Assembly: GCA_029855935.1 (NCBI GenBank)
Contig: JAGSHN010000012.1
Span: 1 to 64,000 of the forward strand
Source: Candidatus Thorarchaeota archaeon
Lineage (GTDB): Archaea > Asgardarchaeota > Thorarchaeia > Thorarchaeales > Thorarchaeaceae
Length of the DNA: 64,000 nt
Direction: 5' to 3'
Program-made: the position numbers and the translations under genes
Part shown: positions 1 through 64,000 of the stretch, piece by piece
How the letters are laid out: each line of letters begins with the position of its first letter
How positions within the stretch are numbered: the stretch's first letter is position 1
Notes under the pieces: generated by a model
The model's database searches: none
What the model saw: only the letters and a program-made list of their open reading frames with translations
Told to the model about the DNA's origin: nothing

Positions 1-8
1 AGGAGGAA

Positions 9-85
9 TGGTGGACCGGGCGAGATTTGAACTCGCGACCTCCTCCATGCCAAGGAGGCATTCTACCAGGCTAAACTACCGGCCC
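9..85 (-). tRNA. tRNA-Ala(GGC) with encoded CCA
   Basis: The reverse strand folds into a complete cloverleaf. The acceptor arms GGGCCGG and CCGGTCC pair over seven positions, including the G3-U70 wobble that identifies alanine tRNAs. The anticodon stem CCTCC/GGAGG closes the loop TTGGCAT, giving anticodon GGC. The T-arm is GCGAG-TTCAAAT-CTCGC. The discriminator A is followed by a genome-encoded CCA at 11-9. No intron is present. It lies just downstream of, and on the same strand as, the L37e gene. Confidence 0.97.
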
Positions 86-100
86 ACGAGTTCCGAGTAA

Positions 101-286
101 CTACCTTATCCTCACGCCGTTTATCTTTTTGCTTGCCCACTTATATCTTCGGAGTCGACTGGAGGCACCATAGCCGCAGGCGGCACACCTCTTGCGCCTC
201 ACGTGGTATGACCTTCTGCCGCATCGCCTGCATCTAATGTGATGTGGGTTGTTCTTTTTTCCTCTTGCTGGGGTGCCTTTTCCCAC
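101..286 (-). CDS. rpl37e: Large ribosomal subunit protein L37e
   Basis: This 61-residue basic protein has the typical L37e length. It opens [12 protein letters not shown] and carries two CxxC pairs (C19/C22 and C34/C37) that form the L37e zinc ribbon. L37e is a 23S rRNA-binding component of the archaeal and eukaryotic large subunit. The start is GTG and overlaps the TAG stop of the upstream LSm gene by one base, so the two are translationally coupled. An LSm-L37e pair is a common archaeal arrangement. Confidence 0.97.
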
Positions 287-558
287 TACGACTCCTCCTT
301 GTTGCTACTCTTCGGGGGCGGCGAAACTATCACCACATTGTCGCCTCGGACGATCACGGTGTTTATCTGCTCCACCGTTTCCTCCCCTGTTTCGGCGTTG
401 AGCTCAATCTCGTCCGCGTCCTCAAGGATGAGGTTCAGATGTTGGTCATAGCCCCTGAGTCGACCTCGGAGTTTTCTTCGACCCTTGAGTTCGACCAGCA
501 CCTGTGAGCCAATTGACTTCTGAAGCAGCTCCATAGGCTTGCCTCTATTCACGAACAT
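286..558 (-). CDS. LSm (Sm-like) RNA-binding protein
   Basis: This 90-residue protein has the archaeal Sm fold. The Sm1 motif is recognisable around [14 protein letters not shown] and Sm2 around IVRGDNVV. Archaeal LSm proteins form heptameric rings that bind U-rich RNA and act in RNA processing and turnover. The C-terminus ends in a short charged, serine-rich tail. Translation could also begin at the internal Met at residue 9, which would match the shorter N-terminus of most archaeal homologues. The gene is first in a unit with L37e and is divergent from the PUA gene at 703. Confidence 0.95.
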
Positions 559-624
559 TCACCAACATCAAGAACTCCTCGTGAGGACACGGCTCACGAT
601 GCTCGCGCTATCGTCTTGGCATCG

Positions 625-632
625 CTTAAAAA
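625..632 (+). promoter_or_regulatory. Probable TATA box for the PUA-domain gene
   Basis: The AT-rich element CTTAAAAA stands out in a GC-rich divergent intergenic space between the LSm gene and the MCT-1-like gene. A start site about 26 bases downstream would give a leader of roughly 45 bases before the ATG at 703. This is inference from spacing and composition only. Confidence 0.4.
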
Positions 633-702
633 CGTGACGATGAGGTGTACCGGAGAGGGTCACGTCGGAGCCTTCAAAAGGAACGCGGCGACGGGACATA
701 CA

Positions 703-1206
703 ATGCCACGAATCGAGCGAGTCCGAAACCGTCATCTTCTCAAGAAGAAGCAACAGAGGAAGGAACTGCATCGGATTGAGGAGTTTCTTGGATGTCCGGT
801 TGCTCTCCCAGAGGATGCCAGAATGGAGGGCGGGCGCCTCGACGATGGCTCCCAGGTATTGCTTCTTGACGGTGTCATCCTGTTCTTCGAGTCTGACGGG
901 AGAATGTTCCCAACTCTGCACGCCCTCCTTGCCAACTACGTTTCACTTCCACGTGTGACAGTTGACATGGGTGCAGTCAAGTTTGTGGCCAACGGAGCAG
1001 ACATCATGCGACCGGGTGTGACATCAGTAGAGGACACTGTTGTCAAGGACAGTGTGGTTGCAGTAGTGGACGAGCGTCACGGAAAGCCTCTTGCGGTTGG
1101 AGTGTCACTGTACGATGCCAGCGAGATGCGTCAATTGAAGAGTGGTAAGGTAGTCATCTCCAAGCATCACATAGGCGACCCATTCTGGGAGTTTGGCAGA
1201 GGCTGA
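703..1206 (+). CDS. MCT-1/Tma20-like PUA-domain protein
   Basis: The C-terminal half is a PUA RNA-binding domain, with the segments VDMGAVKFVANGADIMRPG and AVGVSLYDASEM matching the eukaryotic MCTS1/Tma20 family in order and spacing. The N-terminal half contains the family-specific segment FPTLHALL. In eukaryotes these proteins act with density-regulated protein in translation re-initiation and 40S recycling. Archaeal versions are assumed to bind tRNA or rRNA. I chose the ATG at 703 (167 residues); an in-frame ATG at 616 would add 29 residues that look unlike the family and would nearly coincide with the putative TATA box. Confidence 0.9.
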   Translation: MPRIERVRNRHLLKKKQQRKELHRIEEFLGCPVALPEDARMEGGRLDDGSQVLLLDGVILFFESDGRMFPTLHALLANYVSLPRVTVDMGAVKFVANGADIMRPGVTSVEDTVVKDSVVAVVDERHGKPLAVGVSLYDASEMRQLKSGKVVISKHHIGDPFWEFGRG

Positions 1207-1222
1207 ACGATACTCACTGGTA

Positions 1223-3952
1223 TCACTGTTGCTCTCTTGTTCTCTTCGCTCGTACATGAGCCTGTGCCGCGGTATAGATCATCTTTGCACGTTCAGGGTC
1301 TAGGCCGCAGTTCTTGACAAATCGCACTCTGGCAGGTCTCCTCCTAGACGGGTCCACATCTCGCATCACAATCTCTTCTATGGACTGGTACCCTCGGTCA
1401 TACAGTACCCGAATCTCTTCTCTCGACAGTTTCTGCTCTCTGATGGCTGCATCTGGAATGACTAAGTCTACAAGGTCCGAGGCGGCGGTGTCTTCACGCA
1501 GCCCAAATCTCAACTGCCTGCTGAAGAGGTAGAGCCGTGACGCCAGCCTCCTGTTCGAGCACCGCTCTGCGAATCCGGCAAGACTCATTGCGATGTCTGC
1601 CGACCATCCCATCATTGTCATCATATCGCCCTCATCAATGTCGGCCCAGCGAGTGGCACGAGGATTGATCTCCGCGCCTCTTCGAATCGCCTCTGATATG
1701 ATGTCCGCCACATTCTCCTCCGAGATCCAACCTCTGAATACCTCTCTCTTGACCACATTTCGAATCCTCACTCTCTCGACATAGCCCTCTCTTGGGGGTG
1801 GCAGGCCGGTCAGCCGAAGCTCGATGTCAGATGGAATCTCGGTGCGGGGACGCGTTGCCCTCACCAGCCTGAACTGGAGCACCGCATCTATCAGGCTCTC
1901 GATGTCAGGCTCCTTGTCATTCCATCTGTTGATGATATCACCGACTCTACCCAAGTCTATCAGATTGATACTCATCTCTATTGCCGCTTTGGCTGGTGTT
2001 TCAAGTGACATCATCCGACGGTGTCTCCTCAGGAATCCCCTGTCGTGCATCCAGCCGATGAGGTCGCGTACCTGCCGTTCTATCCTCTTGAAACAGTCCT
2101 CCTCAATCAGACCTCTCAATGTGTCCGCAACGAGTTCCTTCACCTCCGCGACAATGTCCTCCACACCAAATGGCTCTCTCGCAATCATAGCGCGTGCAAC
2201 AATACCGCTGAGGAGATGCGGGTCTAGCGGGCCTGGCCTCAGTGGCTGCAGTGGACCGTGGAGGAGACGTGATGCAATGCTGTCTGGCCTGTTCCGGCCC
2301 TTTCCTCCTGAGGGGAGAGCGAGATACACCCGCCCCCCTTTGTTTGCGAGATGATATTCTCCGATACGTCCTGCAATCTGCAGATATCTGGATCTATCAA
2401 TGCGGCTTAGGAGGGCCCTGTCAAAGATTATCACCACTGCGTCGAAAGGAAAGCTCGCCCCCATCGTTATTCCCGTTGTGGCCACGATACACCGCAGGTT
2501 TCCGAGTCTCAGCTCCCTCTCAAGTCTTCCACGAACGCTTGCCGGGAGTCCTGTGTGGTGAAAGGCCACACCCCCTCGGAGAGTCTCCAGAAGACGTCGT
2601 GTGGCCGGAAACTCCTCCTCGCCATCGACAATCCTGTCAATCACCTCCCTGTCGATAGATCGAGGATACTCTCTTGCAAGTCGACCCGCGTAGTGTTCGG
2701 CCGCCTCTCGAGTGCCTGTCACGAACAGAATCGCCTTTTTCTGATAGTCTGACATGTGTCTGTGGACGGCGTCGACGCGGCTTGTAATCTTGGAGAGATG
2801 GAGCGTATGTGATCCGTCAGCGCTGGCTATTGTCACCCCATTCTCGTGGGATGTCACAATGAACTCGTCTGGCAGCATCCTCACGCTTGGTCTGTAGACT
2901 CCCGCTGACAGCCAGGAGGCAATCGTGTCCGTGTCGCCGAACCTTGATGAGAGTGTCACAATCCGAGACTGATTCTTTAGCGTGGCTATGAGAAGGTCGA
3001 GTCTACAGCTGCGATCGTTTCCCAAGCTCTCCGCTGAGGGCTCATCCGAGGCGCCGAGTTCTGTCAGTTCGTCTACGATGACAAGTTCGATGTTCTCAGT
3101 CCACTTCTTGCGCCCCATCACAGCCATCAGCACGGACTCAAGAATTCCAACGATGAAGTCTGCATTCTCGAGCTCCTCCTCTGTGGCATCGGATAGAGCA
3201 TCATAGCGTGCCACAGAGTACCCGAGCTCTCTCAACAGCCCGCCGTACTCGTCCATCATCTGGCGGCTGAGTGAGGTGTAGGGCGTGAGATACAGGCATC
3301 TCTTTCCTCTCTTGAGCTGGGACAGCGCGATTACCATTGCAAGAAATGTCTTTCCCGAACCAGGCGGCATCTGTATGATCAGGTTTCTCTGCAGCTCGGG
3401 CTGCTCCATCAGGAACCTTGCCTGTGCGGGGAAGAGTGTGACAAAGTTCTTGTGGCGCAACAAGACTCGAGCGGCCCTAGTGAGCTCGGTATCGGGCTCA
3501 ACGAGCCCCTCCATTGACTGGAGAGCGTTGAGGGCCAACCGCCCCTCGTGAGTGATCATATACCTCCTGTTCTTCTTTCCTCGCTCCCCGCTTGCTCTCA
3601 CAAGCCCGATTCGCACAAGCTTCTCCATGGTGTCATACAGCGTTCCCCCTGTGGCCACCTTCTTGCGCTGATCCTCGTACTCTTTCATCTCTTGAGTGCG
3701 TTCGCCATCCACCGTTGGTCTCGGTCGTCTGTGGCCCATCAGCTCCAGTATACCGTCGACTATGTCCTCCCATGACATACTCCTTATCAGACCGCCCGGC
3801 CTTGGACTGAGCACTCTCAGGATGTCAACTGCGTAGCGACTGCTGAGAGCCTTGAGGCGTCCTCTCAGATCCTCCGACTCGGTGACTCTCTCTTCACTGG
3901 ACAACTCTCTCTCGTTCTCTCCGAGCACTTCTAGCATATAGATGATTGCCAT
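1223..3952 (-). CDS. Ski2-like superfamily 2 helicase with N-terminal winged helix
   Basis: This 909-residue protein has intact helicase motifs: Walker A MPPGSGKT at about 195-202, a DELT DExH box at about 294-297, a motif IV-V region with FHHTGLP, and motif VI QIAGRIGEY. The N-terminal ~150 residues read as a winged helix of the ArsR/PadR kind (LVRIGLVRASG, ITHEGRLALNAL). The C-terminus has a helix-hairpin-helix-like segment (VKNCGLDPERAKMIY). This architecture resembles Hel308-type nucleic-acid helicases, though the N-terminal regulator-like domain is not standard. Two in-frame Met codons (residues 1 and 6) are possible starts. The gene converges with the PUA gene and is divergent from the oxygenase gene at 4008. 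Confidence 0.85.
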   Translation of the reverse strand: MAIIYMLEVLGENERELSSEERVTESEDLRGRLKALSSRYAVDILRVLSPRPGGLIRSMSWEDIVDGILELMGHRRPRPTVDGERTQEMKEYEDQRKKVATGGTLYDTMEKLVRIGLVRASGERGKKNRRYMITHEGRLALNALQSMEGLVEPDTELTRAARVLLRHKNFVTLFPAQARFLMEQPELQRNLIIQMPPGSGKTFLAMVIALSQLKRGKRCLYLTPYTSLSRQMMDEYGGLLRELGYSVARYDALSDATEEELENADFIVGILESVLMAVMGRKKWTENIELVIVDELTELGASDEPSAESLGNDRSCRLDLLIATLKNQSRIVTLSSRFGDTDTIASWLSAGVYRPSVRMLPDEFIVTSHENGVTIASADGSHTLHLSKITSRVDAVHRHMSDYQKKAILFVTGTREAAEHYAGRLAREYPRSIDREVIDRIVDGEEEFPATRRLLETLRGGVAFHHTGLPASVRGRLERELRLGNLRCIVATTGITMGASFPFDAVVIIFDRALLSRIDRSRYLQIAGRIGEYHLANKGGRVYLALPSGGKGRNRPDSIASRLLHGPLQPLRPGPLDPHLLSGIVARAMIAREPFGVEDIVAEVKELVADTLRGLIEEDCFKRIERQVRDLIGWMHDRGFLRRHRRMMSLETPAKAAIEMSINLIDLGRVGDIINRWNDKEPDIESLIDAVLQFRLVRATRPRTEIPSDIELRLTGLPPPREGYVERVRIRNVVKREVFRGWISEENVADIISEAIRRGAEINPRATRWADIDEGDMMTMMGWSADIAMSLAGFAERCSNRRLASRLYLFSRQLRFGLREDTAASDLVDLVIPDAAIREQKLSREEIRVLYDRGYQSIEEIVMRDVDPSRRRPARVRFVKNCGLDPERAKMIYTAAQAHVRAKRTREQQ

Positions 3953-4007
3953 CTGTCAGTCCTGCGATGGGACAGACTCATAATGTCGACTGTCCTCAGA
4001 GTCCTGT

Positions 4008-5102
4008 ATGGTGTTTCTAAGAACGGAGCTGTGTGACATACTCGGCATAAGATACCCCATCCTCCAGGGCGGGATGGGCCCCTACAAGACCGAGGAACTG
4101 GCCATTGCAGTGGCAAGGGCAGGCGCACTGGGTGTGATCAGCAGTATTGGGATGGCTGCATCAATGCTTCCGGAGTCTGCCCCAATTGATCCGGTACGAC
4201 TCTTTGGCACTGACACTCCCCAAAATCTGCTCCGGAAGTCGATTGAGCGTGTCGCACAAGAGGTCAAGCCGCACAATGGTGTCTTTGGTGTGAACGTACC
4301 AGTTGCCTCAGAGTTTCTTCCCGCCTCTGAGATGTTCGTCCGACAGGTGATAGCCTCACGCGAGAGCGACTCTGACATCGAGAGGCATCTGCGGGTATTG
4401 ATCACATCCGCTGGCAACCCCCGCCCGTGGTCGGTCGTCAAGAAACATGGCCTGATCTGGATTCACGTCGTACCCTCTGTATATCACGCCAAGAAGGCCG
4501 AGCAGGCTGGTGCTGACATCATAGTAGCATCGGGCCACGAGGGGGGTGCACACGTTTCTTGGGACCCTGTACACTCTATGGTTCTCGTGCCTGCGGTCGT
4601 AAGCGCGGTGGCGCGCCCAGTTGTTGCCGCTGGTGGCTTCTGTGATGGGGCCAGTCTTGCAGCTGCACTCTGTCTAGGGGCTGTAGGTATCCAGATGGGC
4701 ACTAGGTTCATTGCTACAAAGGAGAGCGACTTCGAACAGATATGGAAGGAGACAATAGTCAAGCACGATGAGCGTGGTACATTGGTGGGACGCGGAATAC
4801 TTGGTCCTATGCGGTTCCTGCGCAATGCCCGTGCCGAGGCGATCGTCCGGCAGACCCTCTCGGATGTTCCCGCGTTCTATCTTGGCGAACCTGTCGCGTC
4901 AAACTCCAAGATACTTGGCCTTGAACGGGAGGGATTCGATGCTCTTCTCGACGGGGACCACGACAATGCACTGATGTTCGGCGGAGAGTGTTCCGGTCGG
5001 ATTAGCACATTGCCCACCGTCAATGACCTGATACAGTCCATAGTTCGAGAGGCTGCAGAGACAATCAGGCGGGTTCAAAAGGTGGTGCTCGATGCCGGGT
5101 AG
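4008..5102 (+). CDS. Nitronate monooxygenase / 2-nitropropane dioxygenase-like flavoenzyme
   Basis: This is a TIM-barrel FMN protein of 364 residues, the usual family length. Visible signatures are the N-terminal YPILQGGMG, the central SGHEGGAH loop and the phosphate-binding segment AAGGFCDGASLAAALCLGA followed by GIQMGTRF. Members oxidise nitronates or act as FabK-like enoyl reductases. With no acyl-carrier or fatty-acid genes nearby, the nitronate detoxification reading is the safer family-level call. The substrate cannot be deduced from the sequence. Confidence 0.88.
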   Translation: MVFLRTELCDILGIRYPILQGGMGPYKTEELAIAVARAGALGVISSIGMAASMLPESAPIDPVRLFGTDTPQNLLRKSIERVAQEVKPHNGVFGVNVPVASEFLPASEMFVRQVIASRESDSDIERHLRVLITSAGNPRPWSVVKKHGLIWIHVVPSVYHAKKAEQAGADIIVASGHEGGAHVSWDPVHSMVLVPAVVSAVARPVVAAGGFCDGASLAAALCLGAVGIQMGTRFIATKESDFEQIWKETIVKHDERGTLVGRGILGPMRFLRNARAEAIVRQTLSDVPAFYLGEPVASNSKILGLEREGFDALLDGDHDNALMFGGECSGRISTLPTVNDLIQSIVREAAETIRRVQKVVLDAG

Positions 5103-5209
5103 TCCGCCCATCATCAGGCTGTGTTCGTCCCTCATTCCGCAGTAGTATTACTCGGTCTTTTCTTCTCATCAATGTGAGGAGTATCCGATAGACCAGCAGG
5201 TGAACTACA

Positions 5210-5608
5210 TTGCGACTGTTCGGACGCAAGAGCAGCAATCAATCCTCATCTTCTGATCAAACTGCAATCACTCCTGAGAAGGTTCTCGGGGTATTCTCTC
5301 CGGCTGTCGATGCTCTGCAGCCTGACCCCACAAGGGAGTGCAGGCGGCTGGCAGAGCTGGAACAGATATTCATCCGGTCACGAGTGTTGGAGTCTCTGAA
5401 TGATGTCCCCTTTGTGGTCAGAGAGATCCAGAAGGGCAACATCGTTCTTCTTGACATAACCAAACTGAATGATGGGCGAGAGCAGTCGTACTTGGAACTG
5501 AAGCGGATAGTGGAGAGAATCAGAGGCGAAACGCTGAGTTATGGGGCTGACATCGCACTAGTTAATGATGGATGCCTGATTGTCACGCCGTCGTTCGTGA
5601 AGATGTAG
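5210..5608 (+). CDS. sepF: SepF-like cell division protein
   Basis: This 132-residue protein ends in the SepF core. The strand segment VREIQKGNIVLLDI, the helix ELKRIVERIRG and the closing GADIALVNDGCLIVTPS match SepF order. SepF anchors FtsZ to the membrane; in archaea it is the main FtsZ anchor. The N-terminal MRLFGRKSS could serve as a membrane-targeting helix but is short. The start is TTG, preceded by AGGTGA at suitable spacing. No ftsZ is present in the window. Confidence 0.85.
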   Translation: MRLFGRKSSNQSSSSDQTAITPEKVLGVFSPAVDALQPDPTRECRRLAELEQIFIRSRVLESLNDVPFVVREIQKGNIVLLDITKLNDGREQSYLELKRIVERIRGETLSYGADIALVNDGCLIVTPSFVKM

Positions 5609-5613
5609 TGACC

Positions 5614-7521
5614 TCACTTCAATTTGATTGACTCGGTCACCATCAGGGCCTTTGTGTCAACGTTCAGTGCCTTATGAATCGTCGAGGCAAGGTTCACGCA
5701 CTTCGTCGCCTCTCCATGGCAGGTCAGGATTCTCTCAGGGACGGGACTGACTCGCTTAATGTAGTTGAGAATCTGCTTTCGATCCGAGTGACCGGAGAAG
5801 CCCTCCACGGTTTCAATCTGCATATTCACCGGTATGACGGTCATCTGGCCATCGCGATTCATCATCTGGACCTCTTTCCAGCCTCTCTGAATCCTCCTGC
5901 CCAGCGTCCCCTCACCCTGATAGCTCACAAAGATGAGACCATTCTTCGGGTCAGGCGCCATCATCTTGAAGTACTCAACGCTCGGTCCGCCGGCAAGCAT
6001 GCCAGATGTTGCCATGATGATGCACGGGTCGCCGTTGACTATCTCCTCTCTCTGTTCTGGGCTGTCGACCTGGACGAATATGTCGCTCAGGAAGGGGTTG
6101 ACGCCCTGATGGAATATCATCTCGCGAATCTTCTTGCTCAATGCCTCTGGATGCGTCGTGTGGATGGCTGTTGCCTGCGCAATCATTCCCTCTATGTAGA
6201 CCGGGACCCGTGGGATTCTCTTCTTGGAAACCAGGTCCTCGATTACCAGCATGATCTCTTGGGCCCTTCCGACAGCCAGTACTGGGACAAGGACCTTGCC
6301 ACCCCGCTCCAGTATCTTCTTGACAATGGATGCGAACTTCTTCTCCACCTCTTGGCGCGGTGGCATCTTGTCTGTTGGATGACCGTAGGTGCTCTCAATG
6401 ATCAGCGTTTCAAGACGTGGGAAGGTGAACGTGGCCGGCTCGAGGAGCCTTGTCCTTCCAAACTTGAAGTCCCCAGTGTACGCGATGTTGTACTGTCCGT
6501 CACCTATGTGGAGATGGATGATTGCAGAACCAAGAATATGACCGGCGTTGTGAAGTGTTAGTCTTACGTCAGGTGCGATGTCTGTGACCTCTCCGTAGCC
6601 GAGTGTGATGGTGTGCAGGATTGCCTCTTTCACATCTCTCTCACGATAGGGTCGCAACTTGCCCTCACGCTCGGCCACATCGAGATAGTCCAATTGCAGC
6701 AGGGTCGACAGGTTCAGTGTCGGTGCCGTCATATAGACCGGACCACGATAACCGTACTTGAACAGAAATGGGACGAGCCCCGAGTGATCAAGATGCGCAT
6801 GACTTACGACAACGGCATCAAGATTGTCTATGTTGAACTCCGGCATGTCTAGACGGGGAAATGCTCTTGTGGGCGTGCCAACGTTGACGCCGCAGTCCAA
6901 CAGGATATTGCTCTCTGATGTCTGAACAAAGATTGCCTGTCTCCCCACCTCTCTGAAGCCGCCTAGGGCAGTCATCCGAATCCATCCGTTCGAGAGTATG
7001 GGCCTCCTGTGAATTCTCCTTCCTATCTCTCTGAAGACCCGGTTACGGGTTTCCGCCTCGCTCTGAATGATGTATCTAATCTGCTTGATGAGCTTGCTCT
7101 CAATCGGAGGGGTCCTCTGGACATTCGGTCTCCAGAAGGTCTGACGCGTTATCTCTCTCAGTGTTGCACCGTTCCTACCAATGACCAGACCTGGTTTCTG
7201 CGCCTCAATTATCACCTCGCCTCTGGAGGTGTCAAAGTCGATTGATGTTATCTCGGCCTCGGGCGGCACGAGCTCCCTTACTGTCTTCTCCGCCTCCTCA
7301 AAGGGCAGTCGTACCTCTGGCGCGGAGCGTACGACGATACGCTTACGCATCTTGCGAGCGAGTGCCTTTATCTTGTCGCCATCGTCAAGGAGAATCTTAG
7401 GTGCTTTCGAATATATCGCAATCTCTGGTCCCTCATACTCCACCGAGCTGATCTCGGCGGACTTTGGGAGCGCTCTAAGCACGGCCTCTCTGATGTCCTC
7501 GTATTCCGCGTCAGAATTCAT
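5614..7521 (-). CDS. aCPSF1/FttA, KH-domain beta-CASP ribonuclease and termination factor
   Basis: At 635 residues it has the full archaeal CPSF1 architecture: N-terminal KH-like domains (GLVIGRNGATLREITRQT), then a metallo-beta-lactamase core with SHAHLDHSG, GHILGS and YTGDFKFG, a beta-CASP insert, and a C-terminal FSGHSDR plus CHGE segment. This enzyme cleaves nascent RNA downstream of U-rich signals and is the archaeal counterpart of eukaryotic CPSF73 in transcription termination. All metal ligands I can see are present. It converges on sepF with a 5-base gap. Confidence 0.96.
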   Translation of the reverse strand: MNSDAEYEDIREAVLRALPKSAEISSVEYEGPEIAIYSKAPKILLDDGDKIKALARKMRKRIVVRSAPEVRLPFEEAEKTVRELVPPEAEITSIDFDTSRGEVIIEAQKPGLVIGRNGATLREITRQTFWRPNVQRTPPIESKLIKQIRYIIQSEAETRNRVFREIGRRIHRRPILSNGWIRMTALGGFREVGRQAIFVQTSESNILLDCGVNVGTPTRAFPRLDMPEFNIDNLDAVVVSHAHLDHSGLVPFLFKYGYRGPVYMTAPTLNLSTLLQLDYLDVAEREGKLRPYRERDVKEAILHTITLGYGEVTDIAPDVRLTLHNAGHILGSAIIHLHIGDGQYNIAYTGDFKFGRTRLLEPATFTFPRLETLIIESTYGHPTDKMPPRQEVEKKFASIVKKILERGGKVLVPVLAVGRAQEIMLVIEDLVSKKRIPRVPVYIEGMIAQATAIHTTHPEALSKKIREMIFHQGVNPFLSDIFVQVDSPEQREEIVNGDPCIIMATSGMLAGGPSVEYFKMMAPDPKNGLIFVSYQGEGTLGRRIQRGWKEVQMMNRDGQMTVIPVNMQIETVEGFSGHSDRKQILNYIKRVSPVPERILTCHGEATKCVNLASTIHKALNVDTKALMVTESIKLK

Positions 7522-7642
7522 TCAATATCACTTCTCTCTCCAAAGCAGGTAGCTTGATGTCAACCTCCATCATCCGGCCAAGGTGTGTCAACTTCCGCAT
7601 GCCCAGTCCGAGCCGGTGATGCGCATGTAGACTGAGGACCCA

Positions 7643-8278
7643 CTATCCCTTCCAAATCTTCACAATGGTGTCCTTGTCGATTGCTCGGTAACCATCCTTG
7701 TCAATGACGCTGACAAGAATGGAGTTGCCAGTCGCTGCGTCGCGTTCGATGGCCGCAGCAATTGCCCGTATTGCCAACTCGACTGCCTTGTCCTCGGGCA
7801 GATCTTCCTTGTACTCCGCCTCAAGGACGCCCAGCGCAACGGGCGAGCCTGACCCGGTCGCTGTATACTTGTCTGGCAGGACCGAGCCTATCAGGTCCGT
7901 GTAGTAGACCTGTGGGCCGAGGTCGTCAAATCCTCCGACAAGACACTGCAGTAGATACATCCCTCTCGCTGAGAATAGGATGTTACTCAGGAGTCGCGTG
8001 AGCGCCTTGACCCTCATTGGCCTGCCTCTCTGAATCTCGAACAGTTTTGCCTCAGCTCTCAAGAGTTCCATTATGGCCTGAGCGTCGGCAACGGAGCCCG
8101 CGATTGTGGCACCTATTCTATCGGTGATCTTGTAGATCTTCTGGGCGGTCTTGTTGGCAATGAGGTATCCCATTGTCGCCCGCTGATCGCTGGCCAAGAC
8201 CACACAGTCCTTGGCAATGAGCCCGACCGTGGTGGTCCCAGTCTTCAATTCAGATGGCGTCTGTGTTGCATGTTCCAT
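7643..8278 (-). CDS. psmB: 20S proteasome beta subunit
   Basis: The protein is a 211-residue N-terminal nucleophile hydrolase with a 14-residue propeptide ending in Gly. Autocleavage before TTTVGL exposes Thr15 as the nucleophile. Lys in SDQRATMG-type context, ATGSGSPVALGVLE and the C-terminal region all follow archaeal beta subunits. It forms the catalytic rings of the 20S core. No alpha subunit is nearby, but a PAC2-family assembly-chaperone-like gene lies at 24313. Confidence 0.96.
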   Translation of the reverse strand: MEHATQTPSELKTGTTTVGLIAKDCVVLASDQRATMGYLIANKTAQKIYKITDRIGATIAGSVADAQAIMELLRAEAKLFEIQRGRPMRVKALTRLLSNILFSARGMYLLQCLVGGFDDLGPQVYYTDLIGSVLPDKYTATGSGSPVALGVLEAEYKEDLPEDKAVELAIRAIAAAIERDAATGNSILVSVIDKDGYRAIDKDTIVKIWKG

Positions 8279-8348
8279 GTCGAATGACTCCCGTCTATTG
8301 AGCAGTGCCTAGGAGAACTAGTTGACGTTATCGTTGCCCCGCCTTCTG

Positions 8349-8357
8349 TATTAAAAG
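8349..8357 (-). promoter_or_regulatory. Probable TATA box for psmB
   Basis: On the reverse strand this reads CTTTTAATA in an otherwise GC-balanced intergenic region. The inferred start site about 26 bases downstream leaves a leader of roughly 50 bases containing GGGAG ahead of the psmB ATG. Assignment is by composition and spacing. Confidence 0.45.
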
Positions 8358-8413
8358 ATTTCTGAGTGGTCGCTCACGAAGAAACTGGAGACCACATTGG
8401 TGACGGGGGAAGA

Positions 8414-9232
8414 CTACTCACCCTCCTCGCTCTCCTCTGTCGTTTCCTTGGGGACTCTGCGTTCGAACTTTGTTACAATCTTGACTTCCTTTACATCGTC
8501 CATCAGTTTGATGATGTCAGAGGCGATTCCAATCTCTGCGTATTGAATCCCCTCGATGTACCTCGATACCTCTGGTAGCTCTATCGTGACAGCACCCTTG
8601 GTCTTGGAGACCGACAACATTCCCTCGGGGATTGCGGGTATTCTCCTCTTCACAATGGCAATTATCTTGTCCTTTGTGCCCGTGACAATACTCCGCACGG
8701 TAACATCAAACACAAGTGTCTTGCCCGCCAGGGGACTGTTGAAGTCAACACGCACCTTGCGCCCTGTGACGTTGGTGATCACGCCCTCGTCGTTGCCCAT
8801 TTTGACTCGTTCGCCCCTTATGGGCTTGACGCCAAGCTTTGCAAGGCGCGTCTTGGGAATCAACTTTATCTTCTTCGGGTCGCGATGGCCTGCTCCCCGC
8901 TCAGGTGGGACCTCGATGGTCTTGGTCTCACCGACCTTCATTCCAATGAGCCCCTCCTCTATCGCCTCAAGCAGCCAGTTGTGCCCCACAGCCACTAGCA
9001 CAGGCTCGTATCTTGCATTCTCTCTGTAGATGCCCTCCTGCCTTGCGACATCCTCCAATGTGAGGTCGAAGATCTCGTTATCATCTTTAGTCCGGGCGAC
9101 ATAGTCCACATAGACAAGTGAATCCTTCTTGACGACTGACGGCTTCTGTCGTGACGTCTCGCTCTTGGCGGTCTTTCGTGTTCCCGCCTTCTTTGTCTTG
9201 GCCTTTGCCTTGGTCTTCTTCTCCTCTGACAT
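8414..9232 (-). CDS. FKBP-type peptidyl-prolyl isomerase with lysine-rich N-terminus
   Basis: The core is an archaeal long-type FKBP with an insert-in-flap domain: SLVYVDYVARTKDDNEIFD, EAIEEGLIGMKVGETK and VDFNSPLAGKTLVFDV are recognisable. These proteins catalyse proline isomerisation and act as chaperones. The first ~39 residues, from MSEEKKTKAKAK, are almost entirely Lys, Ala, Thr and Ser, resembling a histone-like or nucleic-acid-binding tail, which is unusual for the family. About 90 C-terminal residues extend past the FKBP core. I chose the ATG at 9232; the longer frame back to 9331 overlaps the upstream methyltransferase gene. Confidence 0.9.
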   Translation of the reverse strand: MSEEKKTKAKAKTKKAGTRKTAKSETSRQKPSVVKKDSLVYVDYVARTKDDNEIFDLTLEDVARQEGIYRENARYEPVLVAVGHNWLLEAIEEGLIGMKVGETKTIEVPPERGAGHRDPKKIKLIPKTRLAKLGVKPIRGERVKMGNDEGVITNVTGRKVRVDFNSPLAGKTLVFDVTVRSIVTGTKDKIIAIVKRRIPAIPEGMLSVSKTKGAVTIELPEVSRYIEGIQYAEIGIASDIIKLMDDVKEVKIVTKFERRVPKETTEESEEGE

Positions 9233-9302
9233 TCGGACTACCCCTTTCTTGACAACACCGGTCCAGCGGCCCTCGCTCCTGCTGTAATAAAACGGTTTCC
9301 TT

Positions 9303-9893
9303 CTAGTCGCTCGGCACTCCCCTAAGCACATAGAGTTCCTCGAAGAACAGCTTCTCTTTGGCCACCCTCACGACTACGAGCCCCTGTTGCCGCATCTCCC
9401 TCTCCAGTGCGTCAACATCCCCCAGGGAGGATGCCACTACGTACACGGCTCCGTCTCCACTGATGTGTTTCGCAGCCTGTCTGATGAACTTCACTGCTAT
9501 CTCGGTGCCATCATATCCCCCGATGAGGGCGTCATCCAACGACGTGACATCATCGTCACGTGGGAGATATGGCGGGTTAAATGCTATGACATCGAACCTT
9601 GCATCTCTGCGAACCCCTGATAGGAGATCCGACTGGAACACGGCAATTCTCTGATACACACCATTCAGCCTTGCATTGTCAATCGTGTTTTTCACGGCGG
9701 TCGGTGATATGTCTGCAGCGTAGACTCTCTTCGCCGTCGTTGCTGCAGTAATTGCGACGTATCCGCTACCACAGCCTACCTCGAACACAGTGTCATCCTC
9801 AGTGATATGCAGGGCATCGACGAGCAGAAATGTGTCCTCCGAAGGGGGATAGACTGAGGGGTCTGTGCGTATTCTTATGTTCAGGGCCCTCAA
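9303..9893 (-). CDS. HemK2/Mtq2-like release-factor glutamine methyltransferase
   Basis: This 196-residue class I SAM methyltransferase shows motif I EVGCGSGYVAITAA and the catalytic NPPYLP typical of enzymes that methylate Gln or Asn side-chain nitrogen. The N-terminal PPSEDTFLLVDAL is the signature of the eukaryotic Mtq2/N6AMT1 and archaeal branch, whose substrate is the GGQ glutamine of release factor aRF1/eRF1. It overlaps ksgA by four bases, indicating coupled translation. Confidence 0.92.
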   Translation of the reverse strand: MRALNIRIRTDPSVYPPSEDTFLLVDALHITEDDTVFEVGCGSGYVAITAATTAKRVYAADISPTAVKNTIDNARLNGVYQRIAVFQSDLLSGVRRDARFDVIAFNPPYLPRDDDVTSLDDALIGGYDGTEIAVKFIRQAAKHISGDGAVYVVASSLGDVDALEREMRQQGLVVVRVAKEKLFFEELYVLRGVPSD

Positions 9894-10759
9894 CGTCCCT
9901 GCCTCCGCGGGTCCGGAATCACTCCTGCCTCAATGAGATCGGTGATGATGTCTGACAGCTTCACAATCTCCTCAAGTGAGAGATGTCTGACCCTCTCAGC
10001 ACCTTGAATGGCCTCATGGCAGGCACTCAACACGTGCTCAGTCGCTCCACTGTCAAGCCCGATGTTCTTGAGCCAGAGTTTCATTGCCTTCTCTGTCCTC
10101 TTGTTCGGATGAATAAAGAGGCTCTTCACGGTGTAGTAGAACACATCCTCGTCTCTCGCAAATGGTCCCCGCTCTCGTGGGCGCAGTCTGACGACGAGCG
10201 AGTCAACGCTAGGCTTCGGATAGAACTTCTCGGCTGGGACATGCAGGACCTCCTCAACGTCAACAGCGTACCGTACGTCAATTGTTAGGCGTGAGTACTC
10301 ACGCGACCCCGGCGCGGCGAGAAGACGCCTGGCGAACTCTTCTTGGAACATCAATACAGCCGCCCTGAATGGCACCTCGCGGATGAGTCTGAAGGTGATC
10401 TTTGATGAGATATTGTAAGGAAGATTCGAGACAACCTTCTCTACCCGGGGCAGCGGAACACGTAGCGCATCTCCTCTGATTATATGTACGTTAGGAGTGC
10501 TGCCGAACCGTTCCGTCAAGGCGTGAGCCAGTCCTCTTGAGATCTCGATGACGAACACTCTCTTTGCAGCCTGTGCGAGCCAACGCGTCAGAATCCCAAG
10601 GCCGCCTCCAATCTCTAGGACTTTCTCCTCTGGAGAGATCTCTGCAGCATCCACAATCTGCCGCGCAATCATCACATCTGTCAGGAAGGTCTGTCCGGCT
10701 CGTCTGTCCGGACGTACCCCGTATCTCTCCAGTGCTTCTACGGTCTCAATCTCTGACAG
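9890..10759 (-). CDS. rsmA: 16S rRNA dimethyladenosine transferase KsgA/Dim1, non-canonical start
   Basis: The methyltransferase core has motif I EIGGGLGILTRWLA and the catalytic NLPYNISSK. KsgA/Dim1 dimethylates two adjacent adenosines near the 3' end of 16S rRNA. The first ATG/GTG/TTG in frame is the GTG at 10675, but the frame stays open upstream to the stop at 10763-10765. That stretch encodes family-like residues ending RAGQTFLTDV, matching the conserved GQ-FL-D SAM-site motif. The only candidate starts covering it are non-standard; the CTG at 10759 sits behind AGGTGA with about six bases of spacing. I therefore extend the gene to 10759. A sequencing error is the alternative. Confidence 0.85.
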   Translation of the reverse strand: MSEIETVEALERYGVRPDRRAGQTFLTDVMIARQIVDAAEISPEEKVLEIGGGLGILTRWLAQAAKRVFVIEISRGLAHALTERFGSTPNVHIIRGDALRVPLPRVEKVVSNLPYNISSKITFRLIREVPFRAAVLMFQEEFARRLLAAPGSREYSRLTIDVRYAVDVEEVLHVPAEKFYPKPSVDSLVVRLRPRERGPFARDEDVFYYTVKSLFIHPNKRTEKAMKLWLKNIGLDSGATEHVLSACHEAIQGAERVRHLSLEEIVKLSDIITDLIEAGVIPDPRRQGR

Positions 10760-10765
10760 ACTCTA

Positions 10766-11368
10766 TCACCTGAAGTGCCCTCTCTCTCTGTCCTCCTCTT
10801 GTGGGGGCGGTCGGACGAATAGCCATCTCTTGACATCGCCCTGGAGCTCCTGAATGATACGGGCTGTGACGACCTTCTTCGGATTCTGAAGCTTCGTTCT
10901 TCTCGCTATGTCCTCGAAGCTCTTGAACGGTTCCTTCTTCCGTTCCTCAAGGATGGCCCACATCAATGTCTGTCCAATACCCGGTAAGAGTTGCAGTGAG
11001 TGTAGTCTTGTTGTGATTGGGGGTGCCTCGTTGAAGAACCGGATGAACTTGCTCTCATGCTTTGTCACTATGATCTCTACGACAAGTGGCAATTCTGCGG
11101 TGCTCTCAGGTGCGAGATCCTCGTACCTCAGTCGGCGGCTCACGCGCTCTATCTTGTTCCTCGTGTTACGTTCGAGACTGACCCTCTCCTGAGGGTGTAG
11201 CGTCGCCCCCCTCTTCGGGATGAGCTCAAGAAGTGTGAAATACGACTCGCCAATGGCCTGGGCAGTCGTTGTTCCTCGCGGCCTTCGGTCTCTCAGGTAC
11301 ATCTTTGGTGGAATGACCGCCAAGATATATGCGTGGCTCTCGTGCATCCTTCGCTGAGTTGTGACCAT
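10766..11368 (-). CDS. DUF655 family RNA/DNA-binding protein
   Basis: This 200-residue protein has an N-terminal OB-like half (SHAYILAVIPPKMYLRDRR) and a C-terminal helix-hairpin-helix (LHSLQLLPGIGQTLMWAILEERKK, broken here for description). This matches archaeal DUF655, which is usually found beside ksgA and rpoF as here. The precise function is unknown; a nucleic-acid-binding role in ribosome biogenesis or transcription is inferred from domains and neighbours. It ends six bases before the proposed ksgA start. Confidence 0.88.
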   Translation of the reverse strand: MVTTQRRMHESHAYILAVIPPKMYLRDRRPRGTTTAQAIGESYFTLLELIPKRGATLHPQERVSLERNTRNKIERVSRRLRYEDLAPESTAELPLVVEIIVTKHESKFIRFFNEAPPITTRLHSLQLLPGIGQTLMWAILEERKKEPFKSFEDIARRTKLQNPKKVVTARIIQELQGDVKRWLFVRPPPQEEDRERGHFR

Positions 11369-11484
11369 CCTGATAGTCTCCGAGGTTCTTCAGGCCGCAT
11401 TATGACTCTCTTGGGCTATATCTGATAAAAACTAATCGGGATGTGCTGCATCATCTGCTTGCGAGGACTGGAGTAGTATTCACT

Positions 11485-11820
11485 CTACGATCTTGCCTTC
11501 TTGACGATCTCCACAATCTCCTCGAGCTGTTCTGACGTCAAAGTGATGTCTGGGTGGCTGACAATAGTTCTCAGTTCTTCAACAGTAGTCGGGGCGATAT
11601 TCACCACTTGAACGGCTATCACTCGTGGGAGGTCGAACTTCCTCATTAGTCGTTCGAGCAGTTTCATCGCCACAGCTGGTGCCATCTTTGAGAACGTAGT
11701 GGCATGTTCCAGAGTGATGGTCTGCTGAAAGGAAAGATCGCCCTCCTTGGCACGTTTGCTGAGAATCTTCTTGACCTGTGGGAGTGGTATCTCCTCTTGA
11801 CTGATGATCTCTTTGGGCAT
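11485..11820 (-). CDS. rpoF: DNA-directed RNA polymerase subunit F (Rpb4-like)
   Basis: The 111-residue product begins MPKEIISQEE and continues with the archaeal RpoF pattern of a helical HRDC-like domain (MKLLERLMRKFDL, and VEELRTIVSHPDITLTSEQL). With RpoE it forms the polymerase stalk. I chose the ATG at 11820, preceded by a G-rich Shine-Dalgarno-like run, over an in-frame TTG at 11835 that lies inside the end of the L21e gene. It follows L21e directly, the standard archaeal order. Confidence 0.93.
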   Translation of the reverse strand: MPKEIISQEEIPLPQVKKILSKRAKEGDLSFQQTITLEHATTFSKMAPAVAMKLLERLMRKFDLPRVIAVQVVNIAPTTVEELRTIVSHPDITLTSEQLEEIVEIVKKARS

Positions 11821-11831
11821 GGTCTTCCCCC

Positions 11832-12128
11832 TCAACCTCTACTCGGTCGCAGATGTTCTGGACGGATGACCAAGTTCCTGAGAGCCTTACCCAGCGTGAC
11901 CTCGACTATGAATGCCCGCCCCCTCTTTCCAATGACAATCCCTGTCCTGCCATGGTATCTCTTGTGAGGCATGCCCTTGTGAAAGCTGGGATCGATAATG
12001 ATATCCACGCGCTGACCTATCTCATACTCCCTGAGGACTGTGCTCAGCGGGCTGAGTCCGCGTCTCCTAGGTTTCTTCCTGAGGAGGCTTCGAGTCCTAG
12101 CTCGGTATCCATGGCTCTTTTTCACCAT
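11832..12128 (-). CDS. rpl21e: Large ribosomal subunit protein L21e
   Basis: This basic protein of 98 residues begins MVKKSHGYRARTRSLLRK and contains IGQRVDIIIDPSFHKGMPH and RYHGRTGIVIGKRG, all typical of archaeal/eukaryotic L21e. It leads the L21e-rpoF-DUF655-ksgA-hemK2 gene string, a well-conserved archaeal cluster. No truncation or anomaly is visible. Confidence 0.97.
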   Translation of the reverse strand: MVKKSHGYRARTRSLLRKKPRRRGLSPLSTVLREYEIGQRVDIIIDPSFHKGMPHKRYHGRTGIVIGKRGRAFIVEVTLGKALRNLVIRPEHLRPSRG

Positions 12129-12217
12129 TGGTGATCATCTTCCCTCAGGTTGTCTTGGACAGCCGCATGCTATGGCATGGTGTGGCTGAGTTCCAGTGTG
12201 ACCACTGAGGTGGCCAC

Positions 12218-13594
12218 TTAAGCATTATGGTCTGTTTCAACATCCATAATGCCCGTGACGTTCAGTTGTACGCACTTGGCTGGCGTTCCGAGGAGACTGG
12301 CAATCGACGGCTCCGTGCGGCCATTGTCACCTGATATAAGTTCCTTGATGTACGTACCTCCCTGGACTCGGAAGTGGCCCTCCACCAGTCCATCATCCCG
12401 CCTCTTCAGAGTCACTTCGTAGACCCGTTTCGGTCGTACTTTGTCGGCGCGTCTGTGGATCACCCGAGTAGGGGTCCTCTGCTGGACTACAGTTCCTCGG
12501 AGCTTTTCCTCAGCACTTCTAAGCTGCTCCTCATTCACGTCCCCCTCAACTTGGATAAGCGCCTGGTACTCCTTTACGTTTGTCGAGGACTCGCTCTGGA
12601 GAGTCTGGCTCAACTCTCTCGTCGCAAACTCCAGATCGAATATCTCGACCTTCCCCTTGGCTCTCTCATTGACCAAGTCCGCCAGCTTGTCGAGGTCAGG
12701 TCTGCGTATTCTCGGCTCGGAGATCTCGATGACGAACGGCCTGCCGTTGCCCAGCATGAGCACATCGATGTCCTCACGGCCAGCGGCATGGAACTTGTAC
12801 TGTCTGCCCTGCATGACCTCCAGTATTGGCTCGCCTATGTACTCGGCTATCGAGTCCGGGTATCTTCTCCCTGTCCAGTTGCACTTCTCGCATCCCTTTC
12901 CGCCACAGTTCTTGCAGTCCCATCGGCTCTGAGGAATTCCTCGCTGGAGCTTCCGATATCGCCCGTAGATGAATACAGGGCTAATCTGGAGGTCTATGCT
13001 GTCAGCGACCATGTCATAGATGACCACAATCTCAGGCCGCTCAAAGTCGACCTCCTTTTTCAGGACAGTCCGCAGCTGTTTTCCGAGTTCACGGTTGAAG
13101 TCAGACTTGAGTGTCTCGCCGTGGAGTAAGCTGTGTTTCGCACGGACCTCATCCTCCCGGTCGCTGAGGCGCGGGTCGGGTCTACATCCCGCAAGAAACG
13201 TGTCAAACTCGATCTCTCTAAGCAGTTCGGCTGCACGTTCGGCAATCCTCTCGATTCTGGAGAAGACGCTCTCTCCGTCAATCGTGCACAGTCTACAGGA
13301 GCCGTGTATCGTGTACTCAATCTCATATTTCTCTGCCAGTTTCTGTGCTGGCAAGAACATTCCATTGCCTGCGAGAACTGCAATCAGTTCTCTCCCCCTG
13401 TCACTGTCGCCTGACCTGATGTCGTGGTCAGCGGTCATCGACAGCACAAGCTTGAGCGATCCGCCTCTATCGGGGTTTGAAGTTGATGTACTGAGCCATC
13501 CGAACTGTCGGCCGAGGCATCTGTCGCAGATGGCCCCGTCTTGGAGAAGGCCCCTTGCCTGTGCCAGGATGTCTAGAGGAGGTGTACTGTTCAT
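12218..13594 (-). CDS. pus10: tRNA pseudouridine synthase Pus10
   Basis: The 458-residue enzyme has the Pus10 arrangement. An N-terminal CxxC zinc element (CDRCLGRQFG, and further CKNCGGKGCEKCN) and THUMP-containing accessory region precede the catalytic domain. The catalytic Asp lies in GREDIDVLMLGNGRPF. Archaeal Pus10 makes pseudouridine 54 and/or 55 in the T-loop of tRNAs. The protein ends in the expected C-terminal region. Notably, the same window contains a tRNA whose T-loop is interrupted by an insertion. Confidence 0.95.
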   Translation of the reverse strand: MNSTPPLDILAQARGLLQDGAICDRCLGRQFGWLSTSTSNPDRGGSLKLVLSMTADHDIRSGDSDRGRELIAVLAGNGMFLPAQKLAEKYEIEYTIHGSCRLCTIDGESVFSRIERIAERAAELLREIEFDTFLAGCRPDPRLSDREDEVRAKHSLLHGETLKSDFNRELGKQLRTVLKKEVDFERPEIVVIYDMVADSIDLQISPVFIYGRYRKLQRGIPQSRWDCKNCGGKGCEKCNWTGRRYPDSIAEYIGEPILEVMQGRQYKFHAAGREDIDVLMLGNGRPFVIEISEPRIRRPDLDKLADLVNERAKGKVEIFDLEFATRELSQTLQSESSTNVKEYQALIQVEGDVNEEQLRSAEEKLRGTVVQQRTPTRVIHRRADKVRPKRVYEVTLKRRDDGLVEGHFRVQGGTYIKELISGDNGRTEPSIASLLGTPAKCVQLNVTGIMDVETDHNA

Positions 13595-13642
13595 TCTCGG
13601 TGGTCCTCACGCAGACACATTTCTAGAGACCTAAAAAGGTGT

Positions 13643-14839
13643 TCAAAACAGCGCCAAGTTGATGTGGCAGAATGCCTTGAGAACAGCAGCCACTGCCCTG
13701 GGACTGCGTGCAAGATTGACCAAGACTCTTCCCTGACGATCCATATCCCCAACTCTATGCACAATCTCAACTAGCCCATGCTTCCTCGTTTCACTGATGA
13801 GGGTGTCGAGACCTCTATCCGTAAGTGATGCAATGGTTCTCTGAGCAAGACGCATGGCTCTGAGATCGAAGAGATACTCGGCTCTCCAGAGTTTCTCGTA
13901 TCGCTGCAGGAGTCTGGTGGAGCAATCTCCCCTTTCGACAGCCTGGGCGGCCACACGGCCAGCAATCCTAGCTGCCCCTCCTCCTACGATGACGCCTCCT
14001 CCGGTCGTCGCCTTGACGTGTCCTGCCGCATCACCCACGACGAGGAGGCCGGGGGCATATGTCCTTGGAATCGGGGTGCCAGTCACTACGACCCCGCCCA
14101 TTCTCTTCTCCACCCTTGCTCTGCTGAGGCGTTCTCTCATCACAGTGTGGTGATTGATGGCCGCATCAAGCCGCTGCCTTGCTCTGTCACGAGCAGCAAG
14201 GCCAACTCGGGCCCTGCCATCATCAAGCGGAATAATCCACGCGAAAAATCCTGGCGCAAACCTATTCGTATAGAACATCTCCACAAGGTCCTCATTGACC
14301 TCGACGCCACGCAGTTCGTATTGAAACGCGGGTAGCCTATGGCGTCTATCGACCGGGGGCAGCCCCGCCTGCCTGACGAGAACTCCTCTCACACCCTCGC
14401 CGTCAATCACAACTCTCGCATAGACATCATTCTGATTTCGCGTTCTCACTATGCGTCCGTCGCTCCTAGCGACAGTAGAGAGAACATGACTATCTGTCCT
14501 TATCGTCACCCCCTGCTGGCTGGCACGCACGGCCAACCACTGATCAAAGAGAGCGCGGTCGACTACGACAGCCTCTCTCTCCCCTCGGTGAATCACGATG
14601 TTGTGTCCAGAGGGGGAGTATATTCTTGCCCCCGTGACCTCATTCTGAATGACATCTAGGGGTGGTTTCAGTCCAAGCGACCTCAGCCCCGAGACACTCA
14701 GAAGACCTGCACAGTGATTGGGAACACCAATCTGCCTGTGTTCCTCAAGTACCAGTACCTCCTTCCCTCGTCGTGCAGCCTCCTCTGCGGCCAACAGGCC
14801 AGCAGGACCAGCGCCAATGACGACTATCTCAGTCTTCAA
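13643..14839 (-). CDS. Geranylgeranyl reductase family flavoprotein
   Basis: This 398-residue FAD protein has the Rossmann dinucleotide motif GAGPAGLLAAEEAARR at the N-terminus, a family-typical VPNHCAGLLS and the second FAD motif GDAAGHVKATTGGG. Archaeal members saturate isoprenoid chains of membrane lipids or related quinone side chains. It is divergent from pth2 across an 80-base AT-richer gap. The exact substrate (archaetidic lipid versus free prenyl compound) cannot be told from sequence. Confidence 0.9.
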   Translation of the reverse strand: MKTEIVVIGAGPAGLLAAEEAARRGKEVLVLEEHRQIGVPNHCAGLLSVSGLRSLGLKPPLDVIQNEVTGARIYSPSGHNIVIHRGEREAVVVDRALFDQWLAVRASQQGVTIRTDSHVLSTVARSDGRIVRTRNQNDVYARVVIDGEGVRGVLVRQAGLPPVDRRHRLPAFQYELRGVEVNEDLVEMFYTNRFAPGFFAWIIPLDDGRARVGLAARDRARQRLDAAINHHTVMRERLSRARVEKRMGGVVVTGTPIPRTYAPGLLVVGDAAGHVKATTGGGVIVGGGAARIAGRVAAQAVERGDCSTRLLQRYEKLWRAEYLFDLRAMRLAQRTIASLTDRGLDTLISETRKHGLVEIVHRVGDMDRQGRVLVNLARSPRAVAAVLKAFCHINLALF

Positions 14840-14920
14840 TTAGCATCACACTCAACTCGAGGGTCATCCTTATTATCTGTGGCCTTCGCGAAAGGATGAA
14901 CTGTAGAGCGTGTGTACTAG

Positions 14921-15292
14921 ATGACGAACTCCCGCGTCTTCCGCTTCAAGCAGGTGATTGCAGTCCGGACTGACCTTCATATGAGCAAGGGCAAGTTGGC
15001 TGTTCAGGTGGCTCACGGCGCAGTCAGTGCAGCAGAGCGTGCACGTATCACACGAACGGATGTCTGGCGCGCTTGGCTTCGTGAGGGGCAACGGAAGATT
15101 GCGGTCCGCGTGAGCTCCGCCGAGGAACTCCTTGAGTTGCGTCGTCTTGCCGTAATTCATCGTCTTCCGCACGCGCTAATTCAGGACGCTGGCCTGACCG
15201 AGTTGCCACCCGGCACGCTGACAGTCATTGGGATTGGGCCGGCCCCGGAGGAAGAGGTAGACCGGGTCACTGGGGACCTGAAGCTCCTTTGA
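14921..15292 (+). CDS. pth2: Peptidyl-tRNA hydrolase, Pth2 type
   Basis: The 123-residue protein matches the archaeal/eukaryotic Pth2 family throughout: [49 protein letters not shown] and VIGIGPA. It recycles peptidyl-tRNAs released from stalled ribosomes. Its stop overlaps the TTG start of truD by four bases, so the two are probably translated together. Confidence 0.96.
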
Positions 15293-16653
15293 GTGTGATA
15301 CGAATGAGAGAGGCCCACCCTGTCGAGCGACAGTTCGGGATGGAACTCTACTCGACGGACTTTGATGGTGTGGGGGGCCGCCTCAAGAGGTATCCCACTG
15401 ACTTCATAGTTGAGGAGATCACGCCAGAGGGCCGAATCCTTACAGTCGAGCTGGGGGACAGTACTGACGACATCTCTCATCCTATTGCCGAGATTGCTGG
15501 CGAGAGGTCGCGATACGTCACCTTTACCGTCCAGAAGATCAACCTCTCGACACTGGATGTCGCCACAATACTCGCTGCTGAACTTCGGTTGCCGCGGCAG
15601 TTTGTTTCCTATGCTGGCCTGAAGGACAGAAGGGCAGTCACGGCCCAAGCGATGTCGGTCCCTGCACGTGTGACAGAGGCCCTTGCGTCCCTCCGACTCT
15701 CTCGAATCACAATCCGAGATCTGCACTTCACAGAGCGACCAGTTCAGACGGGCGACCTGTGGGGCAATAGATTCACAATCCGGTTGCGTGAGGCACAATC
15801 GACTTGCAATGATGCCCTCCCTCTGATACAGGAGATTGGTTCGAGGACACTGTTGAACTATTTCGGTGTTCAGCGCTTTGGAGTGACACGACCGTACACT
15901 CATCTTGTCGGTAAGGCCGTTCTCAAAGGGGATTTCGAGTCTGCCATTCGTCTGATGCTCACAACGGTCAGTGACTTCGAACCACCCAAGCTGACGGAGG
16001 CGCGACTTCGGCTCTCGGATGACCTTCATCCTGATGACTCTATCATCTCACAGTTCCCGGATGATCTCAGATATGAGAAGACCGTCCTCCGCGAGCTCCT
16101 CAAACACCCTGGTGAGTACGAGCGTGCGTTCCTGAAGATCCCACCCCGTGTCCAGACACTCTTCATTCACGCCTATCAGTCATACTTGTTCAATAGGCTC
16201 ATCAGCCATCGTGCACGAAGCGGTCTGTCACTTGACCGTCCTGTACCAGGAGACTTTCTGGTTAGACTAGATACAACCCACGCAGGCCGCGACTCATGGG
16301 TGTACGTCACCGAGCGGAATCTAGATGAGAGAACAGAGGCCGTGGCGCGGGGCGAGTATGGCGTTGCTGCACCGGTGCCGGGCTACGCGACCAAGTGCCC
16401 CTCTTCTCCCCAGACGGATACGCTCGTTCAGCTACTTCGAGATGAAGGCATCACTCTGAAGATGTTTCGCAGACCGGGTCGCGCGGCGTTGGACTCTCCT
16501 GGAGGACTTCACCTAATCGGTCTTCATCCTCTCGACCTTGAGGCCTGGTGCGAACAGGATGACATAGTCACCAGATTCAGGCTTCGAAAAGGATCCTATG
16601 CCACAGTGGTGATGAGAGAATTGATGAAGAACCATCCCCTCTTCAGAGTGTGA
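15289..16653 (+). CDS. truD: tRNA pseudouridine-13 synthase TruD
   Basis: The catalytic motif [13 protein letters not shown] (Asp113) identifies TruD, and the conserved NRFTIRLR and NYFGVQRFG segments follow in order. TruD converts uridine 13 in tRNA-Glu and related RNAs. The length, 454 residues, fits the archaeal branch. Three starts are possible: TTG at 15289 overlapping the pth2 stop, GTG at 15295 and ATG at 15304. Confidence 0.95.
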
Positions 16654-16671
16654 GAGCAACAGAGGAGTGTT

Positions 16672-17247
16672 CTATAGCCGCCTTGTGAACTCGGATATCT
16701 TCTTGTCGAGAATGTCAGGTACCGGCTCTTCCTTCTTCTCACGTTCGTCCTGATACTCGAAGAGAACCTCCTCTCCTGTCACAGCACTGGCAATAGCTCG
16801 CAGCTCCTCCTTCGAATACAAAATCCGCCCTCTGTCAATCTCTCGTAGGATGACTATGCTCTCCCGAGTTCCGTCTGGGAGATATAGACTATTGATACCA
16901 ACTTCGATGGCTGGTGCTATCAGGGTTCTGATAATGCTACGAAGCTTTGCCGGCCCCTCAAGGATGAGGACCTCACCGTATTTCTCCTTGATCTCCTCCA
17001 TCAGTCTCTCATTGTCGGTGAAAATATGCGAGGTCTTCTTCTTGACCACGATGACTATCTTGCCCCGCAGCCTGATGGCACGAAGAACATATGCGTTTCT
17101 CAGAATAGGATACTCCTCGGCCTTGTCGAGGAGCCATCTTGAGAACTCTATATCGAATCTGTCTATCGCTCCCCTGTCGAGCTTGTCTTGGCAGCTAGGA
17201 CATAGTATATCCGACTCTAGATCGATGACGCACACAGGTAGTTTCAT
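16672..17247 (-). CDS. NusA-like KH-domain transcription factor (archaeal)
   Basis: The 191-residue product has an N-terminal CxxC element (DILCPSCQDKLDRGAID) followed by a region resembling KH domains, with GKIVIVVKKK and the segment APAIEVGINSLYLPDG. This combination is found in archaeal proteins annotated as NusA-like transcription elongation factors. The classical GXXG loop is not obvious. The C-terminal tail is charged and variable. It lies between truD (convergent) and alba (same strand). I am confident of the family resemblance, less of the function. Confidence 0.6.
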   Translation of the reverse strand: MKLPVCVIDLESDILCPSCQDKLDRGAIDRFDIEFSRWLLDKAEEYPILRNAYVLRAIRLRGKIVIVVKKKTSHIFTDNERLMEEIKEKYGEVLILEGPAKLRSIIRTLIAPAIEVGINSLYLPDGTRESIVILREIDRGRILYSKEELRAIASAVTGEEVLFEYQDEREKKEEPVPDILDKKISEFTRRL

Positions 17248-17317
17248 TGGATGCCTTCGCCTCTACCGAGCACAAACAGTCGTCAAGGCTCCGGGCGAAG
17301 GGCATATGAAACTTCTG

Positions 17318-17701
17318 TTACCGCGCAAGGACTATGTCAATGGTGGAGACGTTCAGTTCGCTCCCTTTGTCGGTCTTGACCGTTGTTGTCCCGATAGTAA
17401 TCTCCTTGACCTTGACATCGGGCATGAATCGATGCCTAGTGATCTCTGCAACGTCGACAGCACGGCTGATGAGTCGCCCTCGCGCCTTGATGACGACTTC
17501 CTTCGCACCCTTGTCGAAGAGCGTCTTGCACGCGAGAACGTAGGACATCACATTCTTCGAGCCCACTAGGATTGTCGATTCACCCGACTCTTGGTTCTCT
17601 GACTCGTTCTCAGGTTTCTCCTCCGTCACCCGAAGTCTCTCCGCCTGCTGCTCTATCACAGTGCGTAGCATCCTGTGGCTAATATTGGTTTCGTTTTCCA
17701 A
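17318..17701 (-). CDS. albA: Alba chromatin protein with acidic N-terminal extension
   Basis: Residues from about 42 on form a standard Alba domain: [40 protein letters not shown] and a C-terminal strand. Alba dimers coat DNA and RNA in archaea. The first ~41 residues are an unusual Glu/Asn-rich extension ([12 protein letters not shown]), whereas most Alba proteins start directly at the domain. The start is TTG at 17701; ATG at 17671 would shorten the tail by ten residues. It is divergent from the nuclease at 17812. Confidence 0.92.
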
Positions 17702-17811
17702 ATTACCCGTTTACAGGGTCTTCTCGGTCCTCAAGCACGATGTTTAGCAGGATGGCCGCGTCACAAACCTTTTCTTAGTTCTATTGCGGCGGTGTCCGAG
17801 AGTAGACACGG

Positions 17812-19080
17812 ATGGCCGAGATAACTTTCCTAGGATCCTGTCGCGAGATTGGCCGTTCTGGATTCCTTGTACAGAATGGCGGCGAGACCCTCCTGGTCGA
17901 TTACGGAGTCAAGTTTCAGGACCCGCCACTCTTTCCAGACAAGGTGCCAGTTGACGAGCTACAGGGAATAGCCGTCACACACGCTCATCTAGATCACTCG
18001 GGTGGTCTGCCTCGCATACTTCTTGAGGATCCGGACCTCTCTCTGTTCTGCACCCCGGCCACTCGTGACCTAACAGTCATCCTGCTCAGGGACATGTACA
18101 ATCTCTCACGGGGTAGATTGCCGTTTGACCGGACAGACATCACACGAGTCAGACGACAGTGTGTGTCCACAACGTATGAGGAAACAGTTCCTCTTGGGCA
18201 CAGTTTCGATATGACGTTGTTCAACGCCGGGCACATCCCGGGCAGTGCGATGGTCTCTGTGCGAGTCGATGGCAAGCGAGTCTTATTCACAGGCGACTTC
18301 AACGCACTCGAGTCTCAGCTGATGCCTGGAGCAAGGAACAACCTTCCGCGTCACGACATTGTGGTCACGGAGAGCACCTATGCCCGCAGGACCAATCCCC
18401 CACGCGAGGAGATTGAGGCCGATCTAATTGCGACAATCGAGGACACGATGAAACGTGGCGGAGTCGTGCTGATTCCTGCCTTTGCGGTCGGCCGCAGTCA
18501 GGAGATAATGTGCATTCTTGAGCGCTATGGGGTGACCAAGAAATATCCGGTGTACATTGATGGGATGGCACGAGATGTCAATACGATACTTATGCGACAT
18601 CCAGGCTATGTCATGTCACCACATCTCTTTGAGCGGGCTGTCAACAGGATACACGTAGTCGAGAGCCACAAGGATCGAGTACGTGCCGTCAAGAACGGGG
18701 GCGTGATAATCTCGCCCGCCGGCATGTTGAAGGGCGGTGCTGCACACACCTACTTCAAGATGGTCCACGACAATGAGCGCAACTCCATTGTTCTCGTGAG
18801 TTTTCAGATTTCCGGTACGCCGGGTGCGGAGCTTCTGGCACGACGTAAGGTGACTGTTGGGCGTCGGACGTTCGATGTTGATGCAGAGGTATACTATCAT
18901 CACTTGAGCAGCCACTCAGACTCTGAGGGACTCCTCAAGCATCTCCTCAGTATTCCCGGCGACCCGGTGTTCTATGTGGTTCATGGTGAATCCGAGTCCT
19001 GTGATGCTCTGGCTGAACAGCTACACGAGAGGGGTCGTCGGGCCATCGTACCTGAGACCAACGACACTTTCGACATCTAG
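17812..19080 (+). CDS. aCPSF2-like beta-CASP ribonuclease
   Basis: The 422-residue protein is a metallo-beta-lactamase/beta-CASP nuclease without KH domains, fitting archaeal CPSF2. The THAHLDHSGG motif, GHIPGSAM, FTGDFN and the beta-CASP elements PAFAVGRSQE and SPAGMLKGG are all intact, as is LSSHSDSEG near the end. Such enzymes process or degrade RNA. Together with aCPSF1 at 5614, the window holds two of the main archaeal beta-CASP enzymes. Confidence 0.92.
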   Translation: MAEITFLGSCREIGRSGFLVQNGGETLLVDYGVKFQDPPLFPDKVPVDELQGIAVTHAHLDHSGGLPRILLEDPDLSLFCTPATRDLTVILLRDMYNLSRGRLPFDRTDITRVRRQCVSTTYEETVPLGHSFDMTLFNAGHIPGSAMVSVRVDGKRVLFTGDFNALESQLMPGARNNLPRHDIVVTESTYARRTNPPREEIEADLIATIEDTMKRGGVVLIPAFAVGRSQEIMCILERYGVTKKYPVYIDGMARDVNTILMRHPGYVMSPHLFERAVNRIHVVESHKDRVRAVKNGGVIISPAGMLKGGAAHTYFKMVHDNERNSIVLVSFQISGTPGAELLARRKVTVGRRTFDVDAEVYYHHLSSHSDSEGLLKHLLSIPGDPVFYVVHGESESCDALAEQLHERGRRAIVPETNDTFDI

Positions 19081-19085
19081 AACAT

Positions 19086-19295
19086 CTACTCTGCCATCGG
19101 GCGTGCCTCAACCACTTGGCACTTCACCCGCTGGATGACAGCCTCAGCCTCTTGGGGATCGAGTACGAGAGTGTACAGGTAACGCTTCGTCCTCAGCTTC
19201 AGCTTTACCTTATCGCCGCCTCTCTTGACGCGGCACTCAACGGCATCCTCGCTCATCTCAAGAAACCTATCAACATCGTAGATCTGCTTCGGCAT
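19086..19295 (-). CDS. rpl38e: Large ribosomal subunit protein L38e
   Basis: This 69-residue protein matches L38e: MPKQIYDVDRFLEMSEDA, CRVKRGGDKVKLKLRTKRYLYTLVL in two runs, and the end KCQVVEA. L38e occurs in eukaryotes and in only part of the archaea (TACK and Asgard groups), so it is informative about lineage. It lies on the same strand as the tRNA-Val and L40e genes upstream. Confidence 0.93.
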   Translation of the reverse strand: MPKQIYDVDRFLEMSEDAVECRVKRGGDKVKLKLRTKRYLYTLVLDPQEAEAVIQRVKCQVVEARPMAE

Positions 19296-19349
19296 TGGCT
19301 GAGCTCCTGTCGTATTGCTTTGTCGTCGTTCATCGGTTGTGAGTGATGG

Positions 19350-19455
19350 TGGTGGGCCGGGAGAGATACGTCCCGGGCGGGCAGACCCCGGACCGTTCGA
19401 ACTCTCGATATCCGCCGTGTGAAGGCGGCATCATAACCAACTAGATCACCGGCCC
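19350..19455 (-). tRNA. tRNA-Val(CAC) interrupted by a ~29-nt insertion in the T-loop, encoded CCA
   Basis: The acceptor arms GGGCCGG (19455-19449) and CCGGCCC (19360-19354) pair perfectly, with discriminator A at 19353 and CCA at 19352-19350. The anticodon stem CCGCC/GGCGG closes loop TTCACAC, giving CAC (valine). The T-stem GAGAG (19406-19402) pairs with CTCTC (19365-19361), but the loop between them is 36 nt instead of 7. Removing 29 nt restores TTCGAAT. The insert itself folds: GTCCGGG pairs with CCCGGGAC around a TCTGCCCG-containing loop, with one bulged G. This resembles an archaeal bulge-helix-bulge intron at a non-canonical position. The exact splice junctions are ambiguous by one base. 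Confidence 0.9.
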
Positions 19456-19490
19456 CTGCCACTCATATTCCGGGCTCAGGCTTATGAGGA

Positions 19491-19649
19491 TTACTTCTTG
19501 CCGCGCCTCTTGGGTCTGAGGTCCTTATTCTTGCATCGCCTGCACTTCTTGGCACCGAGCGGGTTCGTCGCGCCGCAGTATCGGCACACGGACTTGTAGA
19601 GTAGGTAGTACTGTGCAAGTCTTCGTTTCTCAATGTCTGCGACAGGCAT
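19491..19649 (-). CDS. rpl40e: Large ribosomal subunit protein L40e
   Basis: This 52-residue protein begins [19 protein letters not shown] and has four zinc-ligand cysteines at about C22, C25, C36 and C39 (CRYCG and CRRC). It ends in a basic tail (LRPKRRGKK). All features match archaeal L40e. It lies 35 bases upstream of the interrupted tRNA-Val on the same strand. It is easily missed because of its size. Confidence 0.95.
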
Positions 19650-19712
19650 TCAAGTGACCTCTCTTGACTTGTAGGCGGACACTGGCGTATCCAGTCGAGC
19701 CCGCTCAGGACT

Positions 19713-19762
19713 CCCAGCCGGGTCTTGTTAAAAAACTATCGCTGCAGCGGGTCCCGGCTGGG
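19713..19762. repeat. 10-bp inverted repeat flanking an AT-rich core upstream of L40e
   Basis: CCCAGCCGGG at 19713-19722 is perfectly complementary to CCCGGCTGGG at 19753-19762, with 30 bases between. The spacer contains the AT-rich run GTTAAAAAAC, which read on the reverse strand is a plausible TATA element for L40e, and a small palindrome GCTGCAGC. The element lies between the sucD stop and the L40e start. It may be a sucD 3' hairpin, an operator bracketing the L40e promoter, or both. Confidence 0.6.
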
Positions 19763-19785
19763 AAACCTCTTCTCAAGAATAGTCC

Positions 19786-20655
19786 CTACATCATCTCCTT
19801 GAGGAGCCTTGCGACATCGCTGGGCTTGTCAGCAACTCGCACGCCCGCCTCGGTGAGGGCACTTATCTTGGCTAAGGCCGTGCCTGTACTGCCACTGATG
19901 ATTGCACCTGCGTGCCCCATTCTCTTGCCCGGTGGTGCTGTGCGTCCTGCAATGAAGCCGACAACGGGGATGTCCACATGGTCTTTGATGTAGGCAGCCG
20001 CTCGCTCCTCTGCATCGCCACCAATCTCTCCGACAATGACCATTGCCTTTGTCTCCGGGTCGCTCTGGAAGAGCTTCACGGCCTCAATCGTTGTGAGACC
20101 AACGCACGGATCGCCTCCGAGTCCGATGGCAGTCGTTATCCCGATCCCTGCGTTCGTCATTCCTGCTGCAATCTCATAGGTGAGAGTCCCGCTCCGTGAC
20201 ATGAGCGCTACGGGTCCATCGGCGAATACGTGGCCCGGCATGATTCCCAGTTTCTGTCTGGCACTGGGGTTTATGATGCCGGGGGTATTGGGGCCTATGA
20301 TCGTGATACCCTCTCTCGCTGCAGCGTGAATGACCCTTATCTCGTCTTGGACTGGGACGTGCTCTGTGATGATGACGACGGGATTGAGGCCGGCTGCAAT
20401 GGCCTCCAGTGCGGCATCCCCCGCGAATGGTGCAGGAACGAATATCACCGAGGCAGTGGCATCATGGGCCTCCTTGGCCTCCCTCACGGAGTCGTAGACT
20501 GGTATGCTGTTGACCTCGCTGCCGCCCTTGCCCGGTGTCACTCCAGCAACGACCTTTGTTCCGTACTCCAGCATGGCCGCCGAGTGAAAAGTCCCCTGCG
20601 AGCCAGTGATACCCTGTATGAGGACCCGTGTGTCTTTGTCAATCAGCACTGCCAT
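19786..20655 (-). CDS. sucD: Succinyl-CoA ligase, alpha subunit
   Basis: The 289-residue protein has the CoA-binding Rossmann fold (GITGSQGTFH), the GGDPCVGLTTIEAVKLF region and the phospho-histidine loop RMGHAGAIISGSTG. It interconverts succinyl-CoA and succinate with substrate-level ATP/GTP formation. It follows sucC with one base between the two reading frames. Confidence 0.97.
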   Translation of the reverse strand: MAVLIDKDTRVLIQGITGSQGTFHSAAMLEYGTKVVAGVTPGKGGSEVNSIPVYDSVREAKEAHDATASVIFVPAPFAGDAALEAIAAGLNPVVIITEHVPVQDEIRVIHAAAREGITIIGPNTPGIINPSARQKLGIMPGHVFADGPVALMSRSGTLTYEIAAGMTNAGIGITTAIGLGGDPCVGLTTIEAVKLFQSDPETKAMVIVGEIGGDAEERAAAYIKDHVDIPVVGFIAGRTAPPGKRMGHAGAIISGSTGTALAKISALTEAGVRVADKPSDVARLLKEMM

Positions 20656-20656
20656 C

Positions 20657-21805
20657 TTATTCAGCCTCCTTCTTGACGAGCTCGACCACCTTCGACGCGG
20701 CCTCCTCCATTGTCTTCAGGAAGGGAATTCCCGCCTCCTGCAGTATTCTCTGGCCCTCCTCCTCGTTCGTGCCGACCATCCTTATCACCATCGGGACCCC
20801 GATTCCCCTCTCCTCTCGTGCCGCGACAATCCCGCGCGCAACCTCATCGCATCGTGTGATGCCGCCCATGATGTTGATCAGAATGGCCCTCACCGAGGGG
20901 TTCATGAGCGCTATCTCGATACCCTTCTCGACCCTCTCGGCGTCAGCTCCTCCTCCAAGATCTAGGAATATCCCTGCCTTTCCTCCGTGGAGCGCCACAG
21001 CGTCAATAGTAGCCATTGTCAGTCCAGCGCCGTTGCATATGCACGCGATATTGCCGTCCAGTTCAACATAGGCCATTCCCTCCTCTGCCGCCCTTCTCTC
21101 TCGCTCATTCATCTCCACGGGCTCTCTCTTCAGTTTCTCAATGAGGCCCTTGTGCCGGTAGAGCGCATTGTCATCAATGTTGAGTCGTGCGTCTGCGGCG
21201 AGGAATCTCCCATCGCGAGTGAGAATAAGCGGGTTGATCTCCGTCAGTTCAACGTCATAGGTCTGGACAATCTTCCAGAGTGTCAGGAAGAAGTTGGCCA
21301 GCCTAGAGATATCCTTTCCTCTGAAGCCCATATCAATGGCCATCTCCCGGGCCTCAAAGGGATGAAATCCTAGGTGCGGGTCGACGTGACGTTTGACAAT
21401 CTTCTCCGGATGCTCAGCAGCGAGCTCCTCAATGGACATACCGCCCGCAGCGCTGCCAATGACGACGTACTTTCGCTCGTTGCGGTCTATTGTCACCCCC
21501 GCATAGATCTCCTGAGCTATGTCGAGCTTTTCCTCAACAAGAACGGCCTTCACGGGGAGGTCATTGATTCTCATCGCGAGGATCTCGCCGACTACCCTCT
21601 CCGCCTCATCGGGAGTGTCGGCAAACTTCACTCCACCTGCCTTGCCTCTCTTCCCGGTCAGTACCTGTGCCTTGACCGCTACAGGTTTCCCAATCTCCTT
21701 GGCACGCTCTCTCGCCTCCTCCGGAGTGTGCGCCACACCGCCTTGGGGGGTTGGCATTCCGAAGGCACGAAAGATGTCCTTTGCCTCGTGCTCGAATAGT
21801 TTCAT
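20657..21805 (-). CDS. sucC: Succinyl-CoA ligase, beta subunit
   Basis: At 382 residues this is the full ATP-grasp subunit. It begins MKLFEHEAKDIFRAFGMPTP, has the KAQVLTGKRGKAGGVK segment, and the C-terminal succinate-side motif ILINIMGGITRCDEVA. It pairs with sucD directly downstream. A Shine-Dalgarno-like GGTGGAG precedes the ATG, and a TATA box sits about 57 bases upstream. It serves the TCA cycle or acyl-CoA-linked ATP synthesis. Confidence 0.97.
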   Translation of the reverse strand: MKLFEHEAKDIFRAFGMPTPQGGVAHTPEEARERAKEIGKPVAVKAQVLTGKRGKAGGVKFADTPDEAERVVGEILAMRINDLPVKAVLVEEKLDIAQEIYAGVTIDRNERKYVVIGSAAGGMSIEELAAEHPEKIVKRHVDPHLGFHPFEAREMAIDMGFRGKDISRLANFFLTLWKIVQTYDVELTEINPLILTRDGRFLAADARLNIDDNALYRHKGLIEKLKREPVEMNERERRAAEEGMAYVELDGNIACICNGAGLTMATIDAVALHGGKAGIFLDLGGGADAERVEKGIEIALMNPSVRAILINIMGGITRCDEVARGIVAAREERGIGVPMVIRMVGTNEEEGQRILQEAGIPFLKTMEEAASKVVELVKKEAE

Positions 21806-21857
21806 AATGCTCCACCTGCGTACTGTGGAATCGGCACCCGCCTCGCGGTTGGCGGTC

Positions 21858-21866
21858 CTATAAAAG
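21858..21866 (-). promoter_or_regulatory. TATA box of the sucCD operon
   Basis: On the reverse strand this reads CTTTTATAG. A start site about 26 bases downstream gives a leader of roughly 30 bases including the GGTGGAG ribosome-binding site before the sucC ATG. Context and spacing make this one of the clearer promoters in the window. Confidence 0.6.
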
Positions 21867-21885
21867 CTTCATTGATTGTGACGAG

Positions 21886-24192
21886 TTATAGCCGCCCGCG
21901 ACCTAGGTCCTCAAGCAGGTCCTCCAGTTCGTTCTTCAGCTTGAGAGCCTCCATCTTCAGACTGCGCGAAACACTCGCCCCCATGACTCTCAGGAGGATA
22001 GCAACGGTGTAGTAGACTTCTTCTATTGCATTCTCTACTATTCCTGGCATGTCATCCTCGTGGACCACCTCCTCGATTCTGCCGTCTGGGAGGGACCTCA
22101 AGATTTTCTCCACAAGATCTTCTCTCAGTCCAGTCCTTGCCACGGCTATGTCTACAAGCACCGGTCGTAGTCTGGCGCCTCTCTTGCTGATGGTCCTTAT
22201 CACCCGCTTCGCATCCGCGACAGGTACGCCCAGCATGACGACATTGCGGCCAAGGTCCGTGCAGCGGGAACTTCCTCTCCCCCGCACGATGAGCCTGTCC
22301 CGTTCCAGTTCCTCGAGAATATTGAGCCCCCGCAGGGCCTGCTGAATCACAGAGGCTGCATACGGTCGGGTCTCGTCATTGTCTAGCGCGAAGGAGGCGA
22401 ACTTCACGAGGTGCTTGCAGAGTCTGTGACGTGCTCGCCCTTGATACTTCCATGACTCGCATGAGCAGGACACACCCTCGTCAGCCCGGAGCTTGACGTA
22501 GTGCCATATCTTTCTCGTGGAGCTATGCACAAGGCCCTCAATCTTGGTTGGGGTGACAGAGACAAGGCGCACCTCGGTGTCGGGAATGGACTGCGCACGT
22601 TTGATCACCGCCTTCTGAGAGTGCATAGCGATGAGTCTCTGGGCCTCGATATCAGTTTCAATTCCGGTGTCCTGATGGATGTCCGTGATTCTGTTGCTGG
22701 CTGCCCAGTACGTCCGGCCCAAGATCTGTAGAGGCGAGTCTACATCCTTTCCCGTGCCGCTGCATATCTGGCTCAGCACGAGATCCTCTGCATTGTCTGG
22801 GTCGTCCATCAGGCTGTCAACCTCTCCCAGCCTTGGGACAATATCACCGTTCTCTCTTGTGTCGAAATATCTGCCAATTACTCGCAGGCGCTCCAGTTCG
22901 CTGTCCACAGTCACAATTCCAAAGGCCTCGTTGTCGAGGCCTGCGCGGCCTGCTGAGTACAATACCTCTGAGAACTGCCACTCGGTGAGCATTGTGGGCT
23001 CCCCTGTCCCCCTGATGTCGCGGTCCAGTGGATGCATATACACGCTCAAGAGGAAGACAACGGTGGCCCGCAGGCCACTCGCTAGAGCGAACCGTGTGGG
23101 CATAACGAGGACTGGGATGTGTCCCTCCTCCCACGCCTCCGACACTGTTCTTCTTTGAGGTCTGGCTACACCCTCGTGAAGAAAGGCGACTCCTTTTCGA
23201 ATTGTGCTAGCTAGCCTCTTCGTCAGATGACAGTACTCAAAGACCTCTGATACGTTCTCGGCAATCTGCCTGAGAAGATCACGTTCCTCGGGGGGGAGCC
23301 GGAGGTCCAACACTGGCCCCTCACTGTCGCTCACACCCGAGAGCTGCAGCGCCAAATTCTCACATGCGGAGATATTTGGGCAGAGAATTATGACCTGCCC
23401 GCGTCGGAAATGCACAAATTCCGTTAGGTCCACAAGGCTCTCGTTCAAACTACTGAACGCCTTCACACTGAAGATCCGTCTGACCTCCGGTTTCGGGTCG
23501 TGGACCGGCCTTGCCCTGAGCCACCTTCCGAGTTCCTCCAAGTCGGCTACTGGTGGCAGCATGGCGATGTACTGAATATCCCTCCCGCTTGAGAGCATAG
23601 AGACCAGTACGCTCTCTATTCGCGGTCCCATCTTTGTGTCACCAATCAAATCTAGGCGTTCGACGAACGCGCAACCCACGTCTTCGAGCAGGTCCGACCT
23701 GCTTCGAAGGGCCATACTGAGAGAGCTGAATGTGGCAATCAGCAGCCTGCCAGTGTCGCGCACTGCCCCACTCACCACTCCTCTTCGCGTCAGTGCAGTG
23801 GCCTCAATACCGAGTCTGCGGCATTTCGGGCGGAGCGACCTCAGCCTCTTCTCGACGGTATGGGGATTTGGACAGGCGATGATTGCACGGGCCCGAAAGT
23901 CTGACGCCAGATGGTTGAGCACAGCAATCTCTGCAATCTGATACCCTTCATCGTAGTCATATGTGACTAGAAGTAGACTGTTTCCGCGGATTATGCCGGC
24001 GTCTAGGGTACTGCGCTGAAAGTCTGTCAGAGTCGCATACCCCTCTCGTCTGAGTACCTCTAGGAGCCTTGGCGAGACCTGTTCATATTCCAGCTCACGC
24101 AGAGTACTCACGAATACATCTCCTATCCGCGGAAATCTCTTCAGAATACGTCTGTGCCCTCTTTCTATCAGTCTTTCGGGCATCTCTTCCAA
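21886..24192 (-). CDS. Ski2/Hel308-derived pseudo-helicase with SWIM zinc finger
   Basis: The 768-residue protein aligns with Hel308-type helicases by motif order, but its catalytic residues are gone. A Q-motif-like TDFQRSTLDAGIIRGNSLLL (55-74) is followed by TYDYDEGYQIAE where PTASGKT-LIAE is expected, so the Walker A Lys-Thr is Gly83-Tyr84. The DEIH box is ERLD at 178-181 within FVERLDLIGD. Motif VI is AGRAGL without the final Arg. At about residues 572-592 lies CSC...CKH, a SWIM zinc finger. A nucleic-acid-binding or scaffolding role, not ATP-driven unwinding, is inferred. The winged-helix and helical C-terminus are retained. Confidence 0.75.
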   Translation of the reverse strand: MEEMPERLIERGHRRILKRFPRIGDVFVSTLRELEYEQVSPRLLEVLRREGYATLTDFQRSTLDAGIIRGNSLLLVTYDYDEGYQIAEIAVLNHLASDFRARAIIACPNPHTVEKRLRSLRPKCRRLGIEATALTRRGVVSGAVRDTGRLLIATFSSLSMALRSRSDLLEDVGCAFVERLDLIGDTKMGPRIESVLVSMLSSGRDIQYIAMLPPVADLEELGRWLRARPVHDPKPEVRRIFSVKAFSSLNESLVDLTEFVHFRRGQVIILCPNISACENLALQLSGVSDSEGPVLDLRLPPEERDLLRQIAENVSEVFEYCHLTKRLASTIRKGVAFLHEGVARPQRRTVSEAWEEGHIPVLVMPTRFALASGLRATVVFLLSVYMHPLDRDIRGTGEPTMLTEWQFSEVLYSAGRAGLDNEAFGIVTVDSELERLRVIGRYFDTRENGDIVPRLGEVDSLMDDPDNAEDLVLSQICSGTGKDVDSPLQILGRTYWAASNRITDIHQDTGIETDIEAQRLIAMHSQKAVIKRAQSIPDTEVRLVSVTPTKIEGLVHSSTRKIWHYVKLRADEGVSCSCESWKYQGRARHRLCKHLVKFASFALDNDETRPYAASVIQQALRGLNILEELERDRLIVRGRGSSRCTDLGRNVVMLGVPVADAKRVIRTISKRGARLRPVLVDIAVARTGLREDLVEKILRSLPDGRIEEVVHEDDMPGIVENAIEEVYYTVAILLRVMGASVSRSLKMEALKLKNELEDLLEDLGRGRL

Positions 24193-24312
24193 TGCCTCAG
24201 GTGACTATTACACTGGCGCATACACAAGTACAAAAGGCCTCAAGTTCTCGCAGAACCCGCGTAGAGCGCAGAGTCTGACGCTCTTGTGATTAGGTATTGA
24301 GGTCTGAATGCA

Positions 24313-25047
24313 ATGGCGTTTGTAGCAACAAGGGACTCTGGCTTCGAGATCATAGTCAAGTCGGGGTTCACAATCGAGCCGGGCTCAATCTTCATCAGTG
24401 GATTTCATGGGCTGGGCGAGGTCGGTTTCTTGAGTACAGCACATCTTGCTCGTGCTCTGGATGCAGAGCGTGTGGGATTCATCAAGAGCGATATGCTCCC
24501 GCTGTTCGTATCGATGGAGAATGAGCGGCTCGTGCTCCCGTTCGAGCTCTTCTCGTACGAATCATTTGTGTTCCTCGTGCCACGCTTCCAGCCGCATCAG
24601 GCGGAACAGTGGCAGTTCATAGACCGCCTTGCATCGTGGATCATTGACAACAAGTTCTCCGAGGTACTCCTGCTTGGCGGACTGGATGCTAGCTTCAAGG
24701 AGGACGACGAGGACATGCGGTGCGTACCCACAACGGCCTACTTGCCCCTGTTGGACAAGTGGTCTGTCCCGCTACTGGAGGAGGGTCTGTTTGTTGCTGG
24801 TCCCCTTGCTCTACTACTGGCACACTTCGAGATGCGTGACTATCCCGCACTGGGTCTACTCACTTATGCGACAAGAGGCCGACCAGACCCACGGTCGGCA
24901 GCGACGATGCTGGAGAAGATCAATGAGGTCTACGGGCTCAATGTGAGTGTGGACCAGCTTCTCGAGGAGAGCAAAGAGATAGAGCGACTGGAGAAGATGC
25001 GCAAGTCAATCGAGGCTGAGGACCGCTCATCTGATATGTTCGTCTAG
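24313..25047 (+). CDS. PAC2-family (proteasome assembly chaperone-like) protein
   Basis: The protein has the PAC2 fold signature near the start, GSIFISGFHGLGEVGFLSTAHLARAL in two runs, followed by LLLGGLDA and a region resembling AGPLALLLAHFEMRD that ends in a helical tail. Archaeal PAC2 proteins are homologues of proteasome assembly chaperones or of an ATP-grasp-linked family; the role of most archaeal copies is unproven. The ATG at 24313 follows GAGGT with good spacing. It converges with the PUA gene at 25044, overlapping by four bases. Confidence 0.85.
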   Translation: MAFVATRDSGFEIIVKSGFTIEPGSIFISGFHGLGEVGFLSTAHLARALDAERVGFIKSDMLPLFVSMENERLVLPFELFSYESFVFLVPRFQPHQAEQWQFIDRLASWIIDNKFSEVLLLGGLDASFKEDDEDMRCVPTTAYLPLLDKWSVPLLEEGLFVAGPLALLLAHFEMRDYPALGLLTYATRGRPDPRSAATMLEKINEVYGLNVSVDQLLEESKEIERLEKMRKSIEAEDRSSDMFV

Positions 25048-25592
25048 CCGAGGCGACGCAGATACCATCCGACGTCAACGAGATTCTTGGCAACAAGCTT
25101 GTCGGAGCTCAGCCTGTCTATCCTCGATGCGTCGACAGATAGCGCAGCAAGGCCCAAGCAGTCGCCCTCCTCGCTCTTAACTATCACTCGCTGACCCCGA
25201 CGAAGGCTCTCTGGCGATATGCTCACCACGGACTCGCGGAGAATGCTCCTCCCATAGGTGAACGCCTGAGCCCCTGTGTCTGCCACGACCAGTTCGTTCT
25301 CGGAGATGTTGGCGAGTCTTTCGACGATCGCAATGCTGAGCCTGAAGGTGTCACTGGAGAGGTCGCCCATCCAGACCCCCAGTGAGGACAGTCTGAAATC
25401 CTCCATTTCCCCTCGAATGTATTGAACCCACTCCTCCGGTACCAGGTATACTGAGAATATGCTCCTCCGAGGCACCTTTACAGGTGTGAGACCCTCTGAC
25501 AATCTTCGTGTGACACCGTTTCCAAAGTCCGCGTCTACCTGTGAAACTATCAGTTCCCAGTCCACTGGGTTCAGAAACTCGGCCTGAGTCAT
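25044..25592 (-). CDS. PUA-domain RNA-binding protein paired with an Nsun methyltransferase
   Basis: The C-terminal ~75 residues (FTYGRSILRESVVSISPESLRRGQ, described in part, then CLGLAALS and DVGWYLRRLG) read as a PUA domain. The N-terminal half is the pre-PUA region seen in NIP7-like and Nol1/Nop2/Sun-associated archaeal proteins. It overlaps the end of the m5C methyltransferase gene by four bases, so the pair is likely translated and functions together, with this subunit guiding the enzyme to rRNA or tRNA. The exact subfamily is not certain. Confidence 0.7.
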   Translation of the reverse strand: MTQAEFLNPVDWELIVSQVDADFGNGVTRRLSEGLTPVKVPRRSIFSVYLVPEEWVQYIRGEMEDFRLSSLGVWMGDLSSDTFRLSIAIVERLANISENELVVADTGAQAFTYGRSILRESVVSISPESLRRGQRVIVKSEEGDCLGLAALSVDASRIDRLSSDKLVAKNLVDVGWYLRRLG

Positions 25593-26569
25593 TGATCATC
25601 CCCCTCCTTCTGGAGCTTGCAGATGAAAAAGCCCTCCGTTCCGTGGACGTGAGGCAGAAACCGCCTTGCGTGACGTAAGGATGGGTTCATCTCCACTCCG
25701 TAGGGCGCAGTATAGCCCTCGACGCCAAGACTGACATCTGGAGGTACGACCGTTATGTCAGGGTGACGCCGAATCACCTCGTCGACTATGTATTCTCCCT
25801 CCTCGGGGGCGATGGAGCAGGTCGAATAGACGAGCACTCCTCCTGGCTTCAGGACACGCACCGCTGCGTCAAGCAACTCGTCCTCTCGTGTCGCGCAGAA
25901 CCTTATGTCGGCCATGGACTTGCTGGTCTTCCTTGTCGGGTCGACAGGTAGCAATCCTTCTCCCGAACAGGGCGCGTCCAGAAGTATCCTATCGGGAGCT
26001 ATACCCATCTGCGAGATCTTCCGGGCATCTCCTCTGAAGACCATCGCACAAGACACTCCACACCGATAGACGTTGCTCTCTAGACTGGCGATACGCAGTC
26101 GGTCCTGCTCAACTGCAATGACCAGCCCTCTGTTCTCCATCAGTTGGGCAATATGGGTCGTCTTTCCCCCTGGCGCAGCCGCCATGTCCATCACGATCTC
26201 GTCGGGTTGGGGGTCAAGCATCAGTGTCACCACCATCGAGGGCATACTCTGAATATAGTACAGCCCCAGCATATACTCCAGCAATGACCCTGGCGTCCGG
26301 TCGCCAAAGTCTGCCCAATATCCGGAGGGCACTCCCTCTATCGGCTCAAGCAGAACTCCCTTCTCCTCAAGTCGTCTGACAGTACTCTGCTCATCTGCCT
26401 TCAGCGTGTTGACTCTGATTGACGTACGTGGTGTTTTCTCACAGGCCTCGAGAAACTGGATGGTCTCCTCCTCGCCCCAGAGAACAAGATATCGCTCAAT
26501 CATGTACGCAAGATACCCATACTTCGCCGCAAGTTCCTTCGCCCTCTGTCGTACCTCTCTTCTGCTCAT
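25589..26569 (-). CDS. Nol1/Nop2/Sun RNA (cytosine-5) methyltransferase
   Basis: At 326 residues it has every landmark of this family: SAM motif MDMAAAPGGKTTHIAQLM, the motif IV DAPCSGEG with the release cysteine, and the motif VI STCSIAPEEGE with the nucleophilic cysteine. These enzymes make 5-methylcytosine in rRNA or tRNA. The PUA gene immediately downstream is its likely targeting partner. Confidence 0.94.
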   Translation of the reverse strand: MSRREVRQRAKELAAKYGYLAYMIERYLVLWGEEETIQFLEACEKTPRTSIRVNTLKADEQSTVRRLEEKGVLLEPIEGVPSGYWADFGDRTPGSLLEYMLGLYYIQSMPSMVVTLMLDPQPDEIVMDMAAAPGGKTTHIAQLMENRGLVIAVEQDRLRIASLESNVYRCGVSCAMVFRGDARKISQMGIAPDRILLDAPCSGEGLLPVDPTRKTSKSMADIRFCATREDELLDAAVRVLKPGGVLVYSTCSIAPEEGEYIVDEVIRRHPDITVVPPDVSLGVEGYTAPYGVEMNPSLRHARRFLPHVHGTEGFFICKLQKEGDDQ

Positions 26570-26610
26570 CGTACTATCACCTTGGAACTGGCACGCGTGT
26601 GGGTCACTCT

Positions 26611-27876
26611 CTATCGGACCTCCGCCTCCCGCCCCATCTCCTTCAGTACTGACTCCCTGTCTGCCCGGATGACGAATGCCTCTCCGACCAGTCTCTCTAT
26701 TGTTGCCAGATCTTTGAAACCCGACCCCGTGATTGGGACTACGACGGTATCATCCTTTGAAACATCACCACTCGCCACTAGCTGCTCCAGCCCTGCAAGA
26801 CCTGCTGCTCCACTTGGCTCGGCAAATATCCCTTCTGTCCTCGCAAGCTCCACGGTCCACTTCTCAACCGATCTGTCCGTCACAGACACAGCAGTACCAT
26901 TGAAACTCTTGATGTAGACGACTGCGGCATCGCCGTCCCACGGATACGGATCGGCTAGGCCTCCACAGACAGTCTTGGTGGAGTATTTGCTCCTGATGGC
27001 CTCAAAGGACACATCGTTCTTCAGGGACTCAACCACGGGTTGACAAGCCTTAGGCTGAACCGCAACAGGTCGCGGCACTGCATCCGTCCAGTCGAGTTCG
27101 CTAAACTCGACAAGCCCCTTCATTGTTCCCGATAGAAGACCTCCGCTGCCTGTCGGGAAGACTATCCAGTCTGGTACAGACCAACTCATCTGCTCGGCTA
27201 TCTCGTAGCCAAGAGACTTGGTGCCCTCCAACTGAAAGCAGTTGAAGGGGCCAAAGGAGGGTACAGGAATCCATCCGGGGAGTGCTTGTAACTCACTCAG
27301 AAGGCTGGTAGTAGGATCCACTCCGGCCTCTTCTTCTCTCACTCTGAACACCTTAGCTCCCATAGACAGGAGATGAACGAGTTTTCCTCTGGGAACGTGT
27401 TCGGGAACGAGAACCACTGCGGCAATGCCCGCCCTGTTGGCATAGGCCACCATTGAGGCCGCTGCATTTCCTGACGACGCTGACACGACAACAGTTGCGT
27501 TGTCCTGTACGGCCCTGCTCACACCCACGGAGATAGGTCTGTCCTTGAAGGATCCTGTCGGATTTGTGGTCTCGATCTTGAGGAACAGATGCCGAAGTCC
27601 AAGAGCATCTCCAAGCCTCTGGGCCTCGATCAGAGGAGTGTTCCCCTCACCCAGTGAGACCCACGCGCTATGGCGTGTAACAGGCATGAACTCCTCGTAC
27701 CTCCTGCTCCCAAGGACTCTTCGTGACTCTATCTCAGCTCTGGACACTGTTTCGGAGATCCACTGCAGGTCGAGCACGAATTCAATTCGACCACCACAGC
27801 CATCATTTGGAGGTACGGACTCGATATTGTACTCCTTGCCACATCGTGAACAGCGTATTCTCTTGTATACGGGCAA
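26611..27876 (-). CDS. thrC: Threonine synthase
   Basis: The PLP-binding lysine lies in TNPTGSFKDRP, followed by SASSGNAAASMVAYA and FPTGSGGLLSG. An N-terminal zinc ribbon-like CSRCGKE is typical of the archaeal/short-type threonine synthases. It converts O-phosphohomoserine to threonine. The 421-residue length and gene context show no anomaly. Cysteate synthase is a related alternative, less likely because that enzyme is confined to some methanogens. Confidence 0.9.
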   Translation of the reverse strand: MPVYKRIRCSRCGKEYNIESVPPNDGCGGRIEFVLDLQWISETVSRAEIESRRVLGSRRYEEFMPVTRHSAWVSLGEGNTPLIEAQRLGDALGLRHLFLKIETTNPTGSFKDRPISVGVSRAVQDNATVVVSASSGNAAASMVAYANRAGIAAVVLVPEHVPRGKLVHLLSMGAKVFRVREEEAGVDPTTSLLSELQALPGWIPVPSFGPFNCFQLEGTKSLGYEIAEQMSWSVPDWIVFPTGSGGLLSGTMKGLVEFSELDWTDAVPRPVAVQPKACQPVVESLKNDVSFEAIRSKYSTKTVCGGLADPYPWDGDAAVVYIKSFNGTAVSVTDRSVEKWTVELARTEGIFAEPSGAAGLAGLEQLVASGDVSKDDTVVVPITGSGFKDLATIERLVGEAFVIRADRESVLKEMGREAEVR

Positions 27877-28006
27877 GTCTGGTCCTCAATCGTGGGGATT
27901 GAACGTTGCCTGATAAGTCAGTTGCGTCTCGCATGTACTGGACACAAAGATACGATTTTCTCTGGACTGTGAGTCTGCACCCAATGTCCAGACGATGAGC
28001 GAGTCA

Positions 28007-28015
28007 CTTATACTA
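28007..28015 (+). promoter_or_regulatory. Probable TATA box for the CYTH gene
   Basis: CTTATACTA stands out in the divergent intergenic region between thrC and the CYTH gene. A start site about 26 bases downstream would give a short leader before the first in-frame TTG at 28064 and GTG at 28073. Confidence 0.4.
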
Positions 28016-28063
28016 TGGATCAGCCTACTCGTTCGTGTCTGGTCGGCAGAAGATATCCTATGA

Positions 28064-28660
28064 TTGTGGAGCGTGAGGTGGAATAGCATAATCGAGGTTG
28101 AGATCAAGATTCCTCTCACTTCAGAGGGGCGTTCGGCCATCGAGGAGAGTATCGTCAGGATTGGTGGGATCTCGAAGGGCGTTGAGTACCAGTCGGACAG
28201 ATACTACAATCACCCATGTCGGGACTTTGCGACAACGGATGAGGCAGTCCGTCTGAGGGAGCTAGTCGTTCGATCACCTGATTCTGACAGGTCCGTTCGC
28301 TACCTGCAGATGACGTACAAGGGTCCGAAGATAGACCCCTTGTCCAAGACCCGCGATGAGGTCACTATGGAAGTGAGTGACCTAGAGGCCGCTGATACAA
28401 TACTGCGCGCTCTGAGCTTCAGATTTGTGCGAGAGGTTCGGAAGAAACGGTCCACATACCAGATCGGGGACATCAGCGTCTGTGTCGATGATGTGGACGG
28501 GCTGGGTAGCTTTGTGGAGCTGGAGTGTGTGACCTCGTCCCGCGCTGGCGTCACCGACACACGCGAGCGTCTCTTCTCCCTGGCAAGTCAGTTGGGTCTT
28601 GACACACGCAGGGCCACGCGCGAGTCCTATCTCTCCCTTCTTATGAGAGCTCGTCAGTGA
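28064..28660 (+). CDS. CYTH-domain protein (class IV adenylate cyclase/triphosphatase-like)
   Basis: The ExExK signature (IEVEIKIP) opens a CYTH tunnel fold, with alternating charged strands such as AVRLRELVV, YLQMTYKG and SVCVDDVDGLGSFVELE. Members are adenylate cyclases or inorganic or thiamine triphosphatases; archaeal copies are mostly assumed to be triphosphatases. No ATG lies upstream of the signature: TTG at 28064 and GTG at 28073 are available, and a GAGGTGG Shine-Dalgarno-like stretch falls after them, so the true start is uncertain. Confidence 0.85.
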   Translation: MWSVRWNSIIEVEIKIPLTSEGRSAIEESIVRIGGISKGVEYQSDRYYNHPCRDFATTDEAVRLRELVVRSPDSDRSVRYLQMTYKGPKIDPLSKTRDEVTMEVSDLEAADTILRALSFRFVREVRKKRSTYQIGDISVCVDDVDGLGSFVELECVTSSRAGVTDTRERLFSLASQLGLDTRRATRESYLSLLMRARQ

Positions 28661-28666
28661 TGTCCG

Positions 28667-29275
28667 TCAGGAGTTATTGAGTTCCTCTCGCAACTCGTTC
28701 ACGAATGCCTCAAGGACACTGTGCCTCCGCTCAGCAATCCTCTTTGACTCTTCAAGGTACATCAAGTCCCTTAATCTGAGAAGCTTGTCTTCGGCATGTT
28801 TCAGAAACCCCTTCATTCCACGTCCGTCTAGGGCTGCCTGGGCAACTGCTCTAAAGACGCCTATCGCGCCAATTGCATCCAGCTTGTCAGCATCACTGAG
28901 TATCTTTCCCTCCAGTGAGTCGGGCACGAGCCCCTCGCTGAACCTGTGGGTCCTTATGGCATCGGTGACCTGCTGTATCTCCTCCTCCGTGTAGCCCGCC
29001 CGCCTTAGTACCTCTCGTCCCATCTCGGCTGACAGTATCGCATGGGACACTCCCGTTTCCTGCTCACGCGCTCTTCCGATGTCGTGGAGCAGCGCTGCTG
29101 CCCCGACAACTCTCTCGTTGGCACCACACTGCCGCGCCAGTTTCATAGCGATTCGATAGACACGCCTTGTATGATCATAGCTATGAGCCCCCTCTCGACT
29201 CGCCGCAAAGATGCCTTTGACATATGCCTTCACAAGCCTCTCCGCCTCATCAGGATTCATGGGGGTCATACTCAC
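28667..29275 (-). CDS. HD-domain phosphohydrolase
   Basis: The motif HSYDHTRRVYRIA supplies the first metal-binding His, AALLHDIGRARE the HD pair, and ILSDADKLDAIGAIG the later Asp. This is the YedJ/YpgQ-like group of small HD hydrolases, which act on nucleotides or other phosphoesters. The substrate is unknown. Three Met codons near the N-terminus could serve as the start. It converges with the CYTH gene, six bases apart, and is divergent from the large surface-protein operon. Confidence 0.88.
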   Translation of the reverse strand: MSMTPMNPDEAERLVKAYVKGIFAASREGAHSYDHTRRVYRIAMKLARQCGANERVVGAAALLHDIGRAREQETGVSHAILSAEMGREVLRRAGYTEEEIQQVTDAIRTHRFSEGLVPDSLEGKILSDADKLDAIGAIGVFRAVAQAALDGRGMKGFLKHAEDKLLRLRDLMYLEESKRIAERRHSVLEAFVNELREELNNS

Positions 29276-29348
29276 GGGTGACAGGCAGCACGTGATAGGT
29301 GTTTTGTGTGGTCTTCACGATTTCGAGCCACGACCAACAAGAAACGCT

Positions 29349-29393
29349 TTAATTCTTAGACGTAGTGAGGGGTGGTGACTGCCAGTCGCCACC
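29349..29393 (+). promoter_or_regulatory. Promoter and 5'UTR palindrome of the surface-protein operon
   Basis: A TATA-like CTTTAATT at about 29348-29355, preceded by a purine-rich GAAACG that could be a BRE, lies upstream of the 2264-residue gene. At the expected initiation region, GGTGGTGAC (29371-29379) and GTCGCCACC (29385-29393) form a 9-bp stem (one G-U in RNA) around TGCCA. It could be an operator at the start site or a 5'UTR hairpin. The GTG start follows at 29431. Confidence 0.45.
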
Positions 29394-29430
29394 TGTAGCT
29401 CTGATGTGAGTTTGTGAGAGTGATTGTCGC

Positions 29431-32400
29431 GTGTCAGCCGCCAACGTGTCCAAGCGAAAGATGAGCATTACTGCCATCGTTGGCTCAATCATACTGGTGG
29501 CTATGATAGTCTGGGGGACCGTCACTTTCATTCAAGTGCAGGGCGGCAACGCTCGGTCAGAGGTCCCTCATAAGCGGTATTCTGATGTCACGCCATGGCC
29601 ATATGACATTCCTTGGGCTGGAGGCCGCTCGAACTGGTTCAACAACCTCAACTACACCAATCTTCCTCTAGGCCAACAGCTGCCCGAAGACCTGCTGAAT
29701 CATCTCGATGATGTCGTCTTCTATGTGTCACCTGAGGATCCCCCACAGCTGTGGAGATCAGGGTCGTACGACGGATACGATGGTTCCGGATGGAGAAAGA
29801 CCTCACGTACGCAAGTCAACTTCTCATCGTCTGTCATTACTCGAGCCGAGGCTGAGGCCATTGGGAATGAGATATACACGGTCGTCATCAACGTCACAGC
29901 GGGCCCAAGTGTGGGATCCGTAGAGCTGCCCACTTTGTTTCCTTCAATCCTTGTCATCGAGGACTCCTTCACGACCGGCCACATTGAGAATGGCACCTAT
30001 CAGCCCGATGCCGAGTCGCGACTGATTAGCTATGACCTAGAAACGGATGACTACGGGACCCTGCTGTTCAGTCCTCTCATTCAAGCCCCAACCGGGGAGA
30101 ATGTTCTCATCAGCTACGAAGTCACCTACGAGAGCCAAGACCTCCAGTACATTGCCACAAACGCACTGACTGGTGATGCTGCTCCGCCGGACATAGCAAA
30201 TATGTACGGCTCACCTGCTCTCACAGTCGACCTGACGCAACGCGTGATTGACAACATCACTCAGTTCGAGGGTGTGGGTAGCAACGCCTACGAGACCGCA
30301 ATGATAGTGGCAAACTATTTCCAGACCAAGTTCAGTCTTCTGATGAACCAGTCCCAAATCCTTGAGCGTCCGCCAGAGAATCAGGAGGTGACAGACTGGT
30401 TCCTTGAGAGGGGCGGCGGTCTTCCAATGGACTTTGCAACGGCATACTGTGTGTTTATGAGGTATCTGGGCATACCGGCAAGAATGGTCTACGGATATGC
30501 CGTGGGCGATCCTGAGGGCGGTTATCGGACAATCCGTGTTCGGCATATGATGTTCTGGGCGGAGGTATTTGTTCCGCTCAATGACGTGAACGGCGGGCAA
30601 TGGGTTCAGGTCATCCCGCTCCCCCTGCCTCCTGATATGGGCGGCTCAGAGGTTCCTGAGAACACGGAGGCGGGGAACGTGCAGCTCTGGGTGTTCACAG
30701 ACCTCCCACAGGGCTGGGTGGTGATTGGCCACCCGTTCACCCTGAGTGCCATGATGCTCGTCAATGGCATCCCCGTGACACGGGGCGAGCAGATTCTCTT
30801 CCACGACCAGACAGACAGTCATCTCCTTGGCGTCGCGGATATCGTTCAGGGCAAATATCTCCCACTTGCAAACCTGACTTATACATATGATGAGCAGGCC
30901 ACGCCAGGTCCTCACAATATTACTGCAACATTTCAAGGACCGAACTTTGAGGTGTCAAACTACACAATTATCTATGTGGTTGCTCAACCAAACCCCCTCA
31001 CGATGAGTGAGATTCCGGAGCGCTCTGTGTTGGCAAGTACGATTGATGTTGACCTTCAGCTTGGTCTTGACAACTACACCGCTCTGTGGGAGGATACAGT
31101 CCACGTACACGGAGTGATGACAGTCGGAGGGCAACCCGTAGATGGCAGTACGCTCGTGAACAACCAGATTCAGATAATGTGGGATGACGCAATCGTAGGC
31201 AACGCGACAATCCAGTCCGATGGATCCTATCAGTATGACATCTTTGTCGGTCCGACCGATCCTCTGATGTCTGTTGGGACCCACGAGGTCTGGTCTTCGT
31301 ACGCTGGCGAGTATACCCCCCAGGGGATTCCCATTCTACTACCCGCTCGCTCTGAGGACAATTCTACCGTGGATGTCAAGGGACGCATCTCCATATCCCT
31401 GACCGTGACCCCAACTACGGCCTATCGCGGAACGTCGATTCACTATGATGGCACTGCGGAGCTATTGAACGGGACTCCATTGAGACTGGAGTGGATTGGC
31501 ATCTTCTTTGGCGGAACCTACCTGACGTCGGTGCGGAGCAATATCACAGGTGGTTTCTCATACGACTATACAATTCCCAGCGACCACCCTATTGGAGTCT
31601 TTGCTGCACAGGTGAACTGGAGCTCCACCATGGTCGGCATCCTCGGCAACTGGAGCAATTCTGTCGATGTCGACATTCAGGTCAACGGAGCTGATATCAC
31701 CATTACCTCCACCCCCTCAAGTCCGGACCCAGTACACCCGTTCGAGACAATCACAATCTCTGGATACCTGACTGACAAGGTGAACGGCTCGGGTCTTGTA
31801 GGCAAGACGGTCGATATCTGGTGGTATAATGGAACCTCCTACAAGATTGGTTCGGTCACAACGGGAACCGACGGCTATTACGAGTTCAACTATGTGGTCC
31901 CGGGTGGCTACCTTGGATCGGTAAACTACTGGTCTGAGTTCGTGTCCACCACTACGGGTTACGAGGGAGCAACATCCACAACCATGTCCATTCAGGTTGT
32001 CCCTTGGCCCACTGACCTCAGCCTCAGTGTTTCGCCGAGTCCTGCTCATCCCGATGAGGACATCACCATCAATGGCGCGTTGACGGTTCCCGGACAGGGT
32101 GGGAATCCGCTCTCAAACGGAGCCGTTACAATCTGGTGGCAGAACTCGACTGGGAGTTTCAACCTCACAGTGCAGCTGACCAATGCTACGGGCCTCTACT
32201 CGTTTGTGTATCACATTCCGCTCAATCACGAATTTGGCACGGTCTTGGTCTGGGCCGAGTTTGTCTCGCCTTGGCTTGAGTACGAGGACTCCACATCATC
32301 AGTATTCTCGCTCACAGTGACAAACTACACAACCTCATTGTCGATATTCTCCAATCGCAGCTACTACCATCTCAATGAGACAGCCTACATTTGGGGTCGG

Positions 32401-35400
32401 CTGACCTTTGAGAATGGGACGCCCATTGCAGGCCACAATGTTACCCTGTATTGGATCAACAGTACTGGGTCATTCTCTTATCCGCTGGCGACAAACAGCT
32501 CTGGCTGGTTCAACTTCTACTACGCCCTCGACCCCGCGAAGGACAGTGTGGAGAATGTCACAGTCACAGTCGAGTTCATCTCATGGACGCGTCTGCACTC
32601 AGATGCCACCGCATCAATATCCCCCCTTCCTCTACAGCTCTACCAGCTCGACCTCGCAGCCGCTCTCAATGCTTCCCAATACCATCAGGATGAGGCCTTG
32701 TTGCTCACAGGTACGCTGACCTTCCATGAGAATGGTGCAGGAATAGCCGGTGAGACGATATATGTCTACTATCGCAACTCAATGGGTCTGTTCCAGTATC
32801 TCAAGGTCACCAACAGCTCAGGAGGGTTCTCCTTTCAGTACAACTTCACATTGAACGATACGCTTGGCGCAATCTATGTCTGGGCCGAGTACAATAGCAG
32901 TAATCAGCTCTGGGCTGATGCTCAATCGGCCAATCGGACCGCCACAGTCATCCTGTACTCTCTATCTCTGACAACCTTCACCAACTCGACCTCATATCAT
33001 CTCAACGAGACAATCCACGTCTACGGGCAACTGACGTTTCAACACAACGGCACTGCAATTGTGGGGGAGTCCGTTACAATCTGGATGCTTTGGAACAATG
33101 GCACGCAACATAGTTTTGCGGGATATGTGACCAATGCGACAGGATACTACAACTTCTACTACAATTGTTCCGTGACCAAGGACTCTGCGGCGACCATTAC
33201 CATCTGGGCCAAGTACGTACGTACCAACGTGTTATGGGATAATGCCTCATCATTACCTGGCAAGGATGTTGACCTGATACTCTATCCCCTCACTCTGACG
33301 CTGAGCAGTCCAAGCCCCATCTACCTCGACGAACCGCTGGTGTTCACTGGCCAGCTGACGCACCAGGGAGGGAGTCCCCCACTGGCCTCACAGACTGTGA
33401 ACATCTACATCCTGCAGGGATCGGACTGGGTATTGCTCACATCTGCCGTCACGAACAGTACTGGCCATTTCGTGGTCAGCGTGTCCGGTGCACTCACGGC
33501 TGAAGGGACCTACTACTTCAAGGCCAACTACTCGAGTACCAACCCGCTGAATGCTGATGCAGAGACTCCAACAAGCATCACTGTTGACGCCCAGAGGTAT
33601 CCTATCTTCGTAGACATCTGGGTCACACCGACCACCGTCAAGCTCAACGAGTCAGTACTGATTCAGGCGCAGTTGACCTTTGGTAACAACGCGTCTGCGG
33701 TTGTCGGCGAGACTGTGCTCCTGCACTGGTACAACGGCACCGACTATGTGATCCTCTCTGCCGTGACCAATGGAAGCGGATTCGTCACTCTCAACTACTC
33801 CGATTTGGAGGGCCACACGGTCTGGACTGGCATTGAGGTATATGCCACCTTCGCGGGCACGTGGCTCTTGGGAGCCAACAGCTCGGTGCACGTGAGCGTC
33901 ATACTCGAGCAGTGGCTGACACTCATCACTGGTTTCACAACGTATGGTCAGGCATCGTTCTATATCTTGGACTACATCCACATCAATGGGACACTCTACT
34001 ACGACTTGCCGGGGCCAGACAAGCCATTTGCGTACGTAGATGTGACAATCCTGTTGGATGGCAACCCAGTCGGTACCGTGACCACGCTCTGGAATGGCAC
34101 GTTTGACGCATTCTGGAGGATTCCCGATGATGCGTCAGAGGGTTCGCATCAGCTTAGTGTGGCCTTTATGTCGCCGTACTCTTGGATTGCAGACTACGAG
34201 ACCTCCCCCACAACGGTTGTCTTCAACAAGTACGACCTTGTATGGACGTTTGATGCCACTCCTCAGGATCCCGTATATCTGACAGAGATGCTGAGTGTCA
34301 GTGGCACGGTCTATCTCAGCAACGGCACGCCACTCGCCAACGAAGAGGTGACTCTCTACTGGCTGCTCTCAGGCGCAACGACATCAACGATTATTGCGCA
34401 GTTCTCAACAGCTCCTGACGGTTCATTCAGTTATGCGTTTAGTGTTGGCGAGGACACCGCCACGGGCCCAGCACAGATCTGGGCGTACTGTGCTCCCACC
34501 CAACCGTACATCAACTCTGGAGCCAGCACTCATGTGAATCTGAACATTAGTGCAATCCCAGTCGACCTGAATATCGCTCCCTACCCGACACTGTTCTATC
34601 GTGGCGAGCGGTTCCGTGTGACGGGGCATCTCGCGTGGGGCAACGGTACTGGCGATGATATGGTCGGCTACTCCGTGGGACTCTACATCAATGGCGAGCT
34701 GATGGCAGCAAACATGACAGGCTCGGACGGCAGCTTTATTCTTGTCTTTGATTTCAACTGGACCTATCCTGTGGGGGCCGTACCCACGAGGATTGCCTTT
34801 CTGAGGCCCAGTATCGCCTTTGAGGAGACTCAGACAGGTCCTGTTACCGTCGAGATTCACGACAGGATAACAATCACACTTGACTCTCCAACGGTCTCAA
34901 TGATCGTGTTTGGGGAGACCCTCACAATATCTGGTGTTGTGAACAACGCTCATGCCGCTGTTGCTGGAGTTCCTCTGATTGTGCTTATCGATGGCTCTAG
35001 GTCGTCCTTTGCCACAGGAAACAGTCTTCCTAATGGCACATTCTCTCTCTCCCTTGTCGTATCGGACTCTCTTGCGCCGGGTGACCACAACTTCTCTGTC
35101 GCTCCTGACTCGGACTACTACGAGCTTAGCGAAAGCGTGGCGGGCTGGGACATTGCTGTCTACATCGGCAGTGACCTCTCAGTCTACGTGCCATCGGCCG
35201 AATCGGTCACCCGCGGGGAGAACTTTACGGTTCAGATTCGTCTGCTTGACCAGTACGGCCAGAGCGTGGTGGGTATTGTCACCGTCTACTTGAATGACAC
35301 TGCCTTGCAGTCTATTGAGGTGGACTCGACCACTTGGGCATCATTCGAACTGACAGTGCCCACATCTTGGTCAGAGAGCGGATACTACTTTGTGAAGGTA

Positions 35401-36225
35401 GAGTATGCGGGAGACCGTCCGAACTACATCAACGGCTCCTCTGCAGTGGCCAATACTCCCATTCATGTCTTTGCAAACGCCGAGGTGGTTCTCGACTCCC
35501 CATCAGGTGACACGATTGCTGTCGGGACGTCCCTTGTCATCAGTGGCACATTGGTGGACGACTCTGCCTCCGCGTTCCCCGTGGCCGGAAGGACACTCAC
35601 AATAACTGTAAATGGTCAGAGCAGTACTGTCATCACTGATCAAGATGGCAGGTTCTCGGTCGTGGCTGTGGACCGAACCCTTAATGGTACGTACTCGATC
35701 AGAATTACGCTGAGCACGAGCACGGGCACAGACATCACTGTGTCGAGCTTCACAGTCCTAGCTCAGGCAAACACAGGTGGTAATATGCAGCTTGCAGACC
35801 TACTGATTCCGGGGATAGCGCTTGCCGCTGCTGTTGTGGCAGTGCTACTGTATCTGTACTTCGTGCGTGGCTACTTCAGAGGCCGTGCGCCGACTGTTGG
35901 CATCGACATCGCTGGAAAGCTTCGGAATATCAAGCGCTTGGCCGATGCAGGCAAGTATGATGCTGCAGTGTCATTGGCGTACCGTACCTTTGAGCAGATG
36001 TGCGGAATCAAGACTGGTGACGAGCGGAAGAGCTCGGAGACATCCCGCGAGTACTTGGAGCGCGTGGTGAAGTCACTGCCAGTCGACCCCGCCACCGTCG
36101 AACAGTTCGTGGAACTATACGAGGAGGCACGATTCTCGCATCACCAGGTCACCCGCGAGAAGTACGAGGATGCAATCAGAATCTTCACAGACCTGTATCC
36201 GCGCATTGAGATTAGTCCCAAGTAG
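29431..36225 (+). CDS. Giant cell-surface protein: inactive transglutaminase-like domain, ~16 Ig-like repeats, C-terminal membrane anchor
   Basis: The 2264-residue protein has an N-terminal membrane segment (about residues 13-33), then a region like TgpA-type transglutaminases (LWRSGSYDGYDGSGW). The core GLPMDFATAYCVFMRYLGIPAR aligns with G-x-C-x-DFA, but the catalytic Cys is Pro332. The His of HAW is Met374 (MFWAEV) and the Asp of WVPxDP is Ile395 (WVQVIP). From about residue 430 to 2110 there are some 16 tandem ~100-residue Ig-like repeats with shared elements (YHLNETI-x-V-x-G-QLTF, VTNSTG, F-x-Y). Many Asn-X-Ser/Thr sites suggest glycosylation. A second membrane span (about 2124-2147) leads to a ~117-residue cytoplasmic DUF4129-like tail. 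It heads an operon with DUF4350, MoxR, DUF58 and membrane genes. Start is GTG. Confidence 0.85.
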   Translation: MSAANVSKRKMSITAIVGSIILVAMIVWGTVTFIQVQGGNARSEVPHKRYSDVTPWPYDIPWAGGRSNWFNNLNYTNLPLGQQLPEDLLNHLDDVVFYVSPEDPPQLWRSGSYDGYDGSGWRKTSRTQVNFSSSVITRAEAEAIGNEIYTVVINVTAGPSVGSVELPTLFPSILVIEDSFTTGHIENGTYQPDAESRLISYDLETDDYGTLLFSPLIQAPTGENVLISYEVTYESQDLQYIATNALTGDAAPPDIANMYGSPALTVDLTQRVIDNITQFEGVGSNAYETAMIVANYFQTKFSLLMNQSQILERPPENQEVTDWFLERGGGLPMDFATAYCVFMRYLGIPARMVYGYAVGDPEGGYRTIRVRHMMFWAEVFVPLNDVNGGQWVQVIPLPLPPDMGGSEVPENTEAGNVQLWVFTDLPQGWVVIGHPFTLSAMMLVNGIPVTRGEQILFHDQTDSHLLGVADIVQGKYLPLANLTYTYDEQATPGPHNITATFQGPNFEVSNYTIIYVVAQPNPLTMSEIPERSVLASTIDVDLQLGLDNYTALWEDTVHVHGVMTVGGQPVDGSTLVNNQIQIMWDDAIVGNATIQSDGSYQYDIFVGPTDPLMSVGTHEVWSSYAGEYTPQGIPILLPARSEDNSTVDVKGRISISLTVTPTTAYRGTSIHYDGTAELLNGTPLRLEWIGIFFGGTYLTSVRSNITGGFSYDYTIPSDHPIGVFAAQVNWSSTMVGILGNWSNSVDVDIQVNGADITITSTPSSPDPVHPFETITISGYLTDKVNGSGLVGKTVDIWWYNGTSYKIGSVTTGTDGYYEFNYVVPGGYLGSVNYWSEFVSTTTGYEGATSTTMSIQVVPWPTDLSLSVSPSPAHPDEDITINGALTVPGQGGNPLSNGAVTIWWQNSTGSFNLTVQLTNATGLYSFVYHIPLNHEFGTVLVWAEFVSPWLEYEDSTSSVFSLTVTNYTTSLSIFSNRSYYHLNETAYIWGRLTFENGTPIAGHNVTLYWINSTGSFSYPLATNSSGWFNFYYALDPAKDSVENVTVTVEFISWTRLHSDATASISPLPLQLYQLDLAAALNASQYHQDEALLLTGTLTFHENGAGIAGETIYVYYRNSMGLFQYLKVTNSSGGFSFQYNFTLNDTLGAIYVWAEYNSSNQLWADAQSANRTATVILYSLSLTTFTNSTSYHLNETIHVYGQLTFQHNGTAIVGESVTIWMLWNNGTQHSFAGYVTNATGYYNFYYNCSVTKDSAATITIWAKYVRTNVLWDNASSLPGKDVDLILYPLTLTLSSPSPIYLDEPLVFTGQLTHQGGSPPLASQTVNIYILQGSDWVLLTSAVTNSTGHFVVSVSGALTAEGTYYFKANYSSTNPLNADAETPTSITVDAQRYPIFVDIWVTPTTVKLNESVLIQAQLTFGNNASAVVGETVLLHWYNGTDYVILSAVTNGSGFVTLNYSDLEGHTVWTGIEVYATFAGTWLLGANSSVHVSVILEQWLTLITGFTTYGQASFYILDYIHINGTLYYDLPGPDKPFAYVDVTILLDGNPVGTVTTLWNGTFDAFWRIPDDASEGSHQLSVAFMSPYSWIADYETSPTTVVFNKYDLVWTFDATPQDPVYLTEMLSVSGTVYLSNGTPLANEEVTLYWLLSGATTSTIIAQFSTAPDGSFSYAFSVGEDTATGPAQIWAYCAPTQPYINSGASTHVNLNISAIPVDLNIAPYPTLFYRGERFRVTGHLAWGNGTGDDMVGYSVGLYINGELMAANMTGSDGSFILVFDFNWTYPVGAVPTRIAFLRPSIAFEETQTGPVTVEIHDRITITLDSPTVSMIVFGETLTISGVVNNAHAAVAGVPLIVLIDGSRSSFATGNSLPNGTFSLSLVVSDSLAPGDHNFSVAPDSDYYELSESVAGWDIAVYIGSDLSVYVPSAESVTRGENFTVQIRLLDQYGQSVVGIVTVYLNDTALQSIEVDSTTWASFELTVPTSWSESGYYFVKVEYAGDRPNYINGSSAVANTPIHVFANAEVVLDSPSGDTIAVGTSLVISGTLVDDSASAFPVAGRTLTITVNGQSSTVITDQDGRFSVVAVDRTLNGTYSIRITLSTSTGTDITVSSFTVLAQANTGGNMQLADLLIPGIALAAAVVAVLLYLYFVRGYFRGRAPTVGIDIAGKLRNIKRLADAGKYDAAVSLAYRTFEQMCGIKTGDERKSSETSREYLERVVKSLPVDPATVEQFVELYEEARFSHHQVTREKYEDAIRIFTDLYPRIEISPK

Positions 36226-36244
36226 AGGCCGGATGTGAGTCGGA

Positions 36245-37633
36245 ATGGTTTGGAAGCAGACCCTCTGGATTGCCCTGTTTATGCTCTCATGGTTCCCAGT
36301 GGGTATGCTCATCTATGCCAGCAGCACGACCACGACCTACACTCAGGACTTCAGCATCTTCAATGAGGACTGGAACGGATACAGTACGTGGCGACAGGAC
36401 ATCAGCGACATGGGATACGAAACCCTAGCAATTCAGTCCTCGATGAGCGTAGTCACCAGATACAACGGCAGTGCAGTCCTTGTGGTTTCCGGCCCAGTCA
36501 TAGGTTTCTCCATAGACGCCGTGTTTGTGATATTCAATCACCTGATGCGTGGTGGGGGTGTGCTCATCGCCGACGACTTCGGGTCTGCAAACAGGTCTTT
36601 TGCACTGCTGAATAACCTCGTTGCAGGGGCTGCGAGCGGCACTGCACCTGTGAAGGTTCAAGGACTACTCGCCTTCACTGGCGGAGTGTTGCTGGACTTG
36701 GACTCCTACGACAAAACGCCCAAGCTGCCCGTCATCACGGATCTTCGGCCTGGGCTGGATGGTGGCGCTCTCACACAGGGAGTCACGAGTCTTCATCTCA
36801 ACTGGGCCACAGCCCTGAGCCCGAAGTCCGCCCTTGGCCTCTCAGGAATAGCGTGGACAACGCGCCGTGCGTGGTGCGACAAGAACATCTCGGATCCCAA
36901 CCCCTATCCCGACCCTGACGAGTGGAACGGCTCACTACCAGTTGCTGGAGCAATCGACCTCAGTCTTGTGCTGAGTCCCCGAGCGGGACGCATTGTTGCA
37001 GTCAGCGATCCGAGCATGTTCACCAATGACATGATCAACCGCGGCGACAACCGCCGCTTCGCCCAGAACATAATCTCGTGGCTCTCCCACGGGGACACGG
37101 ATCAGCCCGTTGTGTTCTGCGAGGACCTGCTGGCGACACCATGGTATGCTCCGGAGTTCTTCTTTGGCGCGTATCTGTCGCGCGTCCTCTGGCTATCTAC
37201 ACTGCCCTACATCTCCGCGGTGTATCCCTTCATCACGGTTGTCGGCATCAAGAAGTATCTCCCGGACATAAAGAAGCCAGAGGTCAAGGCGGTGTCCGAG
37301 GTCTTTGTGAGGCGCGGCCGGACCTACTTCAGTGAACGAATGGCGTACTATCGTACAGAGGGGAACTATGCTCGCGTGGTCAAGATGCTGTATCGGAAGT
37401 TGAAACGGGATCTGAAACGTACACAGGGCTGGGCGGACTACGATGCGCTCAAGGTATGGGACCTGCTGAAGAGCAAGGACCCTCAGATGACGAGGGACGA
37501 CTTTCTCAAGCGGATACAACGGATTGAGGCGATATCATCAAACCCGCGAATGAAGATTCGCGAGAGCGAGATGATGGACCTATTCTTTTTCATGCGTACT
37601 ATTCAAGACAAGCTTGTTGAATCAAAGATGTAG
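36245..37633 (+). CDS. DUF4350-domain membrane protein
   Basis: A signal/anchor segment near residues 8-26 precedes a DUF4350-like domain (RGGGVLIADDFGSANRSFALLNNL). DUF4350 proteins resemble GATase-like sensors and accompany transglutaminase/MoxR operons in bacteria and archaea. A second hydrophobic segment near residues 310-335 (LSRVLWLSTLPYISAVYPF) is followed by a basic helical cytoplasmic tail. Its DNA follows the giant gene by 20 bases. Function is inferred only from the neighbours. Confidence 0.8.
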   Translation: MVWKQTLWIALFMLSWFPVGMLIYASSTTTTYTQDFSIFNEDWNGYSTWRQDISDMGYETLAIQSSMSVVTRYNGSAVLVVSGPVIGFSIDAVFVIFNHLMRGGGVLIADDFGSANRSFALLNNLVAGAASGTAPVKVQGLLAFTGGVLLDLDSYDKTPKLPVITDLRPGLDGGALTQGVTSLHLNWATALSPKSALGLSGIAWTTRRAWCDKNISDPNPYPDPDEWNGSLPVAGAIDLSLVLSPRAGRIVAVSDPSMFTNDMINRGDNRRFAQNIISWLSHGDTDQPVVFCEDLLATPWYAPEFFFGAYLSRVLWLSTLPYISAVYPFITVVGIKKYLPDIKKPEVKAVSEVFVRRGRTYFSERMAYYRTEGNYARVVKMLYRKLKRDLKRTQGWADYDALKVWDLLKSKDPQMTRDDFLKRIQRIEAISSNPRMKIRESEMMDLFFFMRTIQDKLVESKM

Positions 37634-37652
37634 TGATGAGGTGTTGAACGAG

Positions 37653-38639
37653 ATGACAATTGACGAGACCAGCGGACATGGTCACGGGTCGATGGATGTG
37701 ATGACTATAGACGAGGTCCACGACCTCACCCGTGAGATAATCCGTGAGGTACAACGCGTAATAGTCGGGAAGACTGAGATTCTGCGTGACTGCCTCATAG
37801 CAATGCTATCAAATGGTCACGTTGTTCTGGAGGGCGTCCCAGGACTTGCAAAGACCTACATGGCAAGGACTTTTGCATCCATCTTGGGTCTGCAGTTCAA
37901 ACGCATTCAGCTGACAGTAGACACACTCCCTGCGGACATCCTGGGAAGCAACGTGTTCAACCAGAAGAGCGGCGAGTTCTGGTTCAGGAAAGGACCAGTA
38001 TTTGCCAACCTGGTATTGGCCGATGAGATCAATCGCTGTCCTCCGAAGTCCCAGAGCGCGCTGCTCGAGGTCATGGAGGAGCGTCAGGTTTCCATCGAGG
38101 GTGTGACCCGGAAGCTCCCCGAACCGTTCTTGATAATCGCCACGCAGAACCCTGTCGAGCAAGAGGGAACCTATCCTCTTCCGGAGGCACAACTCGACAG
38201 GTTCATGTTCCGACTCATCCTCGACTATCCGACAAAGAACGAGGAGGCTGAGGTGATTCGGAGGAAGCATCAGGGCGAGGTGACCGATCTCAGGGTCCTT
38301 GCGGACGCTGAAACAATCATCCGGATGCAGAACACATGCAAGCTCGTCTACGTGGATGAGGACATAATCAACTATATCCGTGACATAATCGTCCGCACGC
38401 GTAACGACCCTCAGATACTCCTCGGTGGCTCACCACGCGCCTCGCTGGTACTTCTCAGTGCGTCGAAGGCACGAGCGGCGATGCACGGACGAGACTATGT
38501 CATCCCCGAGGATGTGAGGAAGCTCGCCGTACAGGCTCTGAACCACAGACTTCTGCTGAAACCAGAGGCCGAGCTTGAGGGAATGACGGTCGAGCGCGTG
38601 ATTGCCAAGATACTCGGCGAGGTTGACTGTCCTCGCTAG
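37653..38639 (+). CDS. MoxR-family AAA+ ATPase
   Basis: Walker A is GVPGLAKT, Walker B LADEINRCPPKSQSALLEVMEE, sensor 1 IATQNPVEQEG and the C-terminal lid helices follow. MoxR ATPases act as chaperones that mature partner proteins or insert metal cofactors, usually with a VWA protein, here the DUF58 gene downstream. I chose the ATG at 37653, after a GAGGTG Shine-Dalgarno, in preference to an in-frame ATG at 37614 that would overlap DUF4350. Confidence 0.93.
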   Translation: MTIDETSGHGHGSMDVMTIDEVHDLTREIIREVQRVIVGKTEILRDCLIAMLSNGHVVLEGVPGLAKTYMARTFASILGLQFKRIQLTVDTLPADILGSNVFNQKSGEFWFRKGPVFANLVLADEINRCPPKSQSALLEVMEERQVSIEGVTRKLPEPFLIIATQNPVEQEGTYPLPEAQLDRFMFRLILDYPTKNEEAEVIRRKHQGEVTDLRVLADAETIIRMQNTCKLVYVDEDIINYIRDIIVRTRNDPQILLGGSPRASLVLLSASKARAAMHGRDYVIPEDVRKLAVQALNHRLLLKPEAELEGMTVERVIAKILGEVDCPR

Positions 38640-38673
38640 GTCGGACGGAATACCTTCCCGGAGAAGATCTGCG

Positions 38674-39996
38674 GTGCTGACCCAGAGAGGCTTTGTCGTG
38701 GTCTTTGGCGGCGTGCTACTACTGAGTAGTGGATTCTCCTACCAGAACTTCTACCTTACCCTGCTAGGTATATATCTCCTCGTCGGTCTCGTCGTCACAC
38801 TCCCTCTGTTTGCCCTGACTGCAAACGTGGCAGGGATTGAGGTAGAACGAACTCTCGACAAGACAAAGGTCTTCTCGGGCGACTTTGTACGTGTGCGTGT
38901 CACAATTCACAACCGTTCTCGTCGTCACTTCGACTTTATCGAGGTATGGGATCAGTACCCAGAGACGTGGATCCTAGCGATTGGTGAGAACTTTATGGCA
39001 TCTCGGATTGAGCCCGGGTCGAGCATCACGTTCTCGTACATTCTTCAGGTGCGGATGCGAGGCAAGTACCATATCGGCCCGACTGAGGTGATAATGCGGG
39101 ATCGTCTTGGTCTCCACTACTACAAGAGGACCCTGAAGGCTCAGACAGAGATACTCGTCTACCCGACGTGGAAAGACGTCCGCAGGATGGAGGCCCTTGG
39201 CAAGCAGCGTCAATTGGGACTTATGTTCGGTGCGCACAGGACAAGAGTGGTCGGTATGGGCACCGACTTTGCTGGTTTCAGAGTCTACGTCCCGGGCGAT
39301 GCGTTCAGACTGATTGACTGGAAGACCACGGCGAAGAGAGGCAAGCTGGTGGTCAAGCAGTTCGAGATGGAGAAAAATATTCAGATAATGTGCATGGTCG
39401 ACACGTCAGGTTCGATGGGTAACGGATATCCGGAGAACACTAAGCTCGAATACGCGATTCGTGCAGCCGTCTTGTTGACATATATGGGTCTGGAGCGCAA
39501 GGATCTGGTCGGCACGTGTGTCTTCTCGGACAAGGTTCACTCCTTCGTCGCACCAGCACTCAGCCCGAGCCACATGTATGATGTTCTTGAGGCGTTGGCT
39601 CTGGCTGAGCCCCGTGGTTGGAGCAACTTTGAGGCCGCCGTCGAGTATGTGACGAAACAGCTAAACAAGCGCACACTGTTCATATTCCTGACTGACCTTG
39701 AGGAGAGTCCCGCCCCACTACTCAATGCAATGAAGAGAGTCATTGCCAATGGCCACAAGGCACAGGTCATCAGTCCCTTCGGACCCTGGTTCGAGGCTCC
39801 TGTTGGTCAGTTTGGGCCCGTCGAACGTGTTCTTGCTGAGGCTGTCCAAGAGGAGCTATGGGAGCGGAGGAGCAAGATCGCTCGCGCCTTGGCACGATTC
39901 GGGATTGATGTTGTCAACGTAGGTCCAGAAGACTTCCTGCCCGTCATCATCAAGCAGTACAACTTGGCCAAACAGAGGGGGGTGGCGCTGTATTGA
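38674..39996 (+). CDS. DUF58/VWA-type protein
   Basis: Two N-terminal membrane spans (RGFVVVFGGVLLLSSGF, and YLLVGLVVTLPLFALTA) precede a beta-rich region, then the DUF58 signature (DAFRLIDWKTTAKRGKLVVKQFE) and a von Willebrand A MIDAS motif DTSGSMG. DUF58 proteins work with MoxR ATPases. In-frame TTG codons at 38602 and 38623 would overlap the moxR end; the GTG at 38674 has GGAG upstream and gives a family-typical N-terminus, so I prefer it. The stop overlaps the next gene by four bases. Confidence 0.88.
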   Translation: MLTQRGFVVVFGGVLLLSSGFSYQNFYLTLLGIYLLVGLVVTLPLFALTANVAGIEVERTLDKTKVFSGDFVRVRVTIHNRSRRHFDFIEVWDQYPETWILAIGENFMASRIEPGSSITFSYILQVRMRGKYHIGPTEVIMRDRLGLHYYKRTLKAQTEILVYPTWKDVRRMEALGKQRQLGLMFGAHRTRVVGMGTDFAGFRVYVPGDAFRLIDWKTTAKRGKLVVKQFEMEKNIQIMCMVDTSGSMGNGYPENTKLEYAIRAAVLLTYMGLERKDLVGTCVFSDKVHSFVAPALSPSHMYDVLEALALAEPRGWSNFEAAVEYVTKQLNKRTLFIFLTDLEESPAPLLNAMKRVIANGHKAQVISPFGPWFEAPVGQFGPVERVLAEAVQEELWERRSKIARALARFGIDVVNVGPEDFLPVIIKQYNLAKQRGVALY

Positions 39997-41378
39997 AGAC
40001 AGTCACATGGATACTCCGCATACTGTCAACAGCGACATTCGCCTACATGTGCTTTATCGTATACAATCAGCTGCGCGGGTACTGGGACTGGAACTCCCCA
40101 TACGTCTTCATTGTGACAGTGTACCGCATTCTATCGCTCCTCCTCTTCTATCTGGTCATCATAGTGGCGCAAGGGTTTGAGCAGCTTGTTGGAGGTGGCG
40201 CCAGTAGCTCGCTCGCAACGGCGCTCTTCAACACCATCATGCTCAAGTTCTGGTACCTGCAACCCTACGGAGGAGCAACCCCTTTCACGGACATTCAACA
40301 GGTCTTCCTCTACCTGAATACGCAACTCGGCATAATCGCGATGGATCTCTGGGACCGCACCTTTACATTCCTCTACTTTCTCTTCGCAGGTATTGGAGTG
40401 GCAATGTTTCTGCAGTCCCTGTTCCGAATGGAGCACAAATTTGTTGCTGGTGCATTCCTCTCGATCCAAGCGATAATGATTGTGGCAGCCTTCAGGGGCC
40501 TTCCCATCTACGGTCAGGAGCCTATAGCCACTGGTTTCCTCGGCTTCCTCACGTCAGGACTACAGATTCTCGCTCTTGTGTCCTTTGCCTATCTTGAGAT
40601 CAGCTATCAGATGATCTACAGCTACTCAGTCGGGAAGCCTGTTGAGGATCGGCAAGAAACGCTCAAGAAACAGCTTCTAGCGCTGCGGGCCGAAGTCCGG
40701 AAACAGGATGCCATTGAGAGAGGTGAGAAGGTTGCGGCGACATCTACCAGCAGGCTATCAGGTGGTGCGACAGCGTTCTCATTCCTCCGTGAGGTGATAG
40801 AGCGCAAGTTATTGGGATCACGGGAAGCGCTTGAGAACCTCGATGCTGTCAGCGACATCCGACGTCTCAACATCTACATAGACCAGCTTCTTGCATCGGA
40901 CCCGAGTGCCCGTGACGAGCTGACAGCACGAGCAGCCGCCCCGTCCTCAGGATATGTGATCTACTCGACAGTCCTCGGCTCGATAATCCGGTTCCTGAGC
41001 GTGGTGGCGCTATCATATATTCTCGTCAACCCGCTTATACTGATAGAGCTGCTCAATCTCCCCCCGGGCATTTCGTATAGTGTGGAACTGCAGCAACCCG
41101 AGATGGTCGTGATTCTCCTTGTTCCAGTCCTCTTGCTCCTCGCCTTCATTGCTGCGATGATCCGCTGGTACTCTCAATGGGAGGAGGAGGCCCTCCAGCG
41201 GCAGATTGAGGCCGAGGAGAAGCGCAAGGCCCGTGAGAAGAAGAGAGAGGCCCGGCGGCTCCGCAGGGAGGCAAGAAAGAGGAGGAAGGCCCTGGAGAGG
41301 GGCCCAGAAGAAGGGGAAATCGACGAGTGGGATCGTGTGTTAGGAGAACTATACCAGTCGGAAGGCTCAGAGTCATGA
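39993..41378 (+). CDS. Polytopic membrane protein of the MoxR/DUF58 operon
   Basis: I do not recognise a named family. The 461 residues include about five hydrophobic spans in the first 210 residues and two more between about 330 and 390. A loop of ~120 hydrophilic residues lies between them. The C-terminus is a highly charged Lys/Arg/Glu helix (EKRKAREKKREARRLR) likely to be a cytoplasmic coiled coil. The start is TTG overlapping the DUF58 TGA stop. It presumably forms the membrane partner of the MoxR-DUF58 system, an inference from position. Confidence 0.75.
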   Translation: MKTVTWILRILSTATFAYMCFIVYNQLRGYWDWNSPYVFIVTVYRILSLLLFYLVIIVAQGFEQLVGGGASSSLATALFNTIMLKFWYLQPYGGATPFTDIQQVFLYLNTQLGIIAMDLWDRTFTFLYFLFAGIGVAMFLQSLFRMEHKFVAGAFLSIQAIMIVAAFRGLPIYGQEPIATGFLGFLTSGLQILALVSFAYLEISYQMIYSYSVGKPVEDRQETLKKQLLALRAEVRKQDAIERGEKVAATSTSRLSGGATAFSFLREVIERKLLGSREALENLDAVSDIRRLNIYIDQLLASDPSARDELTARAAAPSSGYVIYSTVLGSIIRFLSVVALSYILVNPLILIELLNLPPGISYSVELQQPEMVVILLVPVLLLLAFIAAMIRWYSQWEEEALQRQIEAEEKRKAREKKREARRLRREARKRRKALERGPEEGEIDEWDRVLGELYQSEGSES

Positions 41379-42334
41379 AGCACATTGTTCTCACTCACGG
41401 CGATGTTGATGGGCTGACGTCAGGGACGATCGGGGTGCTCGCTCTCCCTGGTGCGGACGTATATCTGACGCGACCCTCTCAGATTCACCAAGACCTGTAT
41501 CGTGTCGCCAAGGACGAACCCGATGTGGTGTCGATTAGTGACATCGCAGTGAATGTTGCCAGATTCGACGACATCATGCGGGCACTCTCTCGGTTTCCCG
41601 ACAAGACCACAATTCACTGGACCGACCACCATCCCCTATCAGCGCGTCTAAAGAGGAGATTGTCACAATGCGTCGAACTGTTTCACGAGATAGGCCCTTG
41701 CGCAGCAGAACTGATGTACCGGAAGTTCGAGGACGCTCTGCCTGAGCACGCGCTGCGTATAGCACTCTACGGGGCGATTGCTGACTACTGTGACAACACA
41801 CCCTTTACAAGGCGTCACTTCGATGACTTTGACAAGCGGACCCTCTATCTGGAGTCAGGCCTTCTCGTGCAGGCGCTGCAGGAGATTGACTACCGCCGAG
41901 AGTCGAAGGACATCATCTGGAGTATGGCTCTGGGGCTGGAGCCTAGTGCAATGCCCAACATTGTCTCCCTAGCAGTACAAGCCACGCGCATTGAGCATCA
42001 GATGTTTCAGTACGTACAGCAGTATGCGAAGAAGATGGGGCCGATAGGCTACGTCCTCGACGTCCCAATGGGTGGCTACCGGGGGAAGACTGCCAAGTTT
42101 GCTGCCTACGTCACAGACTCCGAGATTGGAATCAGCGCCAGGACAAGTGGCGACGAAGTGGATATGTCAATCAGGAGGAGGGGATCCCGTGTCGACCTCA
42201 ATAGACTCCTCAACAAGGTGATACCACAGCTCGACAACGCACAGGGCGGAGGCCATCCAGCCGCCTGCGGGGCTGCCGTGAGCCGTAGTGACTTTCCCCG
42301 CTTTCTGCAGCTGATGGGCGAAGAACTGGTGTGA
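41375..42334 (+). CDS. DHH/DHHA1-type phosphoesterase
   Basis: The product has the DHH-family motifs HGDVDGLTSG at the N-terminus, WTDHHPL and the DHHA1 glycine motif GGGHPAACGA near the C-terminus, with an additional acidic segment (IADYCDNTP) between. Members include nanoRNases, RecJ-like nucleases and cyclic-dinucleotide phosphodiesterases. Its ATG overlaps the stop of the preceding membrane gene by four bases, so it is transcribed with the operon; whether it is functionally part of it is unclear. A longer frame from 41327 is less likely. Confidence 0.85.
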   Translation: MKHIVLTHGDVDGLTSGTIGVLALPGADVYLTRPSQIHQDLYRVAKDEPDVVSISDIAVNVARFDDIMRALSRFPDKTTIHWTDHHPLSARLKRRLSQCVELFHEIGPCAAELMYRKFEDALPEHALRIALYGAIADYCDNTPFTRRHFDDFDKRTLYLESGLLVQALQEIDYRRESKDIIWSMALGLEPSAMPNIVSLAVQATRIEHQMFQYVQQYAKKMGPIGYVLDVPMGGYRGKTAKFAAYVTDSEIGISARTSGDEVDMSIRRRGSRVDLNRLLNKVIPQLDNAQGGGHPAACGAAVSRSDFPRFLQLMGEELV

Positions 42335-42349
42335 GTTGTGCGGAACGGT

Positions 42350-44578
42350 TCACAACGAAGGCAGAAAGAACATGATGGCGCTCCAGAGGACCCATATGAC
42401 TGTGACAATGGCCTCACCCGCCACGACCCCGCTCAGAACCCTACTGGGCCTGTCCGTCCGCATCTCCTGTACCTCTATGCGCTCTGGAAGCGGATCCCGT
42501 GGTGCGTCTCTCTTTATCTTGTAGTCGACTACTCCTCCAATCAACATTGCCATCGAGGTCGCAGGAGGGATGAGAAGGCCCACTACGAGACTCATCGGAC
42601 TCAGGCCGCGCCTGTTGAGGAACCGCCCCATAAGATACCCGCTTATGCCGAAGGAGAGGAGGTAGACGAACTGCAACCAGGCTGGCACACCTGGGAAGAG
42701 TGTGGTGTCCATTCCCGGCAGCACAAGGTTGCCGATGTTCTGCAGGCTGATCACGAGGAATCCGAAGAGCTGGGCCGCAGGTGCCGGAAAGTCTGTTGTC
42801 CCGAAGTGATACGTCCTGTATATCATGTAGATCATCAGAGATCCCACAAACGTCCCAAGGAGCGCGCCGAGGAACACCGCTTTGAATATGTCACGTCCCC
42901 GGACTCCTGTGAGTCTTCCCAGCTTGAGATGAACCAGCAGTGCGACCGCCGCGTCCTGAAGTGCTCCCAACATCGATATGAACGTCGTTATGGCCTGAAA
43001 TGTGGCGTGAAAGACGAGTATTGCTGGTATTGACATCACATCTGAGATGTAGCCTGCCAGCATCCCTGTTTCACTGATGGCTCTTGCCGTGAAGTAGGCG
43101 GAAATAAGCGCGAGGGGAGCACCGAGCACGAACAACAACCAGTGTATCTCAAGACCTGGGAACGGCCTGATGATGGAGAATATGGCAATTCCAATGATCG
43201 TGTAGATGGTGACCGAAACCAAGGCCACCCAGACTGGGACTTGGCCACGCCTAGAACTGAGGTATTCTCGAGGGTTGTGAACCATCTCCCGAATCTCCTC
43301 CCTGAGCGAGGTCATCGAGACCGTGAGGCGTCTCTCCATCATCCGTCTTATGTCCGAAACAGAGTGGGGATGGTCTATGGTGACGACCTCCTCCTCCTCC
43401 TTCTGCCTCCCCAGCCCCTCAGATGCCAACTCCTCAAATTCATCGGGTGTGAGCGAGTCGCCTCCCCTGCTCAGTGCAATGTCGCCCGATATGATGGTCG
43501 CGAAGACCCCGAGGACGAGATAGAGTATCTCCGGCCGGTGCAGATGGCTCCCATACGGAATGGGCTGGGCCCCTTCCAACACCACCCATATGCCCAGTGA
43601 TATGACACTCCCCAGCACGAGGATAACAGTTCTCTTCCATCCCACAAAGTATCCTATTGCAGCCACAAGTGGAGAGTTACTAATTCCAATCCAGTCGGGG
43701 ATGGCTGCCGCAGGGGCCAGCACAGACTTTAGCATATGCGGTAGCGATGAGAGACTCTCTCCGCTGATGGTCTCCGCGACCTTGGTGACCCCCACCCAGG
43801 CGCCTGAGGTGACGAGTCCTGTCGCCACATCCATCTTGGCAGCCCTGTCCATTCCGAGCGAGACTATGCACTCAGCCTGTGGCTTGACCTGGGGCCACGG
43901 CTCGCTCTCGAACCTGTCCCTCAACGGAGCAAGCAGAATCAATCCGAAGACGGCACTGGCCCCAGTCACGAAGACTATGAACGGGTACGTTATCAGGGCG
44001 GGAGCAACATCAGGGGCAAAGATCTCAATCGCCGGAAAGGTGATCAGAACACCCATCGATATCATCGACGAGCCGTTGGCAATGGCCACAGCGATGGTGT
44101 TTTCCTCAGGGGTGTATCTGCCCCTTGCACCAAGGATGAGTGCACCGAGCATCTCTGCACCGACAAAGTAGACGACTCCGAGCTTCAGCGCGAGGTATAT
44201 CCCCATGAAGGTCATCACTATCCCAACAAGTATACCTGTCGATATGGCGCGCTTTGTCAATGGGAATTTGGGCTCAATCATCACCAGAACGAAGATGGTG
44301 ACTCCGCCAATCGCCATGACTGTGATCTCCGTGAACATATGCAGGGTCATACTTGCAAAGAGGTAGATGACCACACCAAGAAAGATGGCTCCGACATCGC
44401 GCTTCGTGACTGTGGGACGATTGAGCGAGAGGTGAACAAGTGCAGCCTCAATCACAATGGCACAATACACACTTGGGTCCAGCCACCGCCCTTCGAGAAG
44501 AATGACGATTGCGTAGAAAAGCCCTGCTCCGAAGAGCCCGGCCAGGGTCATTCTCGTGGATCTGCGGTCTGTGAGCAA
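42350..44578 (-). CDS. OPT-family oligopeptide/metal-siderophore transporter
   Basis: The 742 residues contain about 14-16 transmembrane segments and OPT-like regions (GAEMLGALILGARG; NGSSMISMGVLI; PWPQVKPQAE; ISETGMLAG). OPT transporters import small peptides or metal chelates using a proton gradient. A TTG start at 44578 is supported by GAGAGGTG eight bases upstream. It converges on the DHH gene with a gap of 15 bases. Confidence 0.85.
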   Translation of the reverse strand: MLTDRRSTRMTLAGLFGAGLFYAIVILLEGRWLDPSVYCAIVIEAALVHLSLNRPTVTKRDVGAIFLGVVIYLFASMTLHMFTEITVMAIGGVTIFVLVMIEPKFPLTKRAISTGILVGIVMTFMGIYLALKLGVVYFVGAEMLGALILGARGRYTPEENTIAVAIANGSSMISMGVLITFPAIEIFAPDVAPALITYPFIVFVTGASAVFGLILLAPLRDRFESEPWPQVKPQAECIVSLGMDRAAKMDVATGLVTSGAWVGVTKVAETISGESLSSLPHMLKSVLAPAAAIPDWIGISNSPLVAAIGYFVGWKRTVILVLGSVISLGIWVVLEGAQPIPYGSHLHRPEILYLVLGVFATIISGDIALSRGGDSLTPDEFEELASEGLGRQKEEEEVVTIDHPHSVSDIRRMMERRLTVSMTSLREEIREMVHNPREYLSSRRGQVPVWVALVSVTIYTIIGIAIFSIIRPFPGLEIHWLLFVLGAPLALISAYFTARAISETGMLAGYISDVMSIPAILVFHATFQAITTFISMLGALQDAAVALLVHLKLGRLTGVRGRDIFKAVFLGALLGTFVGSLMIYMIYRTYHFGTTDFPAPAAQLFGFLVISLQNIGNLVLPGMDTTLFPGVPAWLQFVYLLSFGISGYLMGRFLNRRGLSPMSLVVGLLIPPATSMAMLIGGVVDYKIKRDAPRDPLPERIEVQEMRTDRPSRVLSGVVAGEAIVTVIWVLWSAIMFFLPSL

Positions 44579-44675
44579 GCCATTGGCACCTCTCTAGTTG
44601 GGACGTCAGGGGCAAGACGCAATGCGTTTACGGTGGTTCTCGGCCGGCGGAAGACATTGTTCTGTTGATTGTCTT

Positions 44676-44996
44676 TTATACGTTGTTGGCCCTTTTCCTC
44701 TTCCTGAAGGAACTCTTGAGTGCGCGCGTGACATATTGGGCCGATACGCCAACGACCTCTATTACCTTCTCTCTATCTCCAAGGCCGCTCACGACCCTGA
44801 GACTGGCGGTTGACACTCCTAGTGTCTTGGCCAGCCTCTTGAGGAGCTCTGCATTGGCCTTTCCCCCGTGCGGCGGGCTCCGTACGTTCAGTACTATCTG
44901 ACCGTCATCAATGTCAGCTATGAAGGTCCTAGACTTGGACCGTGGGTGCACCAGTACTCTCAACAGAACTCCTGATGGGGTTTCTCTGACCGCCAC
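44676..44996 (-). CDS. DUF167 (YggU-like) protein
   Basis: A 106-residue protein with the DUF167 pattern: HPRSKSRTFIADIDDGQIVLNVRSPPHGGKANAELLKRLAKTLGV (parts), and VVSGLGDREKVIEV. The family is small and widely conserved and its function is unknown. Its basic C-terminal extension (SSFRKRKRANNV) is longer than in bacteria. It lies upstream of the OPT gene on the same strand. Confidence 0.9.
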   Translation of the reverse strand: MAVRETPSGVLLRVLVHPRSKSRTFIADIDDGQIVLNVRSPPHGGKANAELLKRLAKTLGVSTASLRVVSGLGDREKVIEVVGVSAQYVTRALKSSFRKRKRANNV

Positions 44997-45013
44997 TTTT
45001 CATCCGGCCATCT

Positions 45014-45034
45014 GAGAGAGTCCTTGACTCTCTC
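45014..45034. promoter_or_regulatory. 8-bp stem-loop upstream of the DUF167 gene
   Basis: GAGAGAGT and ACTCTCTC pair perfectly around CCTTG in the divergent gap between DUF167 and the first profilin-like gene. No T-tract follows, so it is not an obvious terminator. It could be an operator or a 5'UTR element. Confidence 0.35.
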
Positions 45035-45106
45035 ATAATCTCTCTGGTCAGACGATATTGAACGCAATGTGGACCTGCACCCAGCCCGGGGGCGCATCTG
45101 AGATTA

Positions 45107-45114
45107 ACTTAAAT
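45107..45114 (+). promoter_or_regulatory. Probable TATA box for the first profilin-like gene
   Basis: ACTTAAAT stands 61 bases ahead of the GTG start at 45175 and would place initiation near 45138. An AAGGGGTGA ribosome-binding site lies about seven bases before the start codon. Confidence 0.45.
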
Positions 45115-45174
45115 CTTGGACCAGAGGACATCGTTGGTGAGATAGTGCTGAGCACTAGCAAGGGGTGAAACATA

Positions 45175-45555
45175 GTGTCTGATCCTGTAATGGAAGCCTA
45201 CACTCAGGCGTATAATAACTCCGGCCAGCTTGTTCAGGCGTTTGGCGTGATTACGACCTCTGGTCAAGTACTGTGGCAGAGCAATAACTGGGACCTCACT
45301 CAGGATGCCCCGGGCCTGATTGCGGCCCTCACGAAGGGGGCGCCCTCGGTTGTCCAGAACAACGTGAAGTATAGCACACTACGCACTACACCTGACAGTC
45401 TTGTCGCCCGAAATGTCGCTGGTAACGGAATACTGATACTCTCGCGCATCGATAGCGACAAGTTTGTCGTGGCTTGGGCCGCCCCAGATGCTGCTCCCGA
45501 TCAGGTATACGTTGATGTTGACCGGGCTGCAAAATGGCTCAGGGGCAAGATCTGA
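45175..45555 (+). CDS. Profilin-like protein, copy 1
   Basis: The 126-residue protein matches the profilin fold by eye. After an N-terminal helix rich in Tyr (MEAYTQAY), the segment AFGVITTSGQVLWQSNNW resembles profilin's GSVWAQSANF; NNVKYSTLRTTPDSLVARN resembles profilin's GTKYMVIQG...AVIRG strands. A last strand FVVAWAAPDAAP and a C-terminal helix (VDRAAKWLRG) follow. Lengths and strand/helix order agree with profilin (125-140 residues). Asgard profilins are established actin regulators. The start is GTG with an AAGGGGTGA upstream. Roadblock/LC7 proteins share some topology and remain an alternative. Confidence 0.55.
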   Translation: MSDPVMEAYTQAYNNSGQLVQAFGVITTSGQVLWQSNNWDLTQDAPGLIAALTKGAPSVVQNNVKYSTLRTTPDSLVARNVAGNGILILSRIDSDKFVVAWAAPDAAPDQVYVDVDRAAKWLRGKI

Positions 45556-45742
45556 GACGCAACTGCCAATGGTGAGTGGGGCTGGAGAGGAGGACTGGCG
45601 TGTCACAATAGTGCGGCATCATCTGTGTGTCCACTGTGAGAACGACAAGGCCCTGTCCCTCTCGTGTGCGGCGTCATCCGCAGACGCACAATCTCTCCTC
45701 TCCCACATACTATTGGTAGATGTTGTGGGAGCCGTGACAGAG

Positions 45743-46123
45743 ATGACTGCGACGGACAGGATAGGAGATCTCTGGATGAAACTCTACTCGTACAATCCAA
45801 AGATTCAAGCATTTGCCGTCATCAAGGATTCACAGGTGGTCTGGCAGACCTCCAACTGGGACTTGGTTCCAGATGCTGAAGTCATCGCTCAGGCTTGCAA
45901 GAATGCCCCTCCCAGAATAGTTGTCGGTGGAATCGAGTACACGCGAATCTACTCTGACGACACATCATTTATTGCGAGTGCTGAGGGAGAGGGTGGCCAT
46001 ATTCTCGTCAGCCTCGTAGATGGCGCGACTTGGGTTGTTGGATGGGCCACACCCGATGCGGTTCCCGAGCTTGCTCAGATTGATCTCGGGATGGCTGCTG
46101 TCGCACTGGCTGGCACTATGTGA
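45743..46123 (+). CDS. Profilin-like protein, copy 2
   Basis: This paralogue of the previous gene is also exactly 126 residues when begun at the ATG at 45743. QAFAVIKDSQVVWQTSNWDL parallels QAFGVITTSGQVLWQSNNWDL, and GIEYTRIYSDDTSFIASAEGEGGHILVS parallels the matching strands of copy 1. WVVGWATPDAVPEL mirrors FVVAWAAPDAAPDQ. The frame is open back to 45464, but those upstream codons overlap copy 1 and would give an unrelated extension. The tandem copies may cooperate or be specialised forms. Confidence 0.55.
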   Translation: MTATDRIGDLWMKLYSYNPKIQAFAVIKDSQVVWQTSNWDLVPDAEVIAQACKNAPPRIVVGGIEYTRIYSDDTSFIASAEGEGGHILVSLVDGATWVVGWATPDAVPELAQIDLGMAAVALAGTM

Positions 46124-46190
46124 AGAACAATGGACCGGGCGCTAGACTTAGATATTCCTTTTCTCACTATTGAGGTCGAGGGAAATCCTG

Positions 46191-46424
46191 ATGGGTGTTG
46201 TGGCGTTCATAATGCTCAAGGTACGATCCGACTCCACGAGAAAGGTCCTTGAACAGGTCAAGTCGTTCAAGGAAACAAAGCAGGCACACATAATCTTTGG
46301 TGCCTACGACATGATAGTCAAGGCCGAGTTTGAGAACAACGACCAGCTCAGCAGGTTTGTGGTCGACAAGCTCAAGTCAATAGACGGTGTGATTGATACG
46401 GCCACAAATGTCTGTGCCCTTTGA
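46191..46424 (+). CDS. Stand-alone Lrp/AsnC-type ligand-binding (RAM) domain
   Basis: The 77-residue product MGVVAFIMLKVRSD... has the alpha-beta RAM fold pattern of Lrp/AsnC regulators (VLEQVKSFKETKQAHIIFGAYDMIVKAEF) without a DNA-binding domain. Single RAM proteins bind small ligands such as amino acids and can modulate other regulators. I chose ATG at 46191; an in-frame start at 46170 adds seven residues. Confidence 0.85.
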   Translation: MGVVAFIMLKVRSDSTRKVLEQVKSFKETKQAHIIFGAYDMIVKAEFENNDQLSRFVVDKLKSIDGVIDTATNVCAL

Positions 46425-46452
46425 GAGAGGGGCTTGGCCCCTGTGTCTACCA

Positions 46453-47220
46453 CTACTGTGGGAACAGAATCTCTCTCAGTTTGGAGTGGAGTCCGACCCA
46501 CTCTGGATGGCCACAGGCCTGTATTCTCCTGAGGAAGTTGTAGAGATCAAGCACCTCAGAGTCGATGACATCACCTCTAATCCTCTTGGCCACCTCTCTT
46601 CCCGCCTGCGCCTCTATTCGTGACAGGCGGATCATTGTCTCTATGAATTCCCTCTCCTGCTCTGCTGAAACGGTGATGCCGAATACTCTCCCGAGTCTGT
46701 CCAGCGTTCTGCGAATCTCGCGTTTGAGCACTGTTGAGTTTCTTCGGTAGGGATGTGGCACGATGACAAAGCCTCTTGCCGTACGTCTGTAGTAATCGGT
46801 GCTGCGCTTGCCTGTTCTCACAGTGCCGTACTTGATGACAAACCCCGTCTCGATGAGCCTGGGGAGATGGTGGTACACCTGATTCTTGGTCACCGGCTCG
46901 AACTCTCTATCCTCTGCGGATAGTTTCACAATCTCCATCACCGAGAGGGCGTGGCGCCTGACCTCCCGCTGGCGAATGATGAGCTCCCCTGTCTTTTCAT
47001 CGCGCGTCCTAGTAGTTATCGTGTCGGGAATCCCCTCTCTGAGCACCTTTATGATTGTCAACCTCACGGGGTCATCAATGACGTGCGCTGTTTCTTCATC
47101 GGTGACAAACACAAGCTCCCTCTGTGGTTTCTTACCCTCCTCCGTCAACTCCACATTGAGCAGAGTGTCCGTGAGGCGATCAGTATCTTCCGAATCCGTC
47201 GTGCCACTAGCTGGGGTCAT
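46453..47220 (-). CDS. Winged-helix transcriptional regulator
   Basis: After ~40 N-terminal residues, DPVRLTIIKVLRE begins an ArsR-like winged helix, with a recognition helix in NQVYHHLPRLIETGFVIKYG and a wing that includes KRSTDYYRRTARG. A C-terminal helical domain (EQEREFIETMIRLSRIEAQAG) probably mediates dimerisation. The ATG at 47220 is 26-28 bases from the TATA element at 47244-47253, so the mRNA is predicted to be leaderless. The upstream repeats at 47276 and 47329 suggest autoregulation. Confidence 0.85.
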   Translation of the reverse strand: MTPASGTTDSEDTDRLTDTLLNVELTEEGKKPQRELVFVTDEETAHVIDDPVRLTIIKVLREGIPDTITTRTRDEKTGELIIRQREVRRHALSVMEIVKLSAEDREFEPVTKNQVYHHLPRLIETGFVIKYGTVRTGKRSTDYYRRTARGFVIVPHPYRRNSTVLKREIRRTLDRLGRVFGITVSAEQEREFIETMIRLSRIEAQAGREVAKRIRGDVIDSEVLDLYNFLRRIQACGHPEWVGLHSKLREILFPQ

Positions 47221-47243
47221 TATGATCTCTCTCACTCCCTCCC

Positions 47244-47253
47244 GATATATAAG
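47244..47253 (-). promoter_or_regulatory. TATA box for the winged-helix regulator
   Basis: On the reverse strand this reads CTTATATATC, about 26 bases upstream of the ATG at 47220, the distance expected for a leaderless archaeal transcript. Confidence 0.65.
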
Positions 47254-47275
47254 GAACTAGATTGCGGTTGATATG

Positions 47276-47358
47276 ACCAACCATATACGTTGATATGGTA
47301 CGTTACACAAACCTTTTATGGCTTAGAATACCAACCATCCTGATACTAATGGTTGGTA
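47276..47358. repeat. Three-copy ACCAACCAT operator-like repeat
   Basis: ACCAACCAT occurs at 47276-47284 and 47330-47338 and, inverted, as ATGGTTGGT at 47349-47357. The last two form a perfect 10-bp inverted repeat (TACCAACCAT ... ATGGTTGGTA) with a 10-base spacer, overlapping the predicted start site of the rightward promoter and including the first micro-ORF start codon. A related TTGATATG also repeats at 47269 and 47290. These look like binding sites for a dimeric regulator, most likely the gene at 46453. Confidence 0.55.
47312..47320 (+). promoter_or_regulatory. Rightward TATA box for the micro-ORF unit
   Basis: CCTTTTATG centres near 47316, so initiation is expected near 47342, about seven bases before the ATG at 47349. 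It is divergent from the leftward promoter of the winged-helix regulator and overlapped by the inverted repeat. Confidence 0.5.
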
Positions 47359-47444
47359 GAGTAAACCATCGTGGCCTTGCTGTGTGCCTCGTCGTGTTGA
47401 ATGACGGTGACGGGCTCACTGCCAACACAACCAGCCGGAGGTGA
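47349..47444 (+). CDS. Putative micro-protein 1 (31 aa)
   Basis: An ATG about seven bases after the predicted start site opens a 31-codon frame, beginning MVGRVNHRGLAVCLVV and ending TTSRR. The TGA stop overlaps the Shine-Dalgarno of the next micro-ORF. No family is recognisable. Evidence is arrangement only: promoter, start spacing and coupling. It could be a leader peptide or a small effector. Confidence 0.4.
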   Translation: MVGRVNHRGLAVCLVVLNDGDGLTANTTSRR

Positions 47445-47448
47445 TGGA

Positions 47449-47556
47449 ATGGCGGTCGCAACGATTCGGAGTCGGTCACGTGACAGGGACGTGCGTGTAC
47501 CTCGCAGGATAGTCTCAACCGATGCAATCGGCTTCGCCTATGTGTACCGGAGGTAG
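47449..47556 (+). CDS. Putative Arg-rich micro-protein 2 (35 aa)
   Basis: A strong GGAGGTGA at 47437-47444 precedes an ATG at 47449. The 35-residue product begins MAVATIRSRSRDRDVRV and is rich in Arg. It ends at TAG just before a GC-rich hairpin with a pyrimidine tail. The quality of the ribosome-binding site is the main argument for translation. Function is unknown. Confidence 0.45.
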   Translation: MAVATIRSRSRDRDVRVPRRIVSTDAIGFAYVYRR

Positions 47557-47566
47557 GAAAGCACTA

Positions 47567-47600
47567 GGGCCTTCAGAGGCCCCCTCCTCTCTTCTTCTTC
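47567..47600 (+). terminator. Hairpin plus pyrimidine tail after the micro-ORF unit
   Basis: GGGCCT and AGGCCC pair around TCAG (47567-47582) and are followed by a CT-rich tract (CCTCCTCTCTTCTTCTTC). Archaeal terminators depend mainly on U-rich sequence, which is only partly met here. It ends a self-contained unit whose downstream neighbours are on the other strand. The bases from 47601 to 47728 hold nothing I can identify. Confidence 0.45.
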
Positions 47601-47728
47601 GGTCTGCCCACAATCTGCCTTAGTCTCCTATTGGGTGGACAGGGCCCGGATCTCATCGCGCTAGGCAGACCTGTCCTACTGCCGGGAGATTTGCAAGGAC
47701 TGTTGATCTCAGGGCATCGCTCAGGATA

Positions 47729-48118
47729 TCAGGTCCGTCTGATTGCCATGAGGTCCTCCAAGAACAACAGCCCGAAGATTAGGTCGACCGTCACCACGGC
47801 GGCGAGAAGGGCTGATGCCTGTCCGATAAGGAAGTAGCCGAGACCGACAATGAAGACCCACGTCTTCTCAAAGATTGCTATCTGCACGAGACCGTGATTC
47901 TTCTGGGGATCGAGGCCAATGAGATAGAAGCCTATTCCAAAGGCAAATATCAGGCCCATAAGGCAGTCGAACCAGAGCAGTGTGGGTGGGATGGTGTTTC
48001 CGCCGAGATAGAAGTAGGTGATGTCTATCCGCGGAAGTGTCAAGAAGAGGACAGACAGAATCCAGTTCCACAATGCAGCCACAGTGTACATTGCTCTATG
48101 ATATCTCTCGCGATTCAC
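47729..48118 (-). CDS. Small four-span membrane protein
   Basis: The product has about four hydrophobic segments (AALWNWILSVLFLTL; FDCLMGLIFAFGIGFYLIGL; WVFIVGLGYFLIGQASALLAAVVTVDL) and no recognisable named family. I chose the GTG at 48118 because the TATA element at 48152-48160 predicts initiation near 48130; a longer frame from 48181 lies partly within the TPR gene and upstream of that promoter. A role cannot be assigned. Confidence 0.7.
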   Translation of the reverse strand: MNRERYHRAMYTVAALWNWILSVLFLTLPRIDITYFYLGGNTIPPTLLWFDCLMGLIFAFGIGFYLIGLDPQKNHGLVQIAIFEKTWVFIVGLGYFLIGQASALLAAVVTVDLIFGLLFLEDLMAIRRT

Positions 48119-48151
48119 GAGCGGCCACCGGGAGCCTACTGGGCCCACCGG

Positions 48152-48160
48152 GATATAAAG
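48152..48160 (-). promoter_or_regulatory. TATA box for the four-span membrane protein
   Basis: Read on the reverse strand this is CTTTATATC, just after the stop codon of the TPR gene. Initiation near 48130 leaves a leader of about a dozen bases before the GTG at 48118. Confidence 0.55.
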
Positions 48161-48170
48161 GTCCAGCGGC

Positions 48171-49100
48171 TTACAAGGCAACCTGCTTGTTCTTGGCTGT
48201 GCGGAGATTCATCTCTGCTATCTGGAACTCTGGGTCAAGACGTAGAGCCTCCCTGTAGCACTCCATGGCCCGCTTCACTTCCCCCTTCTCTCGCAGGACG
48301 ACTCCAAGGTTGTTCCAGCCCCGTGGGTCCTCGGGGGCCATCTCCACGTACTGTTCGAAGAGCGGAATGGCCGCCTGCCATCGTCCCACTATCCATAGAC
48401 AGGTCGCAAGTCTGAAGAGGACCCGTGGCTGCTCCCACTCCGCCGCGAGGCTGGACCTGTAGAACTCCAGGGCGCGCTCATAATTCTCCTCCTCATAGCA
48501 CAGATCGCCTACGGTGTTGAATGCGTACACGGAGTCCTTGTTGAGTTCGAGTGCCATGTTCAGGCTCATCACCGCTGCATTGTATCGCTTCAGCCGTGCT
48601 TGGCAGATGCCGCGGAGCTCCCACGCCTCGTACTGGTCCTCATCCACGTCTATGATCTTGCTCGTCACGGACAACACTCTGTCACAGTCGGTGAGTCGGA
48701 ATGCCGCCTTTGCGAATGTAAGGAGCGTGTCTATCTCTGAACCGCCCAGCTTCACATACTCGCTGAACGCACGGACCGCATCACGGTATCTCTCCTCAGA
48801 GAACTCCAGTCTGCCGAGTGTGGACCAGATCTCCGCCCTCCGGGGATTAAGCCTTGCAGCGGTCTCGAGGGAGGATCTTGCCTCCTCTATCTTGCCCGTT
48901 TCATAAAGGAGTGACCCAAGGAGATACCATGCATTGCCTAGCTCGGGGTCAGCCGTGACAGCCTGGCGCAGGGTGTCAATTGCAGCGTGAATCTCTCCGA
49001 AGTCGACCAGACGCTGGGCCCTCTTGAGAAGGGAATATGCCTCACTCTCATTCTCTCGCCTGTCCAATGCAGAAGACCTCTGGGAGTTGTGTCGCGTCAT
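48171..49100 (-). CDS. Tetratricopeptide-repeat protein
   Basis: The ~310 residues contain at least eight TPR units, seen in AWYLLGSLLYETGKIEEARSSLE, EIWSTLGRLEFSEERYRDAV and GWNNLGVVLREKGEVKRAMECYREAL (each in part). TPR proteins are protein-protein scaffolds. No enzyme domain or membrane segment is evident. I chose the ATG at 49100; the frame extends to 49151 without a better start. Partner unknown. Confidence 0.9.
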   Translation of the reverse strand: MTRHNSQRSSALDRRENESEAYSLLKRAQRLVDFGEIHAAIDTLRQAVTADPELGNAWYLLGSLLYETGKIEEARSSLETAARLNPRRAEIWSTLGRLEFSEERYRDAVRAFSEYVKLGGSEIDTLLTFAKAAFRLTDCDRVLSVTSKIIDVDEDQYEAWELRGICQARLKRYNAAVMSLNMALELNKDSVYAFNTVGDLCYEEENYERALEFYRSSLAAEWEQPRVLFRLATCLWIVGRWQAAIPLFEQYVEMAPEDPRGWNNLGVVLREKGEVKRAMECYREALRLDPEFQIAEMNLRTAKNKQVAL

Positions 49101-49205
49101 GCAGCCGTCCGCATCCTGCAACCCCTGACCCGCGAGTCGCCTTTTCAACAATTCTAATACGTATCAGCAGATTCAAGGCATGTGGCTGAGTCCCCCTCGT
49201 TCCAC

Positions 49206-49661
49206 TCATAGTTCGAGTCGGATGGTTTCCCACTTGACGCGGCCCTCACGTACCGCATCTCTTATCTGCCTCTCCGTGCGGCTCAGCCGCGCGTTTCCCG
49301 TCTTCACATCGGCAAAGACTATCGTTATGGGCTCCCTGCTGCCACTGTCCTTTGCCCGTGTGTACCCGTCAAAGATTATGTAGTCAATCGGCGCACCAAT
49401 GAATCTCGCATCAGCCGGGTCGTACCTGAACACGCTTCGAAGCAGGGGAACAATCTGCTCCGCTATCTTTCCCTTCAGTACTTGGCGGCTGCGGTCGGCG
49501 GTTTCCTTCCGCAGCTTGTCCTCCTGTTCAGCCCACAGCTGTCTGAACCGTGCCTCCACAACCGCTATCCTGTTCCTCACGTACGCTCTCATCGCCAAGA
49601 AGACGATGGCCGCGATGGTCAGCCCGACTGCCAATCCTATCGCAAGATCGAGTGTTGTCAC
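49206..49661 (-). CDS. Membrane-anchored Holliday-junction-resolvase-like endonuclease
   Basis: The C-terminal part (GAPIDYIIFDGY, and FADVKTGNARLSRTERQIRDAV) matches the family annotated as endonuclease related to archaeal Holliday junction resolvases, with the D...VKTG nuclease core. A single N-terminal hydrophobic segment (LDLAIGLAVGLTIAAIVFLAM) anchors it, then a coiled-coil-like linker (VVEARFRQLWAEQEDK). The GTG at 49661 lies 26 bases from TATA-like GATAAAAG (49691-49684), consistent with a leaderless mRNA, and removes 31 residues from the longest frame. Target DNA or RNA is unknown. Confidence 0.8.
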   Translation of the reverse strand: MTTLDLAIGLAVGLTIAAIVFLAMRAYVRNRIAVVEARFRQLWAEQEDKLRKETADRSRQVLKGKIAEQIVPLLRSVFRYDPADARFIGAPIDYIIFDGYTRAKDSGSREPITIVFADVKTGNARLSRTERQIRDAVREGRVKWETIRLEL

Positions 49662-49683
49662 ATTCCAATATCTTGGCTCCCGC

Positions 49684-49691
49684 CTTTTATC
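49684..49691 (-). promoter_or_regulatory. TATA box for the membrane-anchored nuclease
   Basis: On the reverse strand GATAAAAG lies about 26 bases before the GTG at 49661, a textbook distance for a leaderless archaeal transcript. Confidence 0.55.
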
Positions 49692-49879
49692 TTCAAGTAA
49701 TCCGTGGGTCTGATGGCGCACAGCCCTCTGTTGCTGTGTCGAGGGGCGAACCATAGTCTACAGAGGCGGGTGCGAGCTAGTGATTCGGAACACGTTGGCG
49801 TCGGAGTAGATAAAATCAGTTAAATATGGGGGTTTACTCCATCGCATTGGTAGACTTGAACACAAAATGCGAGTTTCGG

Positions 49880-50347
49880 ATGGTGAGCCCATTGAGAGGA
49901 CGGGCACTGCTACTTGCTGTCATCATAGCCCTGTGGTTGGTCCCCACTGTATACGCATCGCCACGAACAACAGATGCAAGACTGGTCTATATCTCCAATG
50001 CATACTACACGGACCTTGACGGAGACTCCTGCCCTGATGACATCAAGATTCTCGTTGAGTTCGCGTTCGGCGAACTCGACCCGTCGAGGGTTGCCATAAA
50101 CCTGTGGATCATTCTGCCGTCTGGCGTGACCTACACGTTCAAGATCACCGTCTATCGTCCGCCTGACTGCTCCACGCTACAGATTGACTGTATGAATATG
50201 GCCTACGAGAGCGGATGGTACACTATCGACATGTCCGCCCGGCTGTCGGGCACCGTAGACGGTAGGTACGTAGTGACCGACACTTTTGCATTTGACCCGC
50301 CCACCGGCGGTGGCCCTGGTCTGCCAACCGTCAATGCGTACTTCTAG
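49880..50347 (+). CDS. Secreted protein of unknown function
   Basis: The frame opens with a signal-peptide-like MVSPLRGRALLLAVIIALWLVPTVYA, in two runs, followed by ASPRTTDARL. The mature ~130 residues include paired cysteines (DGDSCPDD, PPDCSTLQIDCMN) and beta-strand-like segments such as GVTYTFKITVY. A calcium-binding-like DLDGDSCPDD stretch is present. I do not recognise the family. A longer frame from 49826 would place residues ahead of the signal peptide. Confidence 0.65.
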   Translation: MVSPLRGRALLLAVIIALWLVPTVYASPRTTDARLVYISNAYYTDLDGDSCPDDIKILVEFAFGELDPSRVAINLWIILPSGVTYTFKITVYRPPDCSTLQIDCMNMAYESGWYTIDMSARLSGTVDGRYVVTDTFAFDPPTGGGPGLPTVNAYF

Positions 50348-50361
50348 AGGGTTGCGTCCCA

Positions 50362-51474
50362 GTGAACCAAGGGATGCTTGAACTGCTGTTCAAGCTGCAG
50401 GAGATGCCTATGGCGCCGGCCAAGCGCCTTGCACAGGAGATTGGCCGTTCCACTCCGACTGTAATCTCTTGGCTGGAGAAGCTTGCTGCAGAGAAGGTGT
50501 TTCTTGGGGTCAAACCGTATCTTCGTGTCCGCAGGCTGGGCTTGGAGATATACGACTATCTGCTGGAGACAACATCGTATGATGCTGTTGTGAAGATCGA
50601 GGGGTTCTGTGAGCGGCATCCCTACACGTTATATCGTGCAAGGGTGTTTGGCGGTCCTCTCCGCGGAATGCTCGTTCAGTTCCGCCAGCCACCTGCTGCC
50701 CTGCCCCATCTCGAAGAGGCCTTTCGAGTCATGACAGATGCTGGCGTCATCAAGTCGATCAGAGAGCTGCCGACTCTTCAGGAGATATATGGTTCGATTC
50801 ACACGCGCCCGCGACTGGATGCGTGGGACTCAGACCGAATGACATGGGTATTTGACTGGGACTCGTGGTGGGCATCGGAACCGGCGACGGATACGCAGGA
50901 TGTGAAGCGGGCCGAAACCGGACCTCCAGAACAAGAGCGGCTGGTGATTGACAAGCTAGATGCGCGACTACTTCAAGAGCTGACAGCGAATGCACGGCAA
51001 AAGAACATCGACATCATTCGTAGGCTGGGGATGAACCCGAGAGAGGGTAGCATTCAACAGAAGGTCTCGAAACGTATCCAGCGACTGAGAGGAGTCATAG
51101 ACTCCTATCGTGTATTCATCAACTGGACCCATTTTGATGTCTACAATACACCAATGCTGATTGTCCAAGCAGACCCGTCGATGACCGAGCGGCTCATAGC
51201 AAAGCTGCGTGAGGGGACATTCCCATTCTCGTCCAGCATCCGGCGAATACCAGGGGGTTTCGTGTGGTACTCGCGTCTTCCCTCTGCTCATCTCTCGGAG
51301 CTTGTTTCATTGATATGGAGAATCTCTCAGAGCTATGAGATCTTTATGATTGACTACAAGTGTTCCCAGACATATGGCCTCTGGGCTGAGACATTTGACG
51401 AGGAGATTGGCGACTGGAGGACCGATAGAGACTTTTGCCTAGACGAACCATTGCGATCCATCGGTCTCGCATAG
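50362..51474 (+). CDS. Double winged-helix (Lrp-like) regulator
   Basis: An N-terminal wHTH (LAQEIGRSTPTVISWLEKLAAEKV) is followed by an alpha-beta region and a second Lrp-like HTH (LDARLLQELTANARQKNIDIIRRLG) plus a RAM-like region (NTPMLIVQADPSMTERLIAKL). This double arrangement, 370 residues from a GTG start, is reminiscent of archaeal regulators formed by duplication of an Lrp module. Targets are unknown. It follows the secreted-protein gene by 14 bases and could be cotranscribed. Confidence 0.75.
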   Translation: MNQGMLELLFKLQEMPMAPAKRLAQEIGRSTPTVISWLEKLAAEKVFLGVKPYLRVRRLGLEIYDYLLETTSYDAVVKIEGFCERHPYTLYRARVFGGPLRGMLVQFRQPPAALPHLEEAFRVMTDAGVIKSIRELPTLQEIYGSIHTRPRLDAWDSDRMTWVFDWDSWWASEPATDTQDVKRAETGPPEQERLVIDKLDARLLQELTANARQKNIDIIRRLGMNPREGSIQQKVSKRIQRLRGVIDSYRVFINWTHFDVYNTPMLIVQADPSMTERLIAKLREGTFPFSSSIRRIPGGFVWYSRLPSAHLSELVSLIWRISQSYEIFMIDYKCSQTYGLWAETFDEEIGDWRTDRDFCLDEPLRSIGLA

Positions 51475-51503
51475 GCCGTTGTTCGGCTCAGTGGGTCGAG
51501 GTG

Positions 51504-51911
51504 TCACTCGTCGGTGATCTCATCCTCTAGTGGAGCCACGAGAAGGACAAGTCGATCACGTCCCACCACTCTGACGGGTGAACCGGTCTTGATGACATCA
51601 GTCTCGTCACACCTCGCATGCCAGATCTCCCCACCGATACGTACTCTGCCGTCTGATGTGGTGACATCTCTTATCACGGTGCCTGTCTTGCCAACTACAT
51701 CGTAGACCACTCCAGTAGTGTCACCTATCACGGGGTAGATCAGATAATACTTGGCCGCTATTAGCACGACGAGTCCAATCATCACGAGTACGATGGCAGC
51801 GAGAAGATACCCTGGGAAGAGAAAATAGACTATGACGAGTATCACCGCCGCTACAGCAATGTCATCGAGGTTTATCAGGACAAACTTTGACCGGGCGCTC
51901 ATATCACTCAT
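51504..51911 (-). CDS. NfeD-like membrane protein with OB fold
   Basis: Two hydrophobic segments (VAAVILVIVYFLFPGY, and AAIVLVMIGLVVLIAAKYY) are followed by a C-terminal OB-like domain (GKTGTVIRDVTTSDGRVRIGGEIWHAR). NfeD proteins associate with SPFH/stomatin-type membrane scaffolds or with membrane proteases; neither partner is visible here. Start may be residue 1 or residue 4. Confidence 0.85.
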   Translation of the reverse strand: MSDMSARSKFVLINLDDIAVAAVILVIVYFLFPGYLLAAIVLVMIGLVVLIAAKYYLIYPVIGDTTGVVYDVVGKTGTVIRDVTTSDGRVRIGGEIWHARCDETDVIKTGSPVRVVGRDRLVLLVAPLEDEITDE

Positions 51912-52051
51912 CTATGGTATCACCCACGTTACTATCTGCAACGCTTTCCGCGATATTGTATGGCTGGTGTGAAAAAGTCTTCGTCTGGCCGTTGTCGGTA
52001 TCGGTCGGTTAATATTGGTGCCGCCGATTCTCGCATTGTGGGTTCTGGGAC

Positions 52052-53197
52052 TTGAAGACAGAGCTGATTCAATTTATGGCAGGTGCAGCGGTACTCTCGG
52101 CGTTCACCTATGTCCCTATTCTTGCACGCGACTATCTGGGAGCAGACGCGTTCTATGTAACGCTCCTTGTCGAGGGATATGCAGTCATGTCCTTCGTGTC
52201 CAGCTATATCTTTGGACGTGCTGGTGACATTCACGGGCGCCGGATTGTGCTTCGCTTGGGTCTGTTGGTGTCTGCCCTGTCATTCTCTCTTCTTCTCCTT
52301 GCGCAGGACCAGACGTTACTCTTCATTGTCAGGGCTCTCAATGGCTTTGCAGTGGGAATGTATCCCGGTGCGCTTGCAGCCTACGCATATGACTCCCACA
52401 TGCCGATGGGCCGGTTCGCATCGTTCGGGGCGCTGGGATGGGGAGTGGGTACATTTGTCACTGGCATTGCAGCATCAATGAATATCCACTCAGCCTTTGC
52501 ACTGTCGAGCCTGTTCTTTGTCGTCGCCTTTGGTAGTGCCCTGACGCTCCCCAAGGTCGACAGAGTGCGTGTCTACGTCCCGCTGTTTCCCATCGAGACA
52601 CTAAAGCGTAACTTGGCGGTATACATTGCAGTCCTAATTCGTCACAGCAGTGCGTTTGCAATATGGACACTGTGGCCCCTTTTCCTCGCCGACCTGGGCG
52701 CGGACCTGTTCACAATCGGGATCATTCAGGCAGCGAACTCGCTGTCACAGGTCTTCTTCATGGTCTTGCTCACGGACCGTGTTGAGTGCGTTCGCCTGAT
52801 CACGATAGGCCTCTTGGGAAGTGCTATCACGTTTGTCTGGTTCACTCTCGCCACAACCGTGATTGAGATACTTCCGTCTCAGATTCTTCTCGGCTTCTCG
52901 TGGGCGTGTCTCTACGTTGGGGCGTTGAAATACGTCACGGAGAAGAATGTCGAGAGGTCGACAGCGTCAGGCCTACTCTCGTCGATGCTCTCCATATCTG
53001 CAGTGTTCGGGCCGATCTATGCGTCCGTCCTATACTATCTGTGGCCAGGCTACACCGCCATCATGCTGTTTGCAGCCCTGATGTCAACGCTTGCTCTGCT
53101 CCTATTTCTAGGTGCGAGTCGGGGGGCCGAGCTGGTGAAACATGCATCCGCTCCCCTCGTGACGCCGGAGTCTACTGTGCTTCGCACCGCTATGTGA
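52052..53197 (+). CDS. Major facilitator superfamily transporter
   Basis: About 12 transmembrane segments and the MFS loop motif GRAGDIHGRRIVLRLG between spans 2 and 3 identify the superfamily. GALGWGVGTFVTG resembles the motif in span 5. Substrate is unknown; sugar or multidrug export are both possible. The start is TTG at 52052. Confidence 0.88.
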   Translation: MKTELIQFMAGAAVLSAFTYVPILARDYLGADAFYVTLLVEGYAVMSFVSSYIFGRAGDIHGRRIVLRLGLLVSALSFSLLLLAQDQTLLFIVRALNGFAVGMYPGALAAYAYDSHMPMGRFASFGALGWGVGTFVTGIAASMNIHSAFALSSLFFVVAFGSALTLPKVDRVRVYVPLFPIETLKRNLAVYIAVLIRHSSAFAIWTLWPLFLADLGADLFTIGIIQAANSLSQVFFMVLLTDRVECVRLITIGLLGSAITFVWFTLATTVIEILPSQILLGFSWACLYVGALKYVTEKNVERSTASGLLSSMLSISAVFGPIYASVLYYLWPGYTAIMLFAALMSTLALLLFLGASRGAELVKHASAPLVTPESTVLRTAM

Positions 53198-53272
53198 TGC
53201 TCTCACCTGTTCTATCTCAGAAGCCTCCGGTCGCAGCACTCTGAGTCATAAGTGCGACACCAGAAATCCCTG

Positions 53273-55117
53273 CTACTCCACCATATCGCCAAGAGCAGAC
53301 AAGTTCTCGGGTGCGGGTGCTCCTAGCTTGAGCATCGCTATTGCCCATTCATAGGCCCTAAAGACATCGGTCTTGGTCAGGAATCCTATCATCTTTGTGC
53401 GGTCGCGAGGATCGAGGACTACCGCATGACCCTCCTTGCGTTCCATCATCCGGTGCAGTACCTCATCCATCGGAGTGTCAAGGTCGACGACAAGAAAGTC
53501 CGTGTCCATCAGGTCCTTGACTCTATATGCACATCCATTTTGGTCGCACCGTTCCTCAAGTGCCTCTGCAATCACGGTCCCGACGATTCTGCCCTCAGAG
53601 TCAACGACTGGGAACTTTGTGTGGTGCGTCAGGGTCAGCATGTGCAGGGCCTCCTCGGCGGTCATGTCTGGGGATAGTGTCGTTGGATTGGTCGTCATGA
53701 CTTGCTTGACCTTGACACTACGTAGGGCATCGATGTAGAGGCCCTTCTTCACATTGATTCCCCTGAGCCGGAGCTTCTCGGTGTATATACTCTCCTCCAT
53801 GACAGCAGAACCGACTATGTATGAACTCGACACGGCAATCATCAGCGGCAGTATGAGTGCGTAGTCTCCAGTCATCTCCATCGTCATGACGATGCATGTC
53901 ACAGGTACGTGCGCAGCTCCTGCAAACATGGCCGCCATTCCCACCAGCGCATAGGCTGTTGGGTGTGGGGCGATCTCGGGCGCCAGTGAGTTCAATACCA
54001 GCCCCAGAGCGCCACCAAGACCTGCACCAACAAAGAGGGTCGGTGCAAAGACTCCCCCCGAGCCCCCGGAGCCAATTGAGAACGCCGTTGCGAACATCTT
54101 CAGCACACCAAATGTCACAAGTGCCAGTATTGGAACTCCTCCGAGCATTGCCGCATTGATGAACCCATATCCGCTGCCCATCACTGCGGGAACGTACGGA
54201 GAGCGTCCGGTGAATACGCCGTGATAGTTGAATATGGACTCGAGGACAACGACCCAAGCAGCCAGCAGACCTAGGAGCGCACCACCAATCACAGGCTTAG
54301 CATATTCTGTTGTCTTCAAGTTCTTGAAAAACGCCTCGGTGGCGTACAGAATCTTTACCCATATCTTGCTCACAACGCCGAGGGCAAGCCCCATCAAGAA
54401 GTAGAACAGTAGCTCGGTGTAGCTGCCAAGTCCCAGTTGCGGGGCCACGAATGATCCCGCCTCCTCACCGAACAGACCATTCGCGACTGCGACACTGATG
54501 ACCGAGGCGAGAATGACGGGAATGACCGAGATGGCGGACAACTCCCCGACGAGAACCTCGATTCCGAACAATGCACCTCCTAGTGGGGCGCTAAAGGTGG
54601 CCGCAATCCCTGATGCGAGCCCACACACGACGAGTGTTCTTGTCTCCAGCTTCCCAAGTCTGAACATCTGTGCCAGTGCCGACCCGGTCCCTGAGCCTAT
54701 CTGTGCAATCGGCCCCTCCCGTCCACAGGAACCGCCTGAACCTATTGTGAATGCTGCTGAGATGGTCTTGACTATTGGGACTCTAGCACGAATATTGCCC
54801 CCCTCAAGCACATAGGCCTCCATTACCTCAGGGACGCCATGACCACTGGCCTCAGGTGCATAGCGCGTTGTGAGGAATGAGCTCACTGCAGAGCCTAGGA
54901 TTGGCACCAATATCCATCCTAGGAAGCCCACCTGCCTAGGGACATTAGAGAATACATTAGTCAATGCGTAGACGGAATACCTGAAGATGACTGCAACGAC
55001 TCCAGAGACCGCGCCCGTGATTGCCGCGAGGACGTACAGCGTCACCTGTTGCCTAATCTCGTATCTCTTCAACCACTGCTCATAGGTCTGTTTCTTCTCC
55101 GGGTTGTCCCCCGTCAA
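53273..55117 (-). CDS. ClC-type chloride channel/antiporter with CBS domains
   Basis: The ion-path signatures are intact: ASGHGVPEV, GSGGSCGREGPIAQIGSG with the gating Glu, and GSGGSGGVFAPTLFVG. About ten or more membrane helices precede two C-terminal CBS domains (TNPTTLSPDMTAEEALHML, and DTDFLVVDLDTPMDEVLHRM), which usually sense adenine nucleotides. The gating glutamate suggests a Cl-/H+ antiporter, though that cannot be proved by eye. Confidence 0.93.
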   Translation of the reverse strand: MTGDNPEKKQTYEQWLKRYEIRQQVTLYVLAAITGAVSGVVAVIFRYSVYALTNVFSNVPRQVGFLGWILVPILGSAVSSFLTTRYAPEASGHGVPEVMEAYVLEGGNIRARVPIVKTISAAFTIGSGGSCGREGPIAQIGSGTGSALAQMFRLGKLETRTLVVCGLASGIAATFSAPLGGALFGIEVLVGELSAISVIPVILASVISVAVANGLFGEEAGSFVAPQLGLGSYTELLFYFLMGLALGVVSKIWVKILYATEAFFKNLKTTEYAKPVIGGALLGLLAAWVVVLESIFNYHGVFTGRSPYVPAVMGSGYGFINAAMLGGVPILALVTFGVLKMFATAFSIGSGGSGGVFAPTLFVGAGLGGALGLVLNSLAPEIAPHPTAYALVGMAAMFAGAAHVPVTCIVMTMEMTGDYALILPLMIAVSSSYIVGSAVMEESIYTEKLRLRGINVKKGLYIDALRSVKVKQVMTTNPTTLSPDMTAEEALHMLTLTHHTKFPVVDSEGRIVGTVIAEALEERCDQNGCAYRVKDLMDTDFLVVDLDTPMDEVLHRMMERKEGHAVVLDPRDRTKMIGFLTKTDVFRAYEWAIAMLKLGAPAPENLSALGDMVE

Positions 55118-55269
55118 GGTCCTTCGCCTCCCCCCACCGGCCTCGGCTGGTTCTTAAGTCTAGCGGCAAGGGGACCACTCAGTTGGGGCCAGCAACTCTC
55201 CCTCGGCCTCTCGGGGGCCGATCGTGATTGATCGCAGGTAGTGACCTCTGGCCAGAGCCTTGAAACCTA

Positions 55270-55680
55270 CTACTTCAACGGGATGTACTGGGACGACTTA
55301 GTCGCACCGATTCCTGGCGAGCCGTGTCGCACCTCCTTGATTGTAGGCGCGAACTCGCCAAGGACATGGCCGATCATCTGGGGAATTATCCTGAACTTGA
55401 TGAAGTCCTTGCCGTTGTGAACCGCAACAGTGAGGTCGACCATCTCAGGTAGGATCACCATGTCGCGACAATGAGTCTTCACCACTACCTCCTTGCCCTT
55501 TCTCTGGGCCTTTCGTGCGGCTCTCAGTTTCATCAGAAGCTTCTTCTGCCTTGGGGGCAGTCCTCTCTTCAGGGTGCGCCGTCTGTGCGAGGGCAGCAGC
55601 TCTATCAGCTCGTCCATGCTCATCTTCACGAGTTCTTCGAGTTTGTAGCCCCTGTACATCGGCTCGGCCTTGCTCGACAT
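55270..55680 (-). CDS. rps19: Small ribosomal subunit protein S19
   Basis: The 136-residue archaeal-type S19 (eukaryotic uS19) is recognised from [46 protein letters not shown] and the C-terminal [29 protein letters not shown] in parts. It is not embedded in the usual ribosomal-protein operon here. TATA-like CTTAAATT-type sequence lies on the reverse strand near 55745-55755. Confidence 0.96.
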
Positions 55681-55807
55681 GTGATCACCTGAGATATCGT
55701 ACGGAGGGTATAGTCTTAACGACTGGACAGCTCCTTGGACGTTGCAATTTAAGCTTATCTTTTTGGGTCCAGTGTTGGGTCGACCTCTCGACCGCTCACT
55801 TCTCTGT

Positions 55808-56323
55808 TTACTGCCGTGTATCGAGCCGTCCCGCCTTCTGAAGGGCGTCTTTCACCCACGTCAGTGCCTCTGCGAGTCCGGGATCACGGATGAGCGCAAG
55901 ACGGGCGTACTCTATCGCCTCATCCCAGTTCCCGATCTCGTAGTTTATCTCGGCGAGGTGGAGCAGCGCAAGAGGCTGTTTCTTCTCTATCTCCAGTGCA
56001 GCCTTGAAGCTCTCAATGGCCCTGTCTAGTCGCCCCAACTTTCTCTCGATGACGCCCCGGTTGAAGAGTGGAATCGGGTCGCGGGGCGCCATGCTGTGTG
56101 CCTCATCCAACAGTGACAATGCCTCCTTTGTCGCCGGGCTGGAGACATCGGGAGTTTCCTGCTGCTCCATCAGTGCCACTGCGAGCGTGACTTTGGCGTC
56201 GACATGCGATGGGTCCCGCTTGACAATCTCTCTCAGACGTTCTATCGCCTCGCGGACGTGGCCGTCCACAAGGAGTTTTGCAGCGGCCCGATACTCCTTT
56301 TTCCCGCGTCTCAGAATAGGCAT
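55808..56323 (-). CDS. TPR protein, short
   Basis: The 171 residues hold about four TPR units ([63 protein letters not shown], in parts). No other domain is visible. It is transcribed away from the phosphohexomutase gene and toward rps19. Confidence 0.88.
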
Positions 56324-56403
56324 GGCAAGTCACTCCTCCCCGACTAAACACACTCTTAAGCAGATTGGCTTGTTATCCCGGGCGATGACGGAGGAGTGAT
56401 GAA

Positions 56404-57762
56404 TTGAACCGGCTGTTTGGTACGAACGGTGTCCGTGGGACCATCAATGACTCTCTGACTGTGGAACTTGTCAGTGGACTTGCTCGCGCAACAGGTACAG
56501 TCTTGGGACCGGGGAGAATTGCCGTCGGGCGTGACAGCCGGATGGGTGGCGAGATGTACGTTTCAGCAGTTGTTTCGGGCCTTCTCTCAACTGGATGCGA
56601 TGTCATAGACCTCGGCCTGGTGCCGACACCGTGCCTGCAGTTCATGGTACCGCGGCTTGGATGCAGTGGTGGTGTCATGGTCACGGCCTCACACAATCCT
56701 CCGGAGTTCAATGGTGTCAAGGTGCTTGGCAGCGATGGCATCGAGGTGCCACGTAGTGCGGAGGAGCAAATTGAGAAGGTGTACCGTGAAGGCGGGCACA
56801 GGATAGTCTCGTGGGATCGCATTGGTCGGTACTGGCGTCATCCAACCTCCGTCCGGGAGTACATCGACGTGATAAAGCGCCATGTCGATGTGGAGTCCGT
56901 CGCACGGGCACAGCTGACAGTTGTGGTGGATGGTGCCAACAGTGTAGGCTCGCTGGTCACACCACTGCTTCTCAGGGAGCTTGGATGTAGGGTCATATCG
57001 ATGAACTGTCAGCTGGATGGCAAGTTTCCAGGTCGATTGCCCGAGCCCCTGCCTGAGAACCTTACTGACCTGAGCAGGGCCGTACGTTCTGTTGGCGCCG
57101 ACCTCGGTATCGCACACGATGGCGATGCGGACCGTGCAACCTTTGTAGACTCAAAGGGCAGGGTTCTGTGGGGCGATCAGTCCTTTGCCATAATCGCATC
57201 ACGGGTTCTGCACCGCAGGCCGAAATCAATCTTGGTGACTCCTGTGAGCAGCGGGCGACTGATTGAGGATGTTGCAAGGGCTGCGGGCGCTGTGATTGAG
57301 TGGACCCGTGTGGGGAGTGTTGATGTTTCTCACAGGATTGTGGAGGTCGATGCTACCCTCGGTGGGGAGGAGAACGGTGGTGTCTTCTATCCACCGCATC
57401 AGCCCGTACGCGACGGTGCCATGACGGCCGCTCTGATGCTGGAGATAATGGCCAAGGAGGAGAGACCCCTTGAGAGCCTTGTTTCCGAGCTGCCACAGTA
57501 CTACAGCACGAAGGCCAAGGTCCCTGTCCCTGCCGACAAGAAGACAGCAGTGCTAGAGGTGCTCCTTCAGCTCACAGCAGATGAGGAGAGAGTCACACTG
57601 GACGGTGTGAAGGTATTCTATGACGAGGGCTGGGTCCTGATGCGGCCGTCGGGGACAGAACCACTCTGGCGCTGTTTTGCTGAGGCTCGAACTCAGAACG
57701 AGGCAGACATGCTCTGTCAGCGTGGCATCGATCTTATCAGAAAGGCAGTGGACAGGCTCTGA
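56404..57762 (+). CDS. Phosphoglucomutase/phosphomannomutase-type phosphohexomutase
   Basis: The 452-residue enzyme has the active-serine loop TASHNPPEFNG, the metal loop DGDADRA and the phosphate-binding RPSGTEPLWR. It converts glucosamine, glucose or mannose 1- and 6-phosphates; the LFGTNGVRGTIND opening is reminiscent of GlmM-type enzymes. The start is TTG, after GGAGGAG. It feeds nucleotide-sugar supply, possibly for surface glycosylation, an inference. Confidence 0.9.
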   Translation: MNRLFGTNGVRGTINDSLTVELVSGLARATGTVLGPGRIAVGRDSRMGGEMYVSAVVSGLLSTGCDVIDLGLVPTPCLQFMVPRLGCSGGVMVTASHNPPEFNGVKVLGSDGIEVPRSAEEQIEKVYREGGHRIVSWDRIGRYWRHPTSVREYIDVIKRHVDVESVARAQLTVVVDGANSVGSLVTPLLLRELGCRVISMNCQLDGKFPGRLPEPLPENLTDLSRAVRSVGADLGIAHDGDADRATFVDSKGRVLWGDQSFAIIASRVLHRRPKSILVTPVSSGRLIEDVARAAGAVIEWTRVGSVDVSHRIVEVDATLGGEENGGVFYPPHQPVRDGAMTAALMLEIMAKEERPLESLVSELPQYYSTKAKVPVPADKKTAVLEVLLQLTADEERVTLDGVKVFYDEGWVLMRPSGTEPLWRCFAEARTQNEADMLCQRGIDLIRKAVDRL

Positions 57763-57814
57763 GAGTCACCGACACTGCGGGCAGAAAGAGCAAGTCAGCG
57801 GGACTAGAAGTATA

Positions 57815-57845
57815 TGATGTGAAGGGGCTGTATGCCCCCACATCA
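57815..57845. terminator. 12-bp stem-loop between convergent genes
   Basis: TGATGTG-AA-GGGGC pairs with GCCCC-CACATCA around TGTAT (an AA bulge on one side). It lies 52 bases past the phosphohexomutase stop and 42 bases before the stop of the convergent membrane-protein gene. No uridine run is present, so a shared 3' end structure or a processing site is as likely as a terminator. Confidence 0.45.
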
Positions 57846-57886
57846 ATGTCAGGTATCTGTGTATAAGCATCACAGATGAAGAAGGC

Positions 57887-58234
57887 CTACTCCTTCTTCT
57901 CCTCTTCTTCCTTCTTGTCCTCCTCTACTGCCTCTTCGTCAAAGTCGAAGTCCTCGAGAGGCTCAGGAGCGGGCGTTGTGAGCATAGTGTATCCAATCCA
58001 GATACCGATTACGCAGATCAGCAGAACCGCAAGGAGGATTGGCAGGATGATGAGAAACATCGGGTCAGGACCGAGGATTGACCGAAGCAGGGGATCTTGA
58101 ATTCCCTGCACCCACTGCTGGAAGGGTGCATTCCACCACGGACCCTGAAGGAGAACGAGTCCCCATGTGTAATATATCGCCGCGAGTGCCGCGATGATGA
58201 TTAGGAGTGCGCCAATGATCTTCTCTTTGCCCAT
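57887..58234 (-). CDS. Small two-span membrane protein with acidic tail
   Basis: The 115 residues begin with a hydrophobic helix (IIGALLIIIAALAAIYY) and have a second near the middle (MFLIILPILLAVLLICVIGIWIG). The C-terminus is strikingly acidic (EDFDFDEEAVEEDKKEEEEKKE, in part). Family not recognised. A TATA element (reverse strand, near 58290) precedes it. Confidence 0.7.
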   Translation of the reverse strand: MGKEKIIGALLIIIAALAAIYYTWGLVLLQGPWWNAPFQQWVQGIQDPLLRSILGPDPMFLIILPILLAVLLICVIGIWIGYTMLTTPAPEPLEDFDFDEEAVEEDKKEEEEKKE

Positions 58235-58367
58235 GAAAATCCACTACCTTCTGTCTTTTGGATTCTGGATGGATTACCGCTTATGCCCCAATAAAAGGAT
58301 TGTGCAGAGCCCGCAGCCCTACTCCTAGAGACGTGGGTGTCTGGCCTCCTGCCATCCTTGCGCATGG

Positions 58368-58375
58368 CTTATAAT
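58368..58375 (+). promoter_or_regulatory. TATA box for etfBA
   Basis: CTTATAAT occurs 59 bases before the etfB ATG. Initiation near 58398 would leave a leader containing GAGGAG ahead of the start codon. Confidence 0.55.
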
Positions 58376-58433
58376 ACCGACTTGTCTTCAGCACCTCAAT
58401 GTTCCAAAGCGGCTATCCGAGGAGTGCATCCCA

Positions 58434-59222
58434 ATGAAGATCATCGTGCCCATTAAGCAGGTCCCTGAGGTCGCCGAGGTGAAGATAAACCCCGAAACCG
58501 GGACCCTCATCAGAGATGGAGTACCAAGTATTCTGAATCCATTCGATGAGTACGCAGTTGAGGCTGCAATACAGCTGAAGGAGAAATTTGGCGGAGAGGT
58601 CACTGTCATAACGATGGGTCCGCCGCAGGCAAAGGATGCCCTCTTGAAGGCGCTCGCGATGGGCGCCGACCGGGCTGTTCATCTGACTGACAGGGCCTTT
58701 GCCGGGGCAGACACCTGGGCCACGGCGTACACGCTTGCCGTGCAGATCAAGAAGATGGAGTTTGATATGGTCATCTGCGGCAAGCAGGCAATTGATGGTG
58801 ACACCGCCCAGGTCGGCCCAGAGCTGGCCGAGCTGTTGGGTGTGCCCCAGATATGCTACGTCCGTCATCTTGAGGTCAGTGAGGATCAGAAGTTCGTGAT
58901 TGCGCATCGCGAGACGGACGATGGCTATGAGGTGATCAAGGCCAAGCTCCCGGTCCTGTTGACTGCCACCAAGGGACTGAATGAGCCCAGATTGCCCAAT
59001 ATTATGGGTATAATGAAGGCCAAGAAGAAGCCGATGGATGTCATTGATGCGGCCACACTGGGCGTCCCCGAGGATGAGATTGGACTGAAGGGATCCCCGA
59101 CCACCGTGAGAAAGGTGTACCCGCCACCCAGACGTTCTGGTGGCATAAAGATAGAGGATATGGATCCGAAGGAGGCGGCCAAGAAACTGGTCGAGTTCCT
59201 TGCCAGCAAGGGGGCGATATGA
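58434..59222 (+). CDS. etfB: Electron transfer flavoprotein, beta subunit
   Basis: The 262-residue FixA/EtfB-type protein has MKIIVPIKQVPE, ALAMGADRAVHL, ICGKQAIDGDTAQVGP and the C-terminal NEPRLPNIMGIMKAKKKP, a segment characteristic of EtfB. It binds AMP or FAD and pairs with EtfA at 59226, three bases away. The pair transfers electrons between acyl-CoA dehydrogenases, NADH or ferredoxin and the quinone pool; a bifurcating role is possible. Confidence 0.95.
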   Translation: MKIIVPIKQVPEVAEVKINPETGTLIRDGVPSILNPFDEYAVEAAIQLKEKFGGEVTVITMGPPQAKDALLKALAMGADRAVHLTDRAFAGADTWATAYTLAVQIKKMEFDMVICGKQAIDGDTAQVGPELAELLGVPQICYVRHLEVSEDQKFVIAHRETDDGYEVIKAKLPVLLTATKGLNEPRLPNIMGIMKAKKKPMDVIDAATLGVPEDEIGLKGSPTTVRKVYPPPRRSGGIKIEDMDPKEAAKKLVEFLASKGAI

Positions 59223-59225
59223 GAG

Positions 59226-60425
59226 ATGGGACTGCTGTACGATAGAGAGACCTGTACTGGATGCATGCTATGCATCAAGGTGTGTAACTTTGGTGCTATC
59301 GAGAAGGACGGTGACAAGGTCAAGTTTGACATCGACAAGTGTGTTCTCTGCGGCTCGTGCGAGGAGGTCTGCCCTGTCGACGCCATCAAGATTGAGAGAA
59401 GGACTGTTGACGAGGAGGCTCTCGCTGAGTACAAGGATGTCTGGGTCTTCTGCGAGACTCACGAGGGTAGACTGAGGAACGTCGCCCTTGAGCTGGTCAC
59501 GAAGGCCCGTGAGCTCGCGGACAAGCTCGGCGAGAGGGTCGTTGCAGTGCTCATTGGTCACGAGATCGAGGGACTTGCCGAGTGTCTCATCCATCAGGGT
59601 GCCGACAAGGTCCTCGTCGTGGACGACAAGATCTATGCAGACTACTCAACCGATGCATACACCATTGCGATGGCATCGCTCATCGCTCCGCGCAAGCCAG
59701 CGATTGTGCTCTTTGGTGCGACCAACAACGGTCGTGAGCTGGCTCCACGCGTCGCTGCACGGCTAAAGCTCGGGCTGACGGCCGACTGCACGGGTCTGGA
59801 GATTGATGAGAACCGTCAGCTGGTTCAGATACGACCAGCGTTCGGCGGCAACATCATGGCCGAGATTCTCTGTCCCTACACCCGTCCTCAGATGGCGACG
59901 GTGCGTCCCAACGTGTTCAAGCCATCAGAGCCTGACACGTCCCGGACTGGTGAGATCGAGAAGGTGGAGATAAAGGTCAACCCGCTGCAGGTGAGGACCC
60001 GCATCCTCGACCGTGTGGTAGAGGTCACCGAGGGCATGAAGTCCGTCGAGGAGGCGGACATCATCGTCAGCTGCGGCCGCGGCATCAAGGACCCGTCGAA
60101 TCTCAATCTTCCACAGGCTCTTGCAGACCTACTCGATGCGGCTGTCGGTGGTTCCCGCCCCATCGTTGATGCGGGCTGGCTGCCCCCCACCCAGCAGGTT
60201 GGCCAGTCCGGCAGGACGGTCTCCCCGAAGCTGTACTTTGCCCTTGGCATCTCCGGTGCCATACAGCACATCGCGGGAATGTCGTCCTCGGACATCATAG
60301 TGGCCATCAACAAGGACCCTGAGGCCCCAATCTTCGAGATAGCCGACTTTGGGATTGTCGGCGACCTCTTCGAGGTAGTGCCAGCCATAATCGAGGAGAT
60401 CAAACAGCTCAAGGAGAAGCGTTGA
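59226..60425 (+). CDS. etfA: Electron transfer flavoprotein, alpha subunit with N-terminal 2[4Fe-4S] ferredoxin
   Basis: Residues 1-65 form a two-cluster ferredoxin: CTGCMLCIKVC and CVLCGSCEEVC with full cysteine sets. The rest is EtfA: AECLIHQGADKVLVV, FGATNNGRELAPRVAA, and the FAD-binding tail GRTVSPKLYFALGISGAIQHIAGM (in parts). The fusion suggests direct exchange with ferredoxin, as in several anaerobic ETFs. No EtfC/X or acyl-CoA dehydrogenase is adjacent. Confidence 0.95.
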   Translation: MGLLYDRETCTGCMLCIKVCNFGAIEKDGDKVKFDIDKCVLCGSCEEVCPVDAIKIERRTVDEEALAEYKDVWVFCETHEGRLRNVALELVTKARELADKLGERVVAVLIGHEIEGLAECLIHQGADKVLVVDDKIYADYSTDAYTIAMASLIAPRKPAIVLFGATNNGRELAPRVAARLKLGLTADCTGLEIDENRQLVQIRPAFGGNIMAEILCPYTRPQMATVRPNVFKPSEPDTSRTGEIEKVEIKVNPLQVRTRILDRVVEVTEGMKSVEEADIIVSCGRGIKDPSNLNLPQALADLLDAAVGGSRPIVDAGWLPPTQQVGQSGRTVSPKLYFALGISGAIQHIAGMSSSDIIVAINKDPEAPIFEIADFGIVGDLFEVVPAIIEEIKQLKEKR

Positions 60426-60546
60426 GCGTGGGCTGCCGCACAGGCAGTCCTTCCTCTCCCTCTTTCCTTCTTCCCTACGGCGCATTCGGTATCACTGATA
60501 CTGGACCACGTACCAAGCGTCCGCGCTACTGTACTCTGACCGAAGA

Positions 60547-60573
60547 TTTATAAGAACTGTAGTATTGTACAGT
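60547..60573 (+). promoter_or_regulatory. TATA box and inverted repeat upstream of the proline-rich regulator
   Basis: TTTATAAG (60547-60554) is followed at once by ACTGTA-GTATTG-TACAGT (60556-60573), a 6-bp inverted repeat between the TATA box and the start site expected near 60577. Related ACTGATA and TACTGTAC motifs occur nearby at 60494, 60528 and 60574. A repressor binding here would block initiation, so autoregulation is a natural reading. Confidence 0.5.
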
Positions 60574-60601
60574 ACTGATAGTTTCAGTGGGACTGATTGA
60601 C

Positions 60602-61447
60602 ATGTCCGAGCCTGATGAGATACGAAGAGAGCTTGAAGAGATCAGACGACTGCGTGAAGAGCTACGGCAAGAACTCGATGCTGTCCGACGTGAGCGAGAG
60701 GCCCTGAAGACACTACGGGAGGAGACAATCGAGCGGGCAGGAGGGCCCCCAGAGGAGCCACCTGCTCCACCAGGTCCTCATAGACGTGACCGCCCTGGGC
60801 CGCCTCCTCCACATCGGCCACCACGTGTTCGAGGACCTCGTCCACCTCACCCGCCTCATCCACCTCATCGCAGGGTGATTGACCTCGATGCACTTGCTGA
60901 GAGTCTTGAGGACATGATGGCGGGCCTCGGTGAACAGATTCGGTCAGCTGTGGAGAGCGTGGCGACGAGTTTCGAGCGTCCTGTCGTGCTCCACCATCCC
61001 CCAAGAAGGGCCGTCAGACGCAGCACCCGGCGAAAGATTGTGGAGTCCATTCCGCCGGAGCGCATCTCACGAGTGATAGGTCCGCTGGGCAATGTCGAAC
61101 GGCTGAGGATCCTCAACTTTCTGATGGACGGAGGCAAGACCTTCAATGAGATTGAGACCTACACGGGCAAGACAGGTTCCTCTCTGACGCATCACCTCAA
61201 TCCGCTGCTGGACGCGGGATACATCGTCAAGGGCCAAGTTCGCGGTACGTACTACATCACGGTCACGGGCAGACTGGCCTACCGTCTTGCGCAGTGGCTC
61301 ACAAGTCAAGTCGAACGCGAACAGGGCTCGTCAGTGACGCGGAAGGCCTCTGACATCGAGGTGGAGTTCGAGGACGAGGATGAATATCCCGAGAACGAAG
61401 ACGCCCCATCTGAGGATGATGGGAACACAGACCCGGAGGCGACATAG
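60602..61447 (+). CDS. Winged-helix regulator with coiled coil and polyproline linker
   Basis: Domain order: an N-terminal helix of charged heptads (RRELEEIRRLREELRQELD), a Pro/His/Arg-rich linker (about residues 45-90; PPPPHRPP, PPHPPHPPHRR), a helical spacer, then an ArsR-like winged helix (GNVERLRILNFLMDGGKTFNEIE, LTHHLNPLLDAGYIVKGQ) and an acidic tail. The ATG at 60602 gives 281 residues. The gene follows etfA on the same strand behind its own TATA box and is abutted by the unknown gene at 61448. Confidence 0.8.
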   Translation: MSEPDEIRRELEEIRRLREELRQELDAVRREREALKTLREETIERAGGPPEEPPAPPGPHRRDRPGPPPPHRPPRVRGPRPPHPPHPPHRRVIDLDALAESLEDMMAGLGEQIRSAVESVATSFERPVVLHHPPRRAVRRSTRRKIVESIPPERISRVIGPLGNVERLRILNFLMDGGKTFNEIETYTGKTGSSLTHHLNPLLDAGYIVKGQVRGTYYITVTGRLAYRLAQWLTSQVEREQGSSVTRKASDIEVEFEDEDEYPENEDAPSEDDGNTDPEAT

Positions 61448-62149
61448 ATGGAGTATTCTGTTGGTCCTGAGCTGAGTGTGACCACACAGGTGTGCAGTGT
61501 CCTCGACTCTGACATCTGTAGAGTGGAGCTGGCATCAGGTAGTCTCTGGACACCAGTTCGGCAGGATGAACGTACAGTAGGCCTGGCTGCGTTCGGCCGG
61601 GGGCACCTCGTTCTCGATGCCATACTTGAGACGGATGAGGGTGCGGTGGGTGAGTCTGTGACCGTGTATTTGGAGGGTGCCCACGTGATCCTTGGTGGTG
61701 TCTTACCGCAGTCAGAGTCCCGTCCGGCGACTGATGACGACGTGAGCGACGCTGGGTTTAGCGAGCTGTCCGAGCTCCACAGGACAGCGACGGACCTCTT
61801 GGACGAGCCCGCGTTTCAGCAACTCGAATATACCTCCTCCCGACATAGACTGGTCTTCGGAACAGAGTCTGCGGGTCGGAGAGTGATCTTTGTCACGGAT
61901 GATGTACGTGCAGTCCTTCTCTGGGGGGACGACCTAGTGGCTCTGACCCGTGAGATGCTCCTCCGTATCGGGAACGGGCGACTCAGCGTGGCGTGGTCAG
62001 ATGGCAGAGAGATTGTCCTTGGTCATGGGCGGTCGCGACACAGTATCCTGCGCCATCTGTGCAGGGTAGGGCCCACGATGATGTTTGCCACGGGAATATT
62101 TCCTCAGAGGCGTCTGCCGTGGTGGGACTGTTCAGACGACATAGACTGA
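61448..62149 (+). CDS. Unrecognised protein partnered with the winged-helix regulator
   Basis: The 233 residues start directly after the regulator stop. Two halves separated by an acidic linker (ATDDDVSDAGFSELSEL) are beta-rich: FGRGHLVLDAILET and ESVTVYLEGAHVILGGVLP in the first, FGTESAGRRVIFVTDDVRAVLLWGDDLVAL in the second. No membrane segment or catalytic motif is visible. It is presumably cotranscribed with the regulator and might modify its activity; this is inference from position. Confidence 0.65.
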   Translation: MEYSVGPELSVTTQVCSVLDSDICRVELASGSLWTPVRQDERTVGLAAFGRGHLVLDAILETDEGAVGESVTVYLEGAHVILGGVLPQSESRPATDDDVSDAGFSELSELHRTATDLLDEPAFQQLEYTSSRHRLVFGTESAGRRVIFVTDDVRAVLLWGDDLVALTREMLLRIGNGRLSVAWSDGREIVLGHGRSRHSILRHLCRVGPTMMFATGIFPQRRLPWWDCSDDID

Positions 62150-62203
62150 ATGTACAACGAGAATCTCCCCCGCATCATCACTGCACCCGGTATACTTTGG
62201 GGT

Positions 62204-64000
62204 CTATCGTGCAGCTAGTGCGTGTTGGACCTGAAGACTGTAGAGGGAGTGGTACTTACCGCGCTTGGCCACAAGTTCGGAGTGAGTACCCTCCTCTACT
62301 ATCCGCCCATCCTCCAGGACAATGATTCTGTCAGCTTGGACTATTGTGGAGAGCCTGTGCGCGATCACAATGGCCGTGCGCCCACGGAGAAGCATCCGCA
62401 TCCCCCTCTGTATCGCATGTTCTGTGTATACATCCACTGAACTTGTGGCCTCGTCGAGCACAAGGATGCGAGGATTCTTCAGCAGAGCCCGTGCGAAGCT
62501 TATCAGCTGGCGCTCGCCCTCGGAGAGTCGACCCCCTCTCTCGCCCACTTCGGTGTCAAGGCCGTCCTGAAGACTCTCAAGAACACGACGGGCGCCTATT
62601 GTGTCGAGGGCCCTGATTACCTCTTCGTCGGTCGCATCAGGTCTACCATACCTTATGTTGTCCCTCACGGTGCCCATAAACAGAAACGCCTCTTGTAGGA
62701 CGAGCCCGATTGCTGCGCGCAATGACCTCTGAGTGACCCTCCTGATGTCCACCCCATCAATCTCTATGCTACCGCTCCTGATGTCATAGAATCTGTTGAG
62801 AAGGTTGACGACCGTGGTCTTTCCGGCACCTGTATCGCCGACTATGGCAACAGTCTCACCGGGCTGGATCTCAAGACTGAAGTCGGTGAGGATGTCAGTC
62901 CCCTCGATGTAGCCAAAGGTCACGTTCCGGAACCTGATGTGGCCTCTCACGTCTGTCAGGTCAATGGCATCGGGGACATCTCTGACTGTGGGTTCTGTGT
63001 CAATGATTGAGAAGACCCGTTCTGCCCCGGCAAATGCGCTCTGGACGTTGGTGTAGAAGTTGGCGATGATCAATATCGGCCTGAAGAACTGGTTTGTATA
63101 CCTGATGAAGAGCACAAGTGTGCCCAGTGTCAGCGTGCCCTCCATCAGTCTCAGGCCACCAACCCAGAGGATGAGGAAGATGCCTATTCCACCGATGAAC
63201 CTGATGGCGGGAAAGAATGTTGCCTGGGCCTTGCCAGCCTCGATATTGGCCCTGTAGTCGAGATCGATCACCTCATTGAACCTCGCAATGCTCGTTTTCT
63301 CGCGAGCAAAGCTCTTTGTCACTATGGCGCCAGCAATGGATTCTGCAAGGCTTGAGGTCACGATGGAGATGGTCTTTCTCGTCTTGCGATATGCGCTCTT
63401 TAGTTTCCCTCTGAAGTATATCGTGGCGACCAGCAGCAGTGGCATTGCCAGTAGGGTGACAAGAGCCAGCTGCAGGTCAACAGTGATGATGATAGCTCCA
63501 ATCATAGTCACAATGAAGACTTGTGCAAAGGTCGTGATCAACCCACCATTGAGGAGTTCTCCCATCCTGTCGATGTCATTCGTCAGTCTGGATATCACCC
63601 TGCCGCTCGTGGAACGGTCATAGAAGTCTTGAGACATCATCTGCAGTCTGTCGTACAGGTCCTGCCGGATGTTGAATATCGCCCGTTGTCCCATCCCGGT
63701 CATCAGATACTGCATGGAGTAGCCTGTGAGCCATGCGGCAATCTGCAGTCCAACATAGAGAAGCGCGGTGGTGGCCAGAGCGTTCAGGTCACCGGTTGGG
63801 AAGTCGATGTCTATTGCATGCTTGAGAACAAAGGGACTGTACAGGATTGCGGCCATATTGGCGGCCATCAGTATGATGACTGCAAGAAACTCCTTGCGAT
63901 ACACTAGGAGATAGCCCACCATCCTCGCCAGAAGTGTCCTGTCCGGATAGTCGTAGCTCCTTGCATCGGGATCGTCCTGCTCGTCGAGATGATAGCCCAT
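62204..64000 (-). CDS. ABC exporter (fused membrane and ATPase domains)
   Basis: The 598 residues carry six membrane helices in a type-I exporter domain (e.g. FLAVIILMAANMAAILYS, LALVTLLAMPLLLVATIYF) and a C-terminal ATPase with Walker A GDTGAGKTT, signature LSEGERQL, Walker B ILVLDEAT and the H-loop AHRLS. The ATG is the last triplet of the window; a few more N-terminal residues might lie beyond, but the sequence already begins in typical fashion. Substrate is unknown; half-transporters of this type export lipids or drugs. Confidence 0.92.
   Translation of the reverse strand: MGYHLDEQDDPDARSYDYPDRTLLARMVGYLLVYRKEFLAVIILMAANMAAILYSPFVLKHAIDIDFPTGDLNALATTALLYVGLQIAAWLTGYSMQYLMTGMGQRAIFNIRQDLYDRLQMMSQDFYDRSTSGRVISRLTNDIDRMGELLNGGLITTFAQVFIVTMIGAIIITVDLQLALVTLLAMPLLLVATIYFRGKLKSAYRKTRKTISIVTSSLAESIAGAIVTKSFAREKTSIARFNEVIDLDYRANIEAGKAQATFFPAIRFIGGIGIFLILWVGGLRLMEGTLTLGTLVLFIRYTNQFFRPILIIANFYTNVQSAFAGAERVFSIIDTEPTVRDVPDAIDLTDVRGHIRFRNVTFGYIEGTDILTDFSLEIQPGETVAIVGDTGAGKTTVVNLLNRFYDIRSGSIEIDGVDIRRVTQRSLRAAIGLVLQEAFLFMGTVRDNIRYGRPDATDEEVIRALDTIGARRVLESLQDGLDTEVGERGGRLSEGERQLISFARALLKNPRILVLDEATSSVDVYTEHAIQRGMRMLLRGRTAIVIAHRLSTIVQADRIIVLEDGRIVEEGTHSELVAKRGKYHSLYSLQVQHALAAR

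Follow-up and report, generated by a model that had tools for sequence, protein, structure and literature searches.

What does a membrane-anchored surface protein do with a transglutaminase fold from which the catalytic residues have gone? The question is raised by a gene of Candidatus Thorarchaeota archaeon which lies in the 64 000-nucleotide stretch of DNA analysed here, referred to below as the window (contig JAGSHN010000012.1, positions 1–64 000). The answer depends on the architecture of the protein, the residues found at its former active site, the genes that accompany it and the state of its relatives throughout the Asgard phylum.

Architecture of the surface protein

The gene (window 29431–36225, + strand, as are all features of the protein given below) is an open reading frame from a GTG start to the stop and encodes 2264 residues. 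These are arranged as an N-terminal transmembrane segment, a transglutaminase-like (TGc-like) domain, an array of Ig-like repeats, a second transmembrane segment and a DUF4129 domain. The first transmembrane segment (residues 16–34, 29476–29532), recognized by hydropathy, directly precedes the TgpA-like domain and is probably an uncleaved signal anchor. Its sequence is conserved in 20 orthologues (RRKMGxTTI..W28..VR) with positive charge on the N-terminal side of the segment, and the same 20 sequences reveal no consistent cleavage motif after it. The TgpA-like domain comprises residues 85–400 (29683–30630). Within it, the Pfam profile Transglut_core (PF01841) matches residues 284–394 (30280–30612) with 49.5 bits against a curated cut-off of 23, and a whole-genome search led to the same place.

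Residues 554–2094 (31090–35712) form 15 Ig-like repeats of about 105 residues each, as detected by an iterative HMM, and a weaker 16th repeat lies ahead of them, in agreement with the approximately 16 repeats counted in the earlier note. Three consecutive repeats were modelled by AF2 as beta-sandwich domains (pLDDT 92.7), and Foldseek matched the repeats to adhesin extender domains, macroglobulin-type domains and KIR/LILR Ig domains in the PDB. Beyond the array follow the C-terminal transmembrane segment (residues 2124–2142, 35800–35856; hydropathy) and the DUF4129 domain (residues 2183–2250, 35977–36180; Pfam, 47.8 bits), which is presumably cytoplasmic.

Because the conserved N-terminal segment has no consistent cleavage motif and a second segment is found beyond the Ig array, the chain is probably anchored in the membrane at both ends. 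With both ends so placed, the pseudo-domain may sit near the membrane and not at a tip. The earlier picture of a TGc-like domain on top of Ig-like repeats that reach away from the membrane is thus doubtful.

The three catalytic positions

The transglutaminase fold carries its Cys at the start of a helix, and its His and Asp in the strands that follow. In the window protein, these positions are occupied by Pro332 (30424–30426), Met374 (30550–30552) and Ile395 (30613–30615); the flanking stretches DFATAY, LGIPAR and WAEVFVP are present. An AF2 model of the domain, built from a 36-row alignment (pLDDT 80.6, pTM 0.81), was compared with the PDB by Foldseek. This gave the AlphaFold check that had been proposed for the domain a positive outcome: the fold is transglutaminase/papain-like, and the best match is TgpA (6g49; E 1.8e-13, probability 1.00, TM-score 0.57–0.60 as normalised to the target).

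The register of the three slots was judged by AF2 secondary structure and by sequence alignment to TgpA. With phmmer, GGLPMDF aligns to SGFCAHY of chain 6g49, which places Pro332 on the Cys, and HMMFWAEV aligns to DAHAWVEY, which places Met374 on the His. In the model, a long helix begins exactly at P332 (model residues 295–308), M374 is found within the next long strand (336–346, corresponding to residues 373–383) and I395 at the end of the strand after that (352–357, residues 389–394). Since alignment and register agree, we regard the assignment as right, and the replacement of Cys, His and Asp by Pro, Met and Ile between retained flanks, as read in the earlier note, stands. The domain belongs to the Transglut_core superfamily by a profile score above the curated cut-off and by its fold, and it lacks the Cys-His-Asp triad of a catalytic transglutaminase or thiol peptidase.

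Conservation in Thorarchaeia

All 34 Thorarchaeial genomes that were read have Pro at position 332. At position 374 they have M, T, V, I, A, L or Q, never His, and at position 395 they have I, L or V, never Asp or Glu; an intact C-H-D triad is absent from this locus in 34 of 34 orthologues. Pairwise dN/dS between close Thorarchaeial pairs is 0.04–0.15, and the gene is therefore not decaying. Together with the intact long ORFs in dozens of MAGs, these values rule out a decaying gene or an assembly error as the source of the substitutions.

The 20 aligned Thorarchaeial sequences have no conserved Cys in the TGc-like domain. Across the aligned N-terminal region, C340 marks the one column in which Cys occurs more than once; it is Cys in 15 sequences and Ser, Thr or Ala in five. 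The view taken in the earlier note, that the fold was kept while catalysis was lost, is strongly supported by the missing triad residues, the low dN/dS and the lack of a conserved Cys.

Leu331, Pro332, His372, Met373, Phe375 and Gln393 are invariant in the 20 orthologues, which are 52–64% identical to the window protein. Invariant columns are enriched round the former active site (15/39 versus 38/286 elsewhere; Fisher p 3e-4), which is weak evidence for binding because the same motifs build the core of the fold. The invariant Pro332, Met373 and Phe375 beside a His slot that is free to vary would be the pattern of a re-purposed site, short of a proof of binding. The variable hydrophobic residues at positions 374 and 395 are as compatible with a filled or structural core as with a groove for binding.

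Two irregular cases were encountered. In CP070658.1, the ‘chromosome’ of bin8 (L050 and L069), the orthologue is represented by two incomplete copies that lie about 650 kb from each other. One is an ORF cut after 652 residues and the other starts mid-domain, which looks like a rearrangement or a misassembly. Two loci titled Lokiarchaeota (L068 and L071) contain Thorarchaeia-type sequences (PML and PMI), and the MoxR+DUF58 tree described below groups them within the Thorarchaeial clade; their titles may therefore be misassigned.

A conserved operon related to TgpA-type systems

The gene heads a cluster in which four further genes follow on the same strand and nearly contiguously. They encode a DUF4350 protein (36245–37633, +; Pfam), whose downstream position is conserved across Asgard archaea, a MoxR AAA+ ATPase (37614–38639, +; AAA_3, 212 bits), a DUF58 protein with a vWA-like domain and two transmembrane segments (38602–39996, +; Pfam), and a multi-spanning membrane protein without a family (39993–41378, +), which gene-order comparison identifies as the last recurrent member. 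The same order, with the TGc protein first, is found in Thorarchaeia, Hermodarchaeia, Baldrarchaeia and further Asgard families. Because of this shared order, we consider the Asgard TGc genes to be orthologous in context and not random members of the family. The upstream neighbours, genes for a CYTH protein (+) and an HD protein (−), are also kept in Thorarchaeia. A gene for a DHHA1-domain protein (DHH/RecJ-type phosphoesterase; 41327–42334, +) overlaps the end of the last cluster gene, and a 768-residue ORF at 21886–24192 (−) has no Pfam match at E 0.001.

The tgpA gene (PA2873) of Pseudomonas aeruginosa shares a transcript with PA2875 and PA2874; disruption of tgpA and of PA2874 yielded few mutants, as it did for an essential control, and both genes appear essential, and the TG domain of TgpA was reported to be active in a transglutaminase assay (PMC3507681). 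The Thorarchaeial protein resembles TgpA, its closest structural match, in having a membrane-anchored transglutaminase-like ectodomain and in being encoded in a gene cluster. However, TgpA keeps Cys-His-Asp and is without the Ig array of roughly 1540 residues that is inserted in the Thorarchaeial protein, and the Thorarchaeial cluster contains a DUF4350 gene and has another gene order than the tgpA operon. We take TgpA to end in DUF4129 and the genes of the PA2875-PA2874-PA2873 cluster to include those of a MoxR ATPase and a DUF58 protein. The Thorarchaeial locus likewise has a membrane-anchored TGc protein ending in DUF4129, with MoxR and DUF58 genes in the same cluster, and this cluster is kept in relatives. 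As fold, anchor and operon are those of a TgpA-type system but the triad is missing, we file the protein as a dead variant of that system, in which the transglutaminase-like ectodomain of a DUF4129-bearing membrane protein of the TgpA type has quite probably become a pseudoenzyme.

Clusters of MoxR, DUF58 and TGc genes occur in distant bacteria and archaea. In bifidobacteria, the PFNA cluster consists of pkb2-fn3-aaa-atp-duf58-tgm (PMC8430577). Like it, the Thorarchaeial locus combines a MoxR ATPase, a DUF58 protein, a transglutaminase-like membrane protein and a repeat-rich part in one cluster. In PFNA, however, the large FN3 protein and the transglutaminase are separate, whereas in Thorarchaeia the Ig-like repeats and the TGc-like domain share one chain; PFNA adds a Ser/Thr kinase, and its TGM is a presumed enzyme whereas the Thorarchaeial domain is devoid of the triad. 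No pkb2 kinase was found at the head of the Thorarchaeial cluster, where the upstream genes are those for the CYTH and HD domain proteins. Inactive proteins of the transglutaminase fold are known in EPB42 (band 4.2) and FBXO21 (PMC10318531), which also keep the fold without catalysis. These are human and intracellular, whereas we are dealing with an archaeal surface protein, a phylum-wide change and a conserved operon.

The triad across the Asgard phylum

A profile built mostly from Cys-less sequences detected the TGc-like domain in 158 of 196 Asgard genomes. The triad was read in 134 of them, the columns being less certain in the weakest matches (families f14–f17 and f22): Cys is missing in 126 genomes and kept in eight, all of which belong to two families, f11 and f4. 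The proportion is similar where operon genes were seen in the flank, with Cys kept in seven of 64 genomes, again only in f11 and f4. Family f11 has C-H-D. In f4, one chain has two such domains, a C-H-D domain (once C-Y-D) and, after it, one with P-H-D. The suggestion that orthologues be checked for an intact triad therefore led to a divided result, with none in Thorarchaeia but with C-H-D kept in two other Asgard families.

The residues at the slots vary among the other families. Family f9 (Hermodarchaeia) has G-H-D, f2 has W/Y/F-Y-D and f17 has I/F/S-Y-Q; S-H-D is found in f3, f6 and f12 (the latter two Baldrarchaeia) and in other families, including Odin- and Helarchaeial ones. Since several relatives have S-H-D or G-H-D, with His and Asp remaining, the Cys was lost first. 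The lineages with G-H-D, W-Y-D, N-I-D and I-Y-Q keep the same operon with neither Cys nor Ser at the slot. Other TGc domains from these genomes served as a control; of those read (mostly top-scoring matches), 26 of 26 keep Cys, which rules out a triad loss general to Asgard TGc domains.

The tandem loci of f4 (L036, 8255–10168, −; L037, 3888–5771, +; L098; L099; the C-Y-D case being L037) pair an apparent enzyme with a neighbouring pseudoenzyme copy within one operon.

History of the Cys loss

On a tree of MoxR plus DUF58, the Cys-bearing rows form one clade (support 99) which is nested among Cys-less rows, and equal-cost parsimony counts one change. A single nested Cys clade allows two histories, in which the Cys was lost several times or was lost early and regained once. 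The tree fits both histories alike, so that a single, clean loss is unsupported. A tree of the TGc domain, computed without the triad columns, requires a minimum of four separate changes to account for Pro at the slot. On this tree, the second domains of f4, which are P-H-D, are surrounded by Cys-bearing neighbours, and they are the clearest case of a Cys-to-Pro change with His and Asp kept.

Possible function of the triad-less domain

The TGc-like domain most likely binds something instead of catalysing, because the triad has been lost in every Thorarchaeial relative examined, the Cys is gone nearly phylum-wide and the neighbourhood has been kept. The ectodomain would hold a non-covalent partner (a surface polymer, an S-layer protein or glycoprotein, or a peptide) via the remodelled region of the former active site, and the Ig array would extend or space it. 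Binding or load would be passed on to the DUF4129 tail in the cytoplasm. There, the MoxR ATPase and the DUF58/vWA protein, itself bound to the membrane, would act on the tail as an assembly, remodelling or signalling machine. Taken alone, this mechanism of binding and coupling comes near to an even chance in our estimation, the coupling to MoxR and DUF58 being derived from gene order. The earlier note had called the domain a recognition or structural module and not an enzyme; the latter part is supported, and the role as a module is one that we infer.

Several other explanations have to be weighed against binding. The domain could be an inert structural spacer or a membrane-proximal cap, kept for folding or stability and without a ligand. 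Such a role would suit the variable hydrophobic residues at the His and Asp slots, the long Ig array and the place of the conserved motifs in the core of the fold, but the residues named above as invariant across 20 orthologues, and the recurrence of the same dead domain at the head of the operon in many Asgard families, argue against it, and we regard it as rather unlikely. Alternatively, the S-H-D relatives may be enzymes with a serine nucleophile, the Thorarchaeial loss then being a lineage-specific end point of a system that is enzymatic overall. S-H-D does occur in Baldr-, Odin-, Helarchaeial and other families, and f4 and f11 keep C-H-D; this reading is nevertheless improbable in view of the lineages that maintain the operon without Cys or Ser at the slot.

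It is extremely unlikely that the active site has moved within the fold, for example to C340 with H372, as happens in some papain-like enzymes. Migration of the site is documented in the superfamily for GP42, Atg4 and microbial transglutaminase (PMC10318531), and H372 is invariant in the 20 aligned Thorarchaeial sequences. However, C340 is replaced in a quarter of these sequences, which offer no other Cys column, and in the AF2 model its place is eight residues past the start of the helix. Hermod- and Baldrarchaeial orthologues have the counterpart of H372 in addition to the canonical His (HLH and HVH, in HLHFW and HVHFW), and because these sister lineages possess both residues, H372 is not a shifted catalytic His. 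The variability and helix position of C340 and the HLH/HVH relatives rule out a register-shifted C340/H372 dyad. If the domain served as a decoy for, or a regulator of, an active transglutaminase-like enzyme from another locus, its counterpart could be the one other TGc gene of this genome, which has an intact C-H-D (G000 C15:21861–22169). Intact C-H-D TGc genes recur in other Thorarchaeia, and f4 unites intact and P-H-D domains in one chain. The intact gene and the pseudo-TGc gene are not linked, however, and we consider a decoy very improbable.

Extended from Thorarchaeia to the phylum, the binding role leads to a tentative proposal, to which we give somewhat less than an even chance. Asgard archaea might share an ancient surface machine, composed of a TgpA-like ectodomain with an Ig array, DUF4129, DUF4350, MoxR and DUF58, in which catalysis was abandoned almost phylum-wide. 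The dead domain would have become a receptor or tether, its ligand state being read or remodelled by MoxR–DUF58, and the slot residues would have been fixed per lineage: Pro in Thorarchaeia, Trp, Tyr or Phe in f2, Gly in Hermodarchaeia and Ser in Baldrarchaeia.

The persistence of the operon across the phylum without catalysis argues that a non-catalytic role (binding, assembly, or signalling via DUF4129, MoxR and DUF58) may be its core function. Within a single phylum, one protein exists in dead, S-H-D, G-H-D and intact versions, which provide natural comparisons. No published description of the Asgard operon or of its TGc domain was found in the open-access literature, and as far as that literature shows, a conserved surface protein of the archaea nearest to eukaryotes has thus gone undescribed.

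A TGc domain with S-H-D is also located about 4 kb from a MoxR gene at three bacterial loci (L084, L085 and L086; Cyanobacteriota, Obscuribacterales), which were obtained with a biased peptide pattern. Loss of Cys in MoxR-linked TGc domains may therefore not be restricted to Asgard archaea.
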